From Brevibacterium sp. (GTDB taxonomy: Bacteria > Actinomycetota > Actinomycetes > Actinomycetales > Brevibacteriaceae), in the NCBI GenBank assembly GCA_031179165.1, contig JAPSIC010000005.1, positions 1 to 58,410 of the forward strand: a stretch of 58,410 nt of DNA, in the 5' to 3' direction. Shown one piece after another: positions 1-58,410 of the stretch. A program made the translations under genes and the position numbers. Position 1 is the first letter of the stretch. The number at the start of each line of letters is the position of its first letter. The notes under the pieces were generated by a model. The model did not search any database and was not told the DNA's origin. It worked only from the letters and a program-made list of their open reading frames with translations.

Positions 1-1214
<1,214 letters not shown>

Positions 1215-1218
<4 letters not shown>

Positions 1219-2447
1219 CGACCGACATCTCTCCCGCCGCACCCTCACCGGTGCCGCCTCCCACCGCGCAGGCGCAGCCTGACCGGGAGCAGTCCACGCT
1301 GCAGGAGATCCTGTCCGGGTCCTGGCTGGTCTCCCTGCTGGCGATCGTGCTGGCCCTGCTGGTCGGCGGCGTCCTCATCGCCGTCTCCGACGCCGAGGTG
1401 ATCGCCGCCGCGGCGAACATCGCCGCCGCCCCCGGCGCCTTCCTCTCCACCCTCTTCTCGACCGTCGGCGACGCCTATTCGGCGCTGTTCCGCGGGGCCG
1501 TGTTCGACTGGAACGCCCGCACCACCGAACGCGCCATCCGCCCGCTGACCGAATCCCTGGTCAGCGGCACCCCGCTCATCCTCACCGGTCTCGGCATCGC
1601 CCTGGCGTTCCGCTCCGGGCTGTTCAACATCGGCGGCCAGGGGCAGGTCATCCTCGGCGCCACGGTCGCCGGGTTCCTCGGCTACGCCATGGAGCTGCCA
1701 GCAGGCGTCCACATGCTGCTGGCTGCCCTGGGCGGACTCATCGGCGGTGCGATCTGGGCCGGAATCGCCGGAGTGCTCAAGGCGCGGACCGGCGCCAACG
1801 AGGTGATCGTGACGATCATGCTCAACTCCATCGCCGGTTACCTGCTCGGCTACCTGCTCAAGCAGAGCTGGTTCACCCATACCTCCTCGGCGAACCCGCA
1901 GTCGCGGGTCATCGACGGTTCCGCGGAGATGTTCCTCCTCCTGCCGCCGCCGTTCCGCCTCCACGTCGGCTTCATCATCGCCGTGCTCGCCACGATTGTC
2001 GTGTGGTGGCTGCTGGAGAGGTCGACGATCGGCTTCGAGTTCAAGGCCGTGGGCGCGAACCCGCACGCGGCCCGGACCGCCGGCATCTCCGTGTCGAAGG
2101 TGACGATCCTGGTCATGGTCATCGCCGGGGCGCTTGCCGGCCTCGGCGGGGCGGCCCAGGTGCTCGGCACCGAGGGCAAGCTCACCGGCGGCATCAGCGG
2201 ATCGATCGGCTTCGATGCGATCACGGTTGCCCTGCTCGGGCGGTCGCGGCCGTTGGGCACCTTCCTCGCGGGCGTGCTCTTCGGCGCGTTCAAGGCCGGC
2301 GGCTACCTCATGCAGTCCCAGACCGGGACCCCCATCGACATCGTCCTCGTGGTCCAGTCCGTCATCGTCCTGCTCATCGCGGCTCCACCCCTGGTGAGGT
2401 CGATCTTCCGGCTGCCCGCACCGGTGCTCAAGCGGAAGGAGTCCTGA
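1215..2447 (+). CDS. Nucleoside ABC transporter permease 1
   Basis: A 410-residue integral membrane permease of the BPD_transp_2 family (BmpC/NupB, YufP type). A long N-terminal region holds one hydrophobic segment at about residues 35-60 and a soluble stretch. It is followed by the membrane core with the typical NIGGQGQ segment after the second helix and many further hydrophobic helices. It forms the channel together with the next gene. The ATG overlaps the stop of the ATPase gene, so translation is probably coupled. The stop is followed one base later by the next ATG. Substrate assignment to nucleosides rests on family and operon context, not on residues visible here. Confidence 0.9.
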
Positions 2448-2448
2448 G

Positions 2449-3732
2449 ATGACTGCGCACGCCCTCGACGCGAAGCCGTCCGGTCAGGCCAAGGCCCTGA
2501 CCCCCGTCTCCTGGAAGTTCCCGATCGTCTACTCGCTCCTGGCGTTGGTCTCCCTCGTGTTCTTCGGCCTCATCGGCCGCGACGGGCAGACGACGTTCCG
2601 GATCGCGACCAAAGGAGACTTCTTCACCATCCCCGACGTCGTCGTGCCGGCGACGGCCGCCGGGCTCGTGCTCTCCCTCATCCTCGTGGTGATGGCGGGA
2701 GCAGCCATCTGGTCGGCACTGCGGCGGGACGCCTTCGGCTCGTGGTTCCCGATGCTCTTCGGGGTCCTCTTCGTCCTGTCCTTCCTGGCCTGGGCCGGCG
2801 GCGGCAGCGGCGGTGTGATCCCGATGACCACCCTGCTCGCCGGTGCCCTGGCGCTGTCCGTGCCGCTGATCTTCGGCGCCATGTGCGGACTTGTCGGGGA
2901 GCGCTCGGGCATCATCAACATCGCCATCGAGGGGCAGCTGCTCGCCGGTGCCTTCCTCGCCGCGGTCGTCGCCTCGGTGGTGAAGAACCCCTATGCTGGT
3001 CTTCTCGCCGCCCCGATCGCCGGTGCGCTGGTCGCGGTGGTGCTGACCTTCTTCGCCGTCAAGTACTGGGTCAACCAGATCATCATCGGCGTCGTGCTCA
3101 ACGTGCTCGTCGTCGGGCTGACGAACTTCCTCTACTCGACGGTGCTGACCGAGCACGCCGAGCTGTGGAACTCCCGCCAGCGGCTGCCCAACCTGCCGAT
3201 CCCGCTGCTGTCGGAGATCCCGATCCTGGGCCGGGTGCTGTTCGACCAGAACATCCTCGTCTACCTCATGTACCTCGTGGTCATCGCGCTGCAGATCTTC
3301 GTGTTCCGCTCGCAGTGGGGACTGCGGATGCGGGCGGTGGGCGAGCACCCGAAGGCCGCGGACACCGTGGGCATCAAGGTCAATCTCACCCGCGTGCGCA
3401 ACACGATCATGGCCGGCGCCATCGCAGGGCTCGGCGGAGCGTTCTTCACCGTCGGCTCCGGACTGGCGTTCGGCAAGGAGATGTCGGCGGGGCAGGGCTA
3501 CATCGCCCTGGCCGCGATGATCCTCGGCAAGTGGAACCCCAAGGGCGCGTTGGTCGCGGCGCTGCTGTTCGGGTTCTCCAAGAGCCTGGGCAACACCCTG
3601 CAGTCCATCGGCACCCCGGTCGCCAACGAGCTGCTGCTGATGCTGCCCTACATCGTCACCGTCCTCGCCGTCGCCGGTTTCGTCGGTCGGGTTCGCCCAC
3701 CGGCCGCCGCGGGCGTACCGTACGTGAAATGA
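2449..3732 (+). CDS. Nucleoside ABC transporter permease 2
   Basis: A 427-residue integral membrane permease, the partner of the preceding one (NupC/YufQ type of the BPD_transp_2 family). Hydrophobic helices span most of the protein. The family segment after helix 4 is present as NIAIEGQLL. The region GEHPKAADTVGI matches the cytoplasmic loop that contacts the ATPase in this family. A GGAGT-like ribosome site (AGGAGTCC) lies in the end of the previous gene, and the start follows that gene's stop by one base. The cytidine deaminase gene begins 25 bases downstream, so import and catabolism are probably co-transcribed. Confidence 0.9.
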   Translation: MTAHALDAKPSGQAKALTPVSWKFPIVYSLLALVSLVFFGLIGRDGQTTFRIATKGDFFTIPDVVVPATAAGLVLSLILVVMAGAAIWSALRRDAFGSWFPMLFGVLFVLSFLAWAGGGSGGVIPMTTLLAGALALSVPLIFGAMCGLVGERSGIINIAIEGQLLAGAFLAAVVASVVKNPYAGLLAAPIAGALVAVVLTFFAVKYWVNQIIIGVVLNVLVVGLTNFLYSTVLTEHAELWNSRQRLPNLPIPLLSEIPILGRVLFDQNILVYLMYLVVIALQIFVFRSQWGLRMRAVGEHPKAADTVGIKVNLTRVRNTIMAGAIAGLGGAFFTVGSGLAFGKEMSAGQGYIALAAMILGKWNPKGALVAALLFGFSKSLGNTLQSIGTPVANELLLMLPYIVTVLAVAGFVGRVRPPAAAGVPYVK

Positions 3733-3757
3733 TCGAACGTCGAAGTGAGGTAGGACA

Positions 3758-4228
3758 ATGAGTGCTGCAGACGACGAAGGCCCGGCTCCCCTCTGGTGCG
3801 AGGAGCCGACCCCGGTCACCGCGAATGACCTCGGTGAGGACACGTGGAGGCTGCTGCGGGAACAGGCGATCGCAGCCATGGACCACGCCTATGTGCCCTA
3901 CTCCGCCTACCCGGTGGGTGCGGCCGCACTCGTCGACGACGGCCGGATCGTGCGGGGCTGCAACATCGAGAACGCCTCCTACGGGGTGACGCTGTGCGCG
4001 GAGTGCTCGCTCGTCTCCGACCTGATGATGACCGGCGGCGGCCGCCTCGTCGCCTTCGACTGCGTCGACGGCAACGGTGCGACCCTGGTCCCCTGCGGGC
4101 GCTGCCGGCAGCTGCTGTTCGAACACGGGGGCAACGAGCTGGTGATCAACATGCCGTCGGGGCACGCACCCATGTCCGTCGTCCTCCCCGAGGCGTTCGG
4201 GCCCGCGCACCTGCAGGACCGGACGTGA
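3758..4228 (+). CDS. cdd: Cytidine deaminase
   Basis: Hydrolyses cytidine and deoxycytidine to uridine and deoxyuridine plus ammonia in the pyrimidine salvage pathway. The 156-residue product carries the zinc site of the small tetrameric class: CAEC (Cys ligand with the catalytic Glu) and PCGRC with two further Cys ligands. It also has the substrate segment NIENASYG. It is slightly longer than the usual 130 residues because of an N-terminal extension of about 25 residues. GAGGTAGGAC precedes the ATG. The last codons overlap the GTG start of deoA (GTGA), which indicates coupling. Its place after the nucleoside importer supports the call. Confidence 0.95.
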   Translation: MSAADDEGPAPLWCEEPTPVTANDLGEDTWRLLREQAIAAMDHAYVPYSAYPVGAAALVDDGRIVRGCNIENASYGVTLCAECSLVSDLMMTGGGRLVAFDCVDGNGATLVPCGRCRQLLFEHGGNELVINMPSGHAPMSVVLPEAFGPAHLQDRT

Positions 4229-5514
4229 CGGTGGAGGCATTCGACGCCGTTGAGGTCATCGCCGCCAAACGCGACGGCCACCGCCTGTCCACCGCCCAGA
4301 TCAACTGGGTGATCGACGCCTACACCCGCGGCACCGTCGCCGACGAGCAGATGGCGGCGCTGGCGATGGCGATCTTCATCAATGACATGGAGCCGGAGGA
4401 GATCGCCGACTGGACGCAGGCGATGATCGCCTCCGGTCAGCGGATGGACTTCTCCTCCCTGTCCCGGCCCACCTCGGACAAGCACTCCACCGGGGGTGTC
4501 GGGGACAAGATCACACTGCCGCTGGCCCCCCTGGTCGCGGTGTTCGACGTCGCCGTCCCCCAGCTCTCGGGCCGCGGGCTCGGCCACACTGGGGGCACCC
4601 TGGACAAGCTCGAATCGATCCCGGGCTGGCGGGCGGACCTCGACAACGCGGAGATCCTGCGCCAGCTCGAGGAGGTCGGGGCCGTCATCTGCGCCGCCGG
4701 CTCCGGACTGGCTCCGGCGGACAGGAAGCTCTACGCCCTGCGCGACACCACCTCGACGGTCGAGTGCATTCCGCTCATCGCCTCCTCGATCATGTCGAAG
4801 AAGATCGCCGAGGGCACGGCCGGGCTCGTCCTCGACGTCAAGGTCGGATCGGGGGCCTTCATGAAGGACCTCGACACGGCCCGGCGACTGGCCCGCACCA
4901 TGGTCGACCTGGGCACGGGCGCGGGGGTGAGGACCTCGGCCCTGCTCACCGACATGTCCACCCCTCTGGGGCTGACCGTGGGCAACGCGCTCGAGGTCCG
5001 CGAATCCCTCGAGGTCCTCGCCGGCGGCGGTCCCGCCGATGTCGTCGACCTGACGGTGGCTCTCGCCGAGGAGATGCTGCGTCTGGCGGGCAGGAGCGAC
5101 GTCGACGTCCGGGCGGCGCTGGCCGATGGGCGGGCGATGGACGTGTGGAAGAAGATGATCCGAGCCCAGCACGGCGACCCGGACGCGCCGCTGCCGAGGG
5201 CCGAGCACACCGAGGTCGTCACCGCACCGGCGACCGGGGTGCTCAGCCATCTCGACGCGTTGGCCGTCGGCGTCGCCTCCTGGCGACTGGGCGCCGGGCG
5301 GGCCCGGAAGGAGGACCCGGTGCAGTCCGTGGCCGGAATCGAACTCCACTCCAAACCGGGCGACACCGTCACCGCCGGCCAGCCCCTGCTGACCCTGCAC
5401 ACCGCCACCCCCGAACGGTTCCCGCGGGCCGTCGACGCCCTGGAGGACGCCGTCGAGATCGACGGCGATACGAGCGGGCTGCGCGATTCGGTCGTGCTCG
5501 AGACGATCACCTGA
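4225..5514 (+). CDS. deoA: Thymidine (pyrimidine-nucleoside) phosphorylase
   Basis: Converts thymidine or deoxyuridine and phosphate to base plus deoxyribose-1-phosphate. With GTG at 4225, overlapping the cdd stop, the product is 429 residues, the normal family length. A GTG two codons later is an alternative. The N-terminal helical domain is followed by the family signature around DKHSTGGVGDK (phosphate loop), then SGRGLGHTGGTLDKLE, and the C-terminal PYNP domain with SVAGIELHSKPGDTV. The frame stays open upstream inside cdd, but that is a GC-rich read-through and not part of the protein. Product chemistry feeds the downstream deoC. Confidence 0.95.
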   Translation: MTVEAFDAVEVIAAKRDGHRLSTAQINWVIDAYTRGTVADEQMAALAMAIFINDMEPEEIADWTQAMIASGQRMDFSSLSRPTSDKHSTGGVGDKITLPLAPLVAVFDVAVPQLSGRGLGHTGGTLDKLESIPGWRADLDNAEILRQLEEVGAVICAAGSGLAPADRKLYALRDTTSTVECIPLIASSIMSKKIAEGTAGLVLDVKVGSGAFMKDLDTARRLARTMVDLGTGAGVRTSALLTDMSTPLGLTVGNALEVRESLEVLAGGGPADVVDLTVALAEEMLRLAGRSDVDVRAALADGRAMDVWKKMIRAQHGDPDAPLPRAEHTEVVTAPATGVLSHLDALAVGVASWRLGAGRARKEDPVQSVAGIELHSKPGDTVTAGQPLLTLHTATPERFPRAVDALEDAVEIDGDTSGLRDSVVLETIT

Positions 5515-5620
5515 AGCCCACGATCAGCCCAGCCCCGGCCCTCCACCACCGGGCCCGCCGCCTGCACCGTGAGCAGCACCCAGCCGTGACACCACCCCGG
5601 AACACACCTGAAGGAGAAAC

Positions 5621-6274
5621 ATGACCAGCCGTTCACACCTCGCCGCGATGATCGACCACACCCTGCTCAAACCCGAAGCGACCCGTGCGCAGGTCGCGGC
5701 CCTGGTCGCCGAGGCGAAGGAGCTGGGGGTGCTCGCCGTCTGCGTGTCACCCTCGATGCTGCCGCTCGGCGATCCGGGCGAGCTCGTCGTCGCCACCGTC
5801 GTCGGCTTCCCCAGCGGCCAGGTCAAGCCGGAGATCAAGGCCGCCGAGGCCGAGCGCGCGGTTGCCGACGGCGCCGCCGAGGTCGACATGGTCATCAACA
5901 TCGGTGAGGCGATCGCCGGCGACTACGACGCGGTCGAGGCCGACATCCGGGGAGTCGTGGCCGCCAGCGGTGACGTCCTGGTCAAGGTCATCATCGAATC
6001 CGCCGCGCTCACCGACGAGCAGATCGTCGAGGTCTGCCGGCGCGCCGAGGCGGCGGGTGCGGGCTTCGTCAAGACCTCGACCGGGTTCCACCCCGCCGGT
6101 GGGGCCAGCGCCCATGCGGTGGCCCTGATGCGCGAAACCGTCGGCGACCGCCTCGGCGTCAAGGCCTCCGGCGGGATCCGCACCGCCGAGGCCGCCGAGG
6201 AGATGATCGGGGCCGGGGCCTCGCGCCTGGGGCTGTCCGGCTCCGCCGCGATCCTGTCCGAGCTGGGCGACTGA
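5621..6274 (+). CDS. deoC: Deoxyribose-phosphate aldolase
   Basis: Cleaves 2-deoxyribose-5-phosphate to glyceraldehyde-3-phosphate and acetaldehyde, the last step of deoxynucleoside catabolism. The 217-residue TIM-barrel protein shows the class I aldolase features [10 protein letters not shown] near the N-terminus, the strand VKVIIES, and the Schiff-base lysine in KTSTGF, followed by VKASGGIR. Normal family length is about 220. A strong GAAGGAG lies seven bases before the ATG. A gap of about 105 bases separates it from deoA. A phosphopentomutase is needed between deoA and deoC; the phosphosugar mutase at 15.4-17.1 kb is a candidate. Confidence 0.95.
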
Positions 6275-6339
6275 GCGACCGCGACAGGACAGCTCCTCAC
6301 ATTTCCGGGTAGGTGGTCCAGGCTTGAGCGCCACGACCA

Positions 6340-6360
6340 GAACCGTGAGCCAATTGGTTC
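6340..6360. promoter_or_regulatory. Dyad upstream of the MarR-type gene
   Basis: GAACC and GGTTC form short inverted arms around the 8-base palindrome CCAATTGG, about 65 bases before the MarR-type start. MarR proteins often bind such dyads at their own promoters. Operator function is an inference from position only. Confidence 0.3.
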
Positions 6361-6423
6361 CTGACTCCACTGTGAGCATGACGATAGGGTGGGCAGGACA
6401 GCCGCTGGCGGAAAGGAAGAAGG

Positions 6424-6867
6424 ATGACACAGACAACAGGTGACTCCCATGGCGAGCTGGGCATCGCATCGCTGCTGTCCGCCTCGTACCATTCTCTGAT
6501 TCACAGGATCGTCAGCGAGTTGAACTCCGCAGGATTCACCCGCCTGTCGGGGAATCAGCTGCACCTCATCTCCCGGATCCCGGAAGAGGCCATCAGCGTG
6601 GAGGATCTGTCCGAGAAGGTCGGGATCCCGTCCCAGCTCGTGTCGAATCTTGTCAGTACCGCCGTGAGCAGCGGATACCTCCGCGACGAAGACGGCATGG
6701 TGGAGCTGACCGACCGTGGGGAAGAGGCGATGCGGATCGTGGGCGAGGCTCAACGGAAGATGGAGAAGGAGTGGGAGGCGTCGATCGGTGTATCTGACTA
6801 CGCCGAACTCCGGTCTCAGCTGATCCGGCTCTTCGAAGTGACAGGCGGTGCGCACTCGGACAGCTGA
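6424..6867 (+). CDS. MarR-like winged-helix regulator
   Basis: A 147-residue protein with a winged-helix pattern. Helices at about residues 15-50 resemble the MarR dimer helix. ISVEDLSEKVGIPSQLVSNLVSTAVS looks like the helix-turn-helix, then YLRDEDGMVELTDRGEEAM forms the wing, and a C-terminal helix completes the dimer interface. The sequence is a weak MarR match, so its family call is moderate. GGAAAGGAAGAAGG precedes the ATG. It sits 150 bases after deoC and ends at a strong terminator. It may control the nucleoside operon or be autoregulated; no ligand is evident. Confidence 0.75.
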   Translation: MTQTTGDSHGELGIASLLSASYHSLIHRIVSELNSAGFTRLSGNQLHLISRIPEEAISVEDLSEKVGIPSQLVSNLVSTAVSSGYLRDEDGMVELTDRGEEAMRIVGEAQRKMEKEWEASIGVSDYAELRSQLIRLFEVTGGAHSDS

Positions 6868-6890
6868 CGGTCGTCGTCACTCTTTCGGCA

Positions 6891-6925
6891 CAGGGCCCCT
6901 TCGCCATCACGGCGAAGGGGCCCTG
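6891..6925 (+). terminator. Strong hairpin terminator after the MarR-type gene
   Basis: A perfect 15-base-pair GC-rich stem (CAGGGCCCCTTCGCC and its complement) encloses a 5-base loop ATCAC, 24 bases after the MarR-type stop. There is only a weak T-rich tail (CTTTCTCC). It separates the nucleoside operon from the next cluster. Confidence 0.8.
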
Positions 6926-7081
6926 AGCTTTCTCCGAAACGTCCAGAGACTTTGCTCCGGCCCGTCGATAGAGTCGATCCCAAGCCGCGACGAGGATGTC
7001 CCGACATTCGGCTCCAGGGCCTTGTCGCACGTTCCGATCGGCGGCTTCCCGCCGCAGTCCGCTTCAGCGAAAGGGCCTCTG

Positions 7082-8479
7082 ATGGCAGAATTGCCTCGCC
7101 TCGTCCACCCTTACATTCCCAACTCCGCACCCGCGGTGCGCGAGAGCATGCTCTCGACCATCGGTGTCGACTCCGTCGAGGAGTTGCTGGCCGTCATCCC
7201 CGAGAATCTGCGCCTGGATCGCGACCTGGACCTTCCACCCGCACTGTCGTCCGAAGCTGAACTCGATCGGCATATGTCACGCCTGCTCGGGGCCAACCGG
7301 CCCGCAGCTGAGGCGATCTCCTTCCTCGGGGCAGGCACATATGACCACTACGTGCCGGCCGTGTGCTCCGAGGTGAACGGCCGCGCCGAGTTTCTCACCG
7401 CGTATGCCGGCGAACCCTACGAAGACCACGGGAAATGGCAGGCGATCTTCGAATACACCTCGCTGATGGCAGACCTGTTGGAGATGGACGTCGTCAACGT
7501 TCCCACCTACGACGGCTTCCAGGCCCTGGCGACCTCGCTGCGGATGGCCGTGCGGATCACCGGGCGCACCCGGCTGCTCGTCCCTGCCACGCTGGACGCG
7601 GCGAAGAATGCACGCGTGAGGTCGTTCCTCGACGGCATTGCCGAGGTCACGACCATCCCGGCCGACCCTCGATCGGGGACGATCGACGTGGATTGGGTCG
7701 CCGCGAATCTTGACGCCGAGGTGGCCGCCGTTCTCGTCGAGACCCCGAACCAGCGCGGAGCAGTCGAGACCGCGGCGCCACGCATCGCCGAACTCGCGCA
7801 CGCCGCCGGCGCGCTCCTCGTGGCTTCCACCGATCCGATCAGCCTGGGCCACCTGCCGGCCCCGGCGAGCTGGGGAGCCGACATCGTCTGCGGAGACATC
7901 CAGTCCCTGGGATTGGGAATGCACTTCGGAGGAGCCAACGGCGGTTTCATCGCCACCCACGACGATGAACGTTTCGTCTACGAATTCCCCTCCCGTCTGT
8001 TCGGTCTCGCACCCACTCGTGTCGAGGGCGAGATCGGATTCGTCGATGTCGCCTATGAACGGACGAGTCTGGCCATGCGCGACGAGGGGGTCGAATGGGT
8101 CGGAACCGCCGCCGCTCTGTGGGGAATCACCGCAGCCGTCTACCTTTCCCAAATGGGGCCGGAAGGGCTGCGTGAACTGGGAGAGACCGTCGCCGCCAAC
8201 ACCCGACACACCATCTCGGTCCTCGAATCGATCCCGGGAGTCGAAGTCCTCCATTCCCAGCAGGCCCACTGGCGCGAATTCATGGTCAGATTCCCCGGCC
8301 GTGACGCCGCGGAGGTCAATGCCGCACTGCTCTCTTATGGCATCTTCGGCGGAGCGCTCGCCCGTGAGGTCTTCGGCTCCGAGGCGAACCTCGAAGAAGC
8401 GGTCTATTGCGTCACCGAACGGCACACCGCCTCCGACATCGACGCTCTCAAGCACGCGCTCACAGAGATCCTCGGCTGA
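7082..8479 (+). CDS. GcvPA-like glycine dehydrogenase subunit 1 homologue
   Basis: A 465-residue fold-type I PLP-family protein resembling the N-terminal half of the glycine cleavage P-protein. It has YIPNSAPAVRESML near the N-terminus, FLGAGTYDHYVPAV, YDGFQAL, and GDIQSLGLGMHFGGANGGF in place of the canonical GDGQPLG...FGGPYLGF stretch. The usual YTPYQ...SQG segment is replaced by YAGEPYEDHGKWQAIFEY, so it is a divergent paralogue. ATG 7082 with a GAAAGGG site gives the normal length. The frame is open further upstream but lies in the terminator region. No gcvT, gcvH or lpd is in the window. It is probably the non-catalytic or structural partner of the next gene; the substrate is unknown. 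Confidence 0.8.
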   Translation: MAELPRLVHPYIPNSAPAVRESMLSTIGVDSVEELLAVIPENLRLDRDLDLPPALSSEAELDRHMSRLLGANRPAAEAISFLGAGTYDHYVPAVCSEVNGRAEFLTAYAGEPYEDHGKWQAIFEYTSLMADLLEMDVVNVPTYDGFQALATSLRMAVRITGRTRLLVPATLDAAKNARVRSFLDGIAEVTTIPADPRSGTIDVDWVAANLDAEVAAVLVETPNQRGAVETAAPRIAELAHAAGALLVASTDPISLGHLPAPASWGADIVCGDIQSLGLGMHFGGANGGFIATHDDERFVYEFPSRLFGLAPTRVEGEIGFVDVAYERTSLAMRDEGVEWVGTAAALWGITAAVYLSQMGPEGLRELGETVAANTRHTISVLESIPGVEVLHSQQAHWREFMVRFPGRDAAEVNAALLSYGIFGGALAREVFGSEANLEEAVYCVTERHTASDIDALKHALTEILG

Positions 8480-8533
8480 GCCGGAACGTCGATCCCGCAC
8501 AGCGCATCCGCCCCACTGACGAAAGGCCAGACG

Positions 8534-10249
8534 ATGACCGTCACCGAATCCACTGATACCGATCGCACCGCGAGACCGAAGCGCTCAGGAGCCGATGCCG
8601 CCACGGCTCCTGCCGGCGCCGGACTGCCAGCATGGAGTCCGGAGAAGACAGGACTGCGCTCCTACCATGCGCCGCGCTGGGACGAACCGCTCATCCACGC
8701 GCTCTCCACTCCAGGTCAGCGCGGAATGCTCGTACCCGCCCCGATGGCGGCACTGCCCGACCGGGCTCCCGAGGCCGCGGTCCGCCGTGACACCCCGGTC
8801 GAGCTGCCGGAGATCGCGCAACCCCAGGTTCTGCGGCACTTTCTCCGGCTCTCCCAGGAAACCCTCGGCGCCGACCTCAACGTCGATATCGGCCAGGGCA
8901 CCTGCACGATGAAGTACAGCCCCAAGATCAACGAACGATTTGCCGGCTCACCCCTGAGCGTGGGGACGCATCCGCGGCAGGCGGCGGAGACCGTGCAGGG
9001 AACACTGCAGATTCTCAGCGAGCTCCAGGACTGCCTCGCCGAAGTCTCCGGGATGGATGCGATCAGTCTGCAGGCCGGTTCCGGTTCCGCCGCGATCTTC
9101 GGCAATGCCTCGATCGTGCGGGCCTACCACGCCGACCGAGGTGAAGGTGACACCCGCGACGAGGTGATCACCACGATCTATTCCCACCCGTCGAACGCGG
9201 CCACAGCCAAGACCCTCGGGTACAAGGTGATCACCCTGTACCCGGATGAGAACGGCTTCCCGGATCTTGAGGCGCTGCGATCGGCGGTCTCCGAGCGCAC
9301 CGCGGCACTCTTCATCACCAACCCCGAGGACACGGGGATCTTCAACCCCCGAATCACGGAGTACGTCGAAGCCGTGCACGAGGTCGGAGGGCTCTGTGTC
9401 TACGATCAGGCCAATGCGAATGGGCTGCTCGGAATCGCCCGCGCCCGGGAAGCCGGATTCGACCTCTGCCACTTCAACCTGCACAAGACCTTCTCGACGC
9501 CGCACGCCTGCGGAGGGCCGGCGGCCGGAGCGATCGGCGCCCGTTCCCACTTATCGCAGTTCCTGCCCGGACCGCGGATCGAGCGGGTCGACGGGATGTA
9601 TCGCTTCGCCGAGGCGGACCCCTGCGCCATCGCGGACATCCGCCCCGGTCATGGAGTGATTCCGAACCTCATCCGCGCCTACGTCTGGATCCGTGCCCTC
9701 GGTGCCCAAGGGCTGCGCGAAGTCTCGGACATCGCGGTGCTCAACAACAACTACGCATTGGCGAAGATGCTTGAGATTCCGGGAGTCGAAGCTCCATACG
9801 CGCCCAGCAAGCACCGAGTCGAGCAGGTCCGGTACAGCTGGCAGGGACTGACCGACGACACCGGGGTCAGTTCCGGGGAGTTGGGGCAGCGGATGGCCGA
9901 CTACGGGTTCCACTACTGGACGAGCCATCATCCCTACATCGTTCCCGAGCCGCTCACTCTCGAGCCCACAGAATCGTACTCACGGGCCGAGATCGACGAA
10001 TACGTGAACACCCTCGCCGACATCGCCGCAGAGGCGAGGACCGACCCCGAGACGATTCACTCCTCGCCGCTGCGCTCGAGCATCCACACCGTCGATCAGG
10101 ATGCGACCACTGACCCCGACACCTGGGCGACCTCGTGGCGAGCCTACCGCCGCAAGTACCTCGCGGAGTCCTTCACCGCTCCGCCGCGATGGACGCCCGC
10201 CGAGGATCTGCCGATGCGCGAGCGCGCTCCGAAGGCCCACCACCGATGA
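8534..10249 (+). CDS. GcvPB-like PLP-dependent glycine dehydrogenase subunit 2 homologue
   Basis: A 571-residue PLP enzyme related to the C-terminal half of the glycine cleavage P-protein, which is usually about 490 residues. It has an extra low-complexity N-terminus of about 30 residues. GTCTMKYSPKINE and the PLP lysine (Lys318 in HFNLHKTFSTPH) are kept. The following glycine-rich phosphate loop, normally GGGGPG, reads ACGGPA (residues 325-330), and the AGAHGE-type segment is changed to AGSGSAAIFGN. It should still bind PLP, but the changed pocket suggests a substrate or reaction other than plain glycine decarboxylation. GAAAGG precedes the start, and the stop overlaps the next start (ATGA). 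Confidence 0.8.
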   Translation: MTVTESTDTDRTARPKRSGADAATAPAGAGLPAWSPEKTGLRSYHAPRWDEPLIHALSTPGQRGMLVPAPMAALPDRAPEAAVRRDTPVELPEIAQPQVLRHFLRLSQETLGADLNVDIGQGTCTMKYSPKINERFAGSPLSVGTHPRQAAETVQGTLQILSELQDCLAEVSGMDAISLQAGSGSAAIFGNASIVRAYHADRGEGDTRDEVITTIYSHPSNAATAKTLGYKVITLYPDENGFPDLEALRSAVSERTAALFITNPEDTGIFNPRITEYVEAVHEVGGLCVYDQANANGLLGIARAREAGFDLCHFNLHKTFSTPHACGGPAAGAIGARSHLSQFLPGPRIERVDGMYRFAEADPCAIADIRPGHGVIPNLIRAYVWIRALGAQGLREVSDIAVLNNNYALAKMLEIPGVEAPYAPSKHRVEQVRYSWQGLTDDTGVSSGELGQRMADYGFHYWTSHHPYIVPEPLTLEPTESYSRAEIDEYVNTLADIAAEARTDPETIHSSPLRSSIHTVDQDATTDPDTWATSWRAYRRKYLAESFTAPPRWTPAEDLPMRERAPKAHHR

Positions 10250-11415
10250 GAACCCTGCGGCTCGCACTGGTCGTCAACCCGATCGCCGGAATCGGAGGTC
10301 CCGCTGGTCTCATCGGCAGCGACGGCGAGGAGATCCAGGACCTGGCGATCGCGCGGGGATTCCGCTCTCGTGCGCAGGACAGAGCCGCGGAGTTCCTCAG
10401 GGTCCTCGAACGAGCGGCTCCCGGCGCCGAGGTGGCGATCGTGGGCGAAGGGCCCCTAGGGTTCGATGTGCTGTCCGCTGGAGGAGACCGGGTTGAGACG
10501 GTCCCGCGTGTGTCTGCCGAATCGAGGACATCCCCCGCCGATACTCGCGCGGTGGTCGCCGCGGCCATCGCGGCGAACGTCGACGTCATCGTCTTCGTCG
10601 GCGGAGACGGCACGGCCAGGGATATCCTCGACGAACTCGGTGAGACCGGGACGGTCCCCGTACTCGGCATCCCGTCGGGTGTGAAGATGCACTCGGCCGT
10701 GTTCTCCCGGTCTCCGGCGACCGCTGCCGCCCTGCTCGCATCGTGGGAACCGGATCGGGACGGATGTCTGAGAGTGGAAGTCGCCGACATCGATGAATCG
10801 GCCCGGCGGAGCGGAATCGTCACGACGAGGCTCTACGGGACTCTGCCGGTGCCGAACCGCCCTCGCCAGCTCCAGGGCGGTAAACTCGGCTCGTCTGCAC
10901 CTGGAAGTGATTCCGCCGCCGGTTTGGCCCGCGCTCTCGAAGAGTCCCTCGATCCCGAGGCGGTGTGGGTGCTGGGACCCGGAAGCACTGTCCGCCACGT
11001 GTGGGACCACCTCGCGGAGGGGGCTCTCAGCGACAAGGAGAGCCATTCGCTCAGCCTCCTCGCCGTCGACATCTCACTGCCGGCCGGTGACGGCCGCGTC
11101 CTCAAACCTGGTGCGGATGCGAAGGAGATCGAGGAAGCCACCGCCGGACGGAGGGTCCAGCTGGTGCTCTCCCCGGTCGGCGGTCAGGGTTTTCTCATCG
11201 GCCGCGGCAACCAGCAGCTGCGACCGGAACTGCTCGAGCACCTCGGGCAGAAGGATCTCATCGTCCTCGCCACTGCGACGAAGCTGGGGCAGCTGAACGG
11301 GGGACCGCTCTACATCGACAGCGGCAGACGATCCGTCGACGAGGCCCTGACGGGGTACATCCGAGTGCTCACAGGGCCCGGACAGACCGCGATGATGCGG
11401 CTGGAAGCGGGGTGA
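10246..11415 (+). CDS. AcoX-like ATP-NAD kinase family protein
   Basis: A 389-residue protein of the AcoX branch of the NAD kinase/diacylglycerol kinase superfamily. The N-terminus shows NPIAGIGGPAGLIGSDG, typical of AcoX, and GGDGTARDI is the nucleotide-binding NAD-kinase motif. GIPSGVKMHSAVF follows where NAD kinases contact the dinucleotide. AcoX proteins accompany acetoin and other catabolic dehydrogenase loci, but their activity is not firmly established. The ATG overlaps the GcvPB-like stop, so the two are translationally coupled. It may make NADP for a local enzyme, yet the neighbouring SDR has an Asp that favours NAD, so this is uncertain. Confidence 0.82.
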   Translation: MRTLRLALVVNPIAGIGGPAGLIGSDGEEIQDLAIARGFRSRAQDRAAEFLRVLERAAPGAEVAIVGEGPLGFDVLSAGGDRVETVPRVSAESRTSPADTRAVVAAAIAANVDVIVFVGGDGTARDILDELGETGTVPVLGIPSGVKMHSAVFSRSPATAAALLASWEPDRDGCLRVEVADIDESARRSGIVTTRLYGTLPVPNRPRQLQGGKLGSSAPGSDSAAGLARALEESLDPEAVWVLGPGSTVRHVWDHLAEGALSDKESHSLSLLAVDISLPAGDGRVLKPGADAKEIEEATAGRRVQLVLSPVGGQGFLIGRGNQQLRPELLEHLGQKDLIVLATATKLGQLNGGPLYIDSGRRSVDEALTGYIRVLTGPGQTAMMRLEAG

Positions 11416-11490
11416 CGGCCACCACGCACCTCATCGACCATCACAACTGTCACGGCCGGCTGCGGCTGATGACGCGAAAGGAGCCGTGCC

Positions 11491-12225
11491 ATGCGCGGTC
11501 TGCAGAACAGAACTGTGCTCATCACCGGAGCCGCGGGAGCGATCGGGCGTGCCACTGCCCAGCGCTTCCTCGAAGAAGGCGCACGCGTCGTCGCTCTTGA
11601 CTACGCAGCAGATGCACTGTCACGACTGGAACAGGACCTCCCCGAGATCGCCGCCGGCTACACGCTCGACGTCACCGACGCCTCGGCGGTCGATGCGGTG
11701 ATCGACAAGGTGAGGGCGGCTCACGACGGAATCGACGTGCTCATCAACAACGCAGGGATCAACGCTCGCCATGATTTCCTCGACATTCCCTTTGCGGACT
11801 GGCAGCGAGTGATGGCGACGAACCTCGATGGGGCGTTCCTGGTCGCTCAGGCCACTGCCCGAGCGATGGGTGAGAGGGGAGGCGTCATCCTCAATACCGC
11901 CTCGACCAACGGAATCGTCGGTTACAGGCGTCACGCCATCTACAGCACAGGAAAGGGCGCGCTCATCGAACTGACCAAATGCATGGCCCTCGACCTGGCG
12001 CCGCGAGTGAGAGTGAACGCGGTGTGCCCCGGATACATCCGGACCCCTCTCATGACCGCCGGCGACGAGCAGGCCGCCGACATCCCGCTCGGACGATTCG
12101 GCGACCCCGCCGAGGTGGCCGCCCTGTTCGCCTTCCTCGCTTCCGAGGACGCGTCCTACATCACCGGACAGACCGTGGTCGTCGACGGCGGAGAGACCAG
12201 CGGCGGGCTGCTGAGCAATCGCTGA
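11491..12225 (+). CDS. SDR family oxidoreductase
   Basis: A 244-residue classical short-chain dehydrogenase/reductase. It has the Rossmann motif TGAAGAIG at residues 12-19, NNAGI, the catalytic Ser in NTASTNG, and the YxxxK pair in YSTGK. The acidic residue after strand beta-2 (VVALD) favours NAD(H) over NADP(H). CPGYIRTPL and the C-terminal TGQTVVVDGG are standard for 3-oxoacyl reductase-like members. GAAAGGAGCC precedes the ATG, 75 bases after the AcoX-like gene. It probably oxidises a hydroxy intermediate of the cluster's pathway; the substrate cannot be read from sequence. Confidence 0.88.
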   Translation: MRGLQNRTVLITGAAGAIGRATAQRFLEEGARVVALDYAADALSRLEQDLPEIAAGYTLDVTDASAVDAVIDKVRAAHDGIDVLINNAGINARHDFLDIPFADWQRVMATNLDGAFLVAQATARAMGERGGVILNTASTNGIVGYRRHAIYSTGKGALIELTKCMALDLAPRVRVNAVCPGYIRTPLMTAGDEQAADIPLGRFGDPAEVAALFAFLASEDASYITGQTVVVDGGETSGGLLSNR

Positions 12226-12279
12226 GCCCGACCCGCCTGAGCTCGACATTTTCATCAACTGTTCCAAAGGAGGAACGTT

Positions 12280-13779
12280 ATGAGCAACAATTCCCTCGCG
12301 GCACCTGTGCCCATGTCCGATTCGGGGAGGCGGAGGCGCACTGCGCAGCCGAAGCACTTCTGGAATCTCGCATTCACCGAACTGTGGGAGCGGTTCAGCT
12401 ACTACGGGCTCCAAGCAGTTCTCACCTACTACCTCATCTACACCGTCACCGAGGGTGGCCTCGGCCTGTCGGAGACCGTGGCGGTCAGCGTGGTCGGAGC
12501 CTATGGAGGCACGCTGTACCTCTCGCAGCTGCTGGGAGCATGGTTGGCAGACCGGCTCATCTCCGCCCGCAGGCTGGTGTTCTCGGGTGCGGTGGTCATC
12601 ACTGCCGGTCACCTGTCCCTGGCCCTGCTGCCAGGCGTTCCGGGCCTTGCCCTCGGGCTGGTGCTCATCGCCCTGGGCACCGGTCTGCTCAAGACGAACA
12701 TCACCTCAATCGTCGGCATGCTCTTCTCCGGGTGGTCGCGGACTGCCAGGGATGCCGGATTCTCCTACTTCTACCTCTCGATCAACCTCGGCGCCATCTT
12801 CGGACCGTTGTCGACGGGCTGGCTGCAGTCCAACGTCGGATTCCACTGGGCCTTCGGGCTCGCGGCTCTCGGCATGACTGCGGCGCTGATCCAGTACTCG
12901 GTGAGAATGCGCGCTCTGCCGTCCGAATCGGACTTCGTGCCGAATCCTGTCAGCCGCCCTGGTCTAGTCAAGGCCGGTCTCGGAGCGCTGGTCTTCGCCA
13001 TCGTCGTCGCCGCCCTTGTCGCCGCCGGGATCATCACCGCCGCCAACCTCAACTATGCGGTCGGCATTCTCATCGGTGCCGCCGCGCTCATCTACTTCAC
13101 CACGATCCTGCGCTCGAAACACATCGACGAGTCGGCTCGAACTCGCGTGGCCGGTTATGTGCCCATGTGGCTGGGGGAGGCGCTCTACTACGGCTTCTAT
13201 CTGCAGCTGTTCACCACCGTGCCGCTGATCATCACCGACCGGGTGGATCTGAGCATCGGCGGGTGGTCGATTCCTGAAGCGTGGTTCTCCGTCGTGGGGA
13301 CCATTGCCCTCGTCCTCATCATTCCGGTGCTGGCCACCCGATGGAAGCAGAGGGGGATCGGCAGGTTGCGGCCCAGCGCCAAATTCCCCCTCGGATTCTG
13401 GACGATCGGTGTCGCCTATCTGCTCATGCTCCTGACGACTCTGTCGACCGGCAAGGACATCTCGCCCTTCTTCATCGCCGTCTGTCTCATCATCGCCGGC
13501 ATCTCCGAGGTGTTCGTGGGTCCCATCGGCTTCTCCGTGGTCACTCGAATCGCTCCCGAACGGTTCAAGACACAATTGGTCGCGTTGAAGATTCTCACCT
13601 TGGGCGCCGGATCGACGATCTCGGGTCTGCTTGCCACCATGTACACGGTGGTTCCGGCCGTCGCGTTCTTCCTCGTGGTCGGGGGAACCGCTGTCGTGGC
13701 CGGCCTGCTACTGTGGTGGGGCTCTGCAAGGATCGAAGCGGCTCTTGACACCGGCTTGGCGGAGCCACGCCAGAGCTGA
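12280..13779 (+). CDS. POT-family proton-coupled peptide transporter
   Basis: A 499-residue membrane protein of the proton-dependent oligopeptide transporter family (PTR2, MFS fold). The proton-coupling motif ExxERFxYY is intact in helix 1 (Glu34, Glu37, Arg38, Phe39, Tyr41, Tyr42). About 12-14 hydrophobic helices follow, with LKTNITSIVGMLF and FSYFYLSINLGA matching the family's PTR2 signature regions. A perfect AAAGGAGG lies before the ATG, suggesting high expression. It probably imports a di- or tripeptide or peptide-like compound that the GcvP-like/SDR enzymes then process. The PucR gene starts 11 bases downstream. Confidence 0.9.
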   Translation: MSNNSLAAPVPMSDSGRRRRTAQPKHFWNLAFTELWERFSYYGLQAVLTYYLIYTVTEGGLGLSETVAVSVVGAYGGTLYLSQLLGAWLADRLISARRLVFSGAVVITAGHLSLALLPGVPGLALGLVLIALGTGLLKTNITSIVGMLFSGWSRTARDAGFSYFYLSINLGAIFGPLSTGWLQSNVGFHWAFGLAALGMTAALIQYSVRMRALPSESDFVPNPVSRPGLVKAGLGALVFAIVVAALVAAGIITAANLNYAVGILIGAAALIYFTTILRSKHIDESARTRVAGYVPMWLGEALYYGFYLQLFTTVPLIITDRVDLSIGGWSIPEAWFSVVGTIALVLIIPVLATRWKQRGIGRLRPSAKFPLGFWTIGVAYLLMLLTTLSTGKDISPFFIAVCLIIAGISEVFVGPIGFSVVTRIAPERFKTQLVALKILTLGAGSTISGLLATMYTVVPAVAFFLVVGGTAVVAGLLLWWGSARIEAALDTGLAEPRQS

Positions 13780-13790
13780 AGGACGGACAC

Positions 13791-15398
13791 ATGCTGCGAC
13801 TCTCCCGACTCGTATCGGACCGCTCGCTGGGACTCGAGGTCCTCGTCGATGTCGCGGATCCGGAAGTCGGTTGGGCGCATGTGAGTGAACTGCGCGATCC
13901 GACACCGTGGCTGACCGGTGGTGAGCTGCTGCTCACCACCGGTCTCGAGCTGTTCCGCAGCTCCTCGGAGACTCGGGAGTTCTGCCGGCGGCTGGTGGCG
14001 GCTGAAGTCGCCGCACTGGGTGTGAGCGTCGGCGCTTCTCTCCCGCATCGCACATTTCCTGACATCCTGGTGGAGGAGTCGCGAGCGGCCGGGCTGCCAT
14101 TGGTGAGAGTCCCGGAGATGACGCCGCTGCAGGCGGTGGTGCGGGCAGTCTCGACATCGCTCAACGAGGAGGAGACTCTCCCTCTGCGCAGAGCCCTCGT
14201 TGCGCAACGTCAGCTCGGTCGGGCCGCCACTCGCGAGAACGGTGTCGAAGCCATCCTCAGAATCCTGCACGAGGTCAGCGGATTCCGTGCACTCGTCACC
14301 GATCCTGGGCTGCACCCGGTGGCCAGTCAGGGACAGGCTGCGCGGGACCTGCTTGAGCGATACCGTCCCCAGATCAAGGCTCAGATTCCGCACGGTCTGC
14401 GCTGGTCGTTCAGCGACGACGTCGGTGCGCTGGAGAAGGTCCAGATCTCACCTCTGGGCACGCAGGGCAAGCTGCGGGGAATTCTCATCGCGTCCAAGAC
14501 CGGGCTGGTGACAGACTACGATCGAGCGCTGCTCAGCATGGTGGTCTCCCAGCTGAGTGTGCTCGCGGAGCTGCGGCATTCCGCCCGGCGCCGCGAGCGT
14601 GAGCAGCGGGCACGAGCAGCCACAGCACTGCTGACGCAGTCACTTGCCGAAGTCGACGCCGTGATCATCCTCGCCCGGGCCGGCGTGGAATGCCGAGAGA
14701 TCCGCGTTGCCCGATTCTCCTCCCGGCTCGACGAGGTTGAGATGCTCATCCTCGACTCGGCTCTCGAATCCTCGTGCTCCGATGTCCTGTATCGGTCCGA
14801 GCCGGAGGCGACCTGGGCCATACTGTGTGAGCCTGGTGAGACAGTGGCCGCCGAACTCCGCGATGCTCTGCTGAGCTTTCCCGCTGAGTGCCCTCCGGTT
14901 GCGGGCAATGGCAAAGAGGACAGACCTCGCCCAGCTGCGGAGTCGAACAATTCGCGCGGTGATCGAACCCGGGCGACGATCAGGGTGGGAGTCGGGGCCG
15001 GGGCGACCCCTGGAGAGATCCTCCGCAGTGCCCGCCAGGCTGAGCGGGCATTGAACGTCGCCTGCGACACTGGCCGAAGGATGGTCGAGCTGTCCCGAGT
15101 CGACGGTTTCCGCGCACTCTTGGCACTCGGAAGCGAAATCGACAGGGCCGAGTTCTGCGAGGGAGTCCTGCAACAGGTCGACGAACACCCGAATGGGCAG
15201 CAGCTGCTCGACGCACTGAGGGCCTATCTGCGTGCTGTCGGCAACATGGAGGACGCGGCAACTGCCCTGGGAGTGCACCGCCACACAGTGCGAACCCGAT
15301 TGGAGCAGGTGGAGAACCTCACTGCTCGCCGATTGTCGAATGCCGAAGAACGCCTTGAGCTCTGGCTCGCCGTCGAAATGCGAGACCTCGCCACCTGA
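13791..15398 (+). CDS. PucR-family transcriptional regulator
   Basis: A 535-residue regulator. The N-terminal PucR domain covers about residues 1-130 (WLTGGELLLTTGLEL is the typical segment). A variable middle follows, with a basic helical stretch around residue 265, then a C-terminal CdaR/PucR helix-turn-helix at about residues 470-530 (ALGVHRHTVRTRLEQVENL). Such proteins act mostly as ligand-responsive activators of catabolic genes. Its position as the last gene of the run, 11 bases after the transporter, suggests it senses a substrate of this pathway and controls the cluster from 7.1 kb onwards. The ligand is unknown. Confidence 0.88.
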   Translation: MLRLSRLVSDRSLGLEVLVDVADPEVGWAHVSELRDPTPWLTGGELLLTTGLELFRSSSETREFCRRLVAAEVAALGVSVGASLPHRTFPDILVEESRAAGLPLVRVPEMTPLQAVVRAVSTSLNEEETLPLRRALVAQRQLGRAATRENGVEAILRILHEVSGFRALVTDPGLHPVASQGQAARDLLERYRPQIKAQIPHGLRWSFSDDVGALEKVQISPLGTQGKLRGILIASKTGLVTDYDRALLSMVVSQLSVLAELRHSARRREREQRARAATALLTQSLAEVDAVIILARAGVECREIRVARFSSRLDEVEMLILDSALESSCSDVLYRSEPEATWAILCEPGETVAAELRDALLSFPAECPPVAGNGKEDRPRPAAESNNSRGDRTRATIRVGVGAGATPGEILRSARQAERALNVACDTGRRMVELSRVDGFRALLALGSEIDRAEFCEGVLQQVDEHPNGQQLLDALRAYLRAVGNMEDAATALGVHRHTVRTRLEQVENLTARRLSNAEERLELWLAVEMRDLAT

Positions 15399-15407
15399 GC
15401 TGTTCAC

Positions 15408-17141
15408 TCAGAGCCCGAAGTACGCCCTCAGCTCTTCTGCGATCGCACCGAGGCGCTGCTGGGCGAGGGTCGCCTCGTCGGCTCCGGCGACGACTTCGAG
15501 GTAGCACTTGAGCTTCGGCTCGGTGCCCGAGGGCCTGACGATGACGCGGGAGTTCTCCTCAGAGAGGACGACGACGCCGTCAGTGGGAGGCAGGTGCTCG
15601 TGCCCGAGCGAGAGGTCGTGGACCTCGGTGACGGGGGAGCCTGCCAGCATCGTCGGCGGGTTCTCGCGCAGACTCCGCATGGACGCTGCGATGCGGGAGA
15701 CGTCGTCGAGGCGGAAGCTCAGCGGTGCCGTGGCGAACCAGCCGTCGCGGGCGCGGATCCGGTCGAGTTCGGCCTCGATCGTGGTGCCCTCGGCCTTGAG
15801 CCGGGCGGCGAGAGCGGCGAACATGACCGCGGCCGAGATCCCGTCCTTGTCCCGCACGGCACCGGGATCGACGCAGTAGCCCAAGGCCTCCTCGTAGCCG
15901 AAGACCAGAGCCGGCACCCGGGAGATCCACTTGAACCCGGTCAGAGTGGTGGTGGCGGCGAACCCATAGTGCTCGGCGACGGCGGCCAGGCCGCGAGAGG
16001 ACACGATCGAGTTCGCGAACACCAGGGACCCGTCGGAGCCGTGGGAGGCGGCCAGGCGAATGGCGACGTCCTCGCCGAGGAGCAGACCCACCTCGTCGCC
16101 GGACAGCTGCCGGTACCCGGCACGGGCGGAGGGGTCAGGGATCGCGGCGGAGAACCGGTCGGCATCGGGATCGTTGGCGATGACCAGTTCGGCTCCGACC
16201 TCGCGGGCCAGGGCGTAGGACTCGTCGAGGGCCCCGGCCTCCTCCGGGTTCGGGAACGCCACCGTCGGGAAGTCGGGGTCCGGGTCCTGCTGTGAGGCCA
16301 CCGGGTGCACGGAGGTGAAACCGTTGCGGGCCAGCGCCGCCTCGACGACGCGGGAGCCGACCCCGTGCAGGGAGGTGAGCACGATCCGCAGGTCCGCGTT
16401 CGCCTTCAGCCCGAGGTCGTCGATGCGCCGCAGGTAGGTCTCGACGATGGAGTCGTCGAGGTGCTCCCACCCGGATTCGGCCCGGGGCACGGACGACACG
16501 GATTCGACGGTGGCGATCTCCGTGGCGATGAGGGCATCGGCGGGGCTGACGATCTGCGCTCCCGCGCCCGCCACCGCCGCCGCCGGATCGGGTTCGATCG
16601 CCAGCAGAGGCCGTTCGCCCAGATAGACCTTGTAGCCGTTGTCGGCCGGCGGGTTGTGGCTGGCGGTGACCATGATCCCGGCGTCCGCGTAGAGGTGGGT
16701 GAGGGCGAACGCGAGCAGGGGAGTGGGCAGCTGTTCGGGCAGCTGGATCGCGGTGCCGCCGGCGGCGGTCACGACGGCGGCGGTGTCACTGGCGAATTCG
16801 GCCGACTTGTGGCGGGCATCGCAGCCGATGACCACGCTGAAGCCGGGACCGACGGTGCGCAGCAGGAACCGGCAGAGACCGGCGGCGGCGCGGATGACCA
16901 CGGCCCGGTTCATCCGGTTCGGTCCCGCCCCGATCTCACCGCGCAGCCCCGCCGTGCCGAAGGCCAGGGGGCCGGAGAACCGGTCCTCGAGATCGGCGAT
17001 GGCGACGCCGTGGTCGGCTTCGGCCGAGGCGAGGATCGCCTCGAGCTCGGCGACCGTGTCCGGATCCGGGTCGTCGGCGATCCAGTCGCGCACGACCTGC
17101 GGGTCGAAGCCGTTCGTGAAGCGGTCTGCTGCTCGGGTCAT
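15408..17141 (-). CDS. Phosphosugar mutase (PMM/PGM family)
   Basis: A 577-residue alpha-D-phosphohexomutase. The phosphoserine loop is TASHNPPADNGYKVY (Ser161), the metal-binding loop is DPDADR (residues 324-329), the sugar-specificity loop contains GYEEALGY, and RPSGTEPKLK near the C-terminus binds phosphate. ATG 17141 gives the normal length; the frame is open further upstream only as an out-of-frame shadow of the purine nucleoside phosphorylase gene. The same pairing with a purine nucleoside phosphorylase exists in Mycobacterium tuberculosis (pmmB next to deoD), so it may serve as a phosphopentomutase linking nucleoside phosphorylases to deoC. It ends 9 bases from the convergent PucR gene. 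Confidence 0.92.
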   Translation of the reverse strand: MTRAADRFTNGFDPQVVRDWIADDPDPDTVAELEAILASAEADHGVAIADLEDRFSGPLAFGTAGLRGEIGAGPNRMNRAVVIRAAAGLCRFLLRTVGPGFSVVIGCDARHKSAEFASDTAAVVTAAGGTAIQLPEQLPTPLLAFALTHLYADAGIMVTASHNPPADNGYKVYLGERPLLAIEPDPAAAVAGAGAQIVSPADALIATEIATVESVSSVPRAESGWEHLDDSIVETYLRRIDDLGLKANADLRIVLTSLHGVGSRVVEAALARNGFTSVHPVASQQDPDPDFPTVAFPNPEEAGALDESYALAREVGAELVIANDPDADRFSAAIPDPSARAGYRQLSGDEVGLLLGEDVAIRLAASHGSDGSLVFANSIVSSRGLAAVAEHYGFAATTTLTGFKWISRVPALVFGYEEALGYCVDPGAVRDKDGISAAVMFAALAARLKAEGTTIEAELDRIRARDGWFATAPLSFRLDDVSRIAASMRSLRENPPTMLAGSPVTEVHDLSLGHEHLPPTDGVVVLSEENSRVIVRPSGTEPKLKCYLEVVAGADEATLAQQRLGAIAEELRAYFGL

Positions 17142-17227
17142 GTCCGTCCTTGTCCGTCGGTGTCCTCGATGTCCCGGGTCCGGTGCGCGCGGCGTGCCCG
17201 GGCTCGTGCTCGAATCCGCGCCGCGTC

Positions 17228-18037
17228 TCAGAGCTGCGCGACGATGTCGGCGAGCAGCTTCGAGATGCGCGGGCCCGCCGCGACCCCGGCCTCGATCACC
17301 TCGGCGTGGGAGAGCGGGGTCTCCTGGATGCCGGCGGCGAGGTTGGTCACCAGGGAGATCCCCATCAGCTCCATCCCGGCCTGGCGGGCGGCGATGGCCT
17401 CCAAGGCGGTCGACATCCCGACCAGGTCGGCGCCGAGGATCCCGGCCATCCGCACCTCGGCGGGGGTCTCGTAGTGGGGGCCGGTGAACTGGGCGTAGAC
17501 GCCTTCGTCGAGGGTGGGGTCGATGTCCTTGGCGATGGCGCGCATCCGCGGGGAGTACAGATCGGTGAGATCGACGAAGTTCGCGCCCTCGATCGGGGAG
17601 GTGCCGGTGAGGTTGATGTGGTCGGAGATGAGCACCGGGGTCCCGGCCGCCCAGTTGCGGTTGAGTCCGCCGCAGCCGTTGGTCAGGACGAGGCTGGCGC
17701 AGCCGGCGGCGGCGGCGGTCCTGACCCCATGGGCCACCGCGCGCACGCCCCTGCCCTCGTAGTAGTGGGTGCGGGCGCCGAGGACGAGCGCGTGCCTGCC
17801 GCTGGCCTCGATCCGGATCGTGCGCAGGGTGCCGCCGTGGCCGGTGACGGCGGGGGCGTGGAAGCCGGGGACCTCGGCCGCGGGGATCTCGCTGATCGTC
17901 TCGCCGAGGAGGTCGGCGGCTCCGCCCCAACCCGAACCGAGGACGAGAGCGATGTCGTGGCGCTCGATGCCGGCGTTCGCGTTGACGGTCGTAGCCGCGG
18001 CCTGAGCTGCGGCGGTAGGATCGTTCAAGTCAGTCAT
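17228..18037 (-). CDS. punA: Purine nucleoside phosphorylase
   Basis: Phosphorolyses purine (deoxy)nucleosides to base plus (deoxy)ribose-1-phosphate. The 269-residue trimeric PNP/MTAP-family protein shows the phosphate-binding GSGWGG (residues 34-39), the HYYEG segment, TNGCGGLN, and the substrate region GPHYETPAE followed by VGMST. Length is normal. It lies 86 bases upstream of the phosphosugar mutase on the same strand, so the two probably form an operon. The promoter must lie in the 45-base gap shared with the divergent GNAT gene. Confidence 0.94.
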   Translation of the reverse strand: MTDLNDPTAAAQAAATTVNANAGIERHDIALVLGSGWGGAADLLGETISEIPAAEVPGFHAPAVTGHGGTLRTIRIEASGRHALVLGARTHYYEGRGVRAVAHGVRTAAAAGCASLVLTNGCGGLNRNWAAGTPVLISDHINLTGTSPIEGANFVDLTDLYSPRMRAIAKDIDPTLDEGVYAQFTGPHYETPAEVRMAGILGADLVGMSTALEAIAARQAGMELMGISLVTNLAAGIQETPLSHAEVIEAGVAAGPRISKLLADIVAQL

Positions 18038-18082
18038 TCGCCCAGATTATCAACACATCAGTCCCCTCAAGGAGCGCACCCG

Positions 18083-19081
18083 ATGCCGATCAGACCACTG
18101 ACCGATGGCGACGATCTGCGCCTGGGCGAGGTGTTCGGCGATGCCGACACCCCCGCCGCCCACATGGCCAGGTCCCTGTTCCGGCCGTCCTCGGACGCGC
18201 CGCTGCTGCGCTCCGTCATCGCCGAGGTGGTTCCCGGGGTTCCCGTCGGCGCGGCCGCGATCGCCGAATCCCCGCTCCACCCCTACCGGGCGTGGGTGCA
18301 CGTGGAGGTCGCCGCCGAGGAGCAGGGCCGCGGCCTCGGCCGGGAACTGTTCGAAGCGGTGTGCGCCGAGACCTTCGGTTCGGCCCTGGAGGGCCTCGAC
18401 CTGCGGGCGCGGGTGCAGGCGGGCAGCCCGGGCGAGGGCTTCGCAAACGCCCTCGGCTTCGCCCCGCTGATGACGACGCGAGTGATCAGGGTGCCCGCCG
18501 GGGCGCTGCCGCCCAGCGGAGGCGGCCGGGCCGAGGACCTCGAGATCGTGTCGACCGGCTCGGTCAAGCTGACCAAGGCGTTCCTCGCCTGGTACACGGC
18601 GGTCAACCGCGAGGATGCGGTCGCCGAGCTGTCGATCGGTCAGGTGAACACCGCGTTCCTGTCCGAGGCGGCCGGCGCCCACGGGGCGGCGCTGCTGGGC
18701 GGTGACGAGGGGCTGCGCGCCTTCGCCGTCTCCTATGCCCGGGAGGCCGGTCAGCAGGCCCCGACCGACATCGTCGATGCCGGACCCGCTCGTGACAGTG
18801 GACCGGGCACCGAGGAGGAGGCACCGACCGAGCTCATCCTCGGATCCATGCACGAGACCAGCGAGGAGGCCGCTGACCCGAGCGACGAGACGTTCACCGC
18901 CGCGCTCGGCGATGCCGGTCTGCTTCTTGCCCGGTTGTCCGTCGACGCCGATGTCGTCCTCGAGGTGACCAGCGGTATGCCCGTGATCTCGGTCCTGGCC
19001 GACCGCCTCATCGAGTCCGGGAAGGCGAGCGAACTCTACCGCTACGAGACGCTGAGCGGGCCGCCGGCCGAGACGAACTGA
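18083..19081 (+). CDS. GNAT-family N-acetyltransferase-like protein
   Basis: A 332-residue protein. The N-terminal half (about residues 5-135) fits a GNAT fold: WVHVEVAAEEQGRGLGREL is the acetyl-CoA binding segment (Q/RxxGxG/A pattern), followed by ANALGFAPL. The C-terminal half resembles a second, degenerate acetyltransferase-like domain with an acidic, low-complexity insertion at about residues 235-275. CAAGGAGCGC precedes the ATG. It is divergent from punA and convergent with the FtsK-like gene. The substrate is not predictable. Confidence 0.75.
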   Translation: MPIRPLTDGDDLRLGEVFGDADTPAAHMARSLFRPSSDAPLLRSVIAEVVPGVPVGAAAIAESPLHPYRAWVHVEVAAEEQGRGLGRELFEAVCAETFGSALEGLDLRARVQAGSPGEGFANALGFAPLMTTRVIRVPAGALPPSGGGRAEDLEIVSTGSVKLTKAFLAWYTAVNREDAVAELSIGQVNTAFLSEAAGAHGAALLGGDEGLRAFAVSYAREAGQQAPTDIVDAGPARDSGPGTEEEAPTELILGSMHETSEEAADPSDETFTAALGDAGLLLARLSVDADVVLEVTSGMPVISVLADRLIESGKASELYRYETLSGPPAETN

Positions 19082-19093
19082 ACCTGTTCACTT

Positions 19094-19107
19094 CGCCCTT
19101 CCGGGCG
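19094..19107. terminator. Short hairpin between convergent genes
   Basis: CGCCC and GGGCG pair around a TTCC loop in the 29-base gap between the GNAT-like gene and the convergent FtsK-like gene. It is short and lacks T-runs, so any bidirectional terminator role is tentative. Confidence 0.35.
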
Positions 19108-19110
19108 TGC

Positions 19111-22100
19111 TCACCGATGTGCCCGTGGATCGGCCCCGAGCACCGTCAGTCCTGCCGGGATCACGGTCTCATCGGCCGGTTGCGTGAAGGTTTGCACGGC
19201 CCGTGCACCGGCGCCGGTGATGAACCAGCCCACTCCCGGTGCTCCGTCGAGGGGTGGAAGCCTGGGCAGACCGAGGGTGCCGAGGTCCTGCCTGGTGTGG
19301 GCTCCGAGGATGAGCAGCGGTCCCAGCTCCGCTGCCTTGGCCAGGGCTGACCCGTAGCCGAGCGAGTGCCGCAGCGGCAGCGTGAGCACATGGACGGAAC
19401 CGTCGAGCAGATCGATCGCGTCGGGCGAGGCGGCGAGGTGAGCATCGTCGTGACACCGCGGCTGCGCCGCGCTGCGGCTCAGCCGCGACGCCAGCGTGGA
19501 CCTGCCGCTGCGCGGTGATCCCCGGATCGTGAGGACCGGACCGTCGCGGGTCGTGTCCCAGGTGACGAGGTCCCCGAAGGGATCTCGGCCGAGCGCGATC
19601 AGCTCGGGACGGTCCGGCGCGCCGGGTGCGTCGAGTGCGCCCGGTGCCGCTGCTGGGCCCGGTGTGTCGTGTGCGGCGGGAGGACCGAGGGAAGGGCCGT
19701 CGAGGCCGACCCATCGGGGCGTGAAAGCACTCCGTCGGATGGGCGGGCCGGAGTAGGGCAGCAGCTGCGTGTCCGCCCCTTCCCGACCGGTGGCCCCGGC
19801 ACTCGGTCCGATGAGTACCGCACGGAATTCGGGCCAGGTGCCGAGGAACCTCGTTCGGGGGAGTCCGACGCTCATCCCGTCAGCGCCCGCTGGCGGCGGG
19901 AAGATCAGCTGGGAGGCGAATGCCGCGGTCGCTGTCAGGGAGGTGCGCGAGCCGCCGATGAGGAAGGTCAGTCCGAGACCGGAGGCGTGTCTGAGCAGCA
20001 GTTCGAGCCGGCCGGCGGTGTGGTGGTCGAGGGAGTCGAGGAGCTCGGTCCAGTTGCCGCACACGACCAGGGTGGGCACCGTGCGCGGCTGCCCGAGGTG
20101 GTCGAGAATCGACAGGAGCCTCCACCCGGGCTCCATCCCGCAGCGGATCTCGGCCCAGTCGAGGACATCGGCACTGCGACCGACAGCGACCACCCGGTGA
20201 GTCGCCGCGGCGCTCGCCGCCAGTCGAGCGAGCACGGAGATGACGACGTGCACGTCCGCGCCGACAGTGAGAAGGGATCCATCGACGTCGGGTCGGTAGG
20301 TCCATTCCTCCTGCCGTTGGATGTGGGGCTCATCGACGATTCCGCTGATCATCGCGTCGCTCGGGTCCGAGGTGCCTGGTCGGGTGCCCGGAGAGGCCGC
20401 AGCCGTCCCGGACAGGTCGGCGTTCGTGGGCAGAGGCGGAAGGACCACCCGCCTGGCGGAGTTCGGGCTCCGGTGCGCACGAAGCCGGTGGGCCTTGACG
20501 ATGTTCTCCACCGCGACGCCTTTCCGGCTGCTCTGCGCCGCCACGGTCCGCGTCGGGTCCCACGGTCTGATCCGGGGACGCAGGACCGCCTCGGCGGGGC
20601 AGGTCGGGCCGATCGGAGTGGCGACTCGAAACGGTGTGATCGTCGTCCCCGAGTCCAGGCATGCCGCACCCGGGATGGCGGCGGGAAGATGCGCGGCGTC
20701 GGTGACGCCGAGCACGTCGAAGGAATCCGCATCGTCCCTGACGCGCAGGCAGATCCTAATGTTGATGTTGGCCTTCATGTGCCCGGTGACCACGCCGAGT
20801 GGGCGTTGGGTGGCGAGGATCAGATGCACTCCGAGGGAGCGGCCGAGCGCGGTCAGCTGTTCGATGAGTTCGGCGGCTCTGGGGTGTGAGGCCATGAGAG
20901 CGTGGAACTCGTCGATGACCACGACGAGGCGGGGCGGTGGATCCTCGAGACCGAGCACATCCGCGCAGCCGTGATCGGCCAGCAGCCTCTCGCGCCGGGT
21001 GATCTCGGCCCGCACCGCCACCAGGGCTCGGAACGCGGCCGCGGAGTCGAAGTCGTCGAGAACGCAGTCGGTGTGCGGCAGGCTCGCCATTGGCGCGAAT
21101 GTCGCGCCGCCTTTGAAGTCGATGAGGACGAAGCTGAGCCGTTCGGGCGGATTCTCCATCGCCATCGCCAGCAGCCAGGTCTGGAGGAGGATGGACTTCC
21201 CGCTGCCCGTTGTTCCCGCCACCAGTGCATGCGGTCCGCCGTGGAACAGGTCAACGGTGACATCGCCGGCAGCGCCGCGTCCGATCGTCACCGGTCCGAT
21301 CGTCGAGTGCAGCCAACGCCGGTCGATGGTCTCCGGGGCATCATCGTAGTGGTCTCCCAGGCCGTGGCTCGGAAAGGGATCCCTGTCAGTGTCTGCCATC
21401 TGTTCGCGTTCGAGGGTGATGAACCGGCCCGGGGGCATGCCCGTGGCCACGAGTTCGCGGCCCGGGACCGGTCCGGCGGCAAGAGTGGAGGTGAGCACGC
21501 GCGCACGGGCGAGCCCGCCGACGACAAGCGAAACGGATGCCTTCCGCGCGGGAGGATCCAGCTGCAGGGTCGCGCGCTCTCCATCGACCGTGCGGTGCAG
21601 GGCGATGCCCACACTCGCAGTCCGCCGGTCCGCGGCAGTCCCGTGCGTGGAGTCGACCCCGTCTGCGGATCGCGGCCCGGTGGCGCAGCGGGTGCCCTGG
21701 AGTTCGGGCAGTTCGCCGAGTTCGTGCGACAGGGACCAGGACCAGCGCCGGTCGGCCAACCACGACAGGGCCATGCGGCGAACCGGGTCGTAGTCTCCGG
21801 TGACGGTGACCGCGGTGGTCAGCGGGTCGATCCGCACCGGCACGTCATCGACGATGATCTGCCCGGCGAGGTGGTCGGTGCCCGGCTGCAGGTCGACGGC
21901 GATGGTGACGGGAAGCAGGGAGTGCCCGAACCCGAGGCAGAGGCCGGGACGGGTCCGCAGGTGGATCCGGTGCTCATCGATGAGTTCGGCCAGGCGGGCC
22001 CGGGCGTCGGCGAGGGCCGTCTGCCGGTCCGCCGCGCACTGCGCCGAGTCCCGGGCGAAGCGGCGTCGTTCCATGCGGTGGGAGACATAGCCCGACAGAG

Positions 22101-22764
22101 GTGCGGAGGCGCTGAAGAGCAGGAACCACCACATTCCGGTGACCACCGCCAGGACCACGCCGATGGCGATCGGGACGAGGAAGGCCCACCACTGCGGAGG
22201 TCTGGCCGGACGTGGTTCCGCGACTGCAGCAGGGATCACCTCGGCGGTCGCAGGTGCGCTGTCGCCGGTGCCTGCACAGTCGCTCGTTGGCCCGGGGAGG
22301 AGGATCGTGGCTCCGGCGATGGAGAACGGCCGGTGGCTGGACGGATCCGACTCCAGCCGCGTTGCCTGCCGGGACAGGCACGGGTCGACGATGCACACGG
22401 AGTTCGGCCGCACGGTTCGGCTCAGCAGGGGCCGGTCGGGGTCGATGCTGATCGAGAATCCCGAGTCGGGTCCCGCGATCACGGCAACGGGTGTCGGTCC
22501 GGTGCACCGGGCGAACGCCCGCGCGCCGAGAACGGTGACGGGATTCAGCGCCACCCATCGGTCCCAGGGCATCGACCGGACAGCGGCAGGATCGTCCGGG
22601 GCGTCGGGGAGGCGGTTGCCGTCGAGGAGGTCGGCCACGGTGAGGACGGGTCCGTAGACGGCGCGCATCACCTCGAGCACAGAGTGTGCACCGTCGGCCT
22701 CAAGCACCTCGGTGCGCAGGCCCGCGTTCGCGTCGATCCGATGGACGATGCCGACGGTTCTCAT
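19111..22764 (-). CDS. FtsK/SpoIIIE-domain (EccC/EssC-type) ATPase
   Basis: A 1217-residue membrane ATPase. Residues 1-165 resemble the N-terminal FHA-like region of EssC/EccC. A hydrophobic segment lies at about 192-218. The FtsK/SpoIIIE ATPase at about 490-720 has Walker A GTTGSGKS (517-524), VLIDFKGG and Walker B RLVVVIDEFHAL. A second C-terminal ATPase module has a degenerate P-loop GSPRSGRST (Lys to Arg). This one-active, one-degenerate layout is EccC-like. No WXG100 substrate or other T7SS component is visible nearby. ATG 22764 is chosen because GGAG lies just upstream; an in-frame ATG at 22836 has no ribosome site. It follows the Tad genes by 133 bases on the same strand. Confidence 0.82.
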   Translation of the reverse strand: MRTVGIVHRIDANAGLRTEVLEADGAHSVLEVMRAVYGPVLTVADLLDGNRLPDAPDDPAAVRSMPWDRWVALNPVTVLGARAFARCTGPTPVAVIAGPDSGFSISIDPDRPLLSRTVRPNSVCIVDPCLSRQATRLESDPSSHRPFSIAGATILLPGPTSDCAGTGDSAPATAEVIPAAVAEPRPARPPQWWAFLVPIAIGVVLAVVTGMWWFLLFSASAPLSGYVSHRMERRRFARDSAQCAADRQTALADARARLAELIDEHRIHLRTRPGLCLGFGHSLLPVTIAVDLQPGTDHLAGQIIVDDVPVRIDPLTTAVTVTGDYDPVRRMALSWLADRRWSWSLSHELGELPELQGTRCATGPRSADGVDSTHGTAADRRTASVGIALHRTVDGERATLQLDPPARKASVSLVVGGLARARVLTSTLAAGPVPGRELVATGMPPGRFITLEREQMADTDRDPFPSHGLGDHYDDAPETIDRRWLHSTIGPVTIGRGAAGDVTVDLFHGGPHALVAGTTGSGKSILLQTWLLAMAMENPPERLSFVLIDFKGGATFAPMASLPHTDCVLDDFDSAAAFRALVAVRAEITRRERLLADHGCADVLGLEDPPPRLVVVIDEFHALMASHPRAAELIEQLTALGRSLGVHLILATQRPLGVVTGHMKANINIRICLRVRDDADSFDVLGVTDAAHLPAAIPGAACLDSGTTITPFRVATPIGPTCPAEAVLRPRIRPWDPTRTVAAQSSRKGVAVENIVKAHRLRAHRSPNSARRVVLPPLPTNADLSGTAAASPGTRPGTSDPSDAMISGIVDEPHIQRQEEWTYRPDVDGSLLTVGADVHVVISVLARLAASAAATHRVVAVGRSADVLDWAEIRCGMEPGWRLLSILDHLGQPRTVPTLVVCGNWTELLDSLDHHTAGRLELLLRHASGLGLTFLIGGSRTSLTATAAFASQLIFPPPAGADGMSVGLPRTRFLGTWPEFRAVLIGPSAGATGREGADTQLLPYSGPPIRRSAFTPRWVGLDGPSLGPPAAHDTPGPAAAPGALDAPGAPDRPELIALGRDPFGDLVTWDTTRDGPVLTIRGSPRSGRSTLASRLSRSAAQPRCHDDAHLAASPDAIDLLDGSVHVLTLPLRHSLGYGSALAKAAELGPLLILGAHTRQDLGTLGLPRLPPLDGAPGVGWFITGAGARAVQTFTQPADETVIPAGLTVLGADPRAHR

Positions 22765-22897
22765 AGGCTCCAGGGTCCCCAGCGGCAGGTGTCGGTGCAA
22801 TCCCACGCGCAGGCCCTGTGGACGGCGGTCGGTCATCCACAGTCGGGTCAGGCACGAGTGATGTCGTCACCCACAGGACCAGAGGGCGAAGTGCGGT

Positions 22898-23374
22898 TCA
22901 GGAGATCCGCAGGGAGCCCCGGGCGAAGGCGGTCGCTCGAAGCTCGATGAGAGCGGGGACGAACGGGGACAGCAGGGGCGGGGTGTAGTCGGCGCGCAGG
23001 TGGATGGCGACGGAGTGATCGCCGTCGGCATCGGCACTGACCCCGATGTCCCGGAGTCCGCGCGGAGCCGGGACGCTGTCGAGGTAGGTCTCGGCGGCCC
23101 GTTCCGCCGCCTCCGGCGAGAAGTGGAGGCCGGGTTCGCTGCCGGGCGCCGGTTCGAACGAATCCGAGGCCGCCAATGCCGATGAATCGGCGAGGCTCTG
23201 CAGCTGCCGCCGCGCCATGTGCAGATCCGTCAGGGTGGCGATGAGGAAGGTGAGCAGCAGTGCGATGACGACGAAGCCGATCGCCAGGGGAGTGATGGAG
23301 CCCTCGTCCGCTCGGGCTCCGGGGCGCGCAGCATCAGGGTCCGCTCGGGCGTCGGCGTCTCCAGCGCCGGTCAT
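22898..23374 (-). CDS. TadG-like pilus assembly protein
   Basis: A 158-residue single-pass membrane protein. GSITPLAIGFVVIALLL at about residues 25-41, with a continuing hydrophobic stretch, is the N-terminal helix typical of TadG/TadE-like 'helicase/secretion neighborhood' proteins in actinobacterial Tad loci. LADSSALAASDSF after the helix is also characteristic. The rest is predicted extracytoplasmic. It begins one base after the stop of the upstream TadE-like gene, so it belongs to the Tad operon. Its exact role in Flp-pilus assembly is not established. Confidence 0.75.
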   Translation of the reverse strand: MTGAGDADARADPDAARPGARADEGSITPLAIGFVVIALLLTFLIATLTDLHMARRQLQSLADSSALAASDSFEPAPGSEPGLHFSPEAAERAAETYLDSVPAPRGLRDIGVSADADGDHSVAIHLRADYTPPLLSPFVPALIELRATAFARGSLRIS

Positions 23375-23375
23375 G

Positions 23376-23822
23376 TCAATCGCCTCCGGTCGTGGCGACG
23401 ACGTCGGAGTGGGCCGCGCGCACGGTGATGTGCGGGGAGTGGGCGGAGCCGAAGATGAGCGGGAACCCCGGCAGCGCTACCTTCGTCTCCACCCGCGCGG
23501 TGATGAGAGAGCCGGCTTGTCCACAGGGTCCCGAGCATGAGTAGGCGATCGTGATCGGCACATCGGTGAGGCCGAAATCGGTGAAGTGCATCGTCGCCAC
23601 GTCACGGGCCCGGGCCTCCGAAGGTTCGGCATCCCGGGCAGCGATCCGCGACGCCGAGATCGCCGCCGAGGAGGTCGCATAGCTGGCCGCCTGCAGTTGG
23701 GAGATCGCGAGCATCAGGTAGATGACGGGGATGAGCAGGACGATCGACGCGAAGATGAACTCGATCACGGCGGTGCCGGAATCCTGCTCGAGCTCGGGTC
23801 GGTCCTGGGCTCCGTCAGTCAC
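23376..23822 (-). CDS. TadE-like pseudopilin
   Basis: A 148-residue membrane protein. After a short cytoplasmic N-terminus comes SGTAVIEFIFASIVLLIPV, the TadE-type pseudopilin helix with the conserved Glu preceding the hydrophobic core. An extracytoplasmic domain with two cysteines (SCSGPC, probably a disulfide) follows. GTG 23822 is chosen because it overlaps the stop of the upstream TadE-like gene by 8 bases; the frame is open far upstream but only as a shadow of that gene. It probably forms a minor pilin of the Flp pilus. Confidence 0.78.
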   Translation of the reverse strand: MTDGAQDRPELEQDSGTAVIEFIFASIVLLIPVIYLMLAISQLQAASYATSSAAISASRIAARDAEPSEARARDVATMHFTDFGLTDVPITIAYSCSGPCGQAGSLITARVETKVALPGFPLIFGSAHSPHITVRAAHSDVVATTGGD

Positions 23823-24366
23823 GGTCGACGTCCTCGGCGATCGAGCGTCCCCGCAGTTCCCACACCTCGGCGGGGCCCCACAGTCCGAGCACCGGAAGCG
23901 GGGTCCGCACCCTGACTTCGACGATCTCGACGGCGCCCCTGGCGGTGGTCGTGACGGAGATCGACCTGGCGTAGCTCTCGCCCAGGGACAGGGTGATGAG
24001 CTCTGCCGCGAGGCGGCGCCCGTCGGCGTCGGTCTGATCCGCCAGGCCCGCCTGGCGGGCGCCGGCGATGGCGGAGTCGATGACGGTGTTGCGGACGTGG
24101 ATGACCAGCCCGATCTGCAGAGCCCCGGCGAGGACAAGGGTGAGCAGGGCGGAGATGAGGGCGAACTCGGCGACGGCCGAACCGGAGTCGACCGTCGAAT
24201 CGGAGTTGACCGGCGAGCCGATGCCGGTCGCCGTCTCCCGATCCGAGGTGCGGCGCTCGCTGGAGAGGGAGCAGCCGCGGCGCTTGCCGGAGGGGGAGCG
24301 GCCGCGGCGCTTGCCGGAGGGGGAGTGGCCGCGGCGTTCACCGGAGGGGAAGCGGGTGCCGCTCAC
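23815..24366 (-). CDS. TadE-like protein with repeat-bearing N-terminus
   Basis: A 183-residue protein. SGSAVAEFALISALLTLVL at about residues 62-80 is the TadE pseudopilin helix, followed by an extracytoplasmic domain. The first 40 residues are Arg/Ser/Gly-rich and encoded by a 27-base tandem repeat (24275-24355), giving repeats such as SPSGKRRGR. GTG 24366 overlaps the upstream stop (GTGA), which supports it as the start. A start downstream of the repeats would yield a more conventional TadE, so translation of the repeat segment is not certain. Confidence 0.75.
   Translation of the reverse strand: MSGTRFPSGERRGHSPSGKRRGRSPSGKRRGCSLSSERRTSDRETATGIGSPVNSDSTVDSGSAVAEFALISALLTLVLAGALQIGLVIHVRNTVIDSAIAGARQAGLADQTDADGRRLAAELITLSLGESYARSISVTTTARGAVEIVEVRVRTPLPVLGLWGPAEVWELRGRSIAEDVDRD
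24275..24355. repeat. 27-base tandem repeat, three copies
   Basis: Three head-to-tail 27-base units at 24275-24301, 24302-24328 and 24329-24355. The first two differ by one base and the third is more divergent. The unit keeps the frame of the TadE-like gene and adds nine residues per copy, so copy number could vary without breaking the gene. Confidence 0.85.
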
Positions 24367-24623
24367 CCCGCGCCTCGCACCTTGTTCATCGCGTCCTGGA
24401 ACATCGTCGAGAAGGCTTCACCCGCCAGCGCCCACAGAGCAACGACCAGCCCTGCTGTCATCAGTGTGATCAGGACCCAGCCGGGAACATCTCCGCGATC
24501 GGGCCGCTCGCGCTGGCCGCCGGTGTCACAAGACTCGCCGCGACGGTGGTGGGACTTGGCGTCGGGACCGCTCGTCAGGCCGATCACGAATGCCGTGAGC
24601 TTCATCGTCAGGTGGTGGATCAT
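24363..24623 (-). CDS. Flp-pilin-like small membrane protein
   Basis: An 86-residue protein with a polar N-terminal half and one hydrophobic helix at about residues 50-72 (GWVLITLMTAGLVVALWALAG), then a short amphipathic tail. Size and place between tadC and the tadE-like genes match the Flp pilin-like/DUF4244 peptides of actinobacterial Tad loci. No clear G/xxxxE prepilin cleavage motif is seen; RGDVPGW before the helix is the best candidate region. GAAGGAG precedes the ATG. Its stop overlaps the next start. It could be the major pilin subunit or an accessory. Confidence 0.68.
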   Translation of the reverse strand: MIHHLTMKLTAFVIGLTSGPDAKSHHRRGESCDTGGQRERPDRGDVPGWVLITLMTAGLVVALWALAGEAFSTMFQDAMNKVRGAG

Positions 24624-24690
24624 CGTTGACTCCTTCGTCGACGGGGTTCAGGGGTGGAGGTGGGGAGGTCTGCGGGACGGCCCGGAGGCC

Positions 24691-25629
24691 TCATGGGCTC
24701 AGGTCGAGGACCGTCAGCGATGGGAAGACGGCGAAGATGACGGTCACCGGCAGGACGAAGATGACGACCGGAACGAGCATCCCGATCTCCTTCTTCCCCG
24801 ACAGTTCGAGCAGGCGGCGTCGGGACTGCTCTCTCACGTCGGCCGCCTGCGCGCGCAGGACCTCGGCCAGCGGAGTTCCCCGAGTCATCGAGACCGCCAG
24901 CCCATCGACGAACTGGACGATCTCGGGAATGGCGATGCGCGTGGCCATGAGGTCGAGGGCTTCGACCAGAGGCGTGCCGGTGCGGGTGGCGGCCAGGGCC
25001 GAGCGCAGCTTATCGACGAGATCCCCCGAGCAGGTCCGGCTGACCCGTTCGAGGGCCTCGACGATTCCCTCTCCTGCGGTGATGGACAGAGCCAGCAGCT
25101 CGGCCACCGTGGGGAACTCCGCCAGGATCCTCGACTCATGCCGGGCGATGGCGCTGCTCAGCCGCCAATCGTTGACGACATGGCCCGCGACGGCGCCGCT
25201 GACGATGAGCACGAGGGCCACCACGGGTGAGAAGCCCCGATACGCCGACACCGCTGCCGCGAGAGCGCCGGCGGCGATCATGCCGAGCAGAATGCCGAGG
25301 ATCTGATGGACGCGGAACCGTTCGACGGTGGCTCGACCGCCGAGGCGGCTGATCCTCGAACTCAGGGTCGCATCCGTGGTGATCCGAGAGGTGATCCACA
25401 GCGCCGCACCGAGTGAGACCGACTTCAGCAGCCCGAGCAGCCCCTCCCTGCGCGGGGTCGGAGGGGCATAGATGTCGATGAGGGACTCCTGGTCGCGCAG
25501 GTAGGGGGCGATGCGCGCCGACAGCGGCGGACGCCGAAGCGGCGGCAGCGAGAGCACGAAGACGCACAGGGCGAAGGCGTTGAAGATCCCGAGCAGGAGG
25601 ACGGTGACCGGAGAGGTGAGCGCACTCAT
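24691..25629 (-). CDS. tadC: Tad pilus inner-membrane platform protein TadC
   Basis: A 312-residue type II secretion F-domain (GspF) protein. Hydrophobic segments lie near residues 5-28, 118-155 and at the C-terminus. The cytoplasmic helical domain includes FPTVAELLALSITAGEGIVEAL and RGTPLAEVLRAQA, typical of TadC. It pairs with TadB to form the platform on which TadA acts. GGAGGTGAGG precedes the ATG, and the ATG overlaps the tadB stop. Length is normal. Confidence 0.88.
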   Translation of the reverse strand: MSALTSPVTVLLLGIFNAFALCVFVLSLPPLRRPPLSARIAPYLRDQESLIDIYAPPTPRREGLLGLLKSVSLGAALWITSRITTDATLSSRISRLGGRATVERFRVHQILGILLGMIAAGALAAAVSAYRGFSPVVALVLIVSGAVAGHVVNDWRLSSAIARHESRILAEFPTVAELLALSITAGEGIVEALERVSRTCSGDLVDKLRSALAATRTGTPLVEALDLMATRIAIPEIVQFVDGLAVSMTRGTPLAEVLRAQAADVREQSRRRLLELSGKKEIGMLVPVVIFVLPVTVIFAVFPSLTVLDLSP

Positions 25630-26555
25630 GGGGCCTCACCTCCGGGGAAGGTCCGCCGGAAGGTGGACGATCCCAACGACGATCCTTCGATCACCCGCGG
25701 CTCCTGGGGCAGTCGGCCGATCTTCTTCATCGCCTGGTAGGCCAGCAGGGAGACGACGAAACCGGAGGCCAGCAGGATCAGGCCGGTCTGTGAGTTGTAT
25801 GCCGCCGCCGTCTCCGGTCGGGTCGACAGGAACGCCAGCACCACCCACGGTGCCGCCACGGCCAAGCGGGCGCCGTTGACGGTCCACTGCTGTCGGGCGG
25901 AGAGCTCGTTGCGGGTGCGCGCGTCGTCGCGGACGAACTGGGCCAGGGCTCGCAGCATGGTGCCCAGGTCACTGCCGCCGACCTGGCGGGTCACGCTGAG
26001 GGCGACGACGATGCGGTCGGCGACGGGATCGGCGCTGACCTGCCGGAACCGCTCCAACGCGATCGCGAAGGAGCCGCTGGCCCGGTACTCCTCGGCGAAG
26101 ACCTCGAACAGCGGACGCAGCGGTTCGGGGCCGCGCTGGGACAGCGAACTCAGCGCCTCGGGCAGTGACAGGCCCGCGCGGATGCCGGAATGGAGATGAT
26201 CCAGGGTCTCCGGCCACAGTTCGCGGCGCATGACCTGACGGTTGCGGGCCCGGTGCTGGAGCAGCCGGTGCGGCAGCCAGGAGGCGAACAGGCCGAAGCA
26301 CAGGGCGATCGCCCAGGACCCGGTGAGCACGGTGGAGACCGCGCCGACGACGGCGAACACCACCAGGGACAGCAGCAGAAGATGGAGCGGGCGCAGTCGT
26401 GGGAAACCGGCTCCGGTGAGCATGTCGTCGAGCTCGCGCACCCAGCGTGCCCGCTTCCTCGGCTTCGGCCTCCGCTCCCACCACGACATCCAGATGAGGA
26501 ACAGCCCCGCGCCCAGGCCGGCGCCGATGAGGATGCTCAGCTGCGAATAGCTCAT
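25626..26555 (-). CDS. tadB: Tad pilus inner-membrane platform protein TadB
   Basis: A 309-residue type II secretion F-domain protein, paired with TadC. It has an N-terminal helix (residues 5-25), two helices around 60-95, the cytoplasmic helical domain with IRAGLSLPEALSSLSQRGP, and C-terminal hydrophobic segments. ATG 26555 overlaps the tadA stop (ATGA). The same frame continues open much further upstream through tadA, but that is a GC-rich shadow. It is part of the tadA-tadB-tadC transcription unit. Confidence 0.88.
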   Translation of the reverse strand: MSYSQLSILIGAGLGAGLFLIWMSWWERRPKPRKRARWVRELDDMLTGAGFPRLRPLHLLLLSLVVFAVVGAVSTVLTGSWAIALCFGLFASWLPHRLLQHRARNRQVMRRELWPETLDHLHSGIRAGLSLPEALSSLSQRGPEPLRPLFEVFAEEYRASGSFAIALERFRQVSADPVADRIVVALSVTRQVGGSDLGTMLRALAQFVRDDARTRNELSARQQWTVNGARLAVAAPWVVLAFLSTRPETAAAYNSQTGLILLASGFVVSLLAYQAMKKIGRLPQEPRVIEGSSLGSSTFRRTFPGGEAP

Positions 26556-27775
26556 GCGGCTTCCAGGATGGAATGGAGATCCTTGCCGATGGCGGAGAAG
26601 CGGTCGCCGAGGTGGCCGAACCCCTGGCCTCGGATGAGCCTGCCGTGCGGTGAGTGGAAGAGGGTGTCGAGTTCGACCACATCGCCTTCCACTCCGCCGG
26701 GGACCGCGCAGATCTCGCTGACGAGGCGGACGCCGGTCGAGTCGCGGCGGAGGTGGACGACGACGTCGATGCTCACCGCGACCGTTGGGACGACGAACGA
26801 TGAGGAGATGTTCGCCCCGGCCAGCAGCGGCAGGGTGCAGATCTTCGTGATCGCCGCCCGGGCGGAGTTGGCGTGGATCGTTCCCATTCCGGGCAGACCG
26901 CTGTTGAGGGCGATGAGCAGGTCGAGGCTCTCGGATTCGCGCACCTCGCCGACGATGATGCGGGTCGGCCGCATCCGCAGGGCCTCCTTGACCAGCGCCC
27001 GCAGTGTGACTTCGCCGGTGCCCTCCAAGGACGGCTGACGGCACTGCATGGGCACCCAGTCCCGACTGGGGAGATTGAGCTCGAAGACCTCTTCGCAGCT
27101 GATGATCCGCTCTCGGGCGGGAATCGAACCGGCCAGGGCGTTGAGCATGGTGGTCTTCCCCGCCTGGGTCGCCCCGGAGACGAGGATGTTGGCGCCTGCG
27201 GCGACCGCCGCGTCGAGGAACCGGGCGGCCCCTGTGGTCAGCGTCCCCTGGGCGACCAGCCCGGCAAGATTTCTCGGGCGGGCGATGAACTTGCGGATGT
27301 TCACCGCCGGTGAGGTCCGGGTGATGTCGGGGAGGACCACGTGCAGTCGCGAACCGTCGGGCAGCATGGCGTCGACGAAGGGCTGTGAGAGGTCGACCCG
27401 CCGTCCGGACGTCCGCAGCATCCTCTCGATGAGGTCGTCGAGCTCTGTGCGGGTGAGCTTGGTCGTCGTCAGCTGGTGACCGCCGTCGACGGCGATGAAC
27501 ACCTCGCTGGGGGAATTGATCCAGATCTCTTCGACTCGCGGGTCGTCGAAGTAGTCCTGGAGGGCGCCGAATCCGGAGAGCTGATTGTCGATGACGCGGA
27601 AGGTCGCCTCCTTGTCCTCGAGGGGCGGGAGGTTCGTGACGAGGCTGCGTTCGTCGTATTCGGAGATGACGGTCCGGATGACTTCGCGCGACAGCTGGGT
27701 GTCCACACGCGGGTCGACGTCGAGGTCCCTGATCCTCTTGTGGACTTCGCTGGTGATGACCTCTGTGGCTTCCAC
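26552..27775 (-). CDS. tadA: Tad/Flp pilus assembly ATPase TadA (CpaF family)
   Basis: A 407-residue secretion ATPase that powers Flp-pilus assembly at the cytoplasmic membrane. After an N-terminal helical domain come the Walker A motif GATQAGKTT (residues 201-209), ISCEEVFEL (Asp-box-like), RPTRIIVGEVRESESLDLL (Walker B) and TIHANSA (His box). The usual Asp of the VGEVRG..A region is retained in modified form. The start is GTG 27775 with AGGGA upstream. It is the first gene of the Tad operon; no TadZ/CpaE gene precedes it, and no prepilin peptidase is in the window. Confidence 0.9.
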   Translation of the reverse strand: MEATEVITSEVHKRIRDLDVDPRVDTQLSREVIRTVISEYDERSLVTNLPPLEDKEATFRVIDNQLSGFGALQDYFDDPRVEEIWINSPSEVFIAVDGGHQLTTTKLTRTELDDLIERMLRTSGRRVDLSQPFVDAMLPDGSRLHVVLPDITRTSPAVNIRKFIARPRNLAGLVAQGTLTTGAARFLDAAVAAGANILVSGATQAGKTTMLNALAGSIPARERIISCEEVFELNLPSRDWVPMQCRQPSLEGTGEVTLRALVKEALRMRPTRIIVGEVRESESLDLLIALNSGLPGMGTIHANSARAAITKICTLPLLAGANISSSFVVPTVAVSIDVVVHLRRDSTGVRLVSEICAVPGGVEGDVVELDTLFHSPHGRLIRGQGFGHLGDRFSAIGKDLHSILEAA

Positions 27776-28249
27776 ATTTCATCCCTGGGCCGACGCTGGT
27801 TGCTCGCAGTGTCCTGCGAATTCCTGACAATTTAGCTGTAGTCCGAAGGAGAATCCAGAGTGTTTTCAAATCTGTGGATAACTCCGCCGGCCGATGACAA
27901 CAGGCATCTTGTCGGTTGGGAGAACGGTCGGGCCGCCCCTGGAACGACACGCCAACCGTGCACGCAATTGGCAAGGCAGGTTTTCAAATATGGGCGCAAT
28001 ATGAGCGCGAGCCGAATACGCGTCTTGCGGTGGGCGCAGAAAGCGGATAGCTTTTCCTCACTGCCGCGACGAGCTTCTCATCGCGACCCATTGACCGCGC
28101 CACCGGCGAGATGAATCGACTCTCTCGCCGGTGGCGCTAACACTGCCGGCGGTTCGGCTGGGCGGTTTCGGCTGGTTCCAGGGGTTCCGACCACGGGAGC
28201 GGCGCGGTAGTGTGACGGAGTTCGCCCATCTCATTCCCGAGGAGCAGCC
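27776..28249. other. 474-base intergenic region between divergent tadA and GNAT genes
   Basis: This gap must hold the tadA promoter (minus) and the GNAT promoter (plus). It is less GC-rich than its surroundings at 27780-28060. Visible elements are a 10-base direct repeat GTTTTCAAAT at 27862-27871 and 27980-27989, an adjacent pair of near-identical 11-base units around 27987-28008 (AATATGgGCGC, AATATGaGCGC), and a long hairpin at 28097-28137. No convincing ORF was found. The second half could encode a small RNA ending at the hairpin. Confidence 0.5.
28097..28137. terminator. Terminator-like hairpin without an upstream gene
   Basis: A 14-base-pair perfect stem, GCGCCACCGGCGAG and its complement, with a 13-base loop, lies 112 bases before the GNAT start. 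There is no T-run. It could end an unannotated plus-strand small RNA, insulate the divergent promoters, or act in the 5' leader of the GNAT mRNA. Confidence 0.45.
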
Positions 28250-29092
28250 ATGATCTCCACGCCCGCATTCTCCGACCGCGTGCAGACGACGTGGCTCGAG
28301 CCCTTCTCCCATCTGCGCCGACTCGTCAGCAACGACGCCGTGCTGGTCGCCGTGGACCCGGAACTCGGCAGCAGCCGCCGGTGCCGGGTGCTCGACCTCG
28401 ACTCCGGTGGTCTCTGCGTCACGCTCAGCGACGATCTGGCGACCGAGATCGAGCCATTCCTTGAGCCCGACTGCGACATCGAGGCCTTCCACGCCGCCCT
28501 CGAGCAGGCAGGCGTGGAACTGGCGGCGGCGGAGTCCGAGGAGATCTTCTACTTCACGGCCGAGGACGAGGACCAGATCCTCGCCGAGGCGGGGGAGGAG
28601 GCCGGAGGGTCGGCGGGGGAGTCCGGTGAACCGACAGCGGAGTCCGGCGAACCGACAGCGGAGTCCCACGAACCGACAGCGGAGGAGACTCCCGACTCAA
28701 CTGCGCCCGTCACCATCCGGCCGCTCGATGCCGATGACATCAAGTCATTCGCGGTGTTCCAGGCGGCCAACACCGCCGACGACCTCGACGAGGCCTTCGT
28801 CGAACTCGACCACTGGGCAGCTGTCGGTGCCTTCGCGGGCGACGGTGAACTCGCCGCCGTCGCCACCGCCTACCCCTGGCGCGACCATCCGGTCGCCGAC
28901 ATCGGTGTTCTCACCTCCCCGGATCACCGGGGACAGAAGCTCGGCTCGGCAGTCGTGCGCGCCGTGGCACGCCGCGTCCTCGAGCGCGGGTACTCACCCC
29001 AGTACCGCTGCGAAGGCGACAATGACGCGTCCAGGGCCACGGCCGCCTCGGCGGGGCTGTCCCACTTCGCCACCATGAGCATCATCCGGTAG
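28250..29092 (+). CDS. GNAT-family N-acetyltransferase with N-terminal extension
   Basis: A 280-residue protein. Residues 1-120 are an uncharacterised domain rich in acidic residues. A linker follows with three 7-residue repeats (ESGEPTA type). The GNAT domain spans about 150-280 and has VLTSPDHRGQKLGSAVVRA as the acetyl-CoA binding motif A. The layout matches the 'GNAT family acetyltransferase' proteins seen next to prfB in related actinobacteria. GAGGAGCAGCC precedes the ATG. The substrate is unknown. It lies 39 bases before prfB. Confidence 0.8.
   Translation: MISTPAFSDRVQTTWLEPFSHLRRLVSNDAVLVAVDPELGSSRRCRVLDLDSGGLCVTLSDDLATEIEPFLEPDCDIEAFHAALEQAGVELAAAESEEIFYFTAEDEDQILAEAGEEAGGSAGESGEPTAESGEPTAESHEPTAEETPDSTAPVTIRPLDADDIKSFAVFQAANTADDLDEAFVELDHWAAVGAFAGDGELAAVATAYPWRDHPVADIGVLTSPDHRGQKLGSAVVRAVARRVLERGYSPQYRCEGDNDASRATAASAGLSHFATMSIIR
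28619..28681. repeat. 21-base tandem repeat, three copies
   Basis: Three in-frame 21-base units (28619-28639, 28640-28660, 28661-28681) encode the seven-residue ESGEPTA/ESHEPTA repeats in the linker of the GNAT protein. They probably form a flexible, length-variable spacer. Confidence 0.85.
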
Positions 29093-29131
29093 CGCCGGCG
29101 CCGACGCGGAATGCCTTAGGATTGGACCATT

Positions 29132-30244
29132 ATGGCCATTGATTATTCCGCTGAAATCGCCAACCTCCGTGCAACCTACAAGTCGATCCTCGATGTGTCC
29201 GACCTGGACAATCTGCGCTCCGAGGTCGCCGAGCTCACGGAGGAAGCGTCCGCACCGTCGTTCTGGGACGACTCGGACACGGCGCAGAAGGTCTCGGCCA
29301 AGCTCTCGCACAAACAGGGCACCCTGGAGAAGCTCGAGAGGTTCGGCGAGCGCATCGACGACGCCGAGCTCCTCATCGAGATGTCCGAGGACGAGGCCGA
29401 CGCCGATTCCCTGGCCGAGGCCGAGCGGGACATCGCCAAGCTCAAGGCCCAGCTGGCCGAACTCGAGATCTCCACCCTGCTCTCGGGCGAATACGACGAA
29501 CGCGCCGCGGTCGTCACGGTCCGCTCCGGGGCCGGCGGCGACGACGCCACCGACTGGGCGCAGATGCTGACCCGGATGTACATCCGCTGGGCCGAACGCC
29601 GCGGCTACAACGTCCAGGAACTCGACACCTCCTATGCCGAGGGCGCGGGGGTGAAGTCGGCGACGATCCAGATCAACGCCCCCTACGCCTACGGCACGCT
29701 GTCGGTCGAGGCCGGCACGCACCGTCTCGTGCGCATCAGCCCCTTCGACAACCAGGGCCGGCGCCAGACCTCCTTCGCCGCCGTCGAGGTCGTGCCCCTG
29801 ATCGAGAAGACCGACCACATCGACATCGACGAGAACGATCTGCGCATCGACGTCTACCGGTCCTCGGGGCCAGGCGGACAGTCGGTGAACACGACCGACT
29901 CGGCGGTGCGCATCACCCACGTGCCGACCGGCGTGGTGGTCAGCATGCAGAACGAGAAGTCGCAGATCCAGAACCGCGAGGCCGCGATGCGCGTGCTCCA
30001 GTCGCGCCTGCTCGAGCTCAAGCGCCGGGAAGAGGCCGCGCAGAAGAAGGAGCTCGCCGGCGACATCAAGGCGAGCTGGGGCGACCAGATGCGCTCCTAC
30101 GTCACCCACCCGTACCAGATGGTCAAGGACCTGCGCACCGGCTACGAGGTGAACAACCCCCAGGCCGTCTTCGACGGTGACCTCGACGGCCTCATCGAAG
30201 CGGGCATCCGCTGGCGCAAGCAGCAGGAGAACGCCGAGGACTGA
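29132..30244 (+). CDS. prfB: Peptide chain release factor 2
   Basis: Recognises UGA and UAA stop codons in the ribosomal A site and triggers peptide release. The 370-residue product has the RF2-specific SPF tripeptide (about residues 203-205, in [11 protein letters not shown]) and the GGQ hydrolysis motif at about 248-250 ([15 protein letters not shown]). The gene is one uninterrupted frame, so the autoregulatory +1 frameshift known from many bacteria is absent. It opens the conserved prfB-ftsE-ftsX block. Confidence 0.96.
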
Positions 30245-30380
30245 TCCGTCTCGTCGTGGACAGGGCGGCTGTGAACTTCCTCAGACGCCCAACACACGCC
30301 CACGCGCCTCCCCGAACATCACGGGGCGGTTACGTACAGTGGAAGCGGCCGGGCAATCCACGACACGATTGAAGACACTC

Positions 30381-31070
30381 TTGATCAAATTCGACTCAGT
30401 CTCGAAGTCCTACGACGCGCGCACCCGCAAAGCCCTCGACGACGTCTCGTTCGAGGCCCAGCGCGGGGAGTTCGTGTTCCTGGTGGGAGCCTCGGGCTCG
30501 GGCAAGTCCACGGTCATCCGCCTCATCCTGCGCGAGGAGGTCCCGAGCTCGGGCCGCATCCACATCGCCGGGAAGTCGGTCGTGAAGATGCCGAGCTGGA
30601 AGGTGCCCTACCTGCGCCGAGGGATCGGGACCGTGTTCCAGGACTTCCGCCTGCTGCCCAACAAGACGGTATTCGCCAATGTCGCGTTCGCCCTGCAGGT
30701 GATCGGGAAGTCCCGGGCCGCCATGTCCACCCTGGTCCCCGACGTGCTCGAGACCGTCGGCCTGGCCGGCAAGGAGAAGCGCTTCCCGCACGAGCTCTCC
30801 GGCGGTGAGCAGCAGCGGGTGGCGATCGCCCGCGCCGTCGTCAACAAGCCGGGGATCCTGCTCGCCGACGAACCCACGGGCAACCTCGACCCGGCCACCA
30901 GCGCGGACATCATGGCCGTGCTGGAGAAGATCAACCGCAACGGCACCACGGTGCTCATGGCCACCCACGATGGAGATATCGTCAACCGCATGCGCAAACG
31001 CGTCATCGAACTCTCGGACGGACACATCGTCCGCGACGTCGAACAGGGAACCTACGGAGTCGCCTCATGA
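30381..31070 (+). CDS. ftsE: Cell division ATP-binding protein FtsE
   Basis: The ATPase of the FtsEX complex, which drives a periplasmic or wall hydrolase at the division site. With TTG 30381 the product is 229 residues, the family norm, beginning (L/M)[11 protein letters not shown]. Walker A is GASGSGKST (36-44), the signature LSGGEQQR, and Walker [18 protein letters not shown] four codons upstream (30369) is an alternative. The frame remains open upstream but does not look coding. A possible promoter lies in the 136-base gap after prfB. The stop overlaps the ftsX start (ATGA). Confidence 0.94.
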
Positions 31071-31981
31071 GGGCCGGTTTCATCCTCTCCGAGGTCGTCT
31101 CGGGACTGCGGAAGAACTTCTCCATGGTCCTCTCGGTCATCCTCGTCACCTTCGTCTCCCTCCTCTTCGTCGGCGCCGCCATCCTCCTGCAGATGCAGGT
31201 CGGGCAGATGAAGGACTACTGGTACGACCGCGTGCAGGTCTCGGTCTTCCTCTGCCCGCCCAGTTCCGAGGCCCCGACCTGCGTCGACGGGGAGGCCACC
31301 GAGGAGCAGAAGGCCGACATCAGGGAGTCCCTCGAGGGCTCCGAGCTCGCCCCCTACGTCGACAAGATCTACTTCGAGGACAAGGCCGAGGCGCACCAGC
31401 ACTTCCAGGAGCAGTTCGAGGGCACGAGCCTGGAGGGAACCGTCCCCCAGGAGGACATGAATGAGTCCTTCCGGGTCAAGCTCAAGGACGCCGAGAAGTA
31501 CGAGATCATCAAGGAGTACTTCTCCGCGACCCCGGGCGTCGAGGAGGTCGTCGATCAGAACCAGCTGCTCGACCGCCTGTTCGGGGTGCTCAACGTCGCC
31601 ACGGTCGTGGCGGTCGCGATCGCCGGGGTCATGCTGCTGTGCGCGATGCTGCTCATCGCCACCACGATCCGCCTGTCCGCGTTCTCCAGGCGACGCGAGA
31701 CCGGGATCATGCGACTGGTCGGGGCGTCGAACACCTTCATCCAGCTGCCCTTCCTGCTCGAAGGGGTGATCGCCTCCGCCATCGGTGCGACCCTGTCCGC
31801 GGGCGCACTGGGCCTGCTCGTCCACTTCGGCGTCACCGGCTGGCTGCAGAACCAGGCCACCGGCTTCAACCTCGTGTCCGGCGTCGACGTCCTCTTCGTG
31901 GCCCCGATCCTCATCGCCATCGGCGTCATCATGGCCGGCGCCTCCTCGCTCATCACCTTGAACAAGTACACGAAGGTCTGA
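31067..31981 (+). CDS. ftsX: Cell division protein FtsX
   Basis: Integral membrane partner of FtsE. The 304-residue protein has a cytoplasmic N-terminus, one helix at about residues 20-43, a large extracellular loop with a probable disulfide ([10 protein letters not shown]), and three C-terminal helices. The first of these ([15 protein letters not shown]) is followed by the [21 protein letters not shown] segment that is typical of FtsX. The start overlaps ftsE. The M23 peptidase gene begins one base after its stop, suggesting that FtsX contacts and activates that enzyme. Confidence 0.94.
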
Positions 31982-31982
31982 C

Positions 31983-33212
31983 ATGAACCGGCGACTTCCC
32001 TTGGCCATCACGGCAGCCCTCCTTGCCCTCCTGCTGCCGGTCACCTCGGCGGTGGCCGATCCCCGCGACGACAAGAGCCGCGTCGACGAGCGCGTCAAGG
32101 AGCTCCAGCAGGAGTTCGAGGGACTCGACGAGGAACTCGCCCGCGTCATCGCCGAACGGGACGAGGCGCAGGAGGCCCTGCCCGACGCCGAGGCGGAGGC
32201 GAAGGCGGCCGAGGACGCACTGGCCGAGGCGATCCAGAAGGACGAGGAGATGGCCGCCCGCCTGTCCTCGGCCGAAAGCGCCCAAGAGGACATCAAGACC
32301 TCCATCAAGGAGGGCACGGAGGAGATCGAGGAGCACAAGACCTCGGCGGCGCGGATCGGCCGGCAGGCCTACCAGAACTCCGGGATCACCTCGGACATGG
32401 CGATGCTGCTGCAGATGGCCGAGGGCACGAGCGCCGACGGCGGGATCGCGCGTGTCGACTCCGCGGTGCGCTCCCAGCAGCGCACGATCGAGAACCTGTC
32501 CGAGCAGCGGGCGATCAACGAGAACAACGAGGAGCGCCTGTCCGCGGTGACGGAGGAGATCTCCGACCTCAAGGACGAGGCCGCCGAGGCGGTCCTGGCC
32601 AAGGAGGCCGCGCAGCGGGACGCGCAGGAGAAGGCCGACGCGCTCGAGCAGCTCATCGACGCCAAGGACAAGGCCGAGCAGACCATCGAGGACAACAAGG
32701 CGAAGACCGAGGAGCAGCTGCAGCGGGAGCAGGAGGAGCAGGACCGGCTGGCGAAGAAGGTCCGGGAATGGGAGAAGGAGCAGGAGAAGAAGGGCAACTT
32801 CGTCTTCGGCGACGGGGTGCTCGCCAACCCCGCCAGCGGCTATCCCACCACCTCGCCCTTCGGCTACCGCGTCCACCCGATCACGAAGCGCAAGAAGCTG
32901 CACACCGGCACCGACTTCGGCGTTCCCTGCGGCACACCGATCCACGCGGCCGGTGACGGCATCGTCGTGTCCTCGGGCTGGAACGGCGGCTACGGCAACC
33001 GCGTGGTCATCTCGCACGGCAAGATCAAAGGCAAATCGATCGCCTCCACCTACAACCACAACACCAAGGTCAAGGTCCACGACGGGCAGAAGGTGAAGAA
33101 GGGGCAGACCATCGCCATCTCCGGCACGACCGGAGCCTCGACCGGCTGCCACCTGCACTTCGAGATCATGAAGAGCGGCACCTACGTCAACCCGATGCCC
33201 TACATCTCCTGA
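31983..33212 (+). CDS. Secreted M23 (LytM) peptidoglycan hydrolase with coiled coil
   Basis: A 409-residue secreted protein. Residues 1-25 form a signal peptide (hydrophobic core, cleavage likely after AVA). A long charged coiled coil spans about 30-265, and a LytM/M23 domain about 281-409. The zinc-site residues are present in HTGTDFG (His about 307) and CHLHFEI, so it looks catalytically active, unlike degenerate EnvC-type activators. Coiled coil plus M23 next to ftsEX matches the group of FtsEX-regulated cell-wall hydrolases; in actinobacteria RipC has a comparable role with another peptidase fold. It probably opens the septal wall in daughter-cell separation. Confidence 0.9.
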   Translation: MNRRLPLAITAALLALLLPVTSAVADPRDDKSRVDERVKELQQEFEGLDEELARVIAERDEAQEALPDAEAEAKAAEDALAEAIQKDEEMAARLSSAESAQEDIKTSIKEGTEEIEEHKTSAARIGRQAYQNSGITSDMAMLLQMAEGTSADGGIARVDSAVRSQQRTIENLSEQRAINENNEERLSAVTEEISDLKDEAAEAVLAKEAAQRDAQEKADALEQLIDAKDKAEQTIEDNKAKTEEQLQREQEEQDRLAKKVREWEKEQEKKGNFVFGDGVLANPASGYPTTSPFGYRVHPITKRKKLHTGTDFGVPCGTPIHAAGDGIVVSSGWNGGYGNRVVISHGKIKGKSIASTYNHNTKVKVHDGQKVKKGQTIAISGTTGASTGCHLHFEIMKSGTYVNPMPYIS

Positions 33213-33409
33213 CCCGCCCACGCCGAGGCGGCAGAGCGCCGAGGTGGTCGATCGACCGCTTCCCTGCGGGCGGGGTTTAGGCTAAGGTGATGGGTCTGCG
33301 TGCTCTCACCGCTGGTGGGAGCCGATGGACGGTCCGCGAAGGGCGTTCCGACGAGCGTCGGACACCGCGGCGGGCGATGGAATCGGACCGAAGAGGAGAG
33401 GAGGTCGGA

Positions 33410-33880
33410 ATGCCGAAGGACACTGGCAAGAAAGTCATTGCGAGGAACCGGAAGGCGCGCCACGACTATCACATCGAAGACACGTGGGAGGCCGGCCTCG
33501 TGCTCACGGGCACCGAGGTCAAATCGCTGCGCGAGGGGCGGGCGTCGCTGACGGACGGTTTCGCGCTGATCTTCCAGGGTGAGGCGTGGCTCGAGGGCGT
33601 CTACATCCCCGAGTACCTGCAGGGGACGTGGACGAACCACACGGCCCGGCGGCGCCGGAAGCTGCTCCTGCACCGGGACGAGATCCTGCGGATCTCCCAG
33701 AAGGTGAAGGAGTCGGGGCGCACGCTCATCCCGCTCGAGCTCTACTTCGACGGATCACGGGTCAAGGTCGAGATCGCCCTCGCCCGAGGCAAGCGCGAAT
33801 GGGACAAGCGGCAGTCGCTGCGCGAGGCGCAGGACAAGCGTGAGGCCGAGCGGGCGATGAAGTCGAAGCAATACCGCTGA
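33410..33880 (+). CDS. smpB: SsrA-binding protein SmpB
   Basis: Binds tmRNA and delivers it to stalled ribosomes in trans-translation. ATG 33410 with GAGAGGAGG upstream gives a 156-residue product of normal length. [23 protein letters not shown] opens the protein in part, [13 protein letters not shown] is the tmRNA-binding segment, and the basic C-terminal tail ([14 protein letters not shown]) is present. Upstream in-frame codons exist but have no ribosome site. The ssrA gene follows about 280 bases later, the usual actinobacterial arrangement. Confidence 0.96.
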
Positions 33881-33937
33881 GACCTGCCTGCGCGGGATGG
33901 TCGAGCGCTGGCCGAGGCCCTGGCCGATCCCCGCCGC

Positions 33938-33957
33938 GAGGCAAGGTGACTTGCCTC
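33938..33957 (+). terminator. Hairpin with GNRA-type loop after smpB
   Basis: GAGGCAAG and CTTGCCTC form an 8-base-pair stem closed by a GTGA tetraloop, 57 bases after the smpB stop. It could be a terminator or processing site for the smpB transcript. Confidence 0.5.
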
Positions 33958-34064
33958 TCACCGGGAATAGTCCGCGGCGGGGCGTCGTTGAACCAGACGT
34001 CACGCATTCGGAGTCGGGTGCATCAAGTCCTCGGACGATGCGCTCAGGCGCCATGGGAATGCAG

Positions 34065-34094
34065 TTGGCCTCACCGGTGTTGTACGAGTATGCT
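34065..34094 (+). promoter_or_regulatory. Candidate ssrA promoter
   Basis: TTGGCC (34065-34070), an 18-base spacer and TATGCT (34089-34094) resemble a vegetative promoter about 60-70 bases before the mature 5' end of tmRNA. A 5' leader would then be removed by RNase P. It is a weak consensus match. Confidence 0.4.
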
Positions 34095-34162
34095 GGTGAA
34101 CCTGCCCGGCACCGGCTCTGCACAGCAGGGAACGGGACCGGACAGGATTGGCAACAGAATAT

Positions 34163-34540
34163 GGGGATGATCGGTTTCGACGTTGGACAATGCGTCGGGG
34201 GAAGCGGGTCGAGAATGTAGAGTCATCTCGTAAACGTCCTCTGCAAAAAAATAGGTGCTAAATCTAACAACCGCACCGATTTCGCCCTCGCTGCCTGATA
34301 AGGCTCGAGCTGCGAATCCGTCAGCCTAGAGTTGCCTCTACTCTAGTTCCTGGCGTCGCTGAAGAGGCCACTGCTTCAGATGCTCGTTGGGGGTATCTGA
34401 GGGACTTTAACCCAACTCCGTTCGTTGGTCTACGTGTTCGTGCGATGACCAGAACCTAAGAAACTGCTTCACGAACTGCACCCGGAGAAGACCTGATAAT
34501 TTGCCGACGGACGCGGGTTCGATTCCCGCCATCTCCACCC
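34163..34540 (+). ncRNA. ssrA: Transfer-messenger RNA (tmRNA, SsrA)
   Basis: The 5' end GGGGATGATCGGTTTCGAC is the standard tmRNA start and pairs with CATCTCC near the 3' end to form the acceptor stem, including the G3-U pair that marks alanine identity. The T arm is GGTTCGATTCC. The tag frame begins at GCT 34257 and reads AKSNNRTDFALAA before TGA-TAA (34296-34301), ending in the ALAA degron. The genome reads ACCC after the acceptor stem, so the final A of CCA is not encoded and must be added. Length of about 378 is normal for actinobacteria. It follows smpB. Confidence 0.96.
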
Positions 34541-34544
34541 ATGG

Positions 34545-34582
34545 ACAAGGCCCGGCAGCTCAGTTGAGCTGCCGGGCCTTGT
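34545..34582 (+). terminator. Terminator of ssrA
   Basis: A 16-base-pair perfect stem (ACAAGGCCCGGCAGCT and its complement) with the loop CAGTTG begins five bases after tmRNA. There is a short T/G-rich tail. Confidence 0.85.
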
Positions 34583-34735
34583 CGTGTCTGCGGCGAGGTA
34601 TGCCGGAGCCGGTGCAGCACACTGGGGAGTCGAGATCCATGGGTGAGCGCCGCCCGCAAACCCCGGTGGCCTACAGACCGAGGGAATGGGAATCGACCAC
34701 TTCACCCTGGGCCGGTCGACCACTCAATTGCGTCC

Positions 34736-36388
34736 CTACGAGTTCACGCGGATGACTTCCTCCTGGTAGGGCGCGATGATCGAGCCCGAGATCCGCAGGT
34801 CGAGGAGCAGGAACTTCCGGTCCTCGACGGGGGTGGCCTTCCACTCCTCGACGGCATCGAGATCGGTAAGGGAGCGGACCGCGACGCCCTGGCCTCCGGC
34901 CGCGGTCGCCAGGGCGGCGAAGTCGATCTCGTCGATGAGCATCGGCGACTTGTCGAGGCCCTTGAGTCCGTAGAGATTCACCTCGGCGCCATAGGCCGCG
35001 TCATTGAACACAACGGCGATGCCTCGACCTCGTGTCGACCTGATGGCCGTGTCGAGGTCGGACAGGGCCATGGCTCCGCCGCCGTCCCCGGTCGTCAGCA
35101 CGATCGTCGACCCCTGATTCGCCCGCGCCGCTCCGGCCACGCTGTGCCAACCCAGTCCGATCGACTGGAAGGCCGTTCCGACCATGGCAATCCGCTCCGG
35201 AGCGCTCGGCTCCCAGAACATGTTCGCCCAGGCGATGAAGTGCCCACCGTCGGAGACGACGACCCGGTCCGTGGGCAGGAGCTCGTGCAGTCGAGCCGCC
35301 GCTGCTCGAGGGTCCAGACGCCCATCGGCTGCGAGCTCGGAGCCGACCTCATACCGCCGGGCCGCCCTCGTGTCCACGGCCTCTCGCCAACCACTGGGTG
35401 CGGCGTCGATCTCGCGCAGGCGATCGGTCAGTTCGACCGCGGCCAGCTTCGCGTCCGCGCGGATGAACCCGCCGACGCGAGCATTCGTCGCACGATCATC
35501 GGTGTCGATCTGCCACACCGAGGTCGAGGGGTGGAAGAGCTCGCCGAAGCGCATGGTGAATTGGTTGAGGGAGGCACCGAAGACGACGGCGACATCGGCC
35601 TCGCGGATGCGCTCCATCGCGGCCGGGGCACCGAATCCGCCGGCGACGCCGAGGTCGTAGCGTGGATCCGGGAAGATGTTGCGCCCCAGGGCCGTCGTCA
35701 CGGTCAGGGCCCCTGTGGCCGCGGCCAGCGCACCGAGTTCCTCCCGTGCTCCGGCCAGCCAGGCACCCCGGCCGGCAAGCAGAACGGGTCGCTTGGCCTC
35801 GACGAGCTGATCGGCGAGACGAGCGAGTGAGGCGCGGGCGAATTCGCTCGTCGGTGCCAGGGGAGTCGGGCGTCCGGGGCCAGGCACTTGGGGGATCGCT
35901 CCGATGTCGAGAGTCGCGACATCGTAGGGGATGGCCAGGACGACCGGTACGCGGTAGGTCAGGGTATGCTCGATCGCGGTGACTGTGGCCGCTGCGGCAT
36001 CGACCCGACCGACCGTGTACGTGCGCACCCCCACGGCGGCAGCCATGGCGATCTGATCGACGTCCCAGGGCCTGGGGCCGGAGGTCGGCTCGTCACCGAC
36101 GACGAGCACCAGCGGAACCTTCGCCTGCGCCGCCTCGGCCAGGGCCGTGAGCGTGTTCGTGAAGCCGGCTCCGTAGGTAGTGGTGGCAGCGGCGATCCGT
36201 CCCGAGGTCCGGAAATGGGCATCGGCGGCGACGACGGCACCGGCCTCGTGCCGGACGGCGGTGAAAGTCGCCGAGGTGGTGGTCAGCAGCGCGTCGAGGA
36301 AATAGGCGTTGCCGTTGCCCATGAGTCCGAAGACCTCATCGATGTGGCGTGCCAGTGTCTGGGCGACATGTGCGGAGGTGTGGGCCAT
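34736..36388 (-). CDS. Thiamine pyrophosphate-dependent enzyme (acetolactate synthase-like)
   Basis: A 550-residue member of the POX/ALS family. The N-terminal PYR domain holds the catalytic Glu in RHEAGAVVAAD, with TTYGAGFTN in place of the usual TSGPGATN. A central domain follows. The C-terminal PP domain has GDGGGAMALSDLDTA and, 30 residues on, FNDAAYGAE as the TPP/Mg-binding pair. ATG 36388 with AAAGG upstream is preferred over an in-frame ATG at 36442, since it begins at the conserved domain. It is a single-gene unit between tmRNA and the exported-protein operon. Substrate unknown; 2-oxo acid decarboxylase or synthase activity is likely. Confidence 0.85.
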   Translation of the reverse strand: MAHTSAHVAQTLARHIDEVFGLMGNGNAYFLDALLTTTSATFTAVRHEAGAVVAADAHFRTSGRIAAATTTYGAGFTNTLTALAEAAQAKVPLVLVVGDEPTSGPRPWDVDQIAMAAAVGVRTYTVGRVDAAAATVTAIEHTLTYRVPVVLAIPYDVATLDIGAIPQVPGPGRPTPLAPTSEFARASLARLADQLVEAKRPVLLAGRGAWLAGAREELGALAAATGALTVTTALGRNIFPDPRYDLGVAGGFGAPAAMERIREADVAVVFGASLNQFTMRFGELFHPSTSVWQIDTDDRATNARVGGFIRADAKLAAVELTDRLREIDAAPSGWREAVDTRAARRYEVGSELAADGRLDPRAAAARLHELLPTDRVVVSDGGHFIAWANMFWEPSAPERIAMVGTAFQSIGLGWHSVAGAARANQGSTIVLTTGDGGGAMALSDLDTAIRSTRGRGIAVVFNDAAYGAEVNLYGLKGLDKSPMLIDEIDFAALATAAGGQGVAVRSLTDLDAVEEWKATPVEDRKFLLLDLRISGSIIAPYQEEVIRVNS

Positions 36389-36409
36389 AGGAGACCTTTC
36401 GCGATGAGA

Positions 36410-36441
36410 TGAGACATGGAGATGCATCCATATATGTCTCA
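36410..36441. promoter_or_regulatory. Dyad operator-like site upstream of the TPP gene
   Basis: TGAGACAT (36410-36417) and ATGTCTCA (36434-36441) are perfect 8-base inverted arms, with the palindrome GATGCATC nearly centred between them. It lies 22 bases upstream of the TPP enzyme start and would overlap its leader or promoter. It is probably a repressor site; the regulator is not identified. Confidence 0.5.
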
Positions 36442-36601
36442 CACGCGGAATCCGCGGCTTCGCGCTCCTTTTTCGAACACCGGCCTGGTGTGGTCCCCAG
36501 CGGTACGTTCTACCCGGCCTGACAGGATAAGAATATGGTCACAGCCGGTGTGGAGCCAAGTGCAGTCATTCCTGCTGGTGAGGCGGAAGTTTGAGTATCA
36601 G

Positions 36602-36640
36602 GTAACTACTGAGTCATCAAAACCGTAACGGAAACGTAAC
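36602..36640 (+). promoter_or_regulatory. GTAAC direct repeats
   Basis: GTAAC occurs at 36602-36606, 36625-36629 and 36636-36640. The last two are 11 bases apart, one helical turn, and end about 33 bases before the predicted -35 box. Such spaced direct repeats suit a response-regulator site. They resemble the GTAAC-type motifs reported for MtrA, but this is only a suggestion. Confidence 0.4.
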
Positions 36641-36672
36641 ACCAAACTGGCGGAATCCGGACTGTTGCGGCC

Positions 36673-36701
36673 TTAACCTGATTAGGTACTAAACGTATAG
36701 T
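36673..36701 (+). promoter_or_regulatory. Promoter of the exported-protein operon
   Basis: TTAACC (36673-36678), a 17-base spacer and TATAGT (36696-36701) form a good sigma-70-type promoter, 135 bases before the ATG of the first exported protein. Confidence 0.6.
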
Positions 36702-36835
36702 GGCGTATCAACTACTCAAGAAACCTTGCCGATGCAGGCGAGGTTCCCGGTTGTCGTCGCGAGAGAGCCTGCCAGAAGCCGCCGGACATCTGCCGGCAGA
36801 CAGGCTTGTTCAATCCCTGTTCCAAGGAGCCAACA

Positions 36836-37435
36836 ATGGTGAAATCCGCCCGTTCTCGCAAGTTCAAAGCTGTCCTCGCCGGCGGCATCGTGCTCGGCAT
36901 CGGGGCTGCGGTCACGCTCGCCGCGTGGACCGACAACGAATGGGCCGAAGGGACCTTTGGGGCCGGTTCATTCAATATCCAAGGCAGCCCTGACGGCACG
37001 ACCTTCACCGATCACGAGAGCGCCGACGGTGCCGCACAGCTGACCTTCGACCTCGATGGTGGTGACCAGCTGTCTCCAGGAGACAGCGTTGCCGCTCCGT
37101 TCGTTCTTCGGCTCGACGCGACGACGACATATGATGCGACGGTGGCCCTTGAAAGTGCCACCGGTGGGGGCGACAATCCGGCTGCCCTGACCTATGGGAT
37201 CGTCCAGGTCGCGAACGCCGCAGCCTGCACAGCCACGGCTACGGGCACTCAGATCATTCCGGCCGGCACAGCGCTGAACTCGACGACGGGTGCCGCGGAC
37301 TTCAATCTCACTGCCGGGGCCACCGGCCAGCCCGGAACGCCGGTGACCCTGTGCTTCACCGTCACTGCGGGTGACACGCTCACGGAAGGTCAGAATACGA
37401 CCGCTCAGTGGCAGTTCGCCGCGACCTCGGTCTGA
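36836..37435 (+). CDS. Alternate-type signal peptide exported protein (SipW/TasA-like)
   Basis: A 199-residue exported protein. Its N-terminus has basic residues, then AVLAGGIVLGIGAAVTLAAW followed by TDNEWAEGTFGAGSF, the pattern of alternate or SipW-dependent signal peptides. The rest is a Thr/Ala-rich beta-type domain with two cysteines, resembling a TasA/camelysin-like fibre subunit. CAAGGAGCC precedes ATG 36836. It is followed by a similar protein and a SipW-type signal peptidase, so it is most likely a substrate of that peptidase and part of a surface or matrix structure. Function in this organism is inferred. Confidence 0.8.
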   Translation: MVKSARSRKFKAVLAGGIVLGIGAAVTLAAWTDNEWAEGTFGAGSFNIQGSPDGTTFTDHESADGAAQLTFDLDGGDQLSPGDSVAAPFVLRLDATTTYDATVALESATGGGDNPAALTYGIVQVANAAACTATATGTQIIPAGTALNSTTGAADFNLTAGATGQPGTPVTLCFTVTAGDTLTEGQNTTAQWQFAATSV

Positions 37436-37452
37436 GAGTCGTTGCGAGTTCT

Positions 37453-38115
37453 ATGCGGTTTTCGGACGAATCGCCACGAAGACGCCGACTGATGCGCCGG
37501 CGCCGCCAGCTGCGACGGATCAGGGCCATTCTCGCCGGTGGGCTGGTCTTCGGCATCGGATCGGCGGCGACGGTGGCTGCCTGGACCGACACCGAGTCGG
37601 CTTCCGGATCATTCACCGCCGGTCGATTCGCGATCGAACTCTCAGTCGACGCGAATTGGAGCAACTCGCGGGAGATGACCTTCAACGCCGGAGGAATGTT
37701 CCCGGGGAAAGTCGTCTATGCTCCGGTCGTGGTTCGCACCAGCGCCGATACCACACTGAATGGCCAGATCTCGGTCACCGGCGAGGGAATCTCGGGGACC
37801 CCGAATGCTGTTGCTCAGTCGCTGTCGTACAAGACGGTGACTCGGACCTTCGCCTCGGCGGCAGAGGCCACGGCTGCTCCCTGCGATGACTCGGCGTTCG
37901 CTGCCGGTTCGGATTATGTTTTCGGCTCTGCTTCGAACAGTCGGTCCCTGCAGACGGCGGCAATCGGTGCGACGAAGCAGTCCATCCAGGCTGCAGCCGA
38001 TTCCGTCCAGTTCTATTGCTTCAGGGTCGAGCTTTCCGCCAACGCACCGAGCGCTGCACAGGGGCAGACCGCCACGCACACCTGGACGTTCAACGCGGAA
38101 TCCGTGGCGCCTTGA
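37453..38115 (+). CDS. Second alternate-type signal peptide exported protein
   Basis: A 220-residue protein, paralogous in its N-terminus to the preceding one. After an Arg-rich start (RRRRQLRR) comes AILAGGLVFGIGSAATVAAW followed by TDTESASGSFTAGRF. The mature part is Ser/Ala/Thr-rich with two cysteines. ATG 37453 lies 17 bases after the previous stop with only a weak ribosome site. GTG 37408 (overlapping the previous gene) and ATG 37492 are alternatives; all retain the signal. It lies two bases before the signal peptidase gene. Probably a second subunit of the same exported structure. Confidence 0.78.
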   Translation: MRFSDESPRRRRLMRRRRQLRRIRAILAGGLVFGIGSAATVAAWTDTESASGSFTAGRFAIELSVDANWSNSREMTFNAGGMFPGKVVYAPVVVRTSADTTLNGQISVTGEGISGTPNAVAQSLSYKTVTRTFASAAEATAAPCDDSAFAAGSDYVFGSASNSRSLQTAAIGATKQSIQAAADSVQFYCFRVELSANAPSAAQGQTATHTWTFNAESVAP

Positions 38116-38117
38116 CC

Positions 38118-39500
38118 ATGCCCCGTACACCCAGGAGGCGCCCGATCGCCTGGATCGGCGGGATTCTTCTCAACATCGTCGCCGTCCTCGGTGTGGTATG
38201 CATCGTGCTCGTGATCCTCGGCATTGTGTCCAATGTGTCGATCATGATGTTCCGCACGGGTTCGATGAGTCCCACCATCACCGCCGGCTCGATCGCCCTC
38301 GTCAAGGAGATTCCCGCGGAGGAGATGGCTGTCGGCGATGTCGTTACCGTCGACCGCGGTCCGGATGTGCTGCCTGTGACCCACCGAGTGATCACGATCC
38401 TCGACACCGATGGGGGCTCCGGACGTGTCACTTTCGAGATGCGCGGTGACGCGAACGAAGCCAAGGACCCCGAACCATACACCGCGCAGACGGTGCGCCG
38501 GGTCATGTTCTCCGTGCCCGGGCTGGCCCCGATCATCCAGGAATTCCGCAATCCGTATGTGCTCGGCGGCATCACCATCGGTGCGTCACTGCTCGTCGTG
38601 TGGGCGTTCTGGCCCCGTCGTGATGAGGATGAGAATGACGAGAGTCCAGCCGACGAGGGCGGTCACGGCGGGAAATCGGGTGCGTCGAGTGCCGAAGTGG
38701 ACGATTCGGGCACCGAGGCGGGAGTTGAGAGCAAGGAATCGCGTGACGGCCGGCGGTCCGTGGCGTCAGAGCTGTCCTCGCCACGGTCGCCGAAGCACGC
38801 CATGGCCCTTCCGGCTGTTGCCGTAGTCCTCGTCGCGAGCGGCGGTCTGGCCCCGCCGGAACCCGCCGCCGCCGAGGCCCATGGTCGATTCCTCCACCTG
38901 CGCGCGATCGGCGATGAAGCCGAGATGCTCAGCCTCACTCCGGGTTCATCGGCGAACTGGATCGTCGACATCTGGGCAGATGCTCCCGATCCGGGAGAAG
39001 TGTCCGTGGAGATCGGCTCGGGAAAGATTGCGATGCCTCTGGCGGAAGAACTGCTCGTCGATGTCCGTGTCTGCCCACAACTCGTTTCCATGGACGAGTG
39101 CCCTGGGGGAACGACACGCCCGATCACCCGGGTGCCGCTGAGCGAACTCGGGAGTGCTCCTGATCATGACCGAGCGATCCTCGAGATGCCCAGCGATGAA
39201 CAGCTGCGCATCCAGGTCACGGTCTCCATGACGGCCGGAGCCGATGCTCAAGCCATTGCCGGGCAGACCAGTGGGGTGCGAGTGACGGCGATCGGCCAGG
39301 GAGAGGAAGTTTCCCTCGGTCTGGGCGACCCGGGACCGGGAGATCCAGGTCCCGGAGATCTTGGCCCGAGTCAACCCGGCCCGCCTGGCCAGCTGCCGTG
39401 GACTGGCGTCGAAGGGTGGCAATGGCTCCTGCTGGCGGCGGTTCTGCTCATCGGAACCGGTTCGGCAGTCGTGATACGAACGCGCAAGAGTTCACGGTGA
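38118..39500 (+). CDS. SipW-type signal peptidase I fused to an LPXTG surface domain
   Basis: A 460-residue fusion. Residues 1-175 are an ER/SipW-type signal peptidase: helix 13-38, catalytic Ser49 in TGSMSPT, and His89 in VTHRV, where eubacterial enzymes use Lys. A second helix (about 155-172) follows. An acidic cytoplasmic linker leads to an internal signal-like helix at about 228-250 ending in AAAEA. Then comes an exported domain of about 160 residues with a Cys pair, a GDPGPGDPGPGDLGP stretch, and a sortase signal: LPWTG (426-430), helix and RTRKSSR tail. The normal SipW length is about 190. Start and stop are clean in one frame. It should process the two upstream proteins. Confidence 0.82.
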   Translation: MPRTPRRRPIAWIGGILLNIVAVLGVVCIVLVILGIVSNVSIMMFRTGSMSPTITAGSIALVKEIPAEEMAVGDVVTVDRGPDVLPVTHRVITILDTDGGSGRVTFEMRGDANEAKDPEPYTAQTVRRVMFSVPGLAPIIQEFRNPYVLGGITIGASLLVVWAFWPRRDEDENDESPADEGGHGGKSGASSAEVDDSGTEAGVESKESRDGRRSVASELSSPRSPKHAMALPAVAVVLVASGGLAPPEPAAAEAHGRFLHLRAIGDEAEMLSLTPGSSANWIVDIWADAPDPGEVSVEIGSGKIAMPLAEELLVDVRVCPQLVSMDECPGGTTRPITRVPLSELGSAPDHDRAILEMPSDEQLRIQVTVSMTAGADAQAIAGQTSGVRVTAIGQGEEVSLGLGDPGPGDPGPGDLGPSQPGPPGQLPWTGVEGWQWLLLAAVLLIGTGSAVVIRTRKSSR

Positions 39501-39527
39501 TCTCAGCGGCACGGTCGTGGAGCTGTA

Positions 39528-40112
39528 TCAGGTGAGGTTGCGGCAGTTTCCGCCGATTCCGGCCAGCAAGCCAGCATTGGTCGCGACGGAGGCATGGTCC
39601 GATCGCCAGCCGCTGTCATGGTCGACGGAGAACGCGATCTCGAGTTCGCTGCCGAGTCCGAGCAGTCCACCGAGGAGGTTGGTGGGCACGTCCGTTCTGT
39701 AGGTGTTGTTGCCGGTGGAGGTGGTGTTGGCACTGAGGCTGAATCCGGTCAACGGGGCCAGCACCGAGCCAAGACCACTGGTCGATGCCTCAACGGTGAC
39801 GTCGTCGAGTTGATAGCCGGCGGGCAACTGCCAATAGATCCTGACCCGAGCACCGATGCCGAGCACACCCGGGAGGAATTCGCAGCTGCGAGTCAGGGCC
39901 GGTGCCGGGACCGTCGCGGCCGAGAACGAGCCCGAGGCTGCTTCTGTGCCGGTCCACGACGCCGCGGTCCCGTGAACATGGGTGGGAAGTGCGATCCCGG
40001 CGAGGAGAACGCCGGTGGCACACACCATGGTGAGAAGCACGGGCGCTGTCCGTCGTGTGGTTCGGGTTGTCATGGCAGGTGAGCCGTTCTCTGCGAGTCG
40101 TTGAGGGTTCAT
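39528..40112 (-). CDS. Exported protein with SipW-type signal sequence
   Basis: A 194-residue protein with a hydrophobic segment at about residues 24-45 followed by GTAASWTGTEAASGSFSAA, the same W-T-x-x-E-x-x-x-G-x-F motif as in the two SipW-dependent proteins encoded on the other strand. The mature part is a small beta-rich domain with two cysteines. AGGATGGGAC precedes ATG 40112; a start at 40073 is possible. It is convergent with the signal peptidase gene, 27 bases away, and is probably another substrate of it. Confidence 0.72.
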   Translation of the reverse strand: MNPQRLAENGSPAMTTRTTRRTAPVLLTMVCATGVLLAGIALPTHVHGTAASWTGTEAASGSFSAATVPAPALTRSCEFLPGVLGIGARVRIYWQLPAGYQLDDVTVEASTSGLGSVLAPLTGFSLSANTTSTGNNTYRTDVPTNLLGGLLGLGSELEIAFSVDHDSGWRSDHASVATNAGLLAGIGGNCRNLT

Positions 40113-40151
40113 GTCCCATCCTACTGTGACAGTGCGAGAACAGGGCCGGTC

Positions 40152-41648
40152 TCACCGGTTGAGGCGCTCCTTCCACGACGCCATGACCTCGGCGTCGGTG
40201 GGCTTCGACGCCAGGGACCCGACGAGGTAACCAATCAGGGAGGCGATGAGGCCGAGGTAGATCGCCTCATAGGCGTAGATGTCCTTGACGATCATCACGA
40301 TGATCGTGGTCACCGAGCCCATGATCATACCGGCCATGACGCCGACGATCGTTCCCCGCCTGAAGACGAGCCCGCCGAGGATCGGGATGAATAGACCCGC
40401 CACCAACAGGTTGTAGGCCACAGTCAGGGCCTCGACCACGCTGGGCATGATGAGAGCCAGGACCAATGTGACGATGCCCAGGCCGATGAGGTAGATGCGC
40501 GAATCGCGGACCTCGTCCCCGGTCTCGCGGACCAGGGACTGCGTCAGCGCGGCCTTGGCGCCGGAGCCCTCGACGCGCAGCTCCTCACCGTCGTCGGTCG
40601 AGGCCACCGGGGTGACGACCTCCCGCTTGACGAGCAGCGGCTCGACGATGTCCTGGCGGCACACGGTCGAGGCGGCCATCAGCGAACCCGAGGCCGTCGA
40701 CATCATCGCCGCCAACGCGGCAGCCAGGACGAATCCGGCCAGCACCGGTGTCATCGACGCATCGACGACCGCGACGAACACATCGTCGGCGACAGCGATG
40801 CCGGGCACGATCTTGGCCGCCGCCATCCCGACGAGCGCCCCGGCGATCGCGTAGAACAGGCAGTAGACACCCGCGGTGAATCCGCCCCAGCGGGCGACCG
40901 CGGGGCTGCGCGCGGTGAACACGCGCTGCCAGATGTCCTGCCCGATGAGCAGACCGAGGGTGTAGATGAGGATGTAGCCGAGGATCGCCTGCCAGCCGAT
41001 CCCCGTCACGCTGGCCTGCTCCGGGGTGATGGAGGAGAACAGCTCGGAGACGCCGCCGGCCTGGCTGAGCACGATCGGCAGCATGATGAGGAAGATGCCG
41101 ATCGTCTGGATGAAGAACTGGACGAAGTCGGTGAGGGTGATCGACCACATGCCCCCGAGCATCGAATAGAGGATGACGACACCGCCGCCGATGAGCACCG
41201 ACCAGGTCTTGTTGAGGTCGAAGAGCGCATGGAACACGGTGGCGTAGGCGACCGTCGACGTCGTCGAGATCATCAGCCCGTAGGCGGTCATGATCGTCCC
41301 CGACACCAGCCGCGAGCCGTGCCCATAGCGCAGCTCCAGCATCTGCGAGACCGTGTAGATCTCCAGCTTCTGGATCCGCGGAGCGAACAGCAGCGAGAGG
41401 ATGATGATGCCCAGACCGATGCTGAACACCAGCCACATCCCCGACAGACCCGAGGTGTAGCCGAGGCCCACGCCGCCGATCGTCGAGGCACCGCCGAGGA
41501 CGACGGCCGACATCGTGCCGGTGTAGAGCAGCGGCCCCAGGCGACGGCCGGCGACGAGGAAGTCGTCCTGATTCTTCGCCTTGAACCGACCCCAGATTCC
41601 GAATCCCACCATCGCGGCGAGATAGACAATGACTACTAGAGAGTCCAC
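40152..41648 (-). CDS. Sodium:solute symporter family transporter
   Basis: A 498-residue SSS-family membrane protein with about 13 helices. YLVAGRRLGPLL-like text appears as DDFLVAGRRLGPLLYTGTM, the conserved segment after helix 1, with GGASTIGGVGLGY in helix 2. GTG 41648 with AGGAGGGG upstream starts the protein as VDSLVVIVYLAAMVGFGIWG; an in-frame ATG at 41756 would add 36 Pro/Ala-rich residues. It is the third gene after the ureohydrolase and TPP decarboxylase on this strand and probably imports the compound they degrade. Confidence 0.85.
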   Translation of the reverse strand: MDSLVVIVYLAAMVGFGIWGRFKAKNQDDFLVAGRRLGPLLYTGTMSAVVLGGASTIGGVGLGYTSGLSGMWLVFSIGLGIIILSLLFAPRIQKLEIYTVSQMLELRYGHGSRLVSGTIMTAYGLMISTTSTVAYATVFHALFDLNKTWSVLIGGGVVILYSMLGGMWSITLTDFVQFFIQTIGIFLIMLPIVLSQAGGVSELFSSITPEQASVTGIGWQAILGYILIYTLGLLIGQDIWQRVFTARSPAVARWGGFTAGVYCLFYAIAGALVGMAAAKIVPGIAVADDVFVAVVDASMTPVLAGFVLAAALAAMMSTASGSLMAASTVCRQDIVEPLLVKREVVTPVASTDDGEELRVEGSGAKAALTQSLVRETGDEVRDSRIYLIGLGIVTLVLALIMPSVVEALTVAYNLLVAGLFIPILGGLVFRRGTIVGVMAGMIMGSVTTIIVMIVKDIYAYEAIYLGLIASLIGYLVGSLASKPTDAEVMASWKERLNR

Positions 41649-41736
41649 TTCGACCCCTCCTGACTTGGCAGCTTCAGCGGCGAGCCGCAGCGGGCCGGAT
41701 GACCCCGCAGCGCTCGCCACTGTCCGTGGCGGGAGC

Positions 41737-43383
41737 TCAGCTGCCGACCATGACATGAATGACGGTGGGCACGGTGCGGCCCAGCGCCTCGGCGACCGTG
41801 TTCGGCAGCCGTTCTGACAGTTGTGATTCCGCGATCCGCGCGCCCGCGCCGCCCATCGATTCCCCCAGCTTCGCGAAGTCCGGACGGTCGAGCCTGACCG
41901 CGAACGGCTCCATGTCCCGATCGACCATCTGGGCTTCGATCTCGGCGTAGCCGCCGTTGTCGACGATGACGAAGGGGATCCCCAGCCCCAGCTCCGCGGC
42001 GGTCATGAGCTCCTGGATCGAGAACATCGCCGCCCCGTCACCGAGGACGCACACGACCGGTCGCGAGGCGTCGGCGATCTTCGCTCCGATCGCCGCGGGG
42101 ATCCCGTAGCCCAGGGTCGCGAAGCCCGGCATGTAGAGCAGCTGATCGGGGCTGCTCGCGGTCAGCGCGTGCACCGAGCCGTCGTAGGTGACCTGGGACG
42201 AATCCCCGGCGATGACGACGTCGCCGCCGGCGCCCTCGGCGACGAGGCGGGTGACTCGCGAGCCGATGGAGTCGAAGTCGAAGTCCGTGCCCCAGGCGTC
42301 CCGGATCGCCCGGGTTCGTGCCGCTCCGGCCTCCTCCGCCGAGGTGACCGGCCCGGTGCCCGACTCCAGTTCCCGCATCAAGGCGGAGACGAACTCCGCC
42401 GTGTCGGCGCAGGCGAGGATGTCCCCGCCGAGGTTCTTGTTGAGCTGGTCGGGATCGATGTCGCAGCGGATGACCACCTGGGTCGAGCCCTCGGCGCGCA
42501 CGCCGTTTCCGCTCTGGTCGCCGATCAGGCCGCCCCAGAGGTCGGAGTCGGCGAGTTCGGAGCCGAGCACGATGAGCACGTCGGCCGCGGCCGATTCCGC
42601 CTGCACGGTGGGGAAGCGGACGTTGGAGCCCAGCGACAGCGGATGGTCCTCGGCGACGATGCCCTTCCCGTTGGCGGTCGTGGCGACGGGGGCGTCGAGG
42701 AGCTCCGCGAAGGCCCTCACCTCGGTGCTCGCCCGCCGGGCACCGCCGCCGACGACGAGGAACGGGCGCGTGGCAGTGCGCACCGCGGCCGCCGCCCGGG
42801 ACACGACCCGGGAGTCGAGTTCGGGGCGCCGCCCCGGGAAGGGGGTGGGCACGCTGCCGTTCCAGTCCCCCTCGAGGACGTTGAGCGGAACCTCGATGTG
42901 CACGGGCCCGGGACGGGCGGACGCGAACAGGGAGAACGCCTCGGCGACGGCCTGGGCGGCGCCCTCGGCCGTACGGGTGCGCTGGGAGGACACGAGCAGA
43001 TGGGTCAGCGCCCCCGAGGAGTCCTTCGTCTCGTGGAGCATGCCGATGTCGGCCCGCTCGAGCCCGGTGGGGACACCGGGGGAGAGGATGAGCATCGGCC
43101 TCGACTCCGCGTAGGCGGTGGCGGCCGCGGTGATGACGTTGGTCAGGCCGGGGCCCGAGGTCGTGATGACGACTCCGGGCTTGCCGGAGACGAGGAAGTA
43201 CCCGTCGGCACCGTAGCCGGCGCCCTGCTCGTGACGCGGGGTGATCGCGCGGATCCCGAACTCGGGCAGATGCCGGTAGAACTCGAGGTTGTGGGTGCCG
43301 GGGATCCCGAAGATCGTGTCGACCCCGTGCGCGGCCAGTGTCGCGACGACGGCGCGGCCGCCGTTGCGGAACTCCTCGCTCAT
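41737..43383 (-). CDS. TPP-dependent decarboxylase, probable 5-guanidino-2-oxopentanoate decarboxylase
   Basis: A 548-residue POX/ALS-family enzyme. The PYR domain has the catalytic Glu in PRHEQGAGYGADGYF and TSGPGLTN. The PP domain has GDGAAMFSIQELMTA with VDNGGYAEIE about 28 residues on (TPP/Mg site). Its ATG overlaps the ureohydrolase stop (TGATG). AruI-type enzymes decarboxylate 5-guanidino-2-oxopentanoate from arginine transamination to 4-guanidinobutyraldehyde, and actinobacterial homologues sit next to agmatinase/guanidinobutyrase genes as here. The specific reaction is inferred from that context; benzoylformate decarboxylase-like activity is an alternative. Confidence 0.8.
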   Translation of the reverse strand: MSEEFRNGGRAVVATLAAHGVDTIFGIPGTHNLEFYRHLPEFGIRAITPRHEQGAGYGADGYFLVSGKPGVVITTSGPGLTNVITAAATAYAESRPMLILSPGVPTGLERADIGMLHETKDSSGALTHLLVSSQRTRTAEGAAQAVAEAFSLFASARPGPVHIEVPLNVLEGDWNGSVPTPFPGRRPELDSRVVSRAAAAVRTATRPFLVVGGGARRASTEVRAFAELLDAPVATTANGKGIVAEDHPLSLGSNVRFPTVQAESAAADVLIVLGSELADSDLWGGLIGDQSGNGVRAEGSTQVVIRCDIDPDQLNKNLGGDILACADTAEFVSALMRELESGTGPVTSAEEAGAARTRAIRDAWGTDFDFDSIGSRVTRLVAEGAGGDVVIAGDSSQVTYDGSVHALTASSPDQLLYMPGFATLGYGIPAAIGAKIADASRPVVCVLGDGAAMFSIQELMTAAELGLGIPFVIVDNGGYAEIEAQMVDRDMEPFAVRLDRPDFAKLGESMGGAGARIAESQLSERLPNTVAEALGRTVPTVIHVMVGS

Positions 43384-44396
43384 CAGCCGACTCCGAGCGC
43401 TTCGCCGCTGGGACCGGTCGGGCCGGTGGCGCCATTGGCGGCGGCGGCCCACAGGGACAGGATCTCGTAGCCGCAGTGGGCGGCGGCGAGTCCGGTGATC
43501 TCGGCGTGGTCGTAGGCCGGAGCGACCTCGACGATCTCGGCGCCGACGACGTTGAGCCCCTGCAGTCCGCGGATCGAGTTGAGCAGCTCCCGGCTCGTCA
43601 TCCCGCCGGCCTCGGGAGTGCCGGTGCCGGGAGCTGCCGCCGGATCGAGGACGTCGATGTCGATGGACAGGTAGACGGGAGCATCGCCGAGGCGTCTGCG
43701 GATGCGGGCGACGACGTCCTGGACTCCGGTGAACTGGTACTCGTCGCTGCGGATGATCTGGAAGCCGAGCACCTCGTCGTCCTCGAGGTCCTTCTGTCCG
43801 TAGAGGGGCCCGCGGATGCCGACGTGCATGCACGAGGAGAGGTCGAGGAGTCCTTCTTCGCTGGCCCGGCGGAACGGGGTGCCATGCGTGTAGGGGGCGC
43901 CGAAGTAGGTGTCCCAGGTGTCGAGGTGGGCGTCGAAGTGGAGGACGGCGATCTTCCCGTGCGTCTTGTGCAGGGACCGGAGGTTGGGCAGGGCCAGGGT
44001 GTGGTCGCCGCCGAGGGTGAGCAGCTTCGCGCCGTCGGCGCGCAGTTCATCGGCTGTCGCTTCGACCGTGGACACGGCCTCGCCGATGTCGAAGGGGTTG
44101 ACGCCGAGGTCACCGCAGTCGGCGACCTGCTGCCAGGAGAACGGATGGACGTTCGTCGCCTGGTTGTAGGGGCGCAGCAGCTTCGAGGACTGCCGGATGT
44201 GGGCGGGGCCGAACCGGGCGCCGGGACGGTAGCTGACTCCGGCGTCGAAGGGGACGCCGATGATCTTGACGTCGATCTTCCCGCCCGGACGGGCGGCCTC
44301 GACCTCATCGATGCGCGGCAGCAGTCCGAAGGTCGGGGGACCGGCGAAGCGCGGCGTCTGGCTGTAATCGGCGGGACCCAGCGGTTGTGACGACAT
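43383..44396 (-). CDS. speB: Agmatinase/guanidinobutyrase-like ureohydrolase
   Basis: A 337-residue arginase-superfamily enzyme that hydrolyses a guanidino group to urea plus an amine. All Mn-binding motifs are present: [13 protein letters not shown] and [17 protein letters not shown] precedes ATG 44396; an in-frame ATG at 44420 lacks one. Substrate could be agmatine or 4-guanidinobutyrate. The adjacent TPP decarboxylase favours guanidinobutyrate in the arginine transaminase route, producing 4-aminobutyrate. It is the first gene of the minus-strand operon and is divergent from a PucR regulator. Confidence 0.9.
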
Positions 44397-44536
44397 GGAC
44401 TCTCCTTGGATGTGGTGCACTTCTCGTGCGGGGCTCCGTGGTGGTTGGCCTCAGCCTAGAACCTGTACGCCGCGTCACAGATAGCCATAGAGGACAATAT
44501 TGCCCGGTTGCTGTCCGGAGTGGATACCATGGGCTC

Positions 44537-45970
44537 ATGGTGACATTGGGGCAGCTGTGGGGACGGCGCGAGCTCGCCCTCGACATCGTCGTCGAACCGC
44601 CCGGAGCCCGGGGCCTGGAGATCACGATCGTCCACTCCTCGGAGTTGCCCGAGGTCGACGAATGGCTGGCCGGCGGGGAGGTGCTGCTGACGATCGGGGT
44701 CAGCCAGGACCTCGGTTCCGATGCCGTCGGGGACTATGTCGAGCGACTCCGCGGGGTGGGCGTGCGGGCCCTGGGCATCGGCCTCGGCTCCGATCTGCCG
44801 CTGCAGGTGATCCCCGACCGGTTGCGGCGGGCGGCCCGGGACGCGAGTCTGGCCCTGTTCGCCGTGCCCGAACCGGTGCCCTTCGTCGCTGTCGTCGACG
44901 CCTTCACGCGGCTGCGGGAGGAGGAGTCGAACCGGGAGCTCACCCGTGCCAGCAGCGCCGGCCGCCGCTTCGCCACCGCTCTTGCCCACCGCGGGCCCGC
45001 GGCCCTGATCGCCGAGCTCGCCGGGACCCTGGGCGCTCCCGTGCAGTTCGTCTCACCCACCGGGCGCGGACTGACCGGGACGGACGCCGACCTCGGGGTC
45101 CGCTGCGAACTCATCGCCGAGACCCTGCGTCACACCCTCGCCCCCCGGCTGCTGCGCACCGCGGATGGGTTCGTCGAGGCCGTGCCGGTGGGCGATGAGG
45201 AGGTGCGCGGCTGGATCCTCAGCCCCGCCGAGGCCGCCGGCAGTCCCCGGACCCGCTCCCTGCTGCTGTCCACCGCGGCGGCGCTGCTCGGTCTCGACAG
45301 GTGGGCCGAACCGCCCCGGCGAGAGGAGATGCGGCTGTTCACCGAGCCGCTGAGCGCCGAGGAGGTGCGCCGGGAGTGGGTCACCCTGACGGGGCTCGCC
45401 CCGGTCTCCCGGGCCGAGTTCGTCGTCTACGGCGATGTGCGGGGCACGATCGCCCAGCAGCTCATGGCCGACCTCTCGCCCGGGGTGGTGCTCACCCGGG
45501 CCGGCACGATGATGGCCCTCGTCCACTCCGGCACCGGCCGTGACGACGACCGCGACGTCAGCCTCGTCGACCGGGTCGCCGAGGTCACCGGGGTGACGAA
45601 GCTGTTCGCGCGGATGATCCCGCTGACCCGGGTCCACCACACCTGGACGGTGTGGCGGGGCCGGACCGAGGCGAGCGGATCAGAGCTGCGGACACTGCTG
45701 TCGTCCATCGACGAGGCGGCGGCGGGCGAGTTCGTCGACCGGGTGCTGGGGCCGATGCTGGCTTCGTCGGAGGGCCGGGACCTGCTCGGGACCCTGCGCG
45801 CCTTCGTCTCCACGGGCGGAGTGCGCGACCGGGTCGCCGCGGAGCTGGGCGTTCACCGGCACACAGTGCGGGCCCGGATGGCTCGGATCGAGAAGCTGCT
45901 GGGCCGGGACCTGTCGCGGGCCGAGGCCGTCCAGGAACTCGCGATCGCCCTCGAGCTCGCCGGTCTCTGA
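44537..45970 (+). CDS. PucR-family transcriptional regulator (second)
   Basis: A 477-residue regulator with an N-terminal PucR domain (VDEWLAGGEVLLTIGVS region) and a C-terminal CdaR/PucR helix-turn-helix (ELGVHRHTVRARMARIEKLL). It is transcribed divergently from the ureohydrolase-decarboxylase-symporter operon, across a 140-base gap that contains a weak dyad GGACA-N15-TGTCC (44492-44516). It probably senses arginine or a guanidino compound and activates that operon. The same frame is open upstream but is a shadow. Its stop lies within a 20-base tandem repeat. Confidence 0.87.
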   Translation: MVTLGQLWGRRELALDIVVEPPGARGLEITIVHSSELPEVDEWLAGGEVLLTIGVSQDLGSDAVGDYVERLRGVGVRALGIGLGSDLPLQVIPDRLRRAARDASLALFAVPEPVPFVAVVDAFTRLREEESNRELTRASSAGRRFATALAHRGPAALIAELAGTLGAPVQFVSPTGRGLTGTDADLGVRCELIAETLRHTLAPRLLRTADGFVEAVPVGDEEVRGWILSPAEAAGSPRTRSLLLSTAAALLGLDRWAEPPRREEMRLFTEPLSAEEVRREWVTLTGLAPVSRAEFVVYGDVRGTIAQQLMADLSPGVVLTRAGTMMALVHSGTGRDDDRDVSLVDRVAEVTGVTKLFARMIPLTRVHHTWTVWRGRTEASGSELRTLLSSIDEAAAGEFVDRVLGPMLASSEGRDLLGTLRAFVSTGGVRDRVAAELGVHRHTVRARMARIEKLLGRDLSRAEAVQELAIALELAGL

Positions 45971-46024
45971 CCGAAGTGCTCGGGCTCTGACCGATGTGCT
46001 CGGGCTCTAACCGAAGTGCTCGGC
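45965..46024. repeat. 20-base tandem repeat, three copies, across convergent 3' ends
   Basis: Units at 45965-45984, 45985-46004 and 46005-46024 share CTCTGACCGAAGTGCTCGGG with a few changes. The PucR stop lies in the first unit and the aminotransferase stop in the third. On the minus strand each unit resembles the last codons (AEHFG, stop) of the aminotransferase gene, so the array looks like duplication of that gene's 3' end. Confidence 0.85.
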
Positions 46025-47128
46025 CCGGAACGCCGCCGCGATGTCGAGCACTCGGTCGAGTCCGGGCTGCTCGCCGATGCTGATCCGCACCCCTGACTCG
46101 AGGTTGCGCACCGCGATCGACTGGTCGACGCACGCATCCTCGAACGCCCCCGACAGCTCACCCAGCGGCAGCCACACGAAGTTCCCCTGCGCCTGCGGCA
46201 CGTCCCATCCCTGGTCGCGCAGGGCCTGGGCGAAGGCATCCCGGGTGGCGGCGAGGCCCGCTGCCCGCTCGAGCACCTCGTCCCAGTGCTCGAGCGAGGT
46301 CAGGGCGGCCGCCTGGCTCAGGGCGGTGACGCCGAAGGGGATGACGGCCTTGCGCAGGCCGGCGATGACGGGTTCGCGGGCGACGCCGTAGCCGACCCGC
46401 AGCCCTGCCAGCCCGTGGGCCTTGGAGAAGGTGCGCAGCAGCACGACATTGGCGTGGTCGGCGTAGATGTCGAGACCGCGCGCCACACCGTCGGCGTTCG
46501 CGAACTCCCAGTATGCCTCGTCAAGCGCGACGAGGACGGTGTCCGGCACTCGGGCCAGGAAGTCCCGCAGCTCGCGATCGCTCAGCGCCGGTCCGGTCGG
46601 ATTGTTGGGGGAGCAGAGGATGATCAGCCGAGTCTGATCGGTGATCGCCGCCGCCATCGCCTCGAGGTCGTGGGTCCCGTCGGGCCGATTGGGAACTTCG
46701 ATCCGCTTCGCTCCGACCAGACCGGTGGTCTGCGGATACATCTCGAACGACGGCCACGGGTAGATCGCCTCGGTGGTGGCGTCGGAGGTGATCTGCGTCA
46801 GGGCGACGAGGAGCTCGCTGGCGCCGGCGGTCACGATGAGCTCGTCGATGCCGACGCCGAGGCGGGCGGCCAGTCCCTCACGCAGCGCCAGCGCCGAGTC
46901 GTCGGGGTACTGGGCGGGATCCTTGGCGTGGGCGAGCATGGTCTCGAGCACGGCCGGGAGCGGTTCGAGGAAGTTCTCGTTCGACGACAGCTTGTACGGT
47001 GTCAGACCGTCCACTCGCCGAGGGGGCTTGCCCGGGATATAGGGCGGGAACGTCTCGAGAGCGGCTCGCAGGTGCGGGAACGCGGCGCGCGGAACCGGGG
47101 TCCGGGCAGTGGATTCCGATGAGGTCAT
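46007..47128 (-). CDS. hisC: HisC-like PLP aminotransferase
   Basis: A 373-residue class I/II aminotransferase. It has the HisC/Pat-family N-terminus YKLSSNEN, substrate region PWPSFEMY, PNNPTG, DEAYWEF and the PLP lysine in RTFSKAHGLAGLR. The closest families are histidinol-phosphate and aromatic amino-acid (Pat) transaminases. No other his gene is here, so it may be Pat-like. Given the neighbouring guanidino-oxopentanoate decarboxylase, an arginine or other amino-acid transaminase role is possible. It has no strong ribosome site. It converges with the PucR gene at the 20-base repeats. Confidence 0.82.
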   Translation of the reverse strand: MTSSESTARTPVPRAAFPHLRAALETFPPYIPGKPPRRVDGLTPYKLSSNENFLEPLPAVLETMLAHAKDPAQYPDDSALALREGLAARLGVGIDELIVTAGASELLVALTQITSDATTEAIYPWPSFEMYPQTTGLVGAKRIEVPNRPDGTHDLEAMAAAITDQTRLIILCSPNNPTGPALSDRELRDFLARVPDTVLVALDEAYWEFANADGVARGLDIYADHANVVLLRTFSKAHGLAGLRVGYGVAREPVIAGLRKAVIPFGVTALSQAAALTSLEHWDEVLERAAGLAATRDAFAQALRDQGWDVPQAQGNFVWLPLGELSGAFEDACVDQSIAVRNLESGVRISIGEQPGLDRVLDIAAAFRAEHFG

Positions 47129-47170
47129 GGACTCATGATGGCACAGAGTCCAGGCGCGGAGGCCCGGACC

Positions 47171-47947
47171 TCACCAGGGTTTGTCGGGAGTCGTCCGGCC
47201 ACCCTGGCCGCCGTTGCCCTGCTGCTGCTGTTCCCGTTCGGACTGCTCCGCGCGCCGTTCCAGCTCGTCCCGCTTCTTCTCCTCCTCCGACTTCTCCTGC
47301 TCGTCGCCGGAGTCGGGCTGCTTCTTGTCCGAACCGGAGGAGTCTCCCTGCTGGTCGTCCTTCTTCCCGTCCTCGGGCTGCTCGTCGTCTCCGGATGAGC
47401 CGGACTCGGAGGGCTCGGCGTTCTTCTTCTCCTCGACGCGCTCCTTCGCCTCGGTGCTCTTCTGCTTCTCCTCGCTCTTGTCGGGCCGGCACTCCTGGGG
47501 CGCGTCCTCGAGGGTCCGCAGCGCCTGGGCATAGAGCTCATCGGACTTCTTCGCATCCTCGCCGGCAACCTCATCGCCGAGCTTCTCATAGACATAGGCG
47601 AGGTTGACGCGCACGGCGCACTCGTCCCGGGTGGGGGTGATGTCGAGGGCCGTTTCAAGGTCGTCCCGCGCGGAGTCGAAGCTGCCGACGGCCGCCTCGG
47701 CGGTGCCGCGGTTGAAGTAGCCGATGTGACGCTCGAACGGGCTCAGCGCCAGGAACGCCGTCGACGCCTTCTGCGCGCCGGGGAAGTCGTTCGACTCATA
47801 CCTCACCTGCGAGGCCGCCCCGAAGTACACGGTCACCGCGGTGTAGAGGAAGGCGAGCATGAGGAGGCCGCCGATGATCAGGTTGACCCGGGTCGGGGTG
47901 CGCAGGCTCCGCCATGACCGGAGGAGGTTCATGGTGCGCGCCATCAT
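47171..47947 (-). CDS. TPR-like membrane protein with charged tail (BatE/BatC-like)
   Basis: A 258-residue protein. A transmembrane helix lies at about residues 22-45, then a tetratricopeptide-type region (about 50-150, with HIGYFNRGTAEAAVGSFDSA), then a highly charged Glu/Lys/Gln/Asp-rich disordered tail of about 100 residues. Its ATG overlaps the stop of the upstream vWA gene. Last gene of the MoxR-vWA operon; it resembles BatC/BatE of the Bacteroides aerotolerance system in position and layout. Function unknown. Confidence 0.72.
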   Translation of the reverse strand: MMARTMNLLRSWRSLRTPTRVNLIIGGLLMLAFLYTAVTVYFGAASQVRYESNDFPGAQKASTAFLALSPFERHIGYFNRGTAEAAVGSFDSARDDLETALDITPTRDECAVRVNLAYVYEKLGDEVAGEDAKKSDELYAQALRTLEDAPQECRPDKSEEKQKSTEAKERVEEKKNAEPSESGSSGDDEQPEDGKKDDQQGDSSGSDKKQPDSGDEQEKSEEEKKRDELERRAEQSEREQQQQGNGGQGGRTTPDKPW

Positions 47948-48987
47948 GACCGGCCTCCTGCGAATCCGCCCCGGCGGGGCCGGAGGCTGCGCAGGCGAAT
48001 GAGCTCGCGGACTCCGAAGACCATCTCGGCGGCGATCCAGCCGAAGACGAGGATGAGCGGGACCCAGAAGTACTCGTCGACGGTGACGCGGCCGTCCTTC
48101 TTGACCAGCGTCTGCTCGTACTTCGGCGCCGTGTACACGCTCGAGATGTCCGTCTGCGCGTCGCGATGGTGGTAGCCGACCCCGAGATCGGAGGCGATGG
48201 ACTTGAGATTGGACTCGTCGATCGTCGAGATCCCCGGATTGCCCTGCGCGTCCCTGACGTAGTCGTCGCCGGTTGCCAGTTCGTCCTCCTGGCCCGGGTT
48301 CTGATTGTGGCCGAAGGGGCGCGGCTCCTTCATCTTCCCGCCCTGACTGGTGCCGTACCCGAACACGGCTCCCTCGTCGATGCGGGGAGCGAAGGACGCC
48401 CAGGAGTCGGGGGCGCGGTCGACCGTGTGCTCACCGTCGCCGAAGTAGAAGACGACGGTCTCGTTGTCGGGCCGGTCCTCCTGGTTGGACTTCATCCGCT
48501 CATCGAGCTCCGCTCCCGCCTCGGTGATCGAGGAGCCGTTCGAGTTCAGCGACATCTCGGGGCTGAGCACGTCGACGGCGGAGGCGAAGGCCGCGTGATC
48601 TGTCGTCAGCGGCATCGCCGTCGAGGCGGTCGAGGCGAACGTGATGATCGACAGCCGCGTGCCGGGGAACTGCTCGGCGAGGGCGAGCATGTCCTTCTTC
48701 ACGCCCTCCAGCCGCGCCTTGTCCCCGTCGTAGTCCTCGGCCGCCATCGACGTCGTGGTGTCGACGAGGAAGTAGACGTCGGCAGCCGTCTCGTACTCCT
48801 CGGTCGTCGACTTCACCGGGAAGCCCGGCCGTGCGAGCGCGAGGGCGAGGACGGCGACGACTCCCATCCTGGCGAACCAGCGCCACCGCGGACCGTCCCG
48901 GCGGATGCAGGGGATGATGCACAGGGTGAGCAGGGCGGCGACGACGAGTGCGAGGCCGAACCAGCCGAAGAGCGGAGTGAAGGTCAT
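47944..48987 (-). CDS. vWA-domain membrane protein (BatB-like)
   Basis: A 347-residue protein. Helices lie near residues 8-28 and 40-57, then an extracytoplasmic vWA domain (about 70-270) with a MIDAS-like motif DTTTSM, where the canonical form is DxSxS, and a C-terminal helix around 310. The metal site is thus modified. ATG 48987 with GGAGGG upstream overlaps the stop of the next vWA gene (ATGA). An in-frame ATG at 49002 is an alternative. It probably works with the neighbouring vWA protein and the MoxR ATPase. Confidence 0.78.
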   Translation of the reverse strand: MTFTPLFGWFGLALVVAALLTLCIIPCIRRDGPRWRWFARMGVVAVLALALARPGFPVKSTTEEYETAADVYFLVDTTTSMAAEDYDGDKARLEGVKKDMLALAEQFPGTRLSIITFASTASTAMPLTTDHAAFASAVDVLSPEMSLNSNGSSITEAGAELDERMKSNQEDRPDNETVVFYFGDGEHTVDRAPDSWASFAPRIDEGAVFGYGTSQGGKMKEPRPFGHNQNPGQEDELATGDDYVRDAQGNPGISTIDESNLKSIASDLGVGYHHRDAQTDISSVYTAPKYEQTLVKKDGRVTVDEYFWVPLILVFGWIAAEMVFGVRELIRLRSLRPRRGGFAGGRS

Positions 48988-49958
48988 GATCTCACCCTCC
49001 ATGCGAGGACGAAGACGGCGGCCAGGCCGAACACCGCGATGGTCAGCGGGGCGGCGGGCATGTCATGGACGATCGTGTAGGAGCGGCCCGGGGTGCGCTG
49101 GGCCTCCTGGCTCTGGATCTCGGCGACGATGTCGTCGATCGTCGCGGCCGAACCGAGGTCGAACTGCTTGCCCCCGGTGCGGTCGGAGACCGATTCGAGC
49201 TCCTTGGTCTGCGTCGTGGTGAGGATGCTCGGCGGGGACAGGCTGTAGACCCGGATGTCGGATTCGACGGCGATGTCGGTCGCCTCGTTGAGCTCGAACA
49301 GGGGCTCGCCGGCGAGCATGTTGTCGGTGGCGAACACGATCGAGCGTGAGCGCTGCTCGTCCTGACGGTCGAAGTTGTCGATGCAGGAGACGAGCCCGTC
49401 GCCGATGAGCGAGGAGCCGTCGATGTGGGGAGGCGCCGTCGACCAGGAGTAGTCGGTGCCCTCGGTGCCCCAGGAGCGGAAGCCCTCCTCGGCATCCTTG
49501 AGGTAGGTCTGGACCATGTCGTAGTCGTCCGTGAGCGGGAACGCCGAGACCGCGGTCGAGTTGAACACGGTCAGCCCGATGCGCTCCCCGTCGAAGCGCT
49601 CGACGAGTTCCTGATACGCCTGGAGCAGGTCGGCGTCGTAGCCGAGCATCGACCCGGAGACGTCGAGGCAGAGCATGACGTCGCGCAGCTTCCGCTCGGG
49701 GTTGACGGTCTCGACCCAGGCCGGGCGGGCGATGCCGGCCAGGGCGGAGATCCCGGTGATCACGATGACGGCGAGGAACGCGCAGGTCGTGAGCAGGCGC
49801 GTGCGCATGGCCCGTCGGAAGCTCGGCAGGGTGGTGATCCGACCGCTGTGGGCCACCGGCAGGGAGGACTCGCGGGGCCGGGGCCGCCGGAGGAGGAACA
49901 CGGCGACCGCTGCGAGGACGAGGAGGAGGGCGGCCAGCCACCAGTACATCAGGACCAT
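48984..49958 (-). CDS. vWA-domain membrane protein (BatA-like)
   Basis: A 324-residue protein with two N-terminal helices (about residues 4-23 and 58-77), a vWA domain with an intact MIDAS motif DVSGSM (about residue 99), and a C-terminal helix. It matches the BatA-like proteins of MoxR operons. The stop overlaps the next vWA start; its own start lies inside the end of the preceding small membrane-protein gene (10-base overlap). Probably a metal-dependent adhesion or assembly protein acting with MoxR. Confidence 0.82.
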   Translation of the reverse strand: MVLMYWWLAALLLVLAAVAVFLLRRPRPRESSLPVAHSGRITTLPSFRRAMRTRLLTTCAFLAVIVITGISALAGIARPAWVETVNPERKLRDVMLCLDVSGSMLGYDADLLQAYQELVERFDGERIGLTVFNSTAVSAFPLTDDYDMVQTYLKDAEEGFRSWGTEGTDYSWSTAPPHIDGSSLIGDGLVSCIDNFDRQDEQRSRSIVFATDNMLAGEPLFELNEATDIAVESDIRVYSLSPPSILTTTQTKELESVSDRTGGKQFDLGSAATIDDIVAEIQSQEAQRTPGRSYTIVHDMPAAPLTIAVFGLAAVFVLAWRVRS

Positions 49959-50401
49959 CTCGTCACCAGCCTTCTCGCGGCGGCGATCTGCCCGCTGAGA
50001 TCCTCGGTCTCGTCCTCGGCGAACTCGGCCAGGTAGAGACCGGCCAGCGACTCGGCGAGATCGTCGAGTCCGGCGACCGCGGCATCGCGATACGTCAGGT
50101 GCTCGGCCTTGACGCCCCAGGCGTCACCGGCGAACTCGCGCACGATCTTCGCCAGCTCCCGCGCCGCGGTCCGGACATCGGCCTCGCCCCGGGTGAGCTT
50201 CGACTCCACCGCGGCGATGCGGCCCATGTACGTGCTGCGCACGGGGATCGGGATCCGTGGTCGGTTCTTGACCCGGGACCCGGCGGCAGCGCGCAGCAGC
50301 GGCGCGAACAGGTTGAGGAAGGCGGCGAGCAGGATCACGGCGGCGGCGACATACCACCAGACCGAGATCTGCAGCGGCCCGATCAGCTCAGCGGGGCCCA
50401 C
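49949..50401 (-). CDS. Small membrane protein of the MoxR-vWA operon
   Basis: A 150-residue protein with one helix (about residues 14-36) and a helical cytoplasmic region of about 110 residues. No motif allows a firm family name. Its place between the DUF58 and vWA genes is that of DUF4381-like proteins in other MoxR operons. It overlaps both neighbours by about 10-14 bases. Confidence 0.7.
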   Translation of the reverse strand: MGPAELIGPLQISVWWYVAAAVILLAAFLNLFAPLLRAAAGSRVKNRPRIPIPVRSTYMGRIAAVESKLTRGEADVRTAARELAKIVREFAGDAWGVKAEHLTYRDAAVAGLDDLAESLAGLYLAEFAEDETEDLSGQIAAARRLVTRWS

Positions 50402-51272
50402 GGCGATGCCTCAGCAGGAGAGTGTGGAGGCTGTCCAGAGCCTGGTCGGGGTGGGCGACCTCCGTGTGCGCGATGCCGAGCTTGGTGAGCAGGTCGGTGC
50501 GGAACTGCCGCCTGCCCGCCTCGGCGGCCTGATACTCCGCCCGCACTCGCGGGTTGGTCAGCACGGGGGTGGGCAGGCCGATGCCCGGCCGGGACACGTC
50601 ATAGGGTGTCGAGGCGGACCCGAGCCCGGCGAGATCGGCGTCGGTGACCGTGATCCACAGGACCTCGTGCTGGGCCCGCAGGCGCCTGATCGTCGCCTCC
50701 TCCACCGGGCCCAGCGGAGCCTGGTCGGAGATGACGAAGACGAGCATCCGGTGATTGATGTGGGCGGCGATCCACTGCAGCTGCTCGTTGATGGATCCGT
50801 CGACCCGGCTGCCCTGCTCGGCGAGGATCTGCTGCAGCAGGGTCTCCAGATGGGCTTCGCTGCCCTTGCGCGGCGAGGCGATCGTCCGCGCGGCGTCACC
50901 GTGGATGAGCATGACGTCGTCGCCGTGGCGCACCGCCAGGTAGCCGGTCATCCCGGCCAGGAGGATCGCGAGCTGACGCTTGTCGGCCCCGGCCGAGGTC
51001 ACGGCGTCGAAGCCCCGCGAGGAGTCGACGACGAGGGCGAGGATGTGCCGGCGGTGCGCGACATAGCGTTTGACCAGCGGCTCGGAATGACGCGCGGTGG
51101 CCTTCCAGTCGATGTCGCGGATCTCATCCCCGGGGATGTAGTCGCGCAGGTCGTCGAAGTCGAGGCTCTGACCGTGGAACACCGACGAGTAGTCGCCGTC
51201 GAGGAGGCGACGGGTGCGCCGGTGGGCGTGGATGGTCATCCGCGCCTTGATCCGGTTGAGCAGTGCGGTCAT
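50388..51272 (-). CDS. DUF58 domain-containing protein
   Basis: A 294-residue soluble protein of the DUF58 family, related to vWA domains. The family signature region lies at residues 36-60 (DFDDLRDYIPGDEIRDIDWKA in part), followed by LVVDSSRGF, where a MIDAS-like DxSxG is retained. DUF58 proteins are encoded directly after MoxR ATPases, as here (12-base gap). It probably functions as a MoxR partner in folding or assembling a complex with the two vWA proteins. Confidence 0.85.
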   Translation of the reverse strand: MTALLNRIKARMTIHAHRRTRRLLDGDYSSVFHGQSLDFDDLRDYIPGDEIRDIDWKATARHSEPLVKRYVAHRRHILALVVDSSRGFDAVTSAGADKRQLAILLAGMTGYLAVRHGDDVMLIHGDAARTIASPRKGSEAHLETLLQQILAEQGSRVDGSINEQLQWIAAHINHRMLVFVISDQAPLGPVEEATIRRLRAQHEVLWITVTDADLAGLGSASTPYDVSRPGIGLPTPVLTNPRVRAEYQAAEAGRRQFRTDLLTKLGIAHTEVAHPDQALDSLHTLLLRHRRGPR

Positions 51273-51284
51273 GACGGCAGCCGA

Positions 51285-52280
<996 letters not shown>

Positions 52281-52334
52281 TGTGGAACCTCTCGAATCGC
52301 AGGCTTGCTGTCCGCACAAGCATATTGGCTCACC

Positions 52335-52390
52335 CTGACACAAAACTGGACGAACCCGTGTCAGGACCGGACGGACTCGTGTCAGGACCG
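52335..52390. promoter_or_regulatory. GTGTCAG repeat cluster upstream of moxR
   Basis: CGTGTCAGGACCG occurs at 52357-52369 and 52378-52390 with a 21-base period (two helical turns), and CTGACAC, its inverted core, lies at 52335-52341. The cluster is 55-110 bases upstream of moxR. It is probably a binding site for an unidentified regulator of the MoxR operon. Confidence 0.45.
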
Positions 52391-52550
52391 ACACATAGGG
52401 TGGTCCCAGACCGACAGCGAAGCCTCGACCGCCGGGCCGAGGCGAGGACCGAGGGAGGAGAGACGGGCACCCGATCCGCAGGGAGGGACACGGTGGATGC
52501 GACACGCCGAGGCGACGGTCGACCCGCCGCCCACAGGGAAGAATTTCCGC

Positions 52551-52702
52551 TGTGGACAGCGGTGGACAGAGGGTGCGATCAGGAGGGCCGATCCGGCGTC
52601 GAGAAGCCGAGTTCGCCGTGTCCTCGCAGGTGAAGGAATCACACCGCTGTTGTTCACAGCCTGTGGACGATTGTGGACGCTTGGGACACACCCTGTGGAC
52701 GA
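52551..52702. promoter_or_regulatory. DnaA-box-like motif cluster upstream of nrdHIEF
   Basis: Five 9-mers near the actinobacterial DnaA box TTGTCCACA (reverse TGTGGACAA): TGTGGACAG 52551-52559, TTGTTCACA 52650-52658, TGTGGACGA 52662-52670, TGTGGACGC 52672-52680 and TGTGGACGA 52694-52702. A weaker GGTGGACAG lies at 52561-52569. Most have one or two mismatches. DnaA-dependent control of ribonucleotide reductase is known in other bacteria. Confidence 0.5.
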
Positions 52703-52721
52703 GAGAAATGACACTGGTGTA

Positions 52722-52768
52722 ACACTGGATATAGGGGTAGAGTCTTACTCGAGCACAACATCTAGTGG
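52722..52768 (+). promoter_or_regulatory. Paired NrdR boxes
   Basis: Two 16-base sites fit the NrdR consensus (ACACWATATATWGTGT): ACACTGGATATAGGGG at 52722-52737 and GCACAACATCTAGTGG at 52753-52768 (about 12 of 16 matches). Their starts are 31 bases apart, the three-helical-turn spacing typical of NrdR pairs. They overlap a probable -10 region about 105-150 bases before nrdH. Confidence 0.75.
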
Positions 52769-52872
52769 TCACCGTCGGTTGAGATCCCTGAGATCTCGGG
52801 CCGGGCGCAGCCCTCGCCCCCGACCCTGACAGCACCACTGACAACAGTCGCAGACAGAATCGAGGAGTCGTC

Positions 52873-53121
52873 ATGATCACCGTGTACACCAAGCCGGCTT
52901 GCGTCCAGTGCAACGCCACCTACCGCGCGCTCGATGCCAAGGGGCTGAAGTACAAGTCGGTCGATCTCAGCGTCGATGAGAACGCCCTGGACGTCGTCAA
53001 GGCGATGGGCTACATGCAGGCGCCCGTCGTCGTCACCGACAACGACCACTGGTCAGGATTCCGCCCGGACAAGATCGCGGCCCTGGCCGGAGAACAGGCG
53101 ACGGCTTCCGTCGTGGCCTGA
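52873..53121 (+). CDS. nrdH: Glutaredoxin-like protein NrdH
   Basis: An 82-residue redoxin that reduces the class Ib ribonucleotide reductase NrdEF using thioredoxin reductase. It has the CVQC active site (residues 10-13) and the NrdH-typical WSGFRPDKI near the C-terminus. First gene of nrdHIEF, regulated by the upstream NrdR boxes. GAGGAGTCGTC precedes the ATG. One base separates it from nrdI. Confidence 0.96.
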   Translation: MITVYTKPACVQCNATYRALDAKGLKYKSVDLSVDENALDVVKAMGYMQAPVVVTDNDHWSGFRPDKIAALAGEQATASVVA

Positions 53122-53122
53122 A

Positions 53123-53536
53123 GTGCTCCTGGTCTACTATTCCAGCAGCTCCGGATACACTCACCGCTTCGTCGGCAAGCTCCGGCACCCGTCCCTGCGG
53201 CTGCCGGTGCTGACGAAGGACGAGACACTGAGGATCGATGAGCCGTTCGTCCTCGTGACTCCCACCTACGGAGCCGGCCCCAACCGCGGGGCCGTGCCCA
53301 AGCAGGTGGTCAAATTCCTCAACATCGAAACCAACCGCCGGCACCTCGTCGGTGTCATCGGCGCCGGAAACACCAACTTCGGCGAAGAATTCTGCCGCGC
53401 GGCGTACACGGTGGCCACGAAATGCCACGTACCCGTGCTTTACCGTGTGGAACTCCTCGGGACTCCGGAGGACGTTGAAGCAGTCAACCTAGGATTGGAC
53501 AAACTGTGCGCGAGCTCGCTGAAGACCGCAATGTAG
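53123..53536 (+). CDS. nrdI: NrdI flavodoxin-like protein
   Basis: A 137-residue FMN protein that supplies oxidant for assembling the dimanganese-tyrosyl cofactor of NrdF. GTG 53123 starts [17 protein letters not shown], the phosphate-binding loop of the flavodoxin fold. TPTYGAG and [10 protein letters not shown] follow in the usual places. The frame is open upstream in nrdH, but only as a shadow. The last 31 bases overlap the nrdE start. Confidence 0.94.
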
Positions 53537-55668
53537 AAGACATCATCCGCGAAGAGACGGACCTCGACTACCATGCGCTCAACGCCATGCTGAATCTCTA
53601 CGATTCCGATGGGCGGATCCAGTTCGAGCGCGACAAACAGGCTGCCCGGCAGTACTTCCTGCAGCATGTCAACACGAACACCGTCTTCTTCCACGACCTC
53701 AGGGAGAAGCTCGACTACCTCGTCGAGAAGGACTACTACGAGCCGGAGGTCCTCGACCAGTATTCCTTCGCGTTCATCGAGTCCCTGTCCAAGCGGGCGT
53801 ACTCGAAGAAGTTCCGGTTCCAGACCTTCCTCGGCGCGTTCAAGTTCTACACCTCCTACACGCTCAAGACCTTCGACGGCAAGCGCTACCTCGAACGCTT
53901 CGAGGACCGTGTGGTGATGGTCGCGCTGTTCCTGGCCCGCGGGGATGAGACCCTGGCGACACAGCTCGTCGACGAGATCATCTCCGGACGCTTCCAGCCG
54001 GCGACCCCGACGTTCCTCAACGCCGGGAAGAAGCAGCGCGGAGAGCTCGTCTCCTGCTTCCTCCTGCGCATCGAGGACAACATGGAGTCCATCGGCCGCT
54101 CGATCAACTCGGCCCTGCAGCTGTCCAAGCGCGGAGGCGGCGTCGCGTTCTGCCTGACGAACATTCGTGAGGCCGGAGCCCCGATCAAGAAGATCGAGAA
54201 CCAGTCCTCCGGCGTCATCCCGGTGATGAAGCTGCTCGAAGACTCCTTCTCCTACGCCAACCAGCTCGGAGCGCGTCAGGGTGCCGGCGCCGTCTACATC
54301 CACGCCCACCACCCCGACATCTACCGGTTCCTCGACACCAAGCGGGAGAACGCCGACGAGAAGATCCGGATCAAGACCCTGTCCCTGGGCGTCGTGGTCC
54401 CGGACATCACCTTCGAGCTGGCCAAGCGCAACGAGGACATGTACCTCTTCAGCCCCTACGACGTCGAACGCGTCTACGGGGTGCCGTTCTCCGACATCAA
54501 CGTGACGGAGAAGTACGAGGAGATGGTCGACAACGCCTCCATCCGGAAGCAGAAGATCAACGCCCGCGAGTTCTTCCAGACCCTCGCGGAGATCCAGTTC
54601 GAGTCCGGATACCCCTACATCATGTTCGAGGACACGGTGAACCGGGCGAACCCGATCGACGGCAAGATCATCATGTCCAACCTGTGCTCCGAGATCCTCC
54701 AGGTCTCCGAGCCCAGCGAATACGATGCCGATCTCGGCTACGAGGTCATCGGCAAGGACATCTCCTGCAACCTCGGCTCGCTCAACATCGCCCTGACGAT
54801 GGACTCGGAGAACTTCGGCCGCACGGTGGAGACCGCGATCCGCGGGCTGACGGCCGTGGCCGAGACCTCCGACATCCAGTCGGTGCCCTCGATCGCCCGC
54901 GGCAACGACATGTCGCACGCGATCGGCTTGGGACAGATGAACCTGCACGGCTACCTCGCCCGCGAACGCATCTACTACGGTTCCGACGAGGGCCTCGACT
55001 TCACGAACATGTACTTCTACACCGTCGCCTACCACTGTGTGCGGGCGTCGATGGAGATCGCGAAGGAGCGCGGCACCACCTTCGCCGGCTTCGAGAGGTC
55101 GAAGTACGCCACCGGCGAGTACTTCGACAAGTACACCGACGAGGCCTGGCAGCCGCGAACCGAGCAGGTGGCGCAGCTGTTCGCCGAGGCGGGTGTGCAC
55201 ATCCCGACGCAGGATGACTGGCGCGAACTCAAGGCCGCCGTCGCCGAGCACGGGATCTACAACCAGAACCTGCAGGCGGTCCCGCCGACCGGTTCGATCT
55301 CCTACATCAACAACTCGACCTCGTCGATCCACCCGGTCGCCTCGAAGATCGAGATCCGCAAGGAGGGCAAGATCGGGCGGGTGTACTACCCGGCTCCCTT
55401 CATGGACAACGACAACCTCGAGTACTACCAGGACGCCTACGAGATCGGCTACGAGAAGATCATCGACACCTACGCCGAAGCCACCAAGCACGTGGATCAG
55501 GGCCTGTCGCTGACCTTGTTCTTCATGGACACGGCGACGACCCGCGACATCAACAAGGCGCAGATCTACGCCTGGCGCAAGGGCATCAAGACGATCTACT
55601 ACATCCGCCTGCGGCAGCTGGCCCTGCAGGGGACCGAGGTCGACGGCTGCGTGTCCTGCATGCTGTGA
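53506..55668 (+). CDS. nrdE: Class Ib ribonucleoside-diphosphate reductase alpha subunit NrdE
   Basis: Catalytic subunit that reduces ribonucleoside diphosphates to deoxyribonucleotides. The 720-residue product has [19 protein letters not shown] at the N-terminus, the catalytic-barrel segments around [28 protein letters not shown], and the redox-active C-terminal cysteines CVSC. It lacks the ATP-cone of class Ia, as expected. GTG 53506 overlaps nrdI by 31 bases, with AGGATTGG upstream. A strong hairpin follows before nrdF. Confidence 0.96.
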
Positions 55669-55674
55669 TGTGAG

Positions 55675-55710
55675 GGTGCGGCGGGCCGGGGACGACCGGC
55701 CCGCCGCACC
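55675..55710 (+). terminator. Hairpin between nrdE and nrdF
   Basis: A 15-base-pair perfect stem GGTGCGGCGGGCCGG and its complement with a 6-base loop starts six bases after the nrdE stop. It has no T-run. It may partly terminate, protect the nrdHIE 3' end, or mark a processing site setting the NrdE:NrdF ratio. Confidence 0.7.
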
Positions 55711-55738
55711 GCATCCGCTCCGTCAACGGCGACGGTGA

Positions 55739-56782
<1,044 letters not shown>

Positions 56783-56912
56783 AGCCCAAAGTCAGTGGCC
56801 TGTCCGAGCACCTCGTCTTGGCAGGTCGCTATCTCATCGGCTCTTCAAGTCTCGTGAACGGTGTCGCGATCGCACTGCTCATCGTCGGGCGGGCAGGACT
56901 GATTGACTGCAG

Positions 56913-57074
56913 ATGCCGGATGAGGTGGTCACGGTAATAGGCGTAATCGTCGTTTCCATGGCGACGTTCCTCGTCGCATGACTTAAGCCCGTTAAGTCCG
57001 GCACGTACGTCGAGTACGACCTGACAACCCAGCCCGAGGTCTACGAATCGGCCCCGGCCTCACTCTCGCAGTGA
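56913..57074 (+). pseudogene. Broken small membrane-peptide ORF (in-frame TGA)
   Basis: ATG 56913 encodes a 22-residue hydrophobic peptide (MPDEVVTVIGVIVVSMATFL, then VA) ended by TGA at 56979-56981. The same frame continues for 30 codons with natural-looking protein text (LKPVKSGTYVEYDLTTQPEV and onward) to TGA at 57072-57074. Together they look like a single 53-residue single-pass membrane protein interrupted by one nonsense codon. No ribosome site is visible. It could also be an intact 22-residue peptide or chance. Confidence 0.35.
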
Positions 57075-57085
57075 GGCCAGGGCCG
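57049..57085. terminator. Bidirectional hairpin between nrdF and the HIRAN gene
   Basis: CGGCCCCGGCCTCACT and AGTGAGGCCAGGGCCG form a 16-base stem with one mismatch and the loop CTCGC, just beyond the 3' end of the HIRAN gene and far downstream of nrdF. It probably ends the HIRAN transcript. Confidence 0.65.
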
Positions 57086-57105
57086 TCTGTGCTTGATTCA
57101 CCAAG

Positions 57106-58092
57106 TCATACGAAGTGATCAATAGCCATACCAACAACAGATGACAAGCCGATCAGGGATACCAGGCCAAGAGCGCATCCACCAGAGTTCTTCGCTCCCG
57201 CTTGCGGCCGGGCGGCGTCGGCTAGCTGATGTTGCCTTTGTTTGGGTGTTCGCTCAGACAAAGGCGGTTGGTACGTCGGCGGGATCGGGTAAGACAAAGA
57301 TTCTGGCACGAACGGGCCAGGAGCGGGCGGGAGTGATCGAACCCATGCATCATCCACTTCGTCTGACTTCGCGGCGCGGAATGTCAGGGAGGCGCTCAAA
57401 GCCGACCCCTTGATAGTTCCTAATACGACTGCTCGTTTGCCCATATCATCAAGATGCTGGAGGGTCGGTTCAAACTTCTTCCCCGTTGCGGCACTGAGCT
57501 CTCCGACCTGTTCTTCGTCGAGGAACACACCGACCATCGACCGTTGCGTGCCATTCTTGAGAACTTTCGTTCCGAGCTTCAATTCGAGATACAGGTTCGC
57601 TTCCCCTGCAGGCGGAACGTACTCGAATAGCAGGTCGAAATGATCTTCTTCGCCGATGACTTGAGCAGATCGACCGGGAGGGAGAAGCGCCGATCTCGGT
57701 GGCGGATCATTGATTGGTAAGAACAAATGCGGTTCTGGGAGTGTCAAACTGGCGTTGAGCCATCCCGAGCTGTTGTAGCTGGGGTCTGGCGGTCGCCAGT
57801 AGATACGGCATGAAGTGGTTGGTACGTATTTGCTGACAATAAGACGCTGAATAATGGGGGAGAGGTCTGCAGCGATTTCTGCCGGTACATACCCAATCGT
57901 CAGGTTGCGGACCTTGACCGCGATCGCATTTGGATCGTAAGGGTTGTCGACTTCGGGGATCAGCTGACATTCGACGTCGTCGTTAAAGTGGTACTTGGCT
58001 CGCTGCCCCAGTGCTCGTTGTATTTCGAGCTTGTAGTGACGGGCTCCAGCTACTTCCACGCTGTTTCCGTGGTCGATGGTGTAATTGTGCAA
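57106..58092 (-). CDS. HIRAN-domain protein with C-terminal membrane anchor
   Basis: A 328-residue protein. Residues 8-95 fit a HIRAN domain: VEVAGARHYKLEIQRAL, then a Pro-containing IPEVDNPYDPNAIAVKV and IGYVPAEIAADLSPI, the usual DPxNPYDxNAV...GYLP pattern. HIRAN domains bind 3' DNA ends or act in DNA-repair and anti-mobile-element proteins. A middle region of about 150 residues is unassigned, with a repeated beta-type layout. A Pro-rich linker leads to a C-terminal hydrophobic helix at about 302-324. GC is lower than elsewhere in the window, suggesting transfer. It is a single gene. Confidence 0.7.
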   Translation of the reverse strand: MHNYTIDHGNSVEVAGARHYKLEIQRALGQRAKYHFNDDVECQLIPEVDNPYDPNAIAVKVRNLTIGYVPAEIAADLSPIIQRLIVSKYVPTTSCRIYWRPPDPSYNSSGWLNASLTLPEPHLFLPINDPPPRSALLPPGRSAQVIGEEDHFDLLFEYVPPAGEANLYLELKLGTKVLKNGTQRSMVGVFLDEEQVGELSAATGKKFEPTLQHLDDMGKRAVVLGTIKGSALSASLTFRAAKSDEVDDAWVRSLPPAPGPFVPESLSYPIPPTYQPPLSERTPKQRQHQLADAARPQAGAKNSGGCALGLVSLIGLSSVVGMAIDHFV

Positions 58093-58410
58093 TCCCTGTC
58101 CTCCGGTGTCTTGAGTCGTCTAATGCGCCCGTCGACCTGCCAGTCAGAGGACGGGTTGGGACCGGGTCGCAAATGAATGCTACGGGTGCGGACACTCATC
58201 CAGAGAGTAGTACACGAAACGTGCAGGTTTTGTTATGGAGCTGAAACTGAAGAACTTATGAACGAAACCGAGGATCACGGCAATGCCGCCTGACGGTGCT
58301 GGCAGAAGGTCCGCGATGACGTTGCCGCCCAGCCCAATCCTGGGATCGCCACCCGTGCCCGTGTGTGCTCGCACCGAGTGGGTGTGGCGACGGTGAGGAG
58401 TAAGTCGATG
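58093..58410. other. Terminal region without an intact gene; possible gene start at the end
   Basis: Contains the HIRAN promoter region (minus strand). The last 16 bases read GAGGAG, seven bases and ATG (58408-58410), a good ribosome site and start codon for a plus-strand gene beyond the window. No other supported feature. Confidence 0.4.

Follow-up and report, generated by a model that had tools for sequence, protein, structure and literature searches.

In the parts of the literature available, the attachment of TasA-type fibres to the cell is not well understood, and a gene of Brevibacterium sp. in which a signal peptidase runs on into a putative wall-sorted surface domain raises the question of what such a chain might do among fibre genes. 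The gene lies in a window of 58,410 nucleotides, the entire contig JAPSIC010000005.1, from an assembly (GCA_031179165.1) of 3.46 Mb in 247 contigs that is 87.8% complete; the closest named relatives of the source genome are Brevibacterium celere, B. yomogidense and B. daeguense. A single frame on the + strand (38118..39500), delimited from the open frame and an alignment of 24 members, starts at ATG 38118, stays open up to its stop codon (39498–39500) and encodes 460 residues with no internal stop. Computation places a SipW-type signal peptidase at the N-terminus; an acidic linker and a signal-like helix lead from it to a beta-sandwich, and LPWTG, a further helix and a basic tail close the chain.

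The peptidase domain, of the SipW/S26B type with two membrane helices, occupies residues 12–166 (38151..38615, + strand). It scored 61.5 bits against TIGR02228, the ER/archaeal-type signal peptidase model (cut-off 51.85), and stayed under the cut-offs of the Bacillus SipW equivalog model NF046067 (46.9 bits, cut-off 190) and of PF10502 (17.3 bits, cut-off 22.9). Judged by these scores, the enzyme is SipW-like and not a Bacillus SipW equivalog. Residues Ser49, His89 and Asp111, whose role in the signal peptidase we take from family knowledge, show no variation among the 24 aligned genus members; the structure model is poor near Ser49 (pLDDT <50 at residues 39–63).

Downstream of the peptidase, the poorly conserved acidic linker (residues 168–224; 38619..38789, + strand; pLDDT <50 over most of it), predicted to be cytoplasmic, leads to the internal signal-like helix, which follows basic residues (residues 225–250; 38790..38867, + strand; hydropathy peak at 228). 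The domain beyond it, hereafter the C-domain (residues 253–402; 38874..39323, + strand), is predicted from profile and fold evidence and from the structure model to be an exported beta sandwich. Its model has a pLDDT of 84–93 per ten-residue block, with the exception of 62 at 321–330, and its two cysteines, C319 and C328, are unchanged in 38 of 38 sequences. The LPWTG sorting motif (39393..39407, + strand) and a C-terminal helix with the basic tail RTRKSSR (39420..39497, + strand; hydropathy peak at 435) complete the protein. Hydropathy peaks begin at residues 16, 147, 228 and 435 and basic residues lie at 3–8, 167–168, 209–227 and 454–460, a pattern that fits a topology with the peptidase outside, the linker inside, the C-domain outside and the tail inside. 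The third peak is above threshold in 19 of the 24 members and below it in L004, L009, L010, L011 and L013, L004 also lacking the second peak at the same threshold; by a weaker 12-residue measure, a hydrophobic core precedes every C-domain (52/52). We also considered an internal translation start at an ATG before the helix (codon 229) and rejected it: that codon is ATG in one and GTG in six of 24 members, and L012, alone in having an SD-like word upstream, reads TTC at this position.

Two genes for TasA-like secreted proteins with SipW-type signal peptides stand directly upstream of the fusion, both on the + strand, at 36836..37435 (TIGR04088, 36.9 bits) and 37453..38115 (37.9 bits; cut-off 19 in both cases). 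The start of the second was placed at ATG 37453, GTG 37408 also being in frame, and two bases separate its stop from the fusion ATG. They are the only TIGR04088 matches above cut-off in the genome, with two further ones below it, and their two families align with an hhalign probability of 99.9. By gene order and signal type, the fusion probably stands third in a TasA-type fibre operon, and its peptidase may trim both upstream proteins. On the − strand, 39528..40112 encodes, as read from the sequence, a further secreted protein next to the operon, whose signal (ASWTGTEAASGSF) is SipW-like and for which an NCBIfam search returned no match. Genes resembling it come after sipW, and on the same strand as sipW, in L030, L031 and L099; its product is a possible further component of the system.

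Across the genus, 37 of 57 genomes have some match to the window protein at E 0.001, and 24 encode the complete fusion in a single frame; the other 13 match in the peptidase part, in another protein's sorting tail, or in both at separate places. With the window row itself set aside, the 24 members are 45–72% identical to the window protein, identity averaged over alignment columns comes to 82% in the peptidase and 68% in the C-domain, and every fusion ends in LPWTG or LPRTG. The first TasA-like gene (E 1e-10) occurs in 26 of the 57 genomes, namely the 24 with the fusion plus G001 and G034. The latter two (L031 and L030, respectively) keep sipW and the pair of TasA-like genes but have no C-domain; their SipW frame stops after a short linker, and the next gene encodes another secreted protein. 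In G019, G043 and G049, other proteins match the window protein only in the C-terminal spacer and sorting tail, hinting at more sortase substrates in the genus.

Outside the genus the same domain takes two forms. At least 42 of 396 genomes of the order encode a C-domain, at least 26 of them outside Brevibacterium (up to 9 first-look candidates were scored per genome, and the tallies are possibly low). Inspection of each of the 28 places outside the genus found 12 fused C-domains and 16 separate genes. A sipW match lies in the same stretch at 27 of the 28, the exception (L073) being a 3.4-kb contig, and 15 of the 16 separate genes stand beside a visible sipW, about 0.5 kb or less away, on the same strand and on either side; the sipW match is partial in L062, at a contig end, and weak in L066. 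Each separate copy has, as judged by eye, a hydrophobic signal-like stretch of its own upstream of the domain, which favours the C-domain as an exported, sortable protein. The motif L[PA]XTG is found near the end of 50 of 52 C-domains, L062 having IAASG and L076 LSSTG (the motifs of L072, L074, L078 and L079 were read by eye, and the contig of L073 ends within the tail). It would seem, then, that a single sortable surface protein linked to sipW comes in two layouts, fused and separate.

Several further observations concern the distribution of these layouts. L069 (G310) and L071 (G369) have a second, separate C-domain with its own sipW besides the fused copy (L054 and L053, respectively). On a quick 56-row tree, which omits L062, L066 and L073 (no full SipW match) and scores L088 as 'none' though its frame is fused, six changes of the fused label are needed, of which starred branches force only one. 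An annotated CDS on plasmid NZ_CP047900.1 of Pseudarthrobacter psychrotolerans (L099:3269-5116) runs from a TasA-like part through SipW and the C-domain to LASTG; SipW and the C-domain are fused there, but because the TasA-like part looks frame-shifted at its end, a triple fusion is doubtful. In a plasmid search, 11 of 72,556 records matched, none with a single place covering 80% of the query. A public record names a protein with the same fusion merely 'signal peptidase I'.

The C-domain itself looks remotely related to the TasA/camelysin fibre subunits, without their donor strand, and computation supports the relation, if weakly. Aligned with TasA/camelysin by hhalign, it scored 32.7 against a shuffle maximum of 15.9, at a probability of 56%. 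In per-genome searches, its profile found camelysins at E values of 3.6e-6 and 2.6e-4, with a chance-looking match at 3.3e-4 (up to 10 first-look candidates were scored per genome; tallies are possibly low). Neither PF12389 nor TIGR04088 matched the C-domain, and for this reason we do not file it as a TasA/camelysin member. A sequence search of solved structures gave no lead (best E 0.43), and TapA was not among the 50 matches listed in the C-domain comparison, which excludes nothing. As a sequence stand-in for the donor strand we used the W/F-T/N-D motif of the upstream substrates; it is absent ahead of 51 of 52 C-domains, and the lone match, in L024, looks like chance.

An earlier note on this DNA had described the frame as a SipW-type peptidase joined through an internal signal-like helix to an exported domain with LPWTG and an anchor, had tied the peptidase to fibre anchoring, and had named a split of the frame in close relatives as a result that would tell against it. 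The domain order, the fusion and the wall-sorting signal held when sought in other genomes, none of the 24 genus frames is split, and the link to fibre anchoring gains from the two SipW-type substrates directly upstream and from the TasA-related look of the C-domain. In the wider order, 16 of 28 C-domains are the separate genes described above.

At its C-terminus the fusion has all three parts of a sorting signal, namely motif, hydrophobic helix and basic tail. Its anchor scores just under the cut-offs of PF00746 (18.7, cut-off 20) and TIGR01167 (15.0, cut-off 15.9), and five of the 24 genus members match PF00746 at E 0.1. The sole sortase found in the source genome, an assembly 87.8% complete, is of class E (247 bits, cut-off 160). 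A single sortase is present in 14 of the 24 fusion genomes, and the five of these typed besides the source genome, including the single-contig G003, G029 and G039, all have class E. In the accessible parts of the respective papers, class E sortases are described for the LAXTG motif (PMC5148588), and a wider [L/I/V][S/A/P]XTG is merely presumed for a Bifidobacterium enzyme of this class (PMC8603203). Since the genus uses LP[WR]TG and its relatives LAXTG or LPXTG, the class E sortase in Brevibacterium may recognise LPXTG-type signals.

We hold, with modest confidence, that the gene is best explained as a base for a TasA-type fibre, joined to the wall by sortase and fused to the peptidase of that fibre. 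The domain order, the operon and the conservation are established by computation. Export, cleavage, sorting and anchoring, strand capture and fibre formation, which we infer, would then proceed as follows. The N-terminal half would act as the operon's own signal peptidase and trim the two upstream TasA-like proteins, and the internal signal would lead the C-terminal half across the membrane. The C-domain would be released from the peptidase, whether by that enzyme itself or by an ordinary signal peptidase of type I, and the class E housekeeping sortase would join it to peptidoglycan at LPWTG. An anchored TasA-related sandwich without a donor strand could receive a strand, not pass one on; the C-domain would accordingly accept the N-terminal strand of a TasA-like subunit, hold the end of the fibre and tie it to the wall. 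In a more specific version, which we think fairly unlikely, the chain would be bifunctional: the peptidase that matures the subunits also frees its own C-terminal half, a donor-strand-less acceptor that is sorted by class E via LP[WR]TG and captures the fibre. If true, this would provide a covalent wall base for a Gram-positive donor-strand fibre, with one peptidase per anchor set by the gene.

Alternatively, the wall-anchored C-domain might act in adhesion or matrix binding, expressed together with the fibre but playing no part in holding it. We consider this unlikely: outside the genus the domain keeps its place beside sipW at all but one of the 28 places, each of the 24 genus fusions co-occurs in its genome with the first TasA-like gene, and the sequence profile of the domain leads, if weakly, to camelysins.

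The two remaining alternatives concern cleavage. The fusion might never be cut, in which case a membrane-tethered C-domain would gather substrates near the active site or regulate SipW. The single-frame order kept in 24 genus genomes would suit such a chain, as would the fused members, for example L055, that have no clear AxA site past the helix. However, tethering is not needed by the 16 of 28 relatives outside the genus that encode the C-domain separately, and a sorting motif retained in 50 of 52 would be superfluous for a purely tethered domain; we regard this reading as improbable. Conversely, SipW might act in cis and release the C-domain fused to it by a cut at the internal signal, as the earlier note had proposed for AAAEA. 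Peptidase and internal signal do share one chain and, by the inferred topology, the outer face. Nevertheless, this part of the note found no support: AAAEA is not conserved, the SipW-type W/F-T/N-D motif is missing ahead of nearly all C-domains, and adjacent genes on another contig encode a pair of ordinary type I signal peptidases (TIGR02227, 137 and 114.5 bits, cut-off 47), with Ser and Lys motifs readable in both. Given the unconserved residues, the fused members that lack an evident site and these two enzymes, self-processing is one option among several; as an explanation in its own right we find it similarly improbable, and it overlaps the fibre-base explanation, which names no one peptidase. 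Finally, we reject a chance frame or an assembly accident, because the whole order is held in one frame by 24 of 57 genus genomes.

Several known systems resemble the fibre-base arrangement in part, according to the accessible portions of the papers cited. SipW with TasA-type fibres is already known from Bacillus and Clostridium, and the accessory TapA and CapP are separate proteins. The Bacillus subtilis tapA-sipW-tasA operon likewise combines a dedicated SipW, a TasA-type subunit and an accessory protein, TapA, which is thought to help anchoring and assembly; unlike in Brevibacterium, TapA is separate and a proposed N-terminal strand donor, with no sorting motif mentioned in those portions (PMC9674648, PMC10151520). 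The Brevibacterium accessory domain, by contrast, apparently has no donor strand, bears LPWTG and is fused to SipW. Bacillus cereus sipW-tasA/calY/capP similarly has two camelysin-type subunits and a wall-localised accessory protein, yet the system is described as sortase-independent, and CapP is separate and anchored to the wall via a disordered part (PMC13082335). In Clostridium perfringens, sipW-bsaABCRSD pairs SipW with the polymer-forming BsaA and has a sortase gene nearby; there, pellicle and BsaA profile were unchanged in an srtB mutant, and BsaA had no predicted LPXTG-like motif (PMC7395162). Class E sortase substrates of Actinobacteria, for example chaplins, share the C-terminal sorting signal, but usually have LAXTG, and no peptidase fusion is mentioned for them in the part available (PMC5148588). 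No SipW-LPXTG fusion was found in our literature search, the coverage of which left out most subscription papers and all bioRxiv preprints.

The Brevibacterium gene unites an enzyme of export and a likely substrate of sortase in a single polypeptide. Because the fibre genes come with a conserved wall anchor of the sortase type, attachment becomes testable through the removal of one domain or of the sortase, and the arrangement offers a possible way for these bacteria to fasten biofilm-type fibres to the cell surface.
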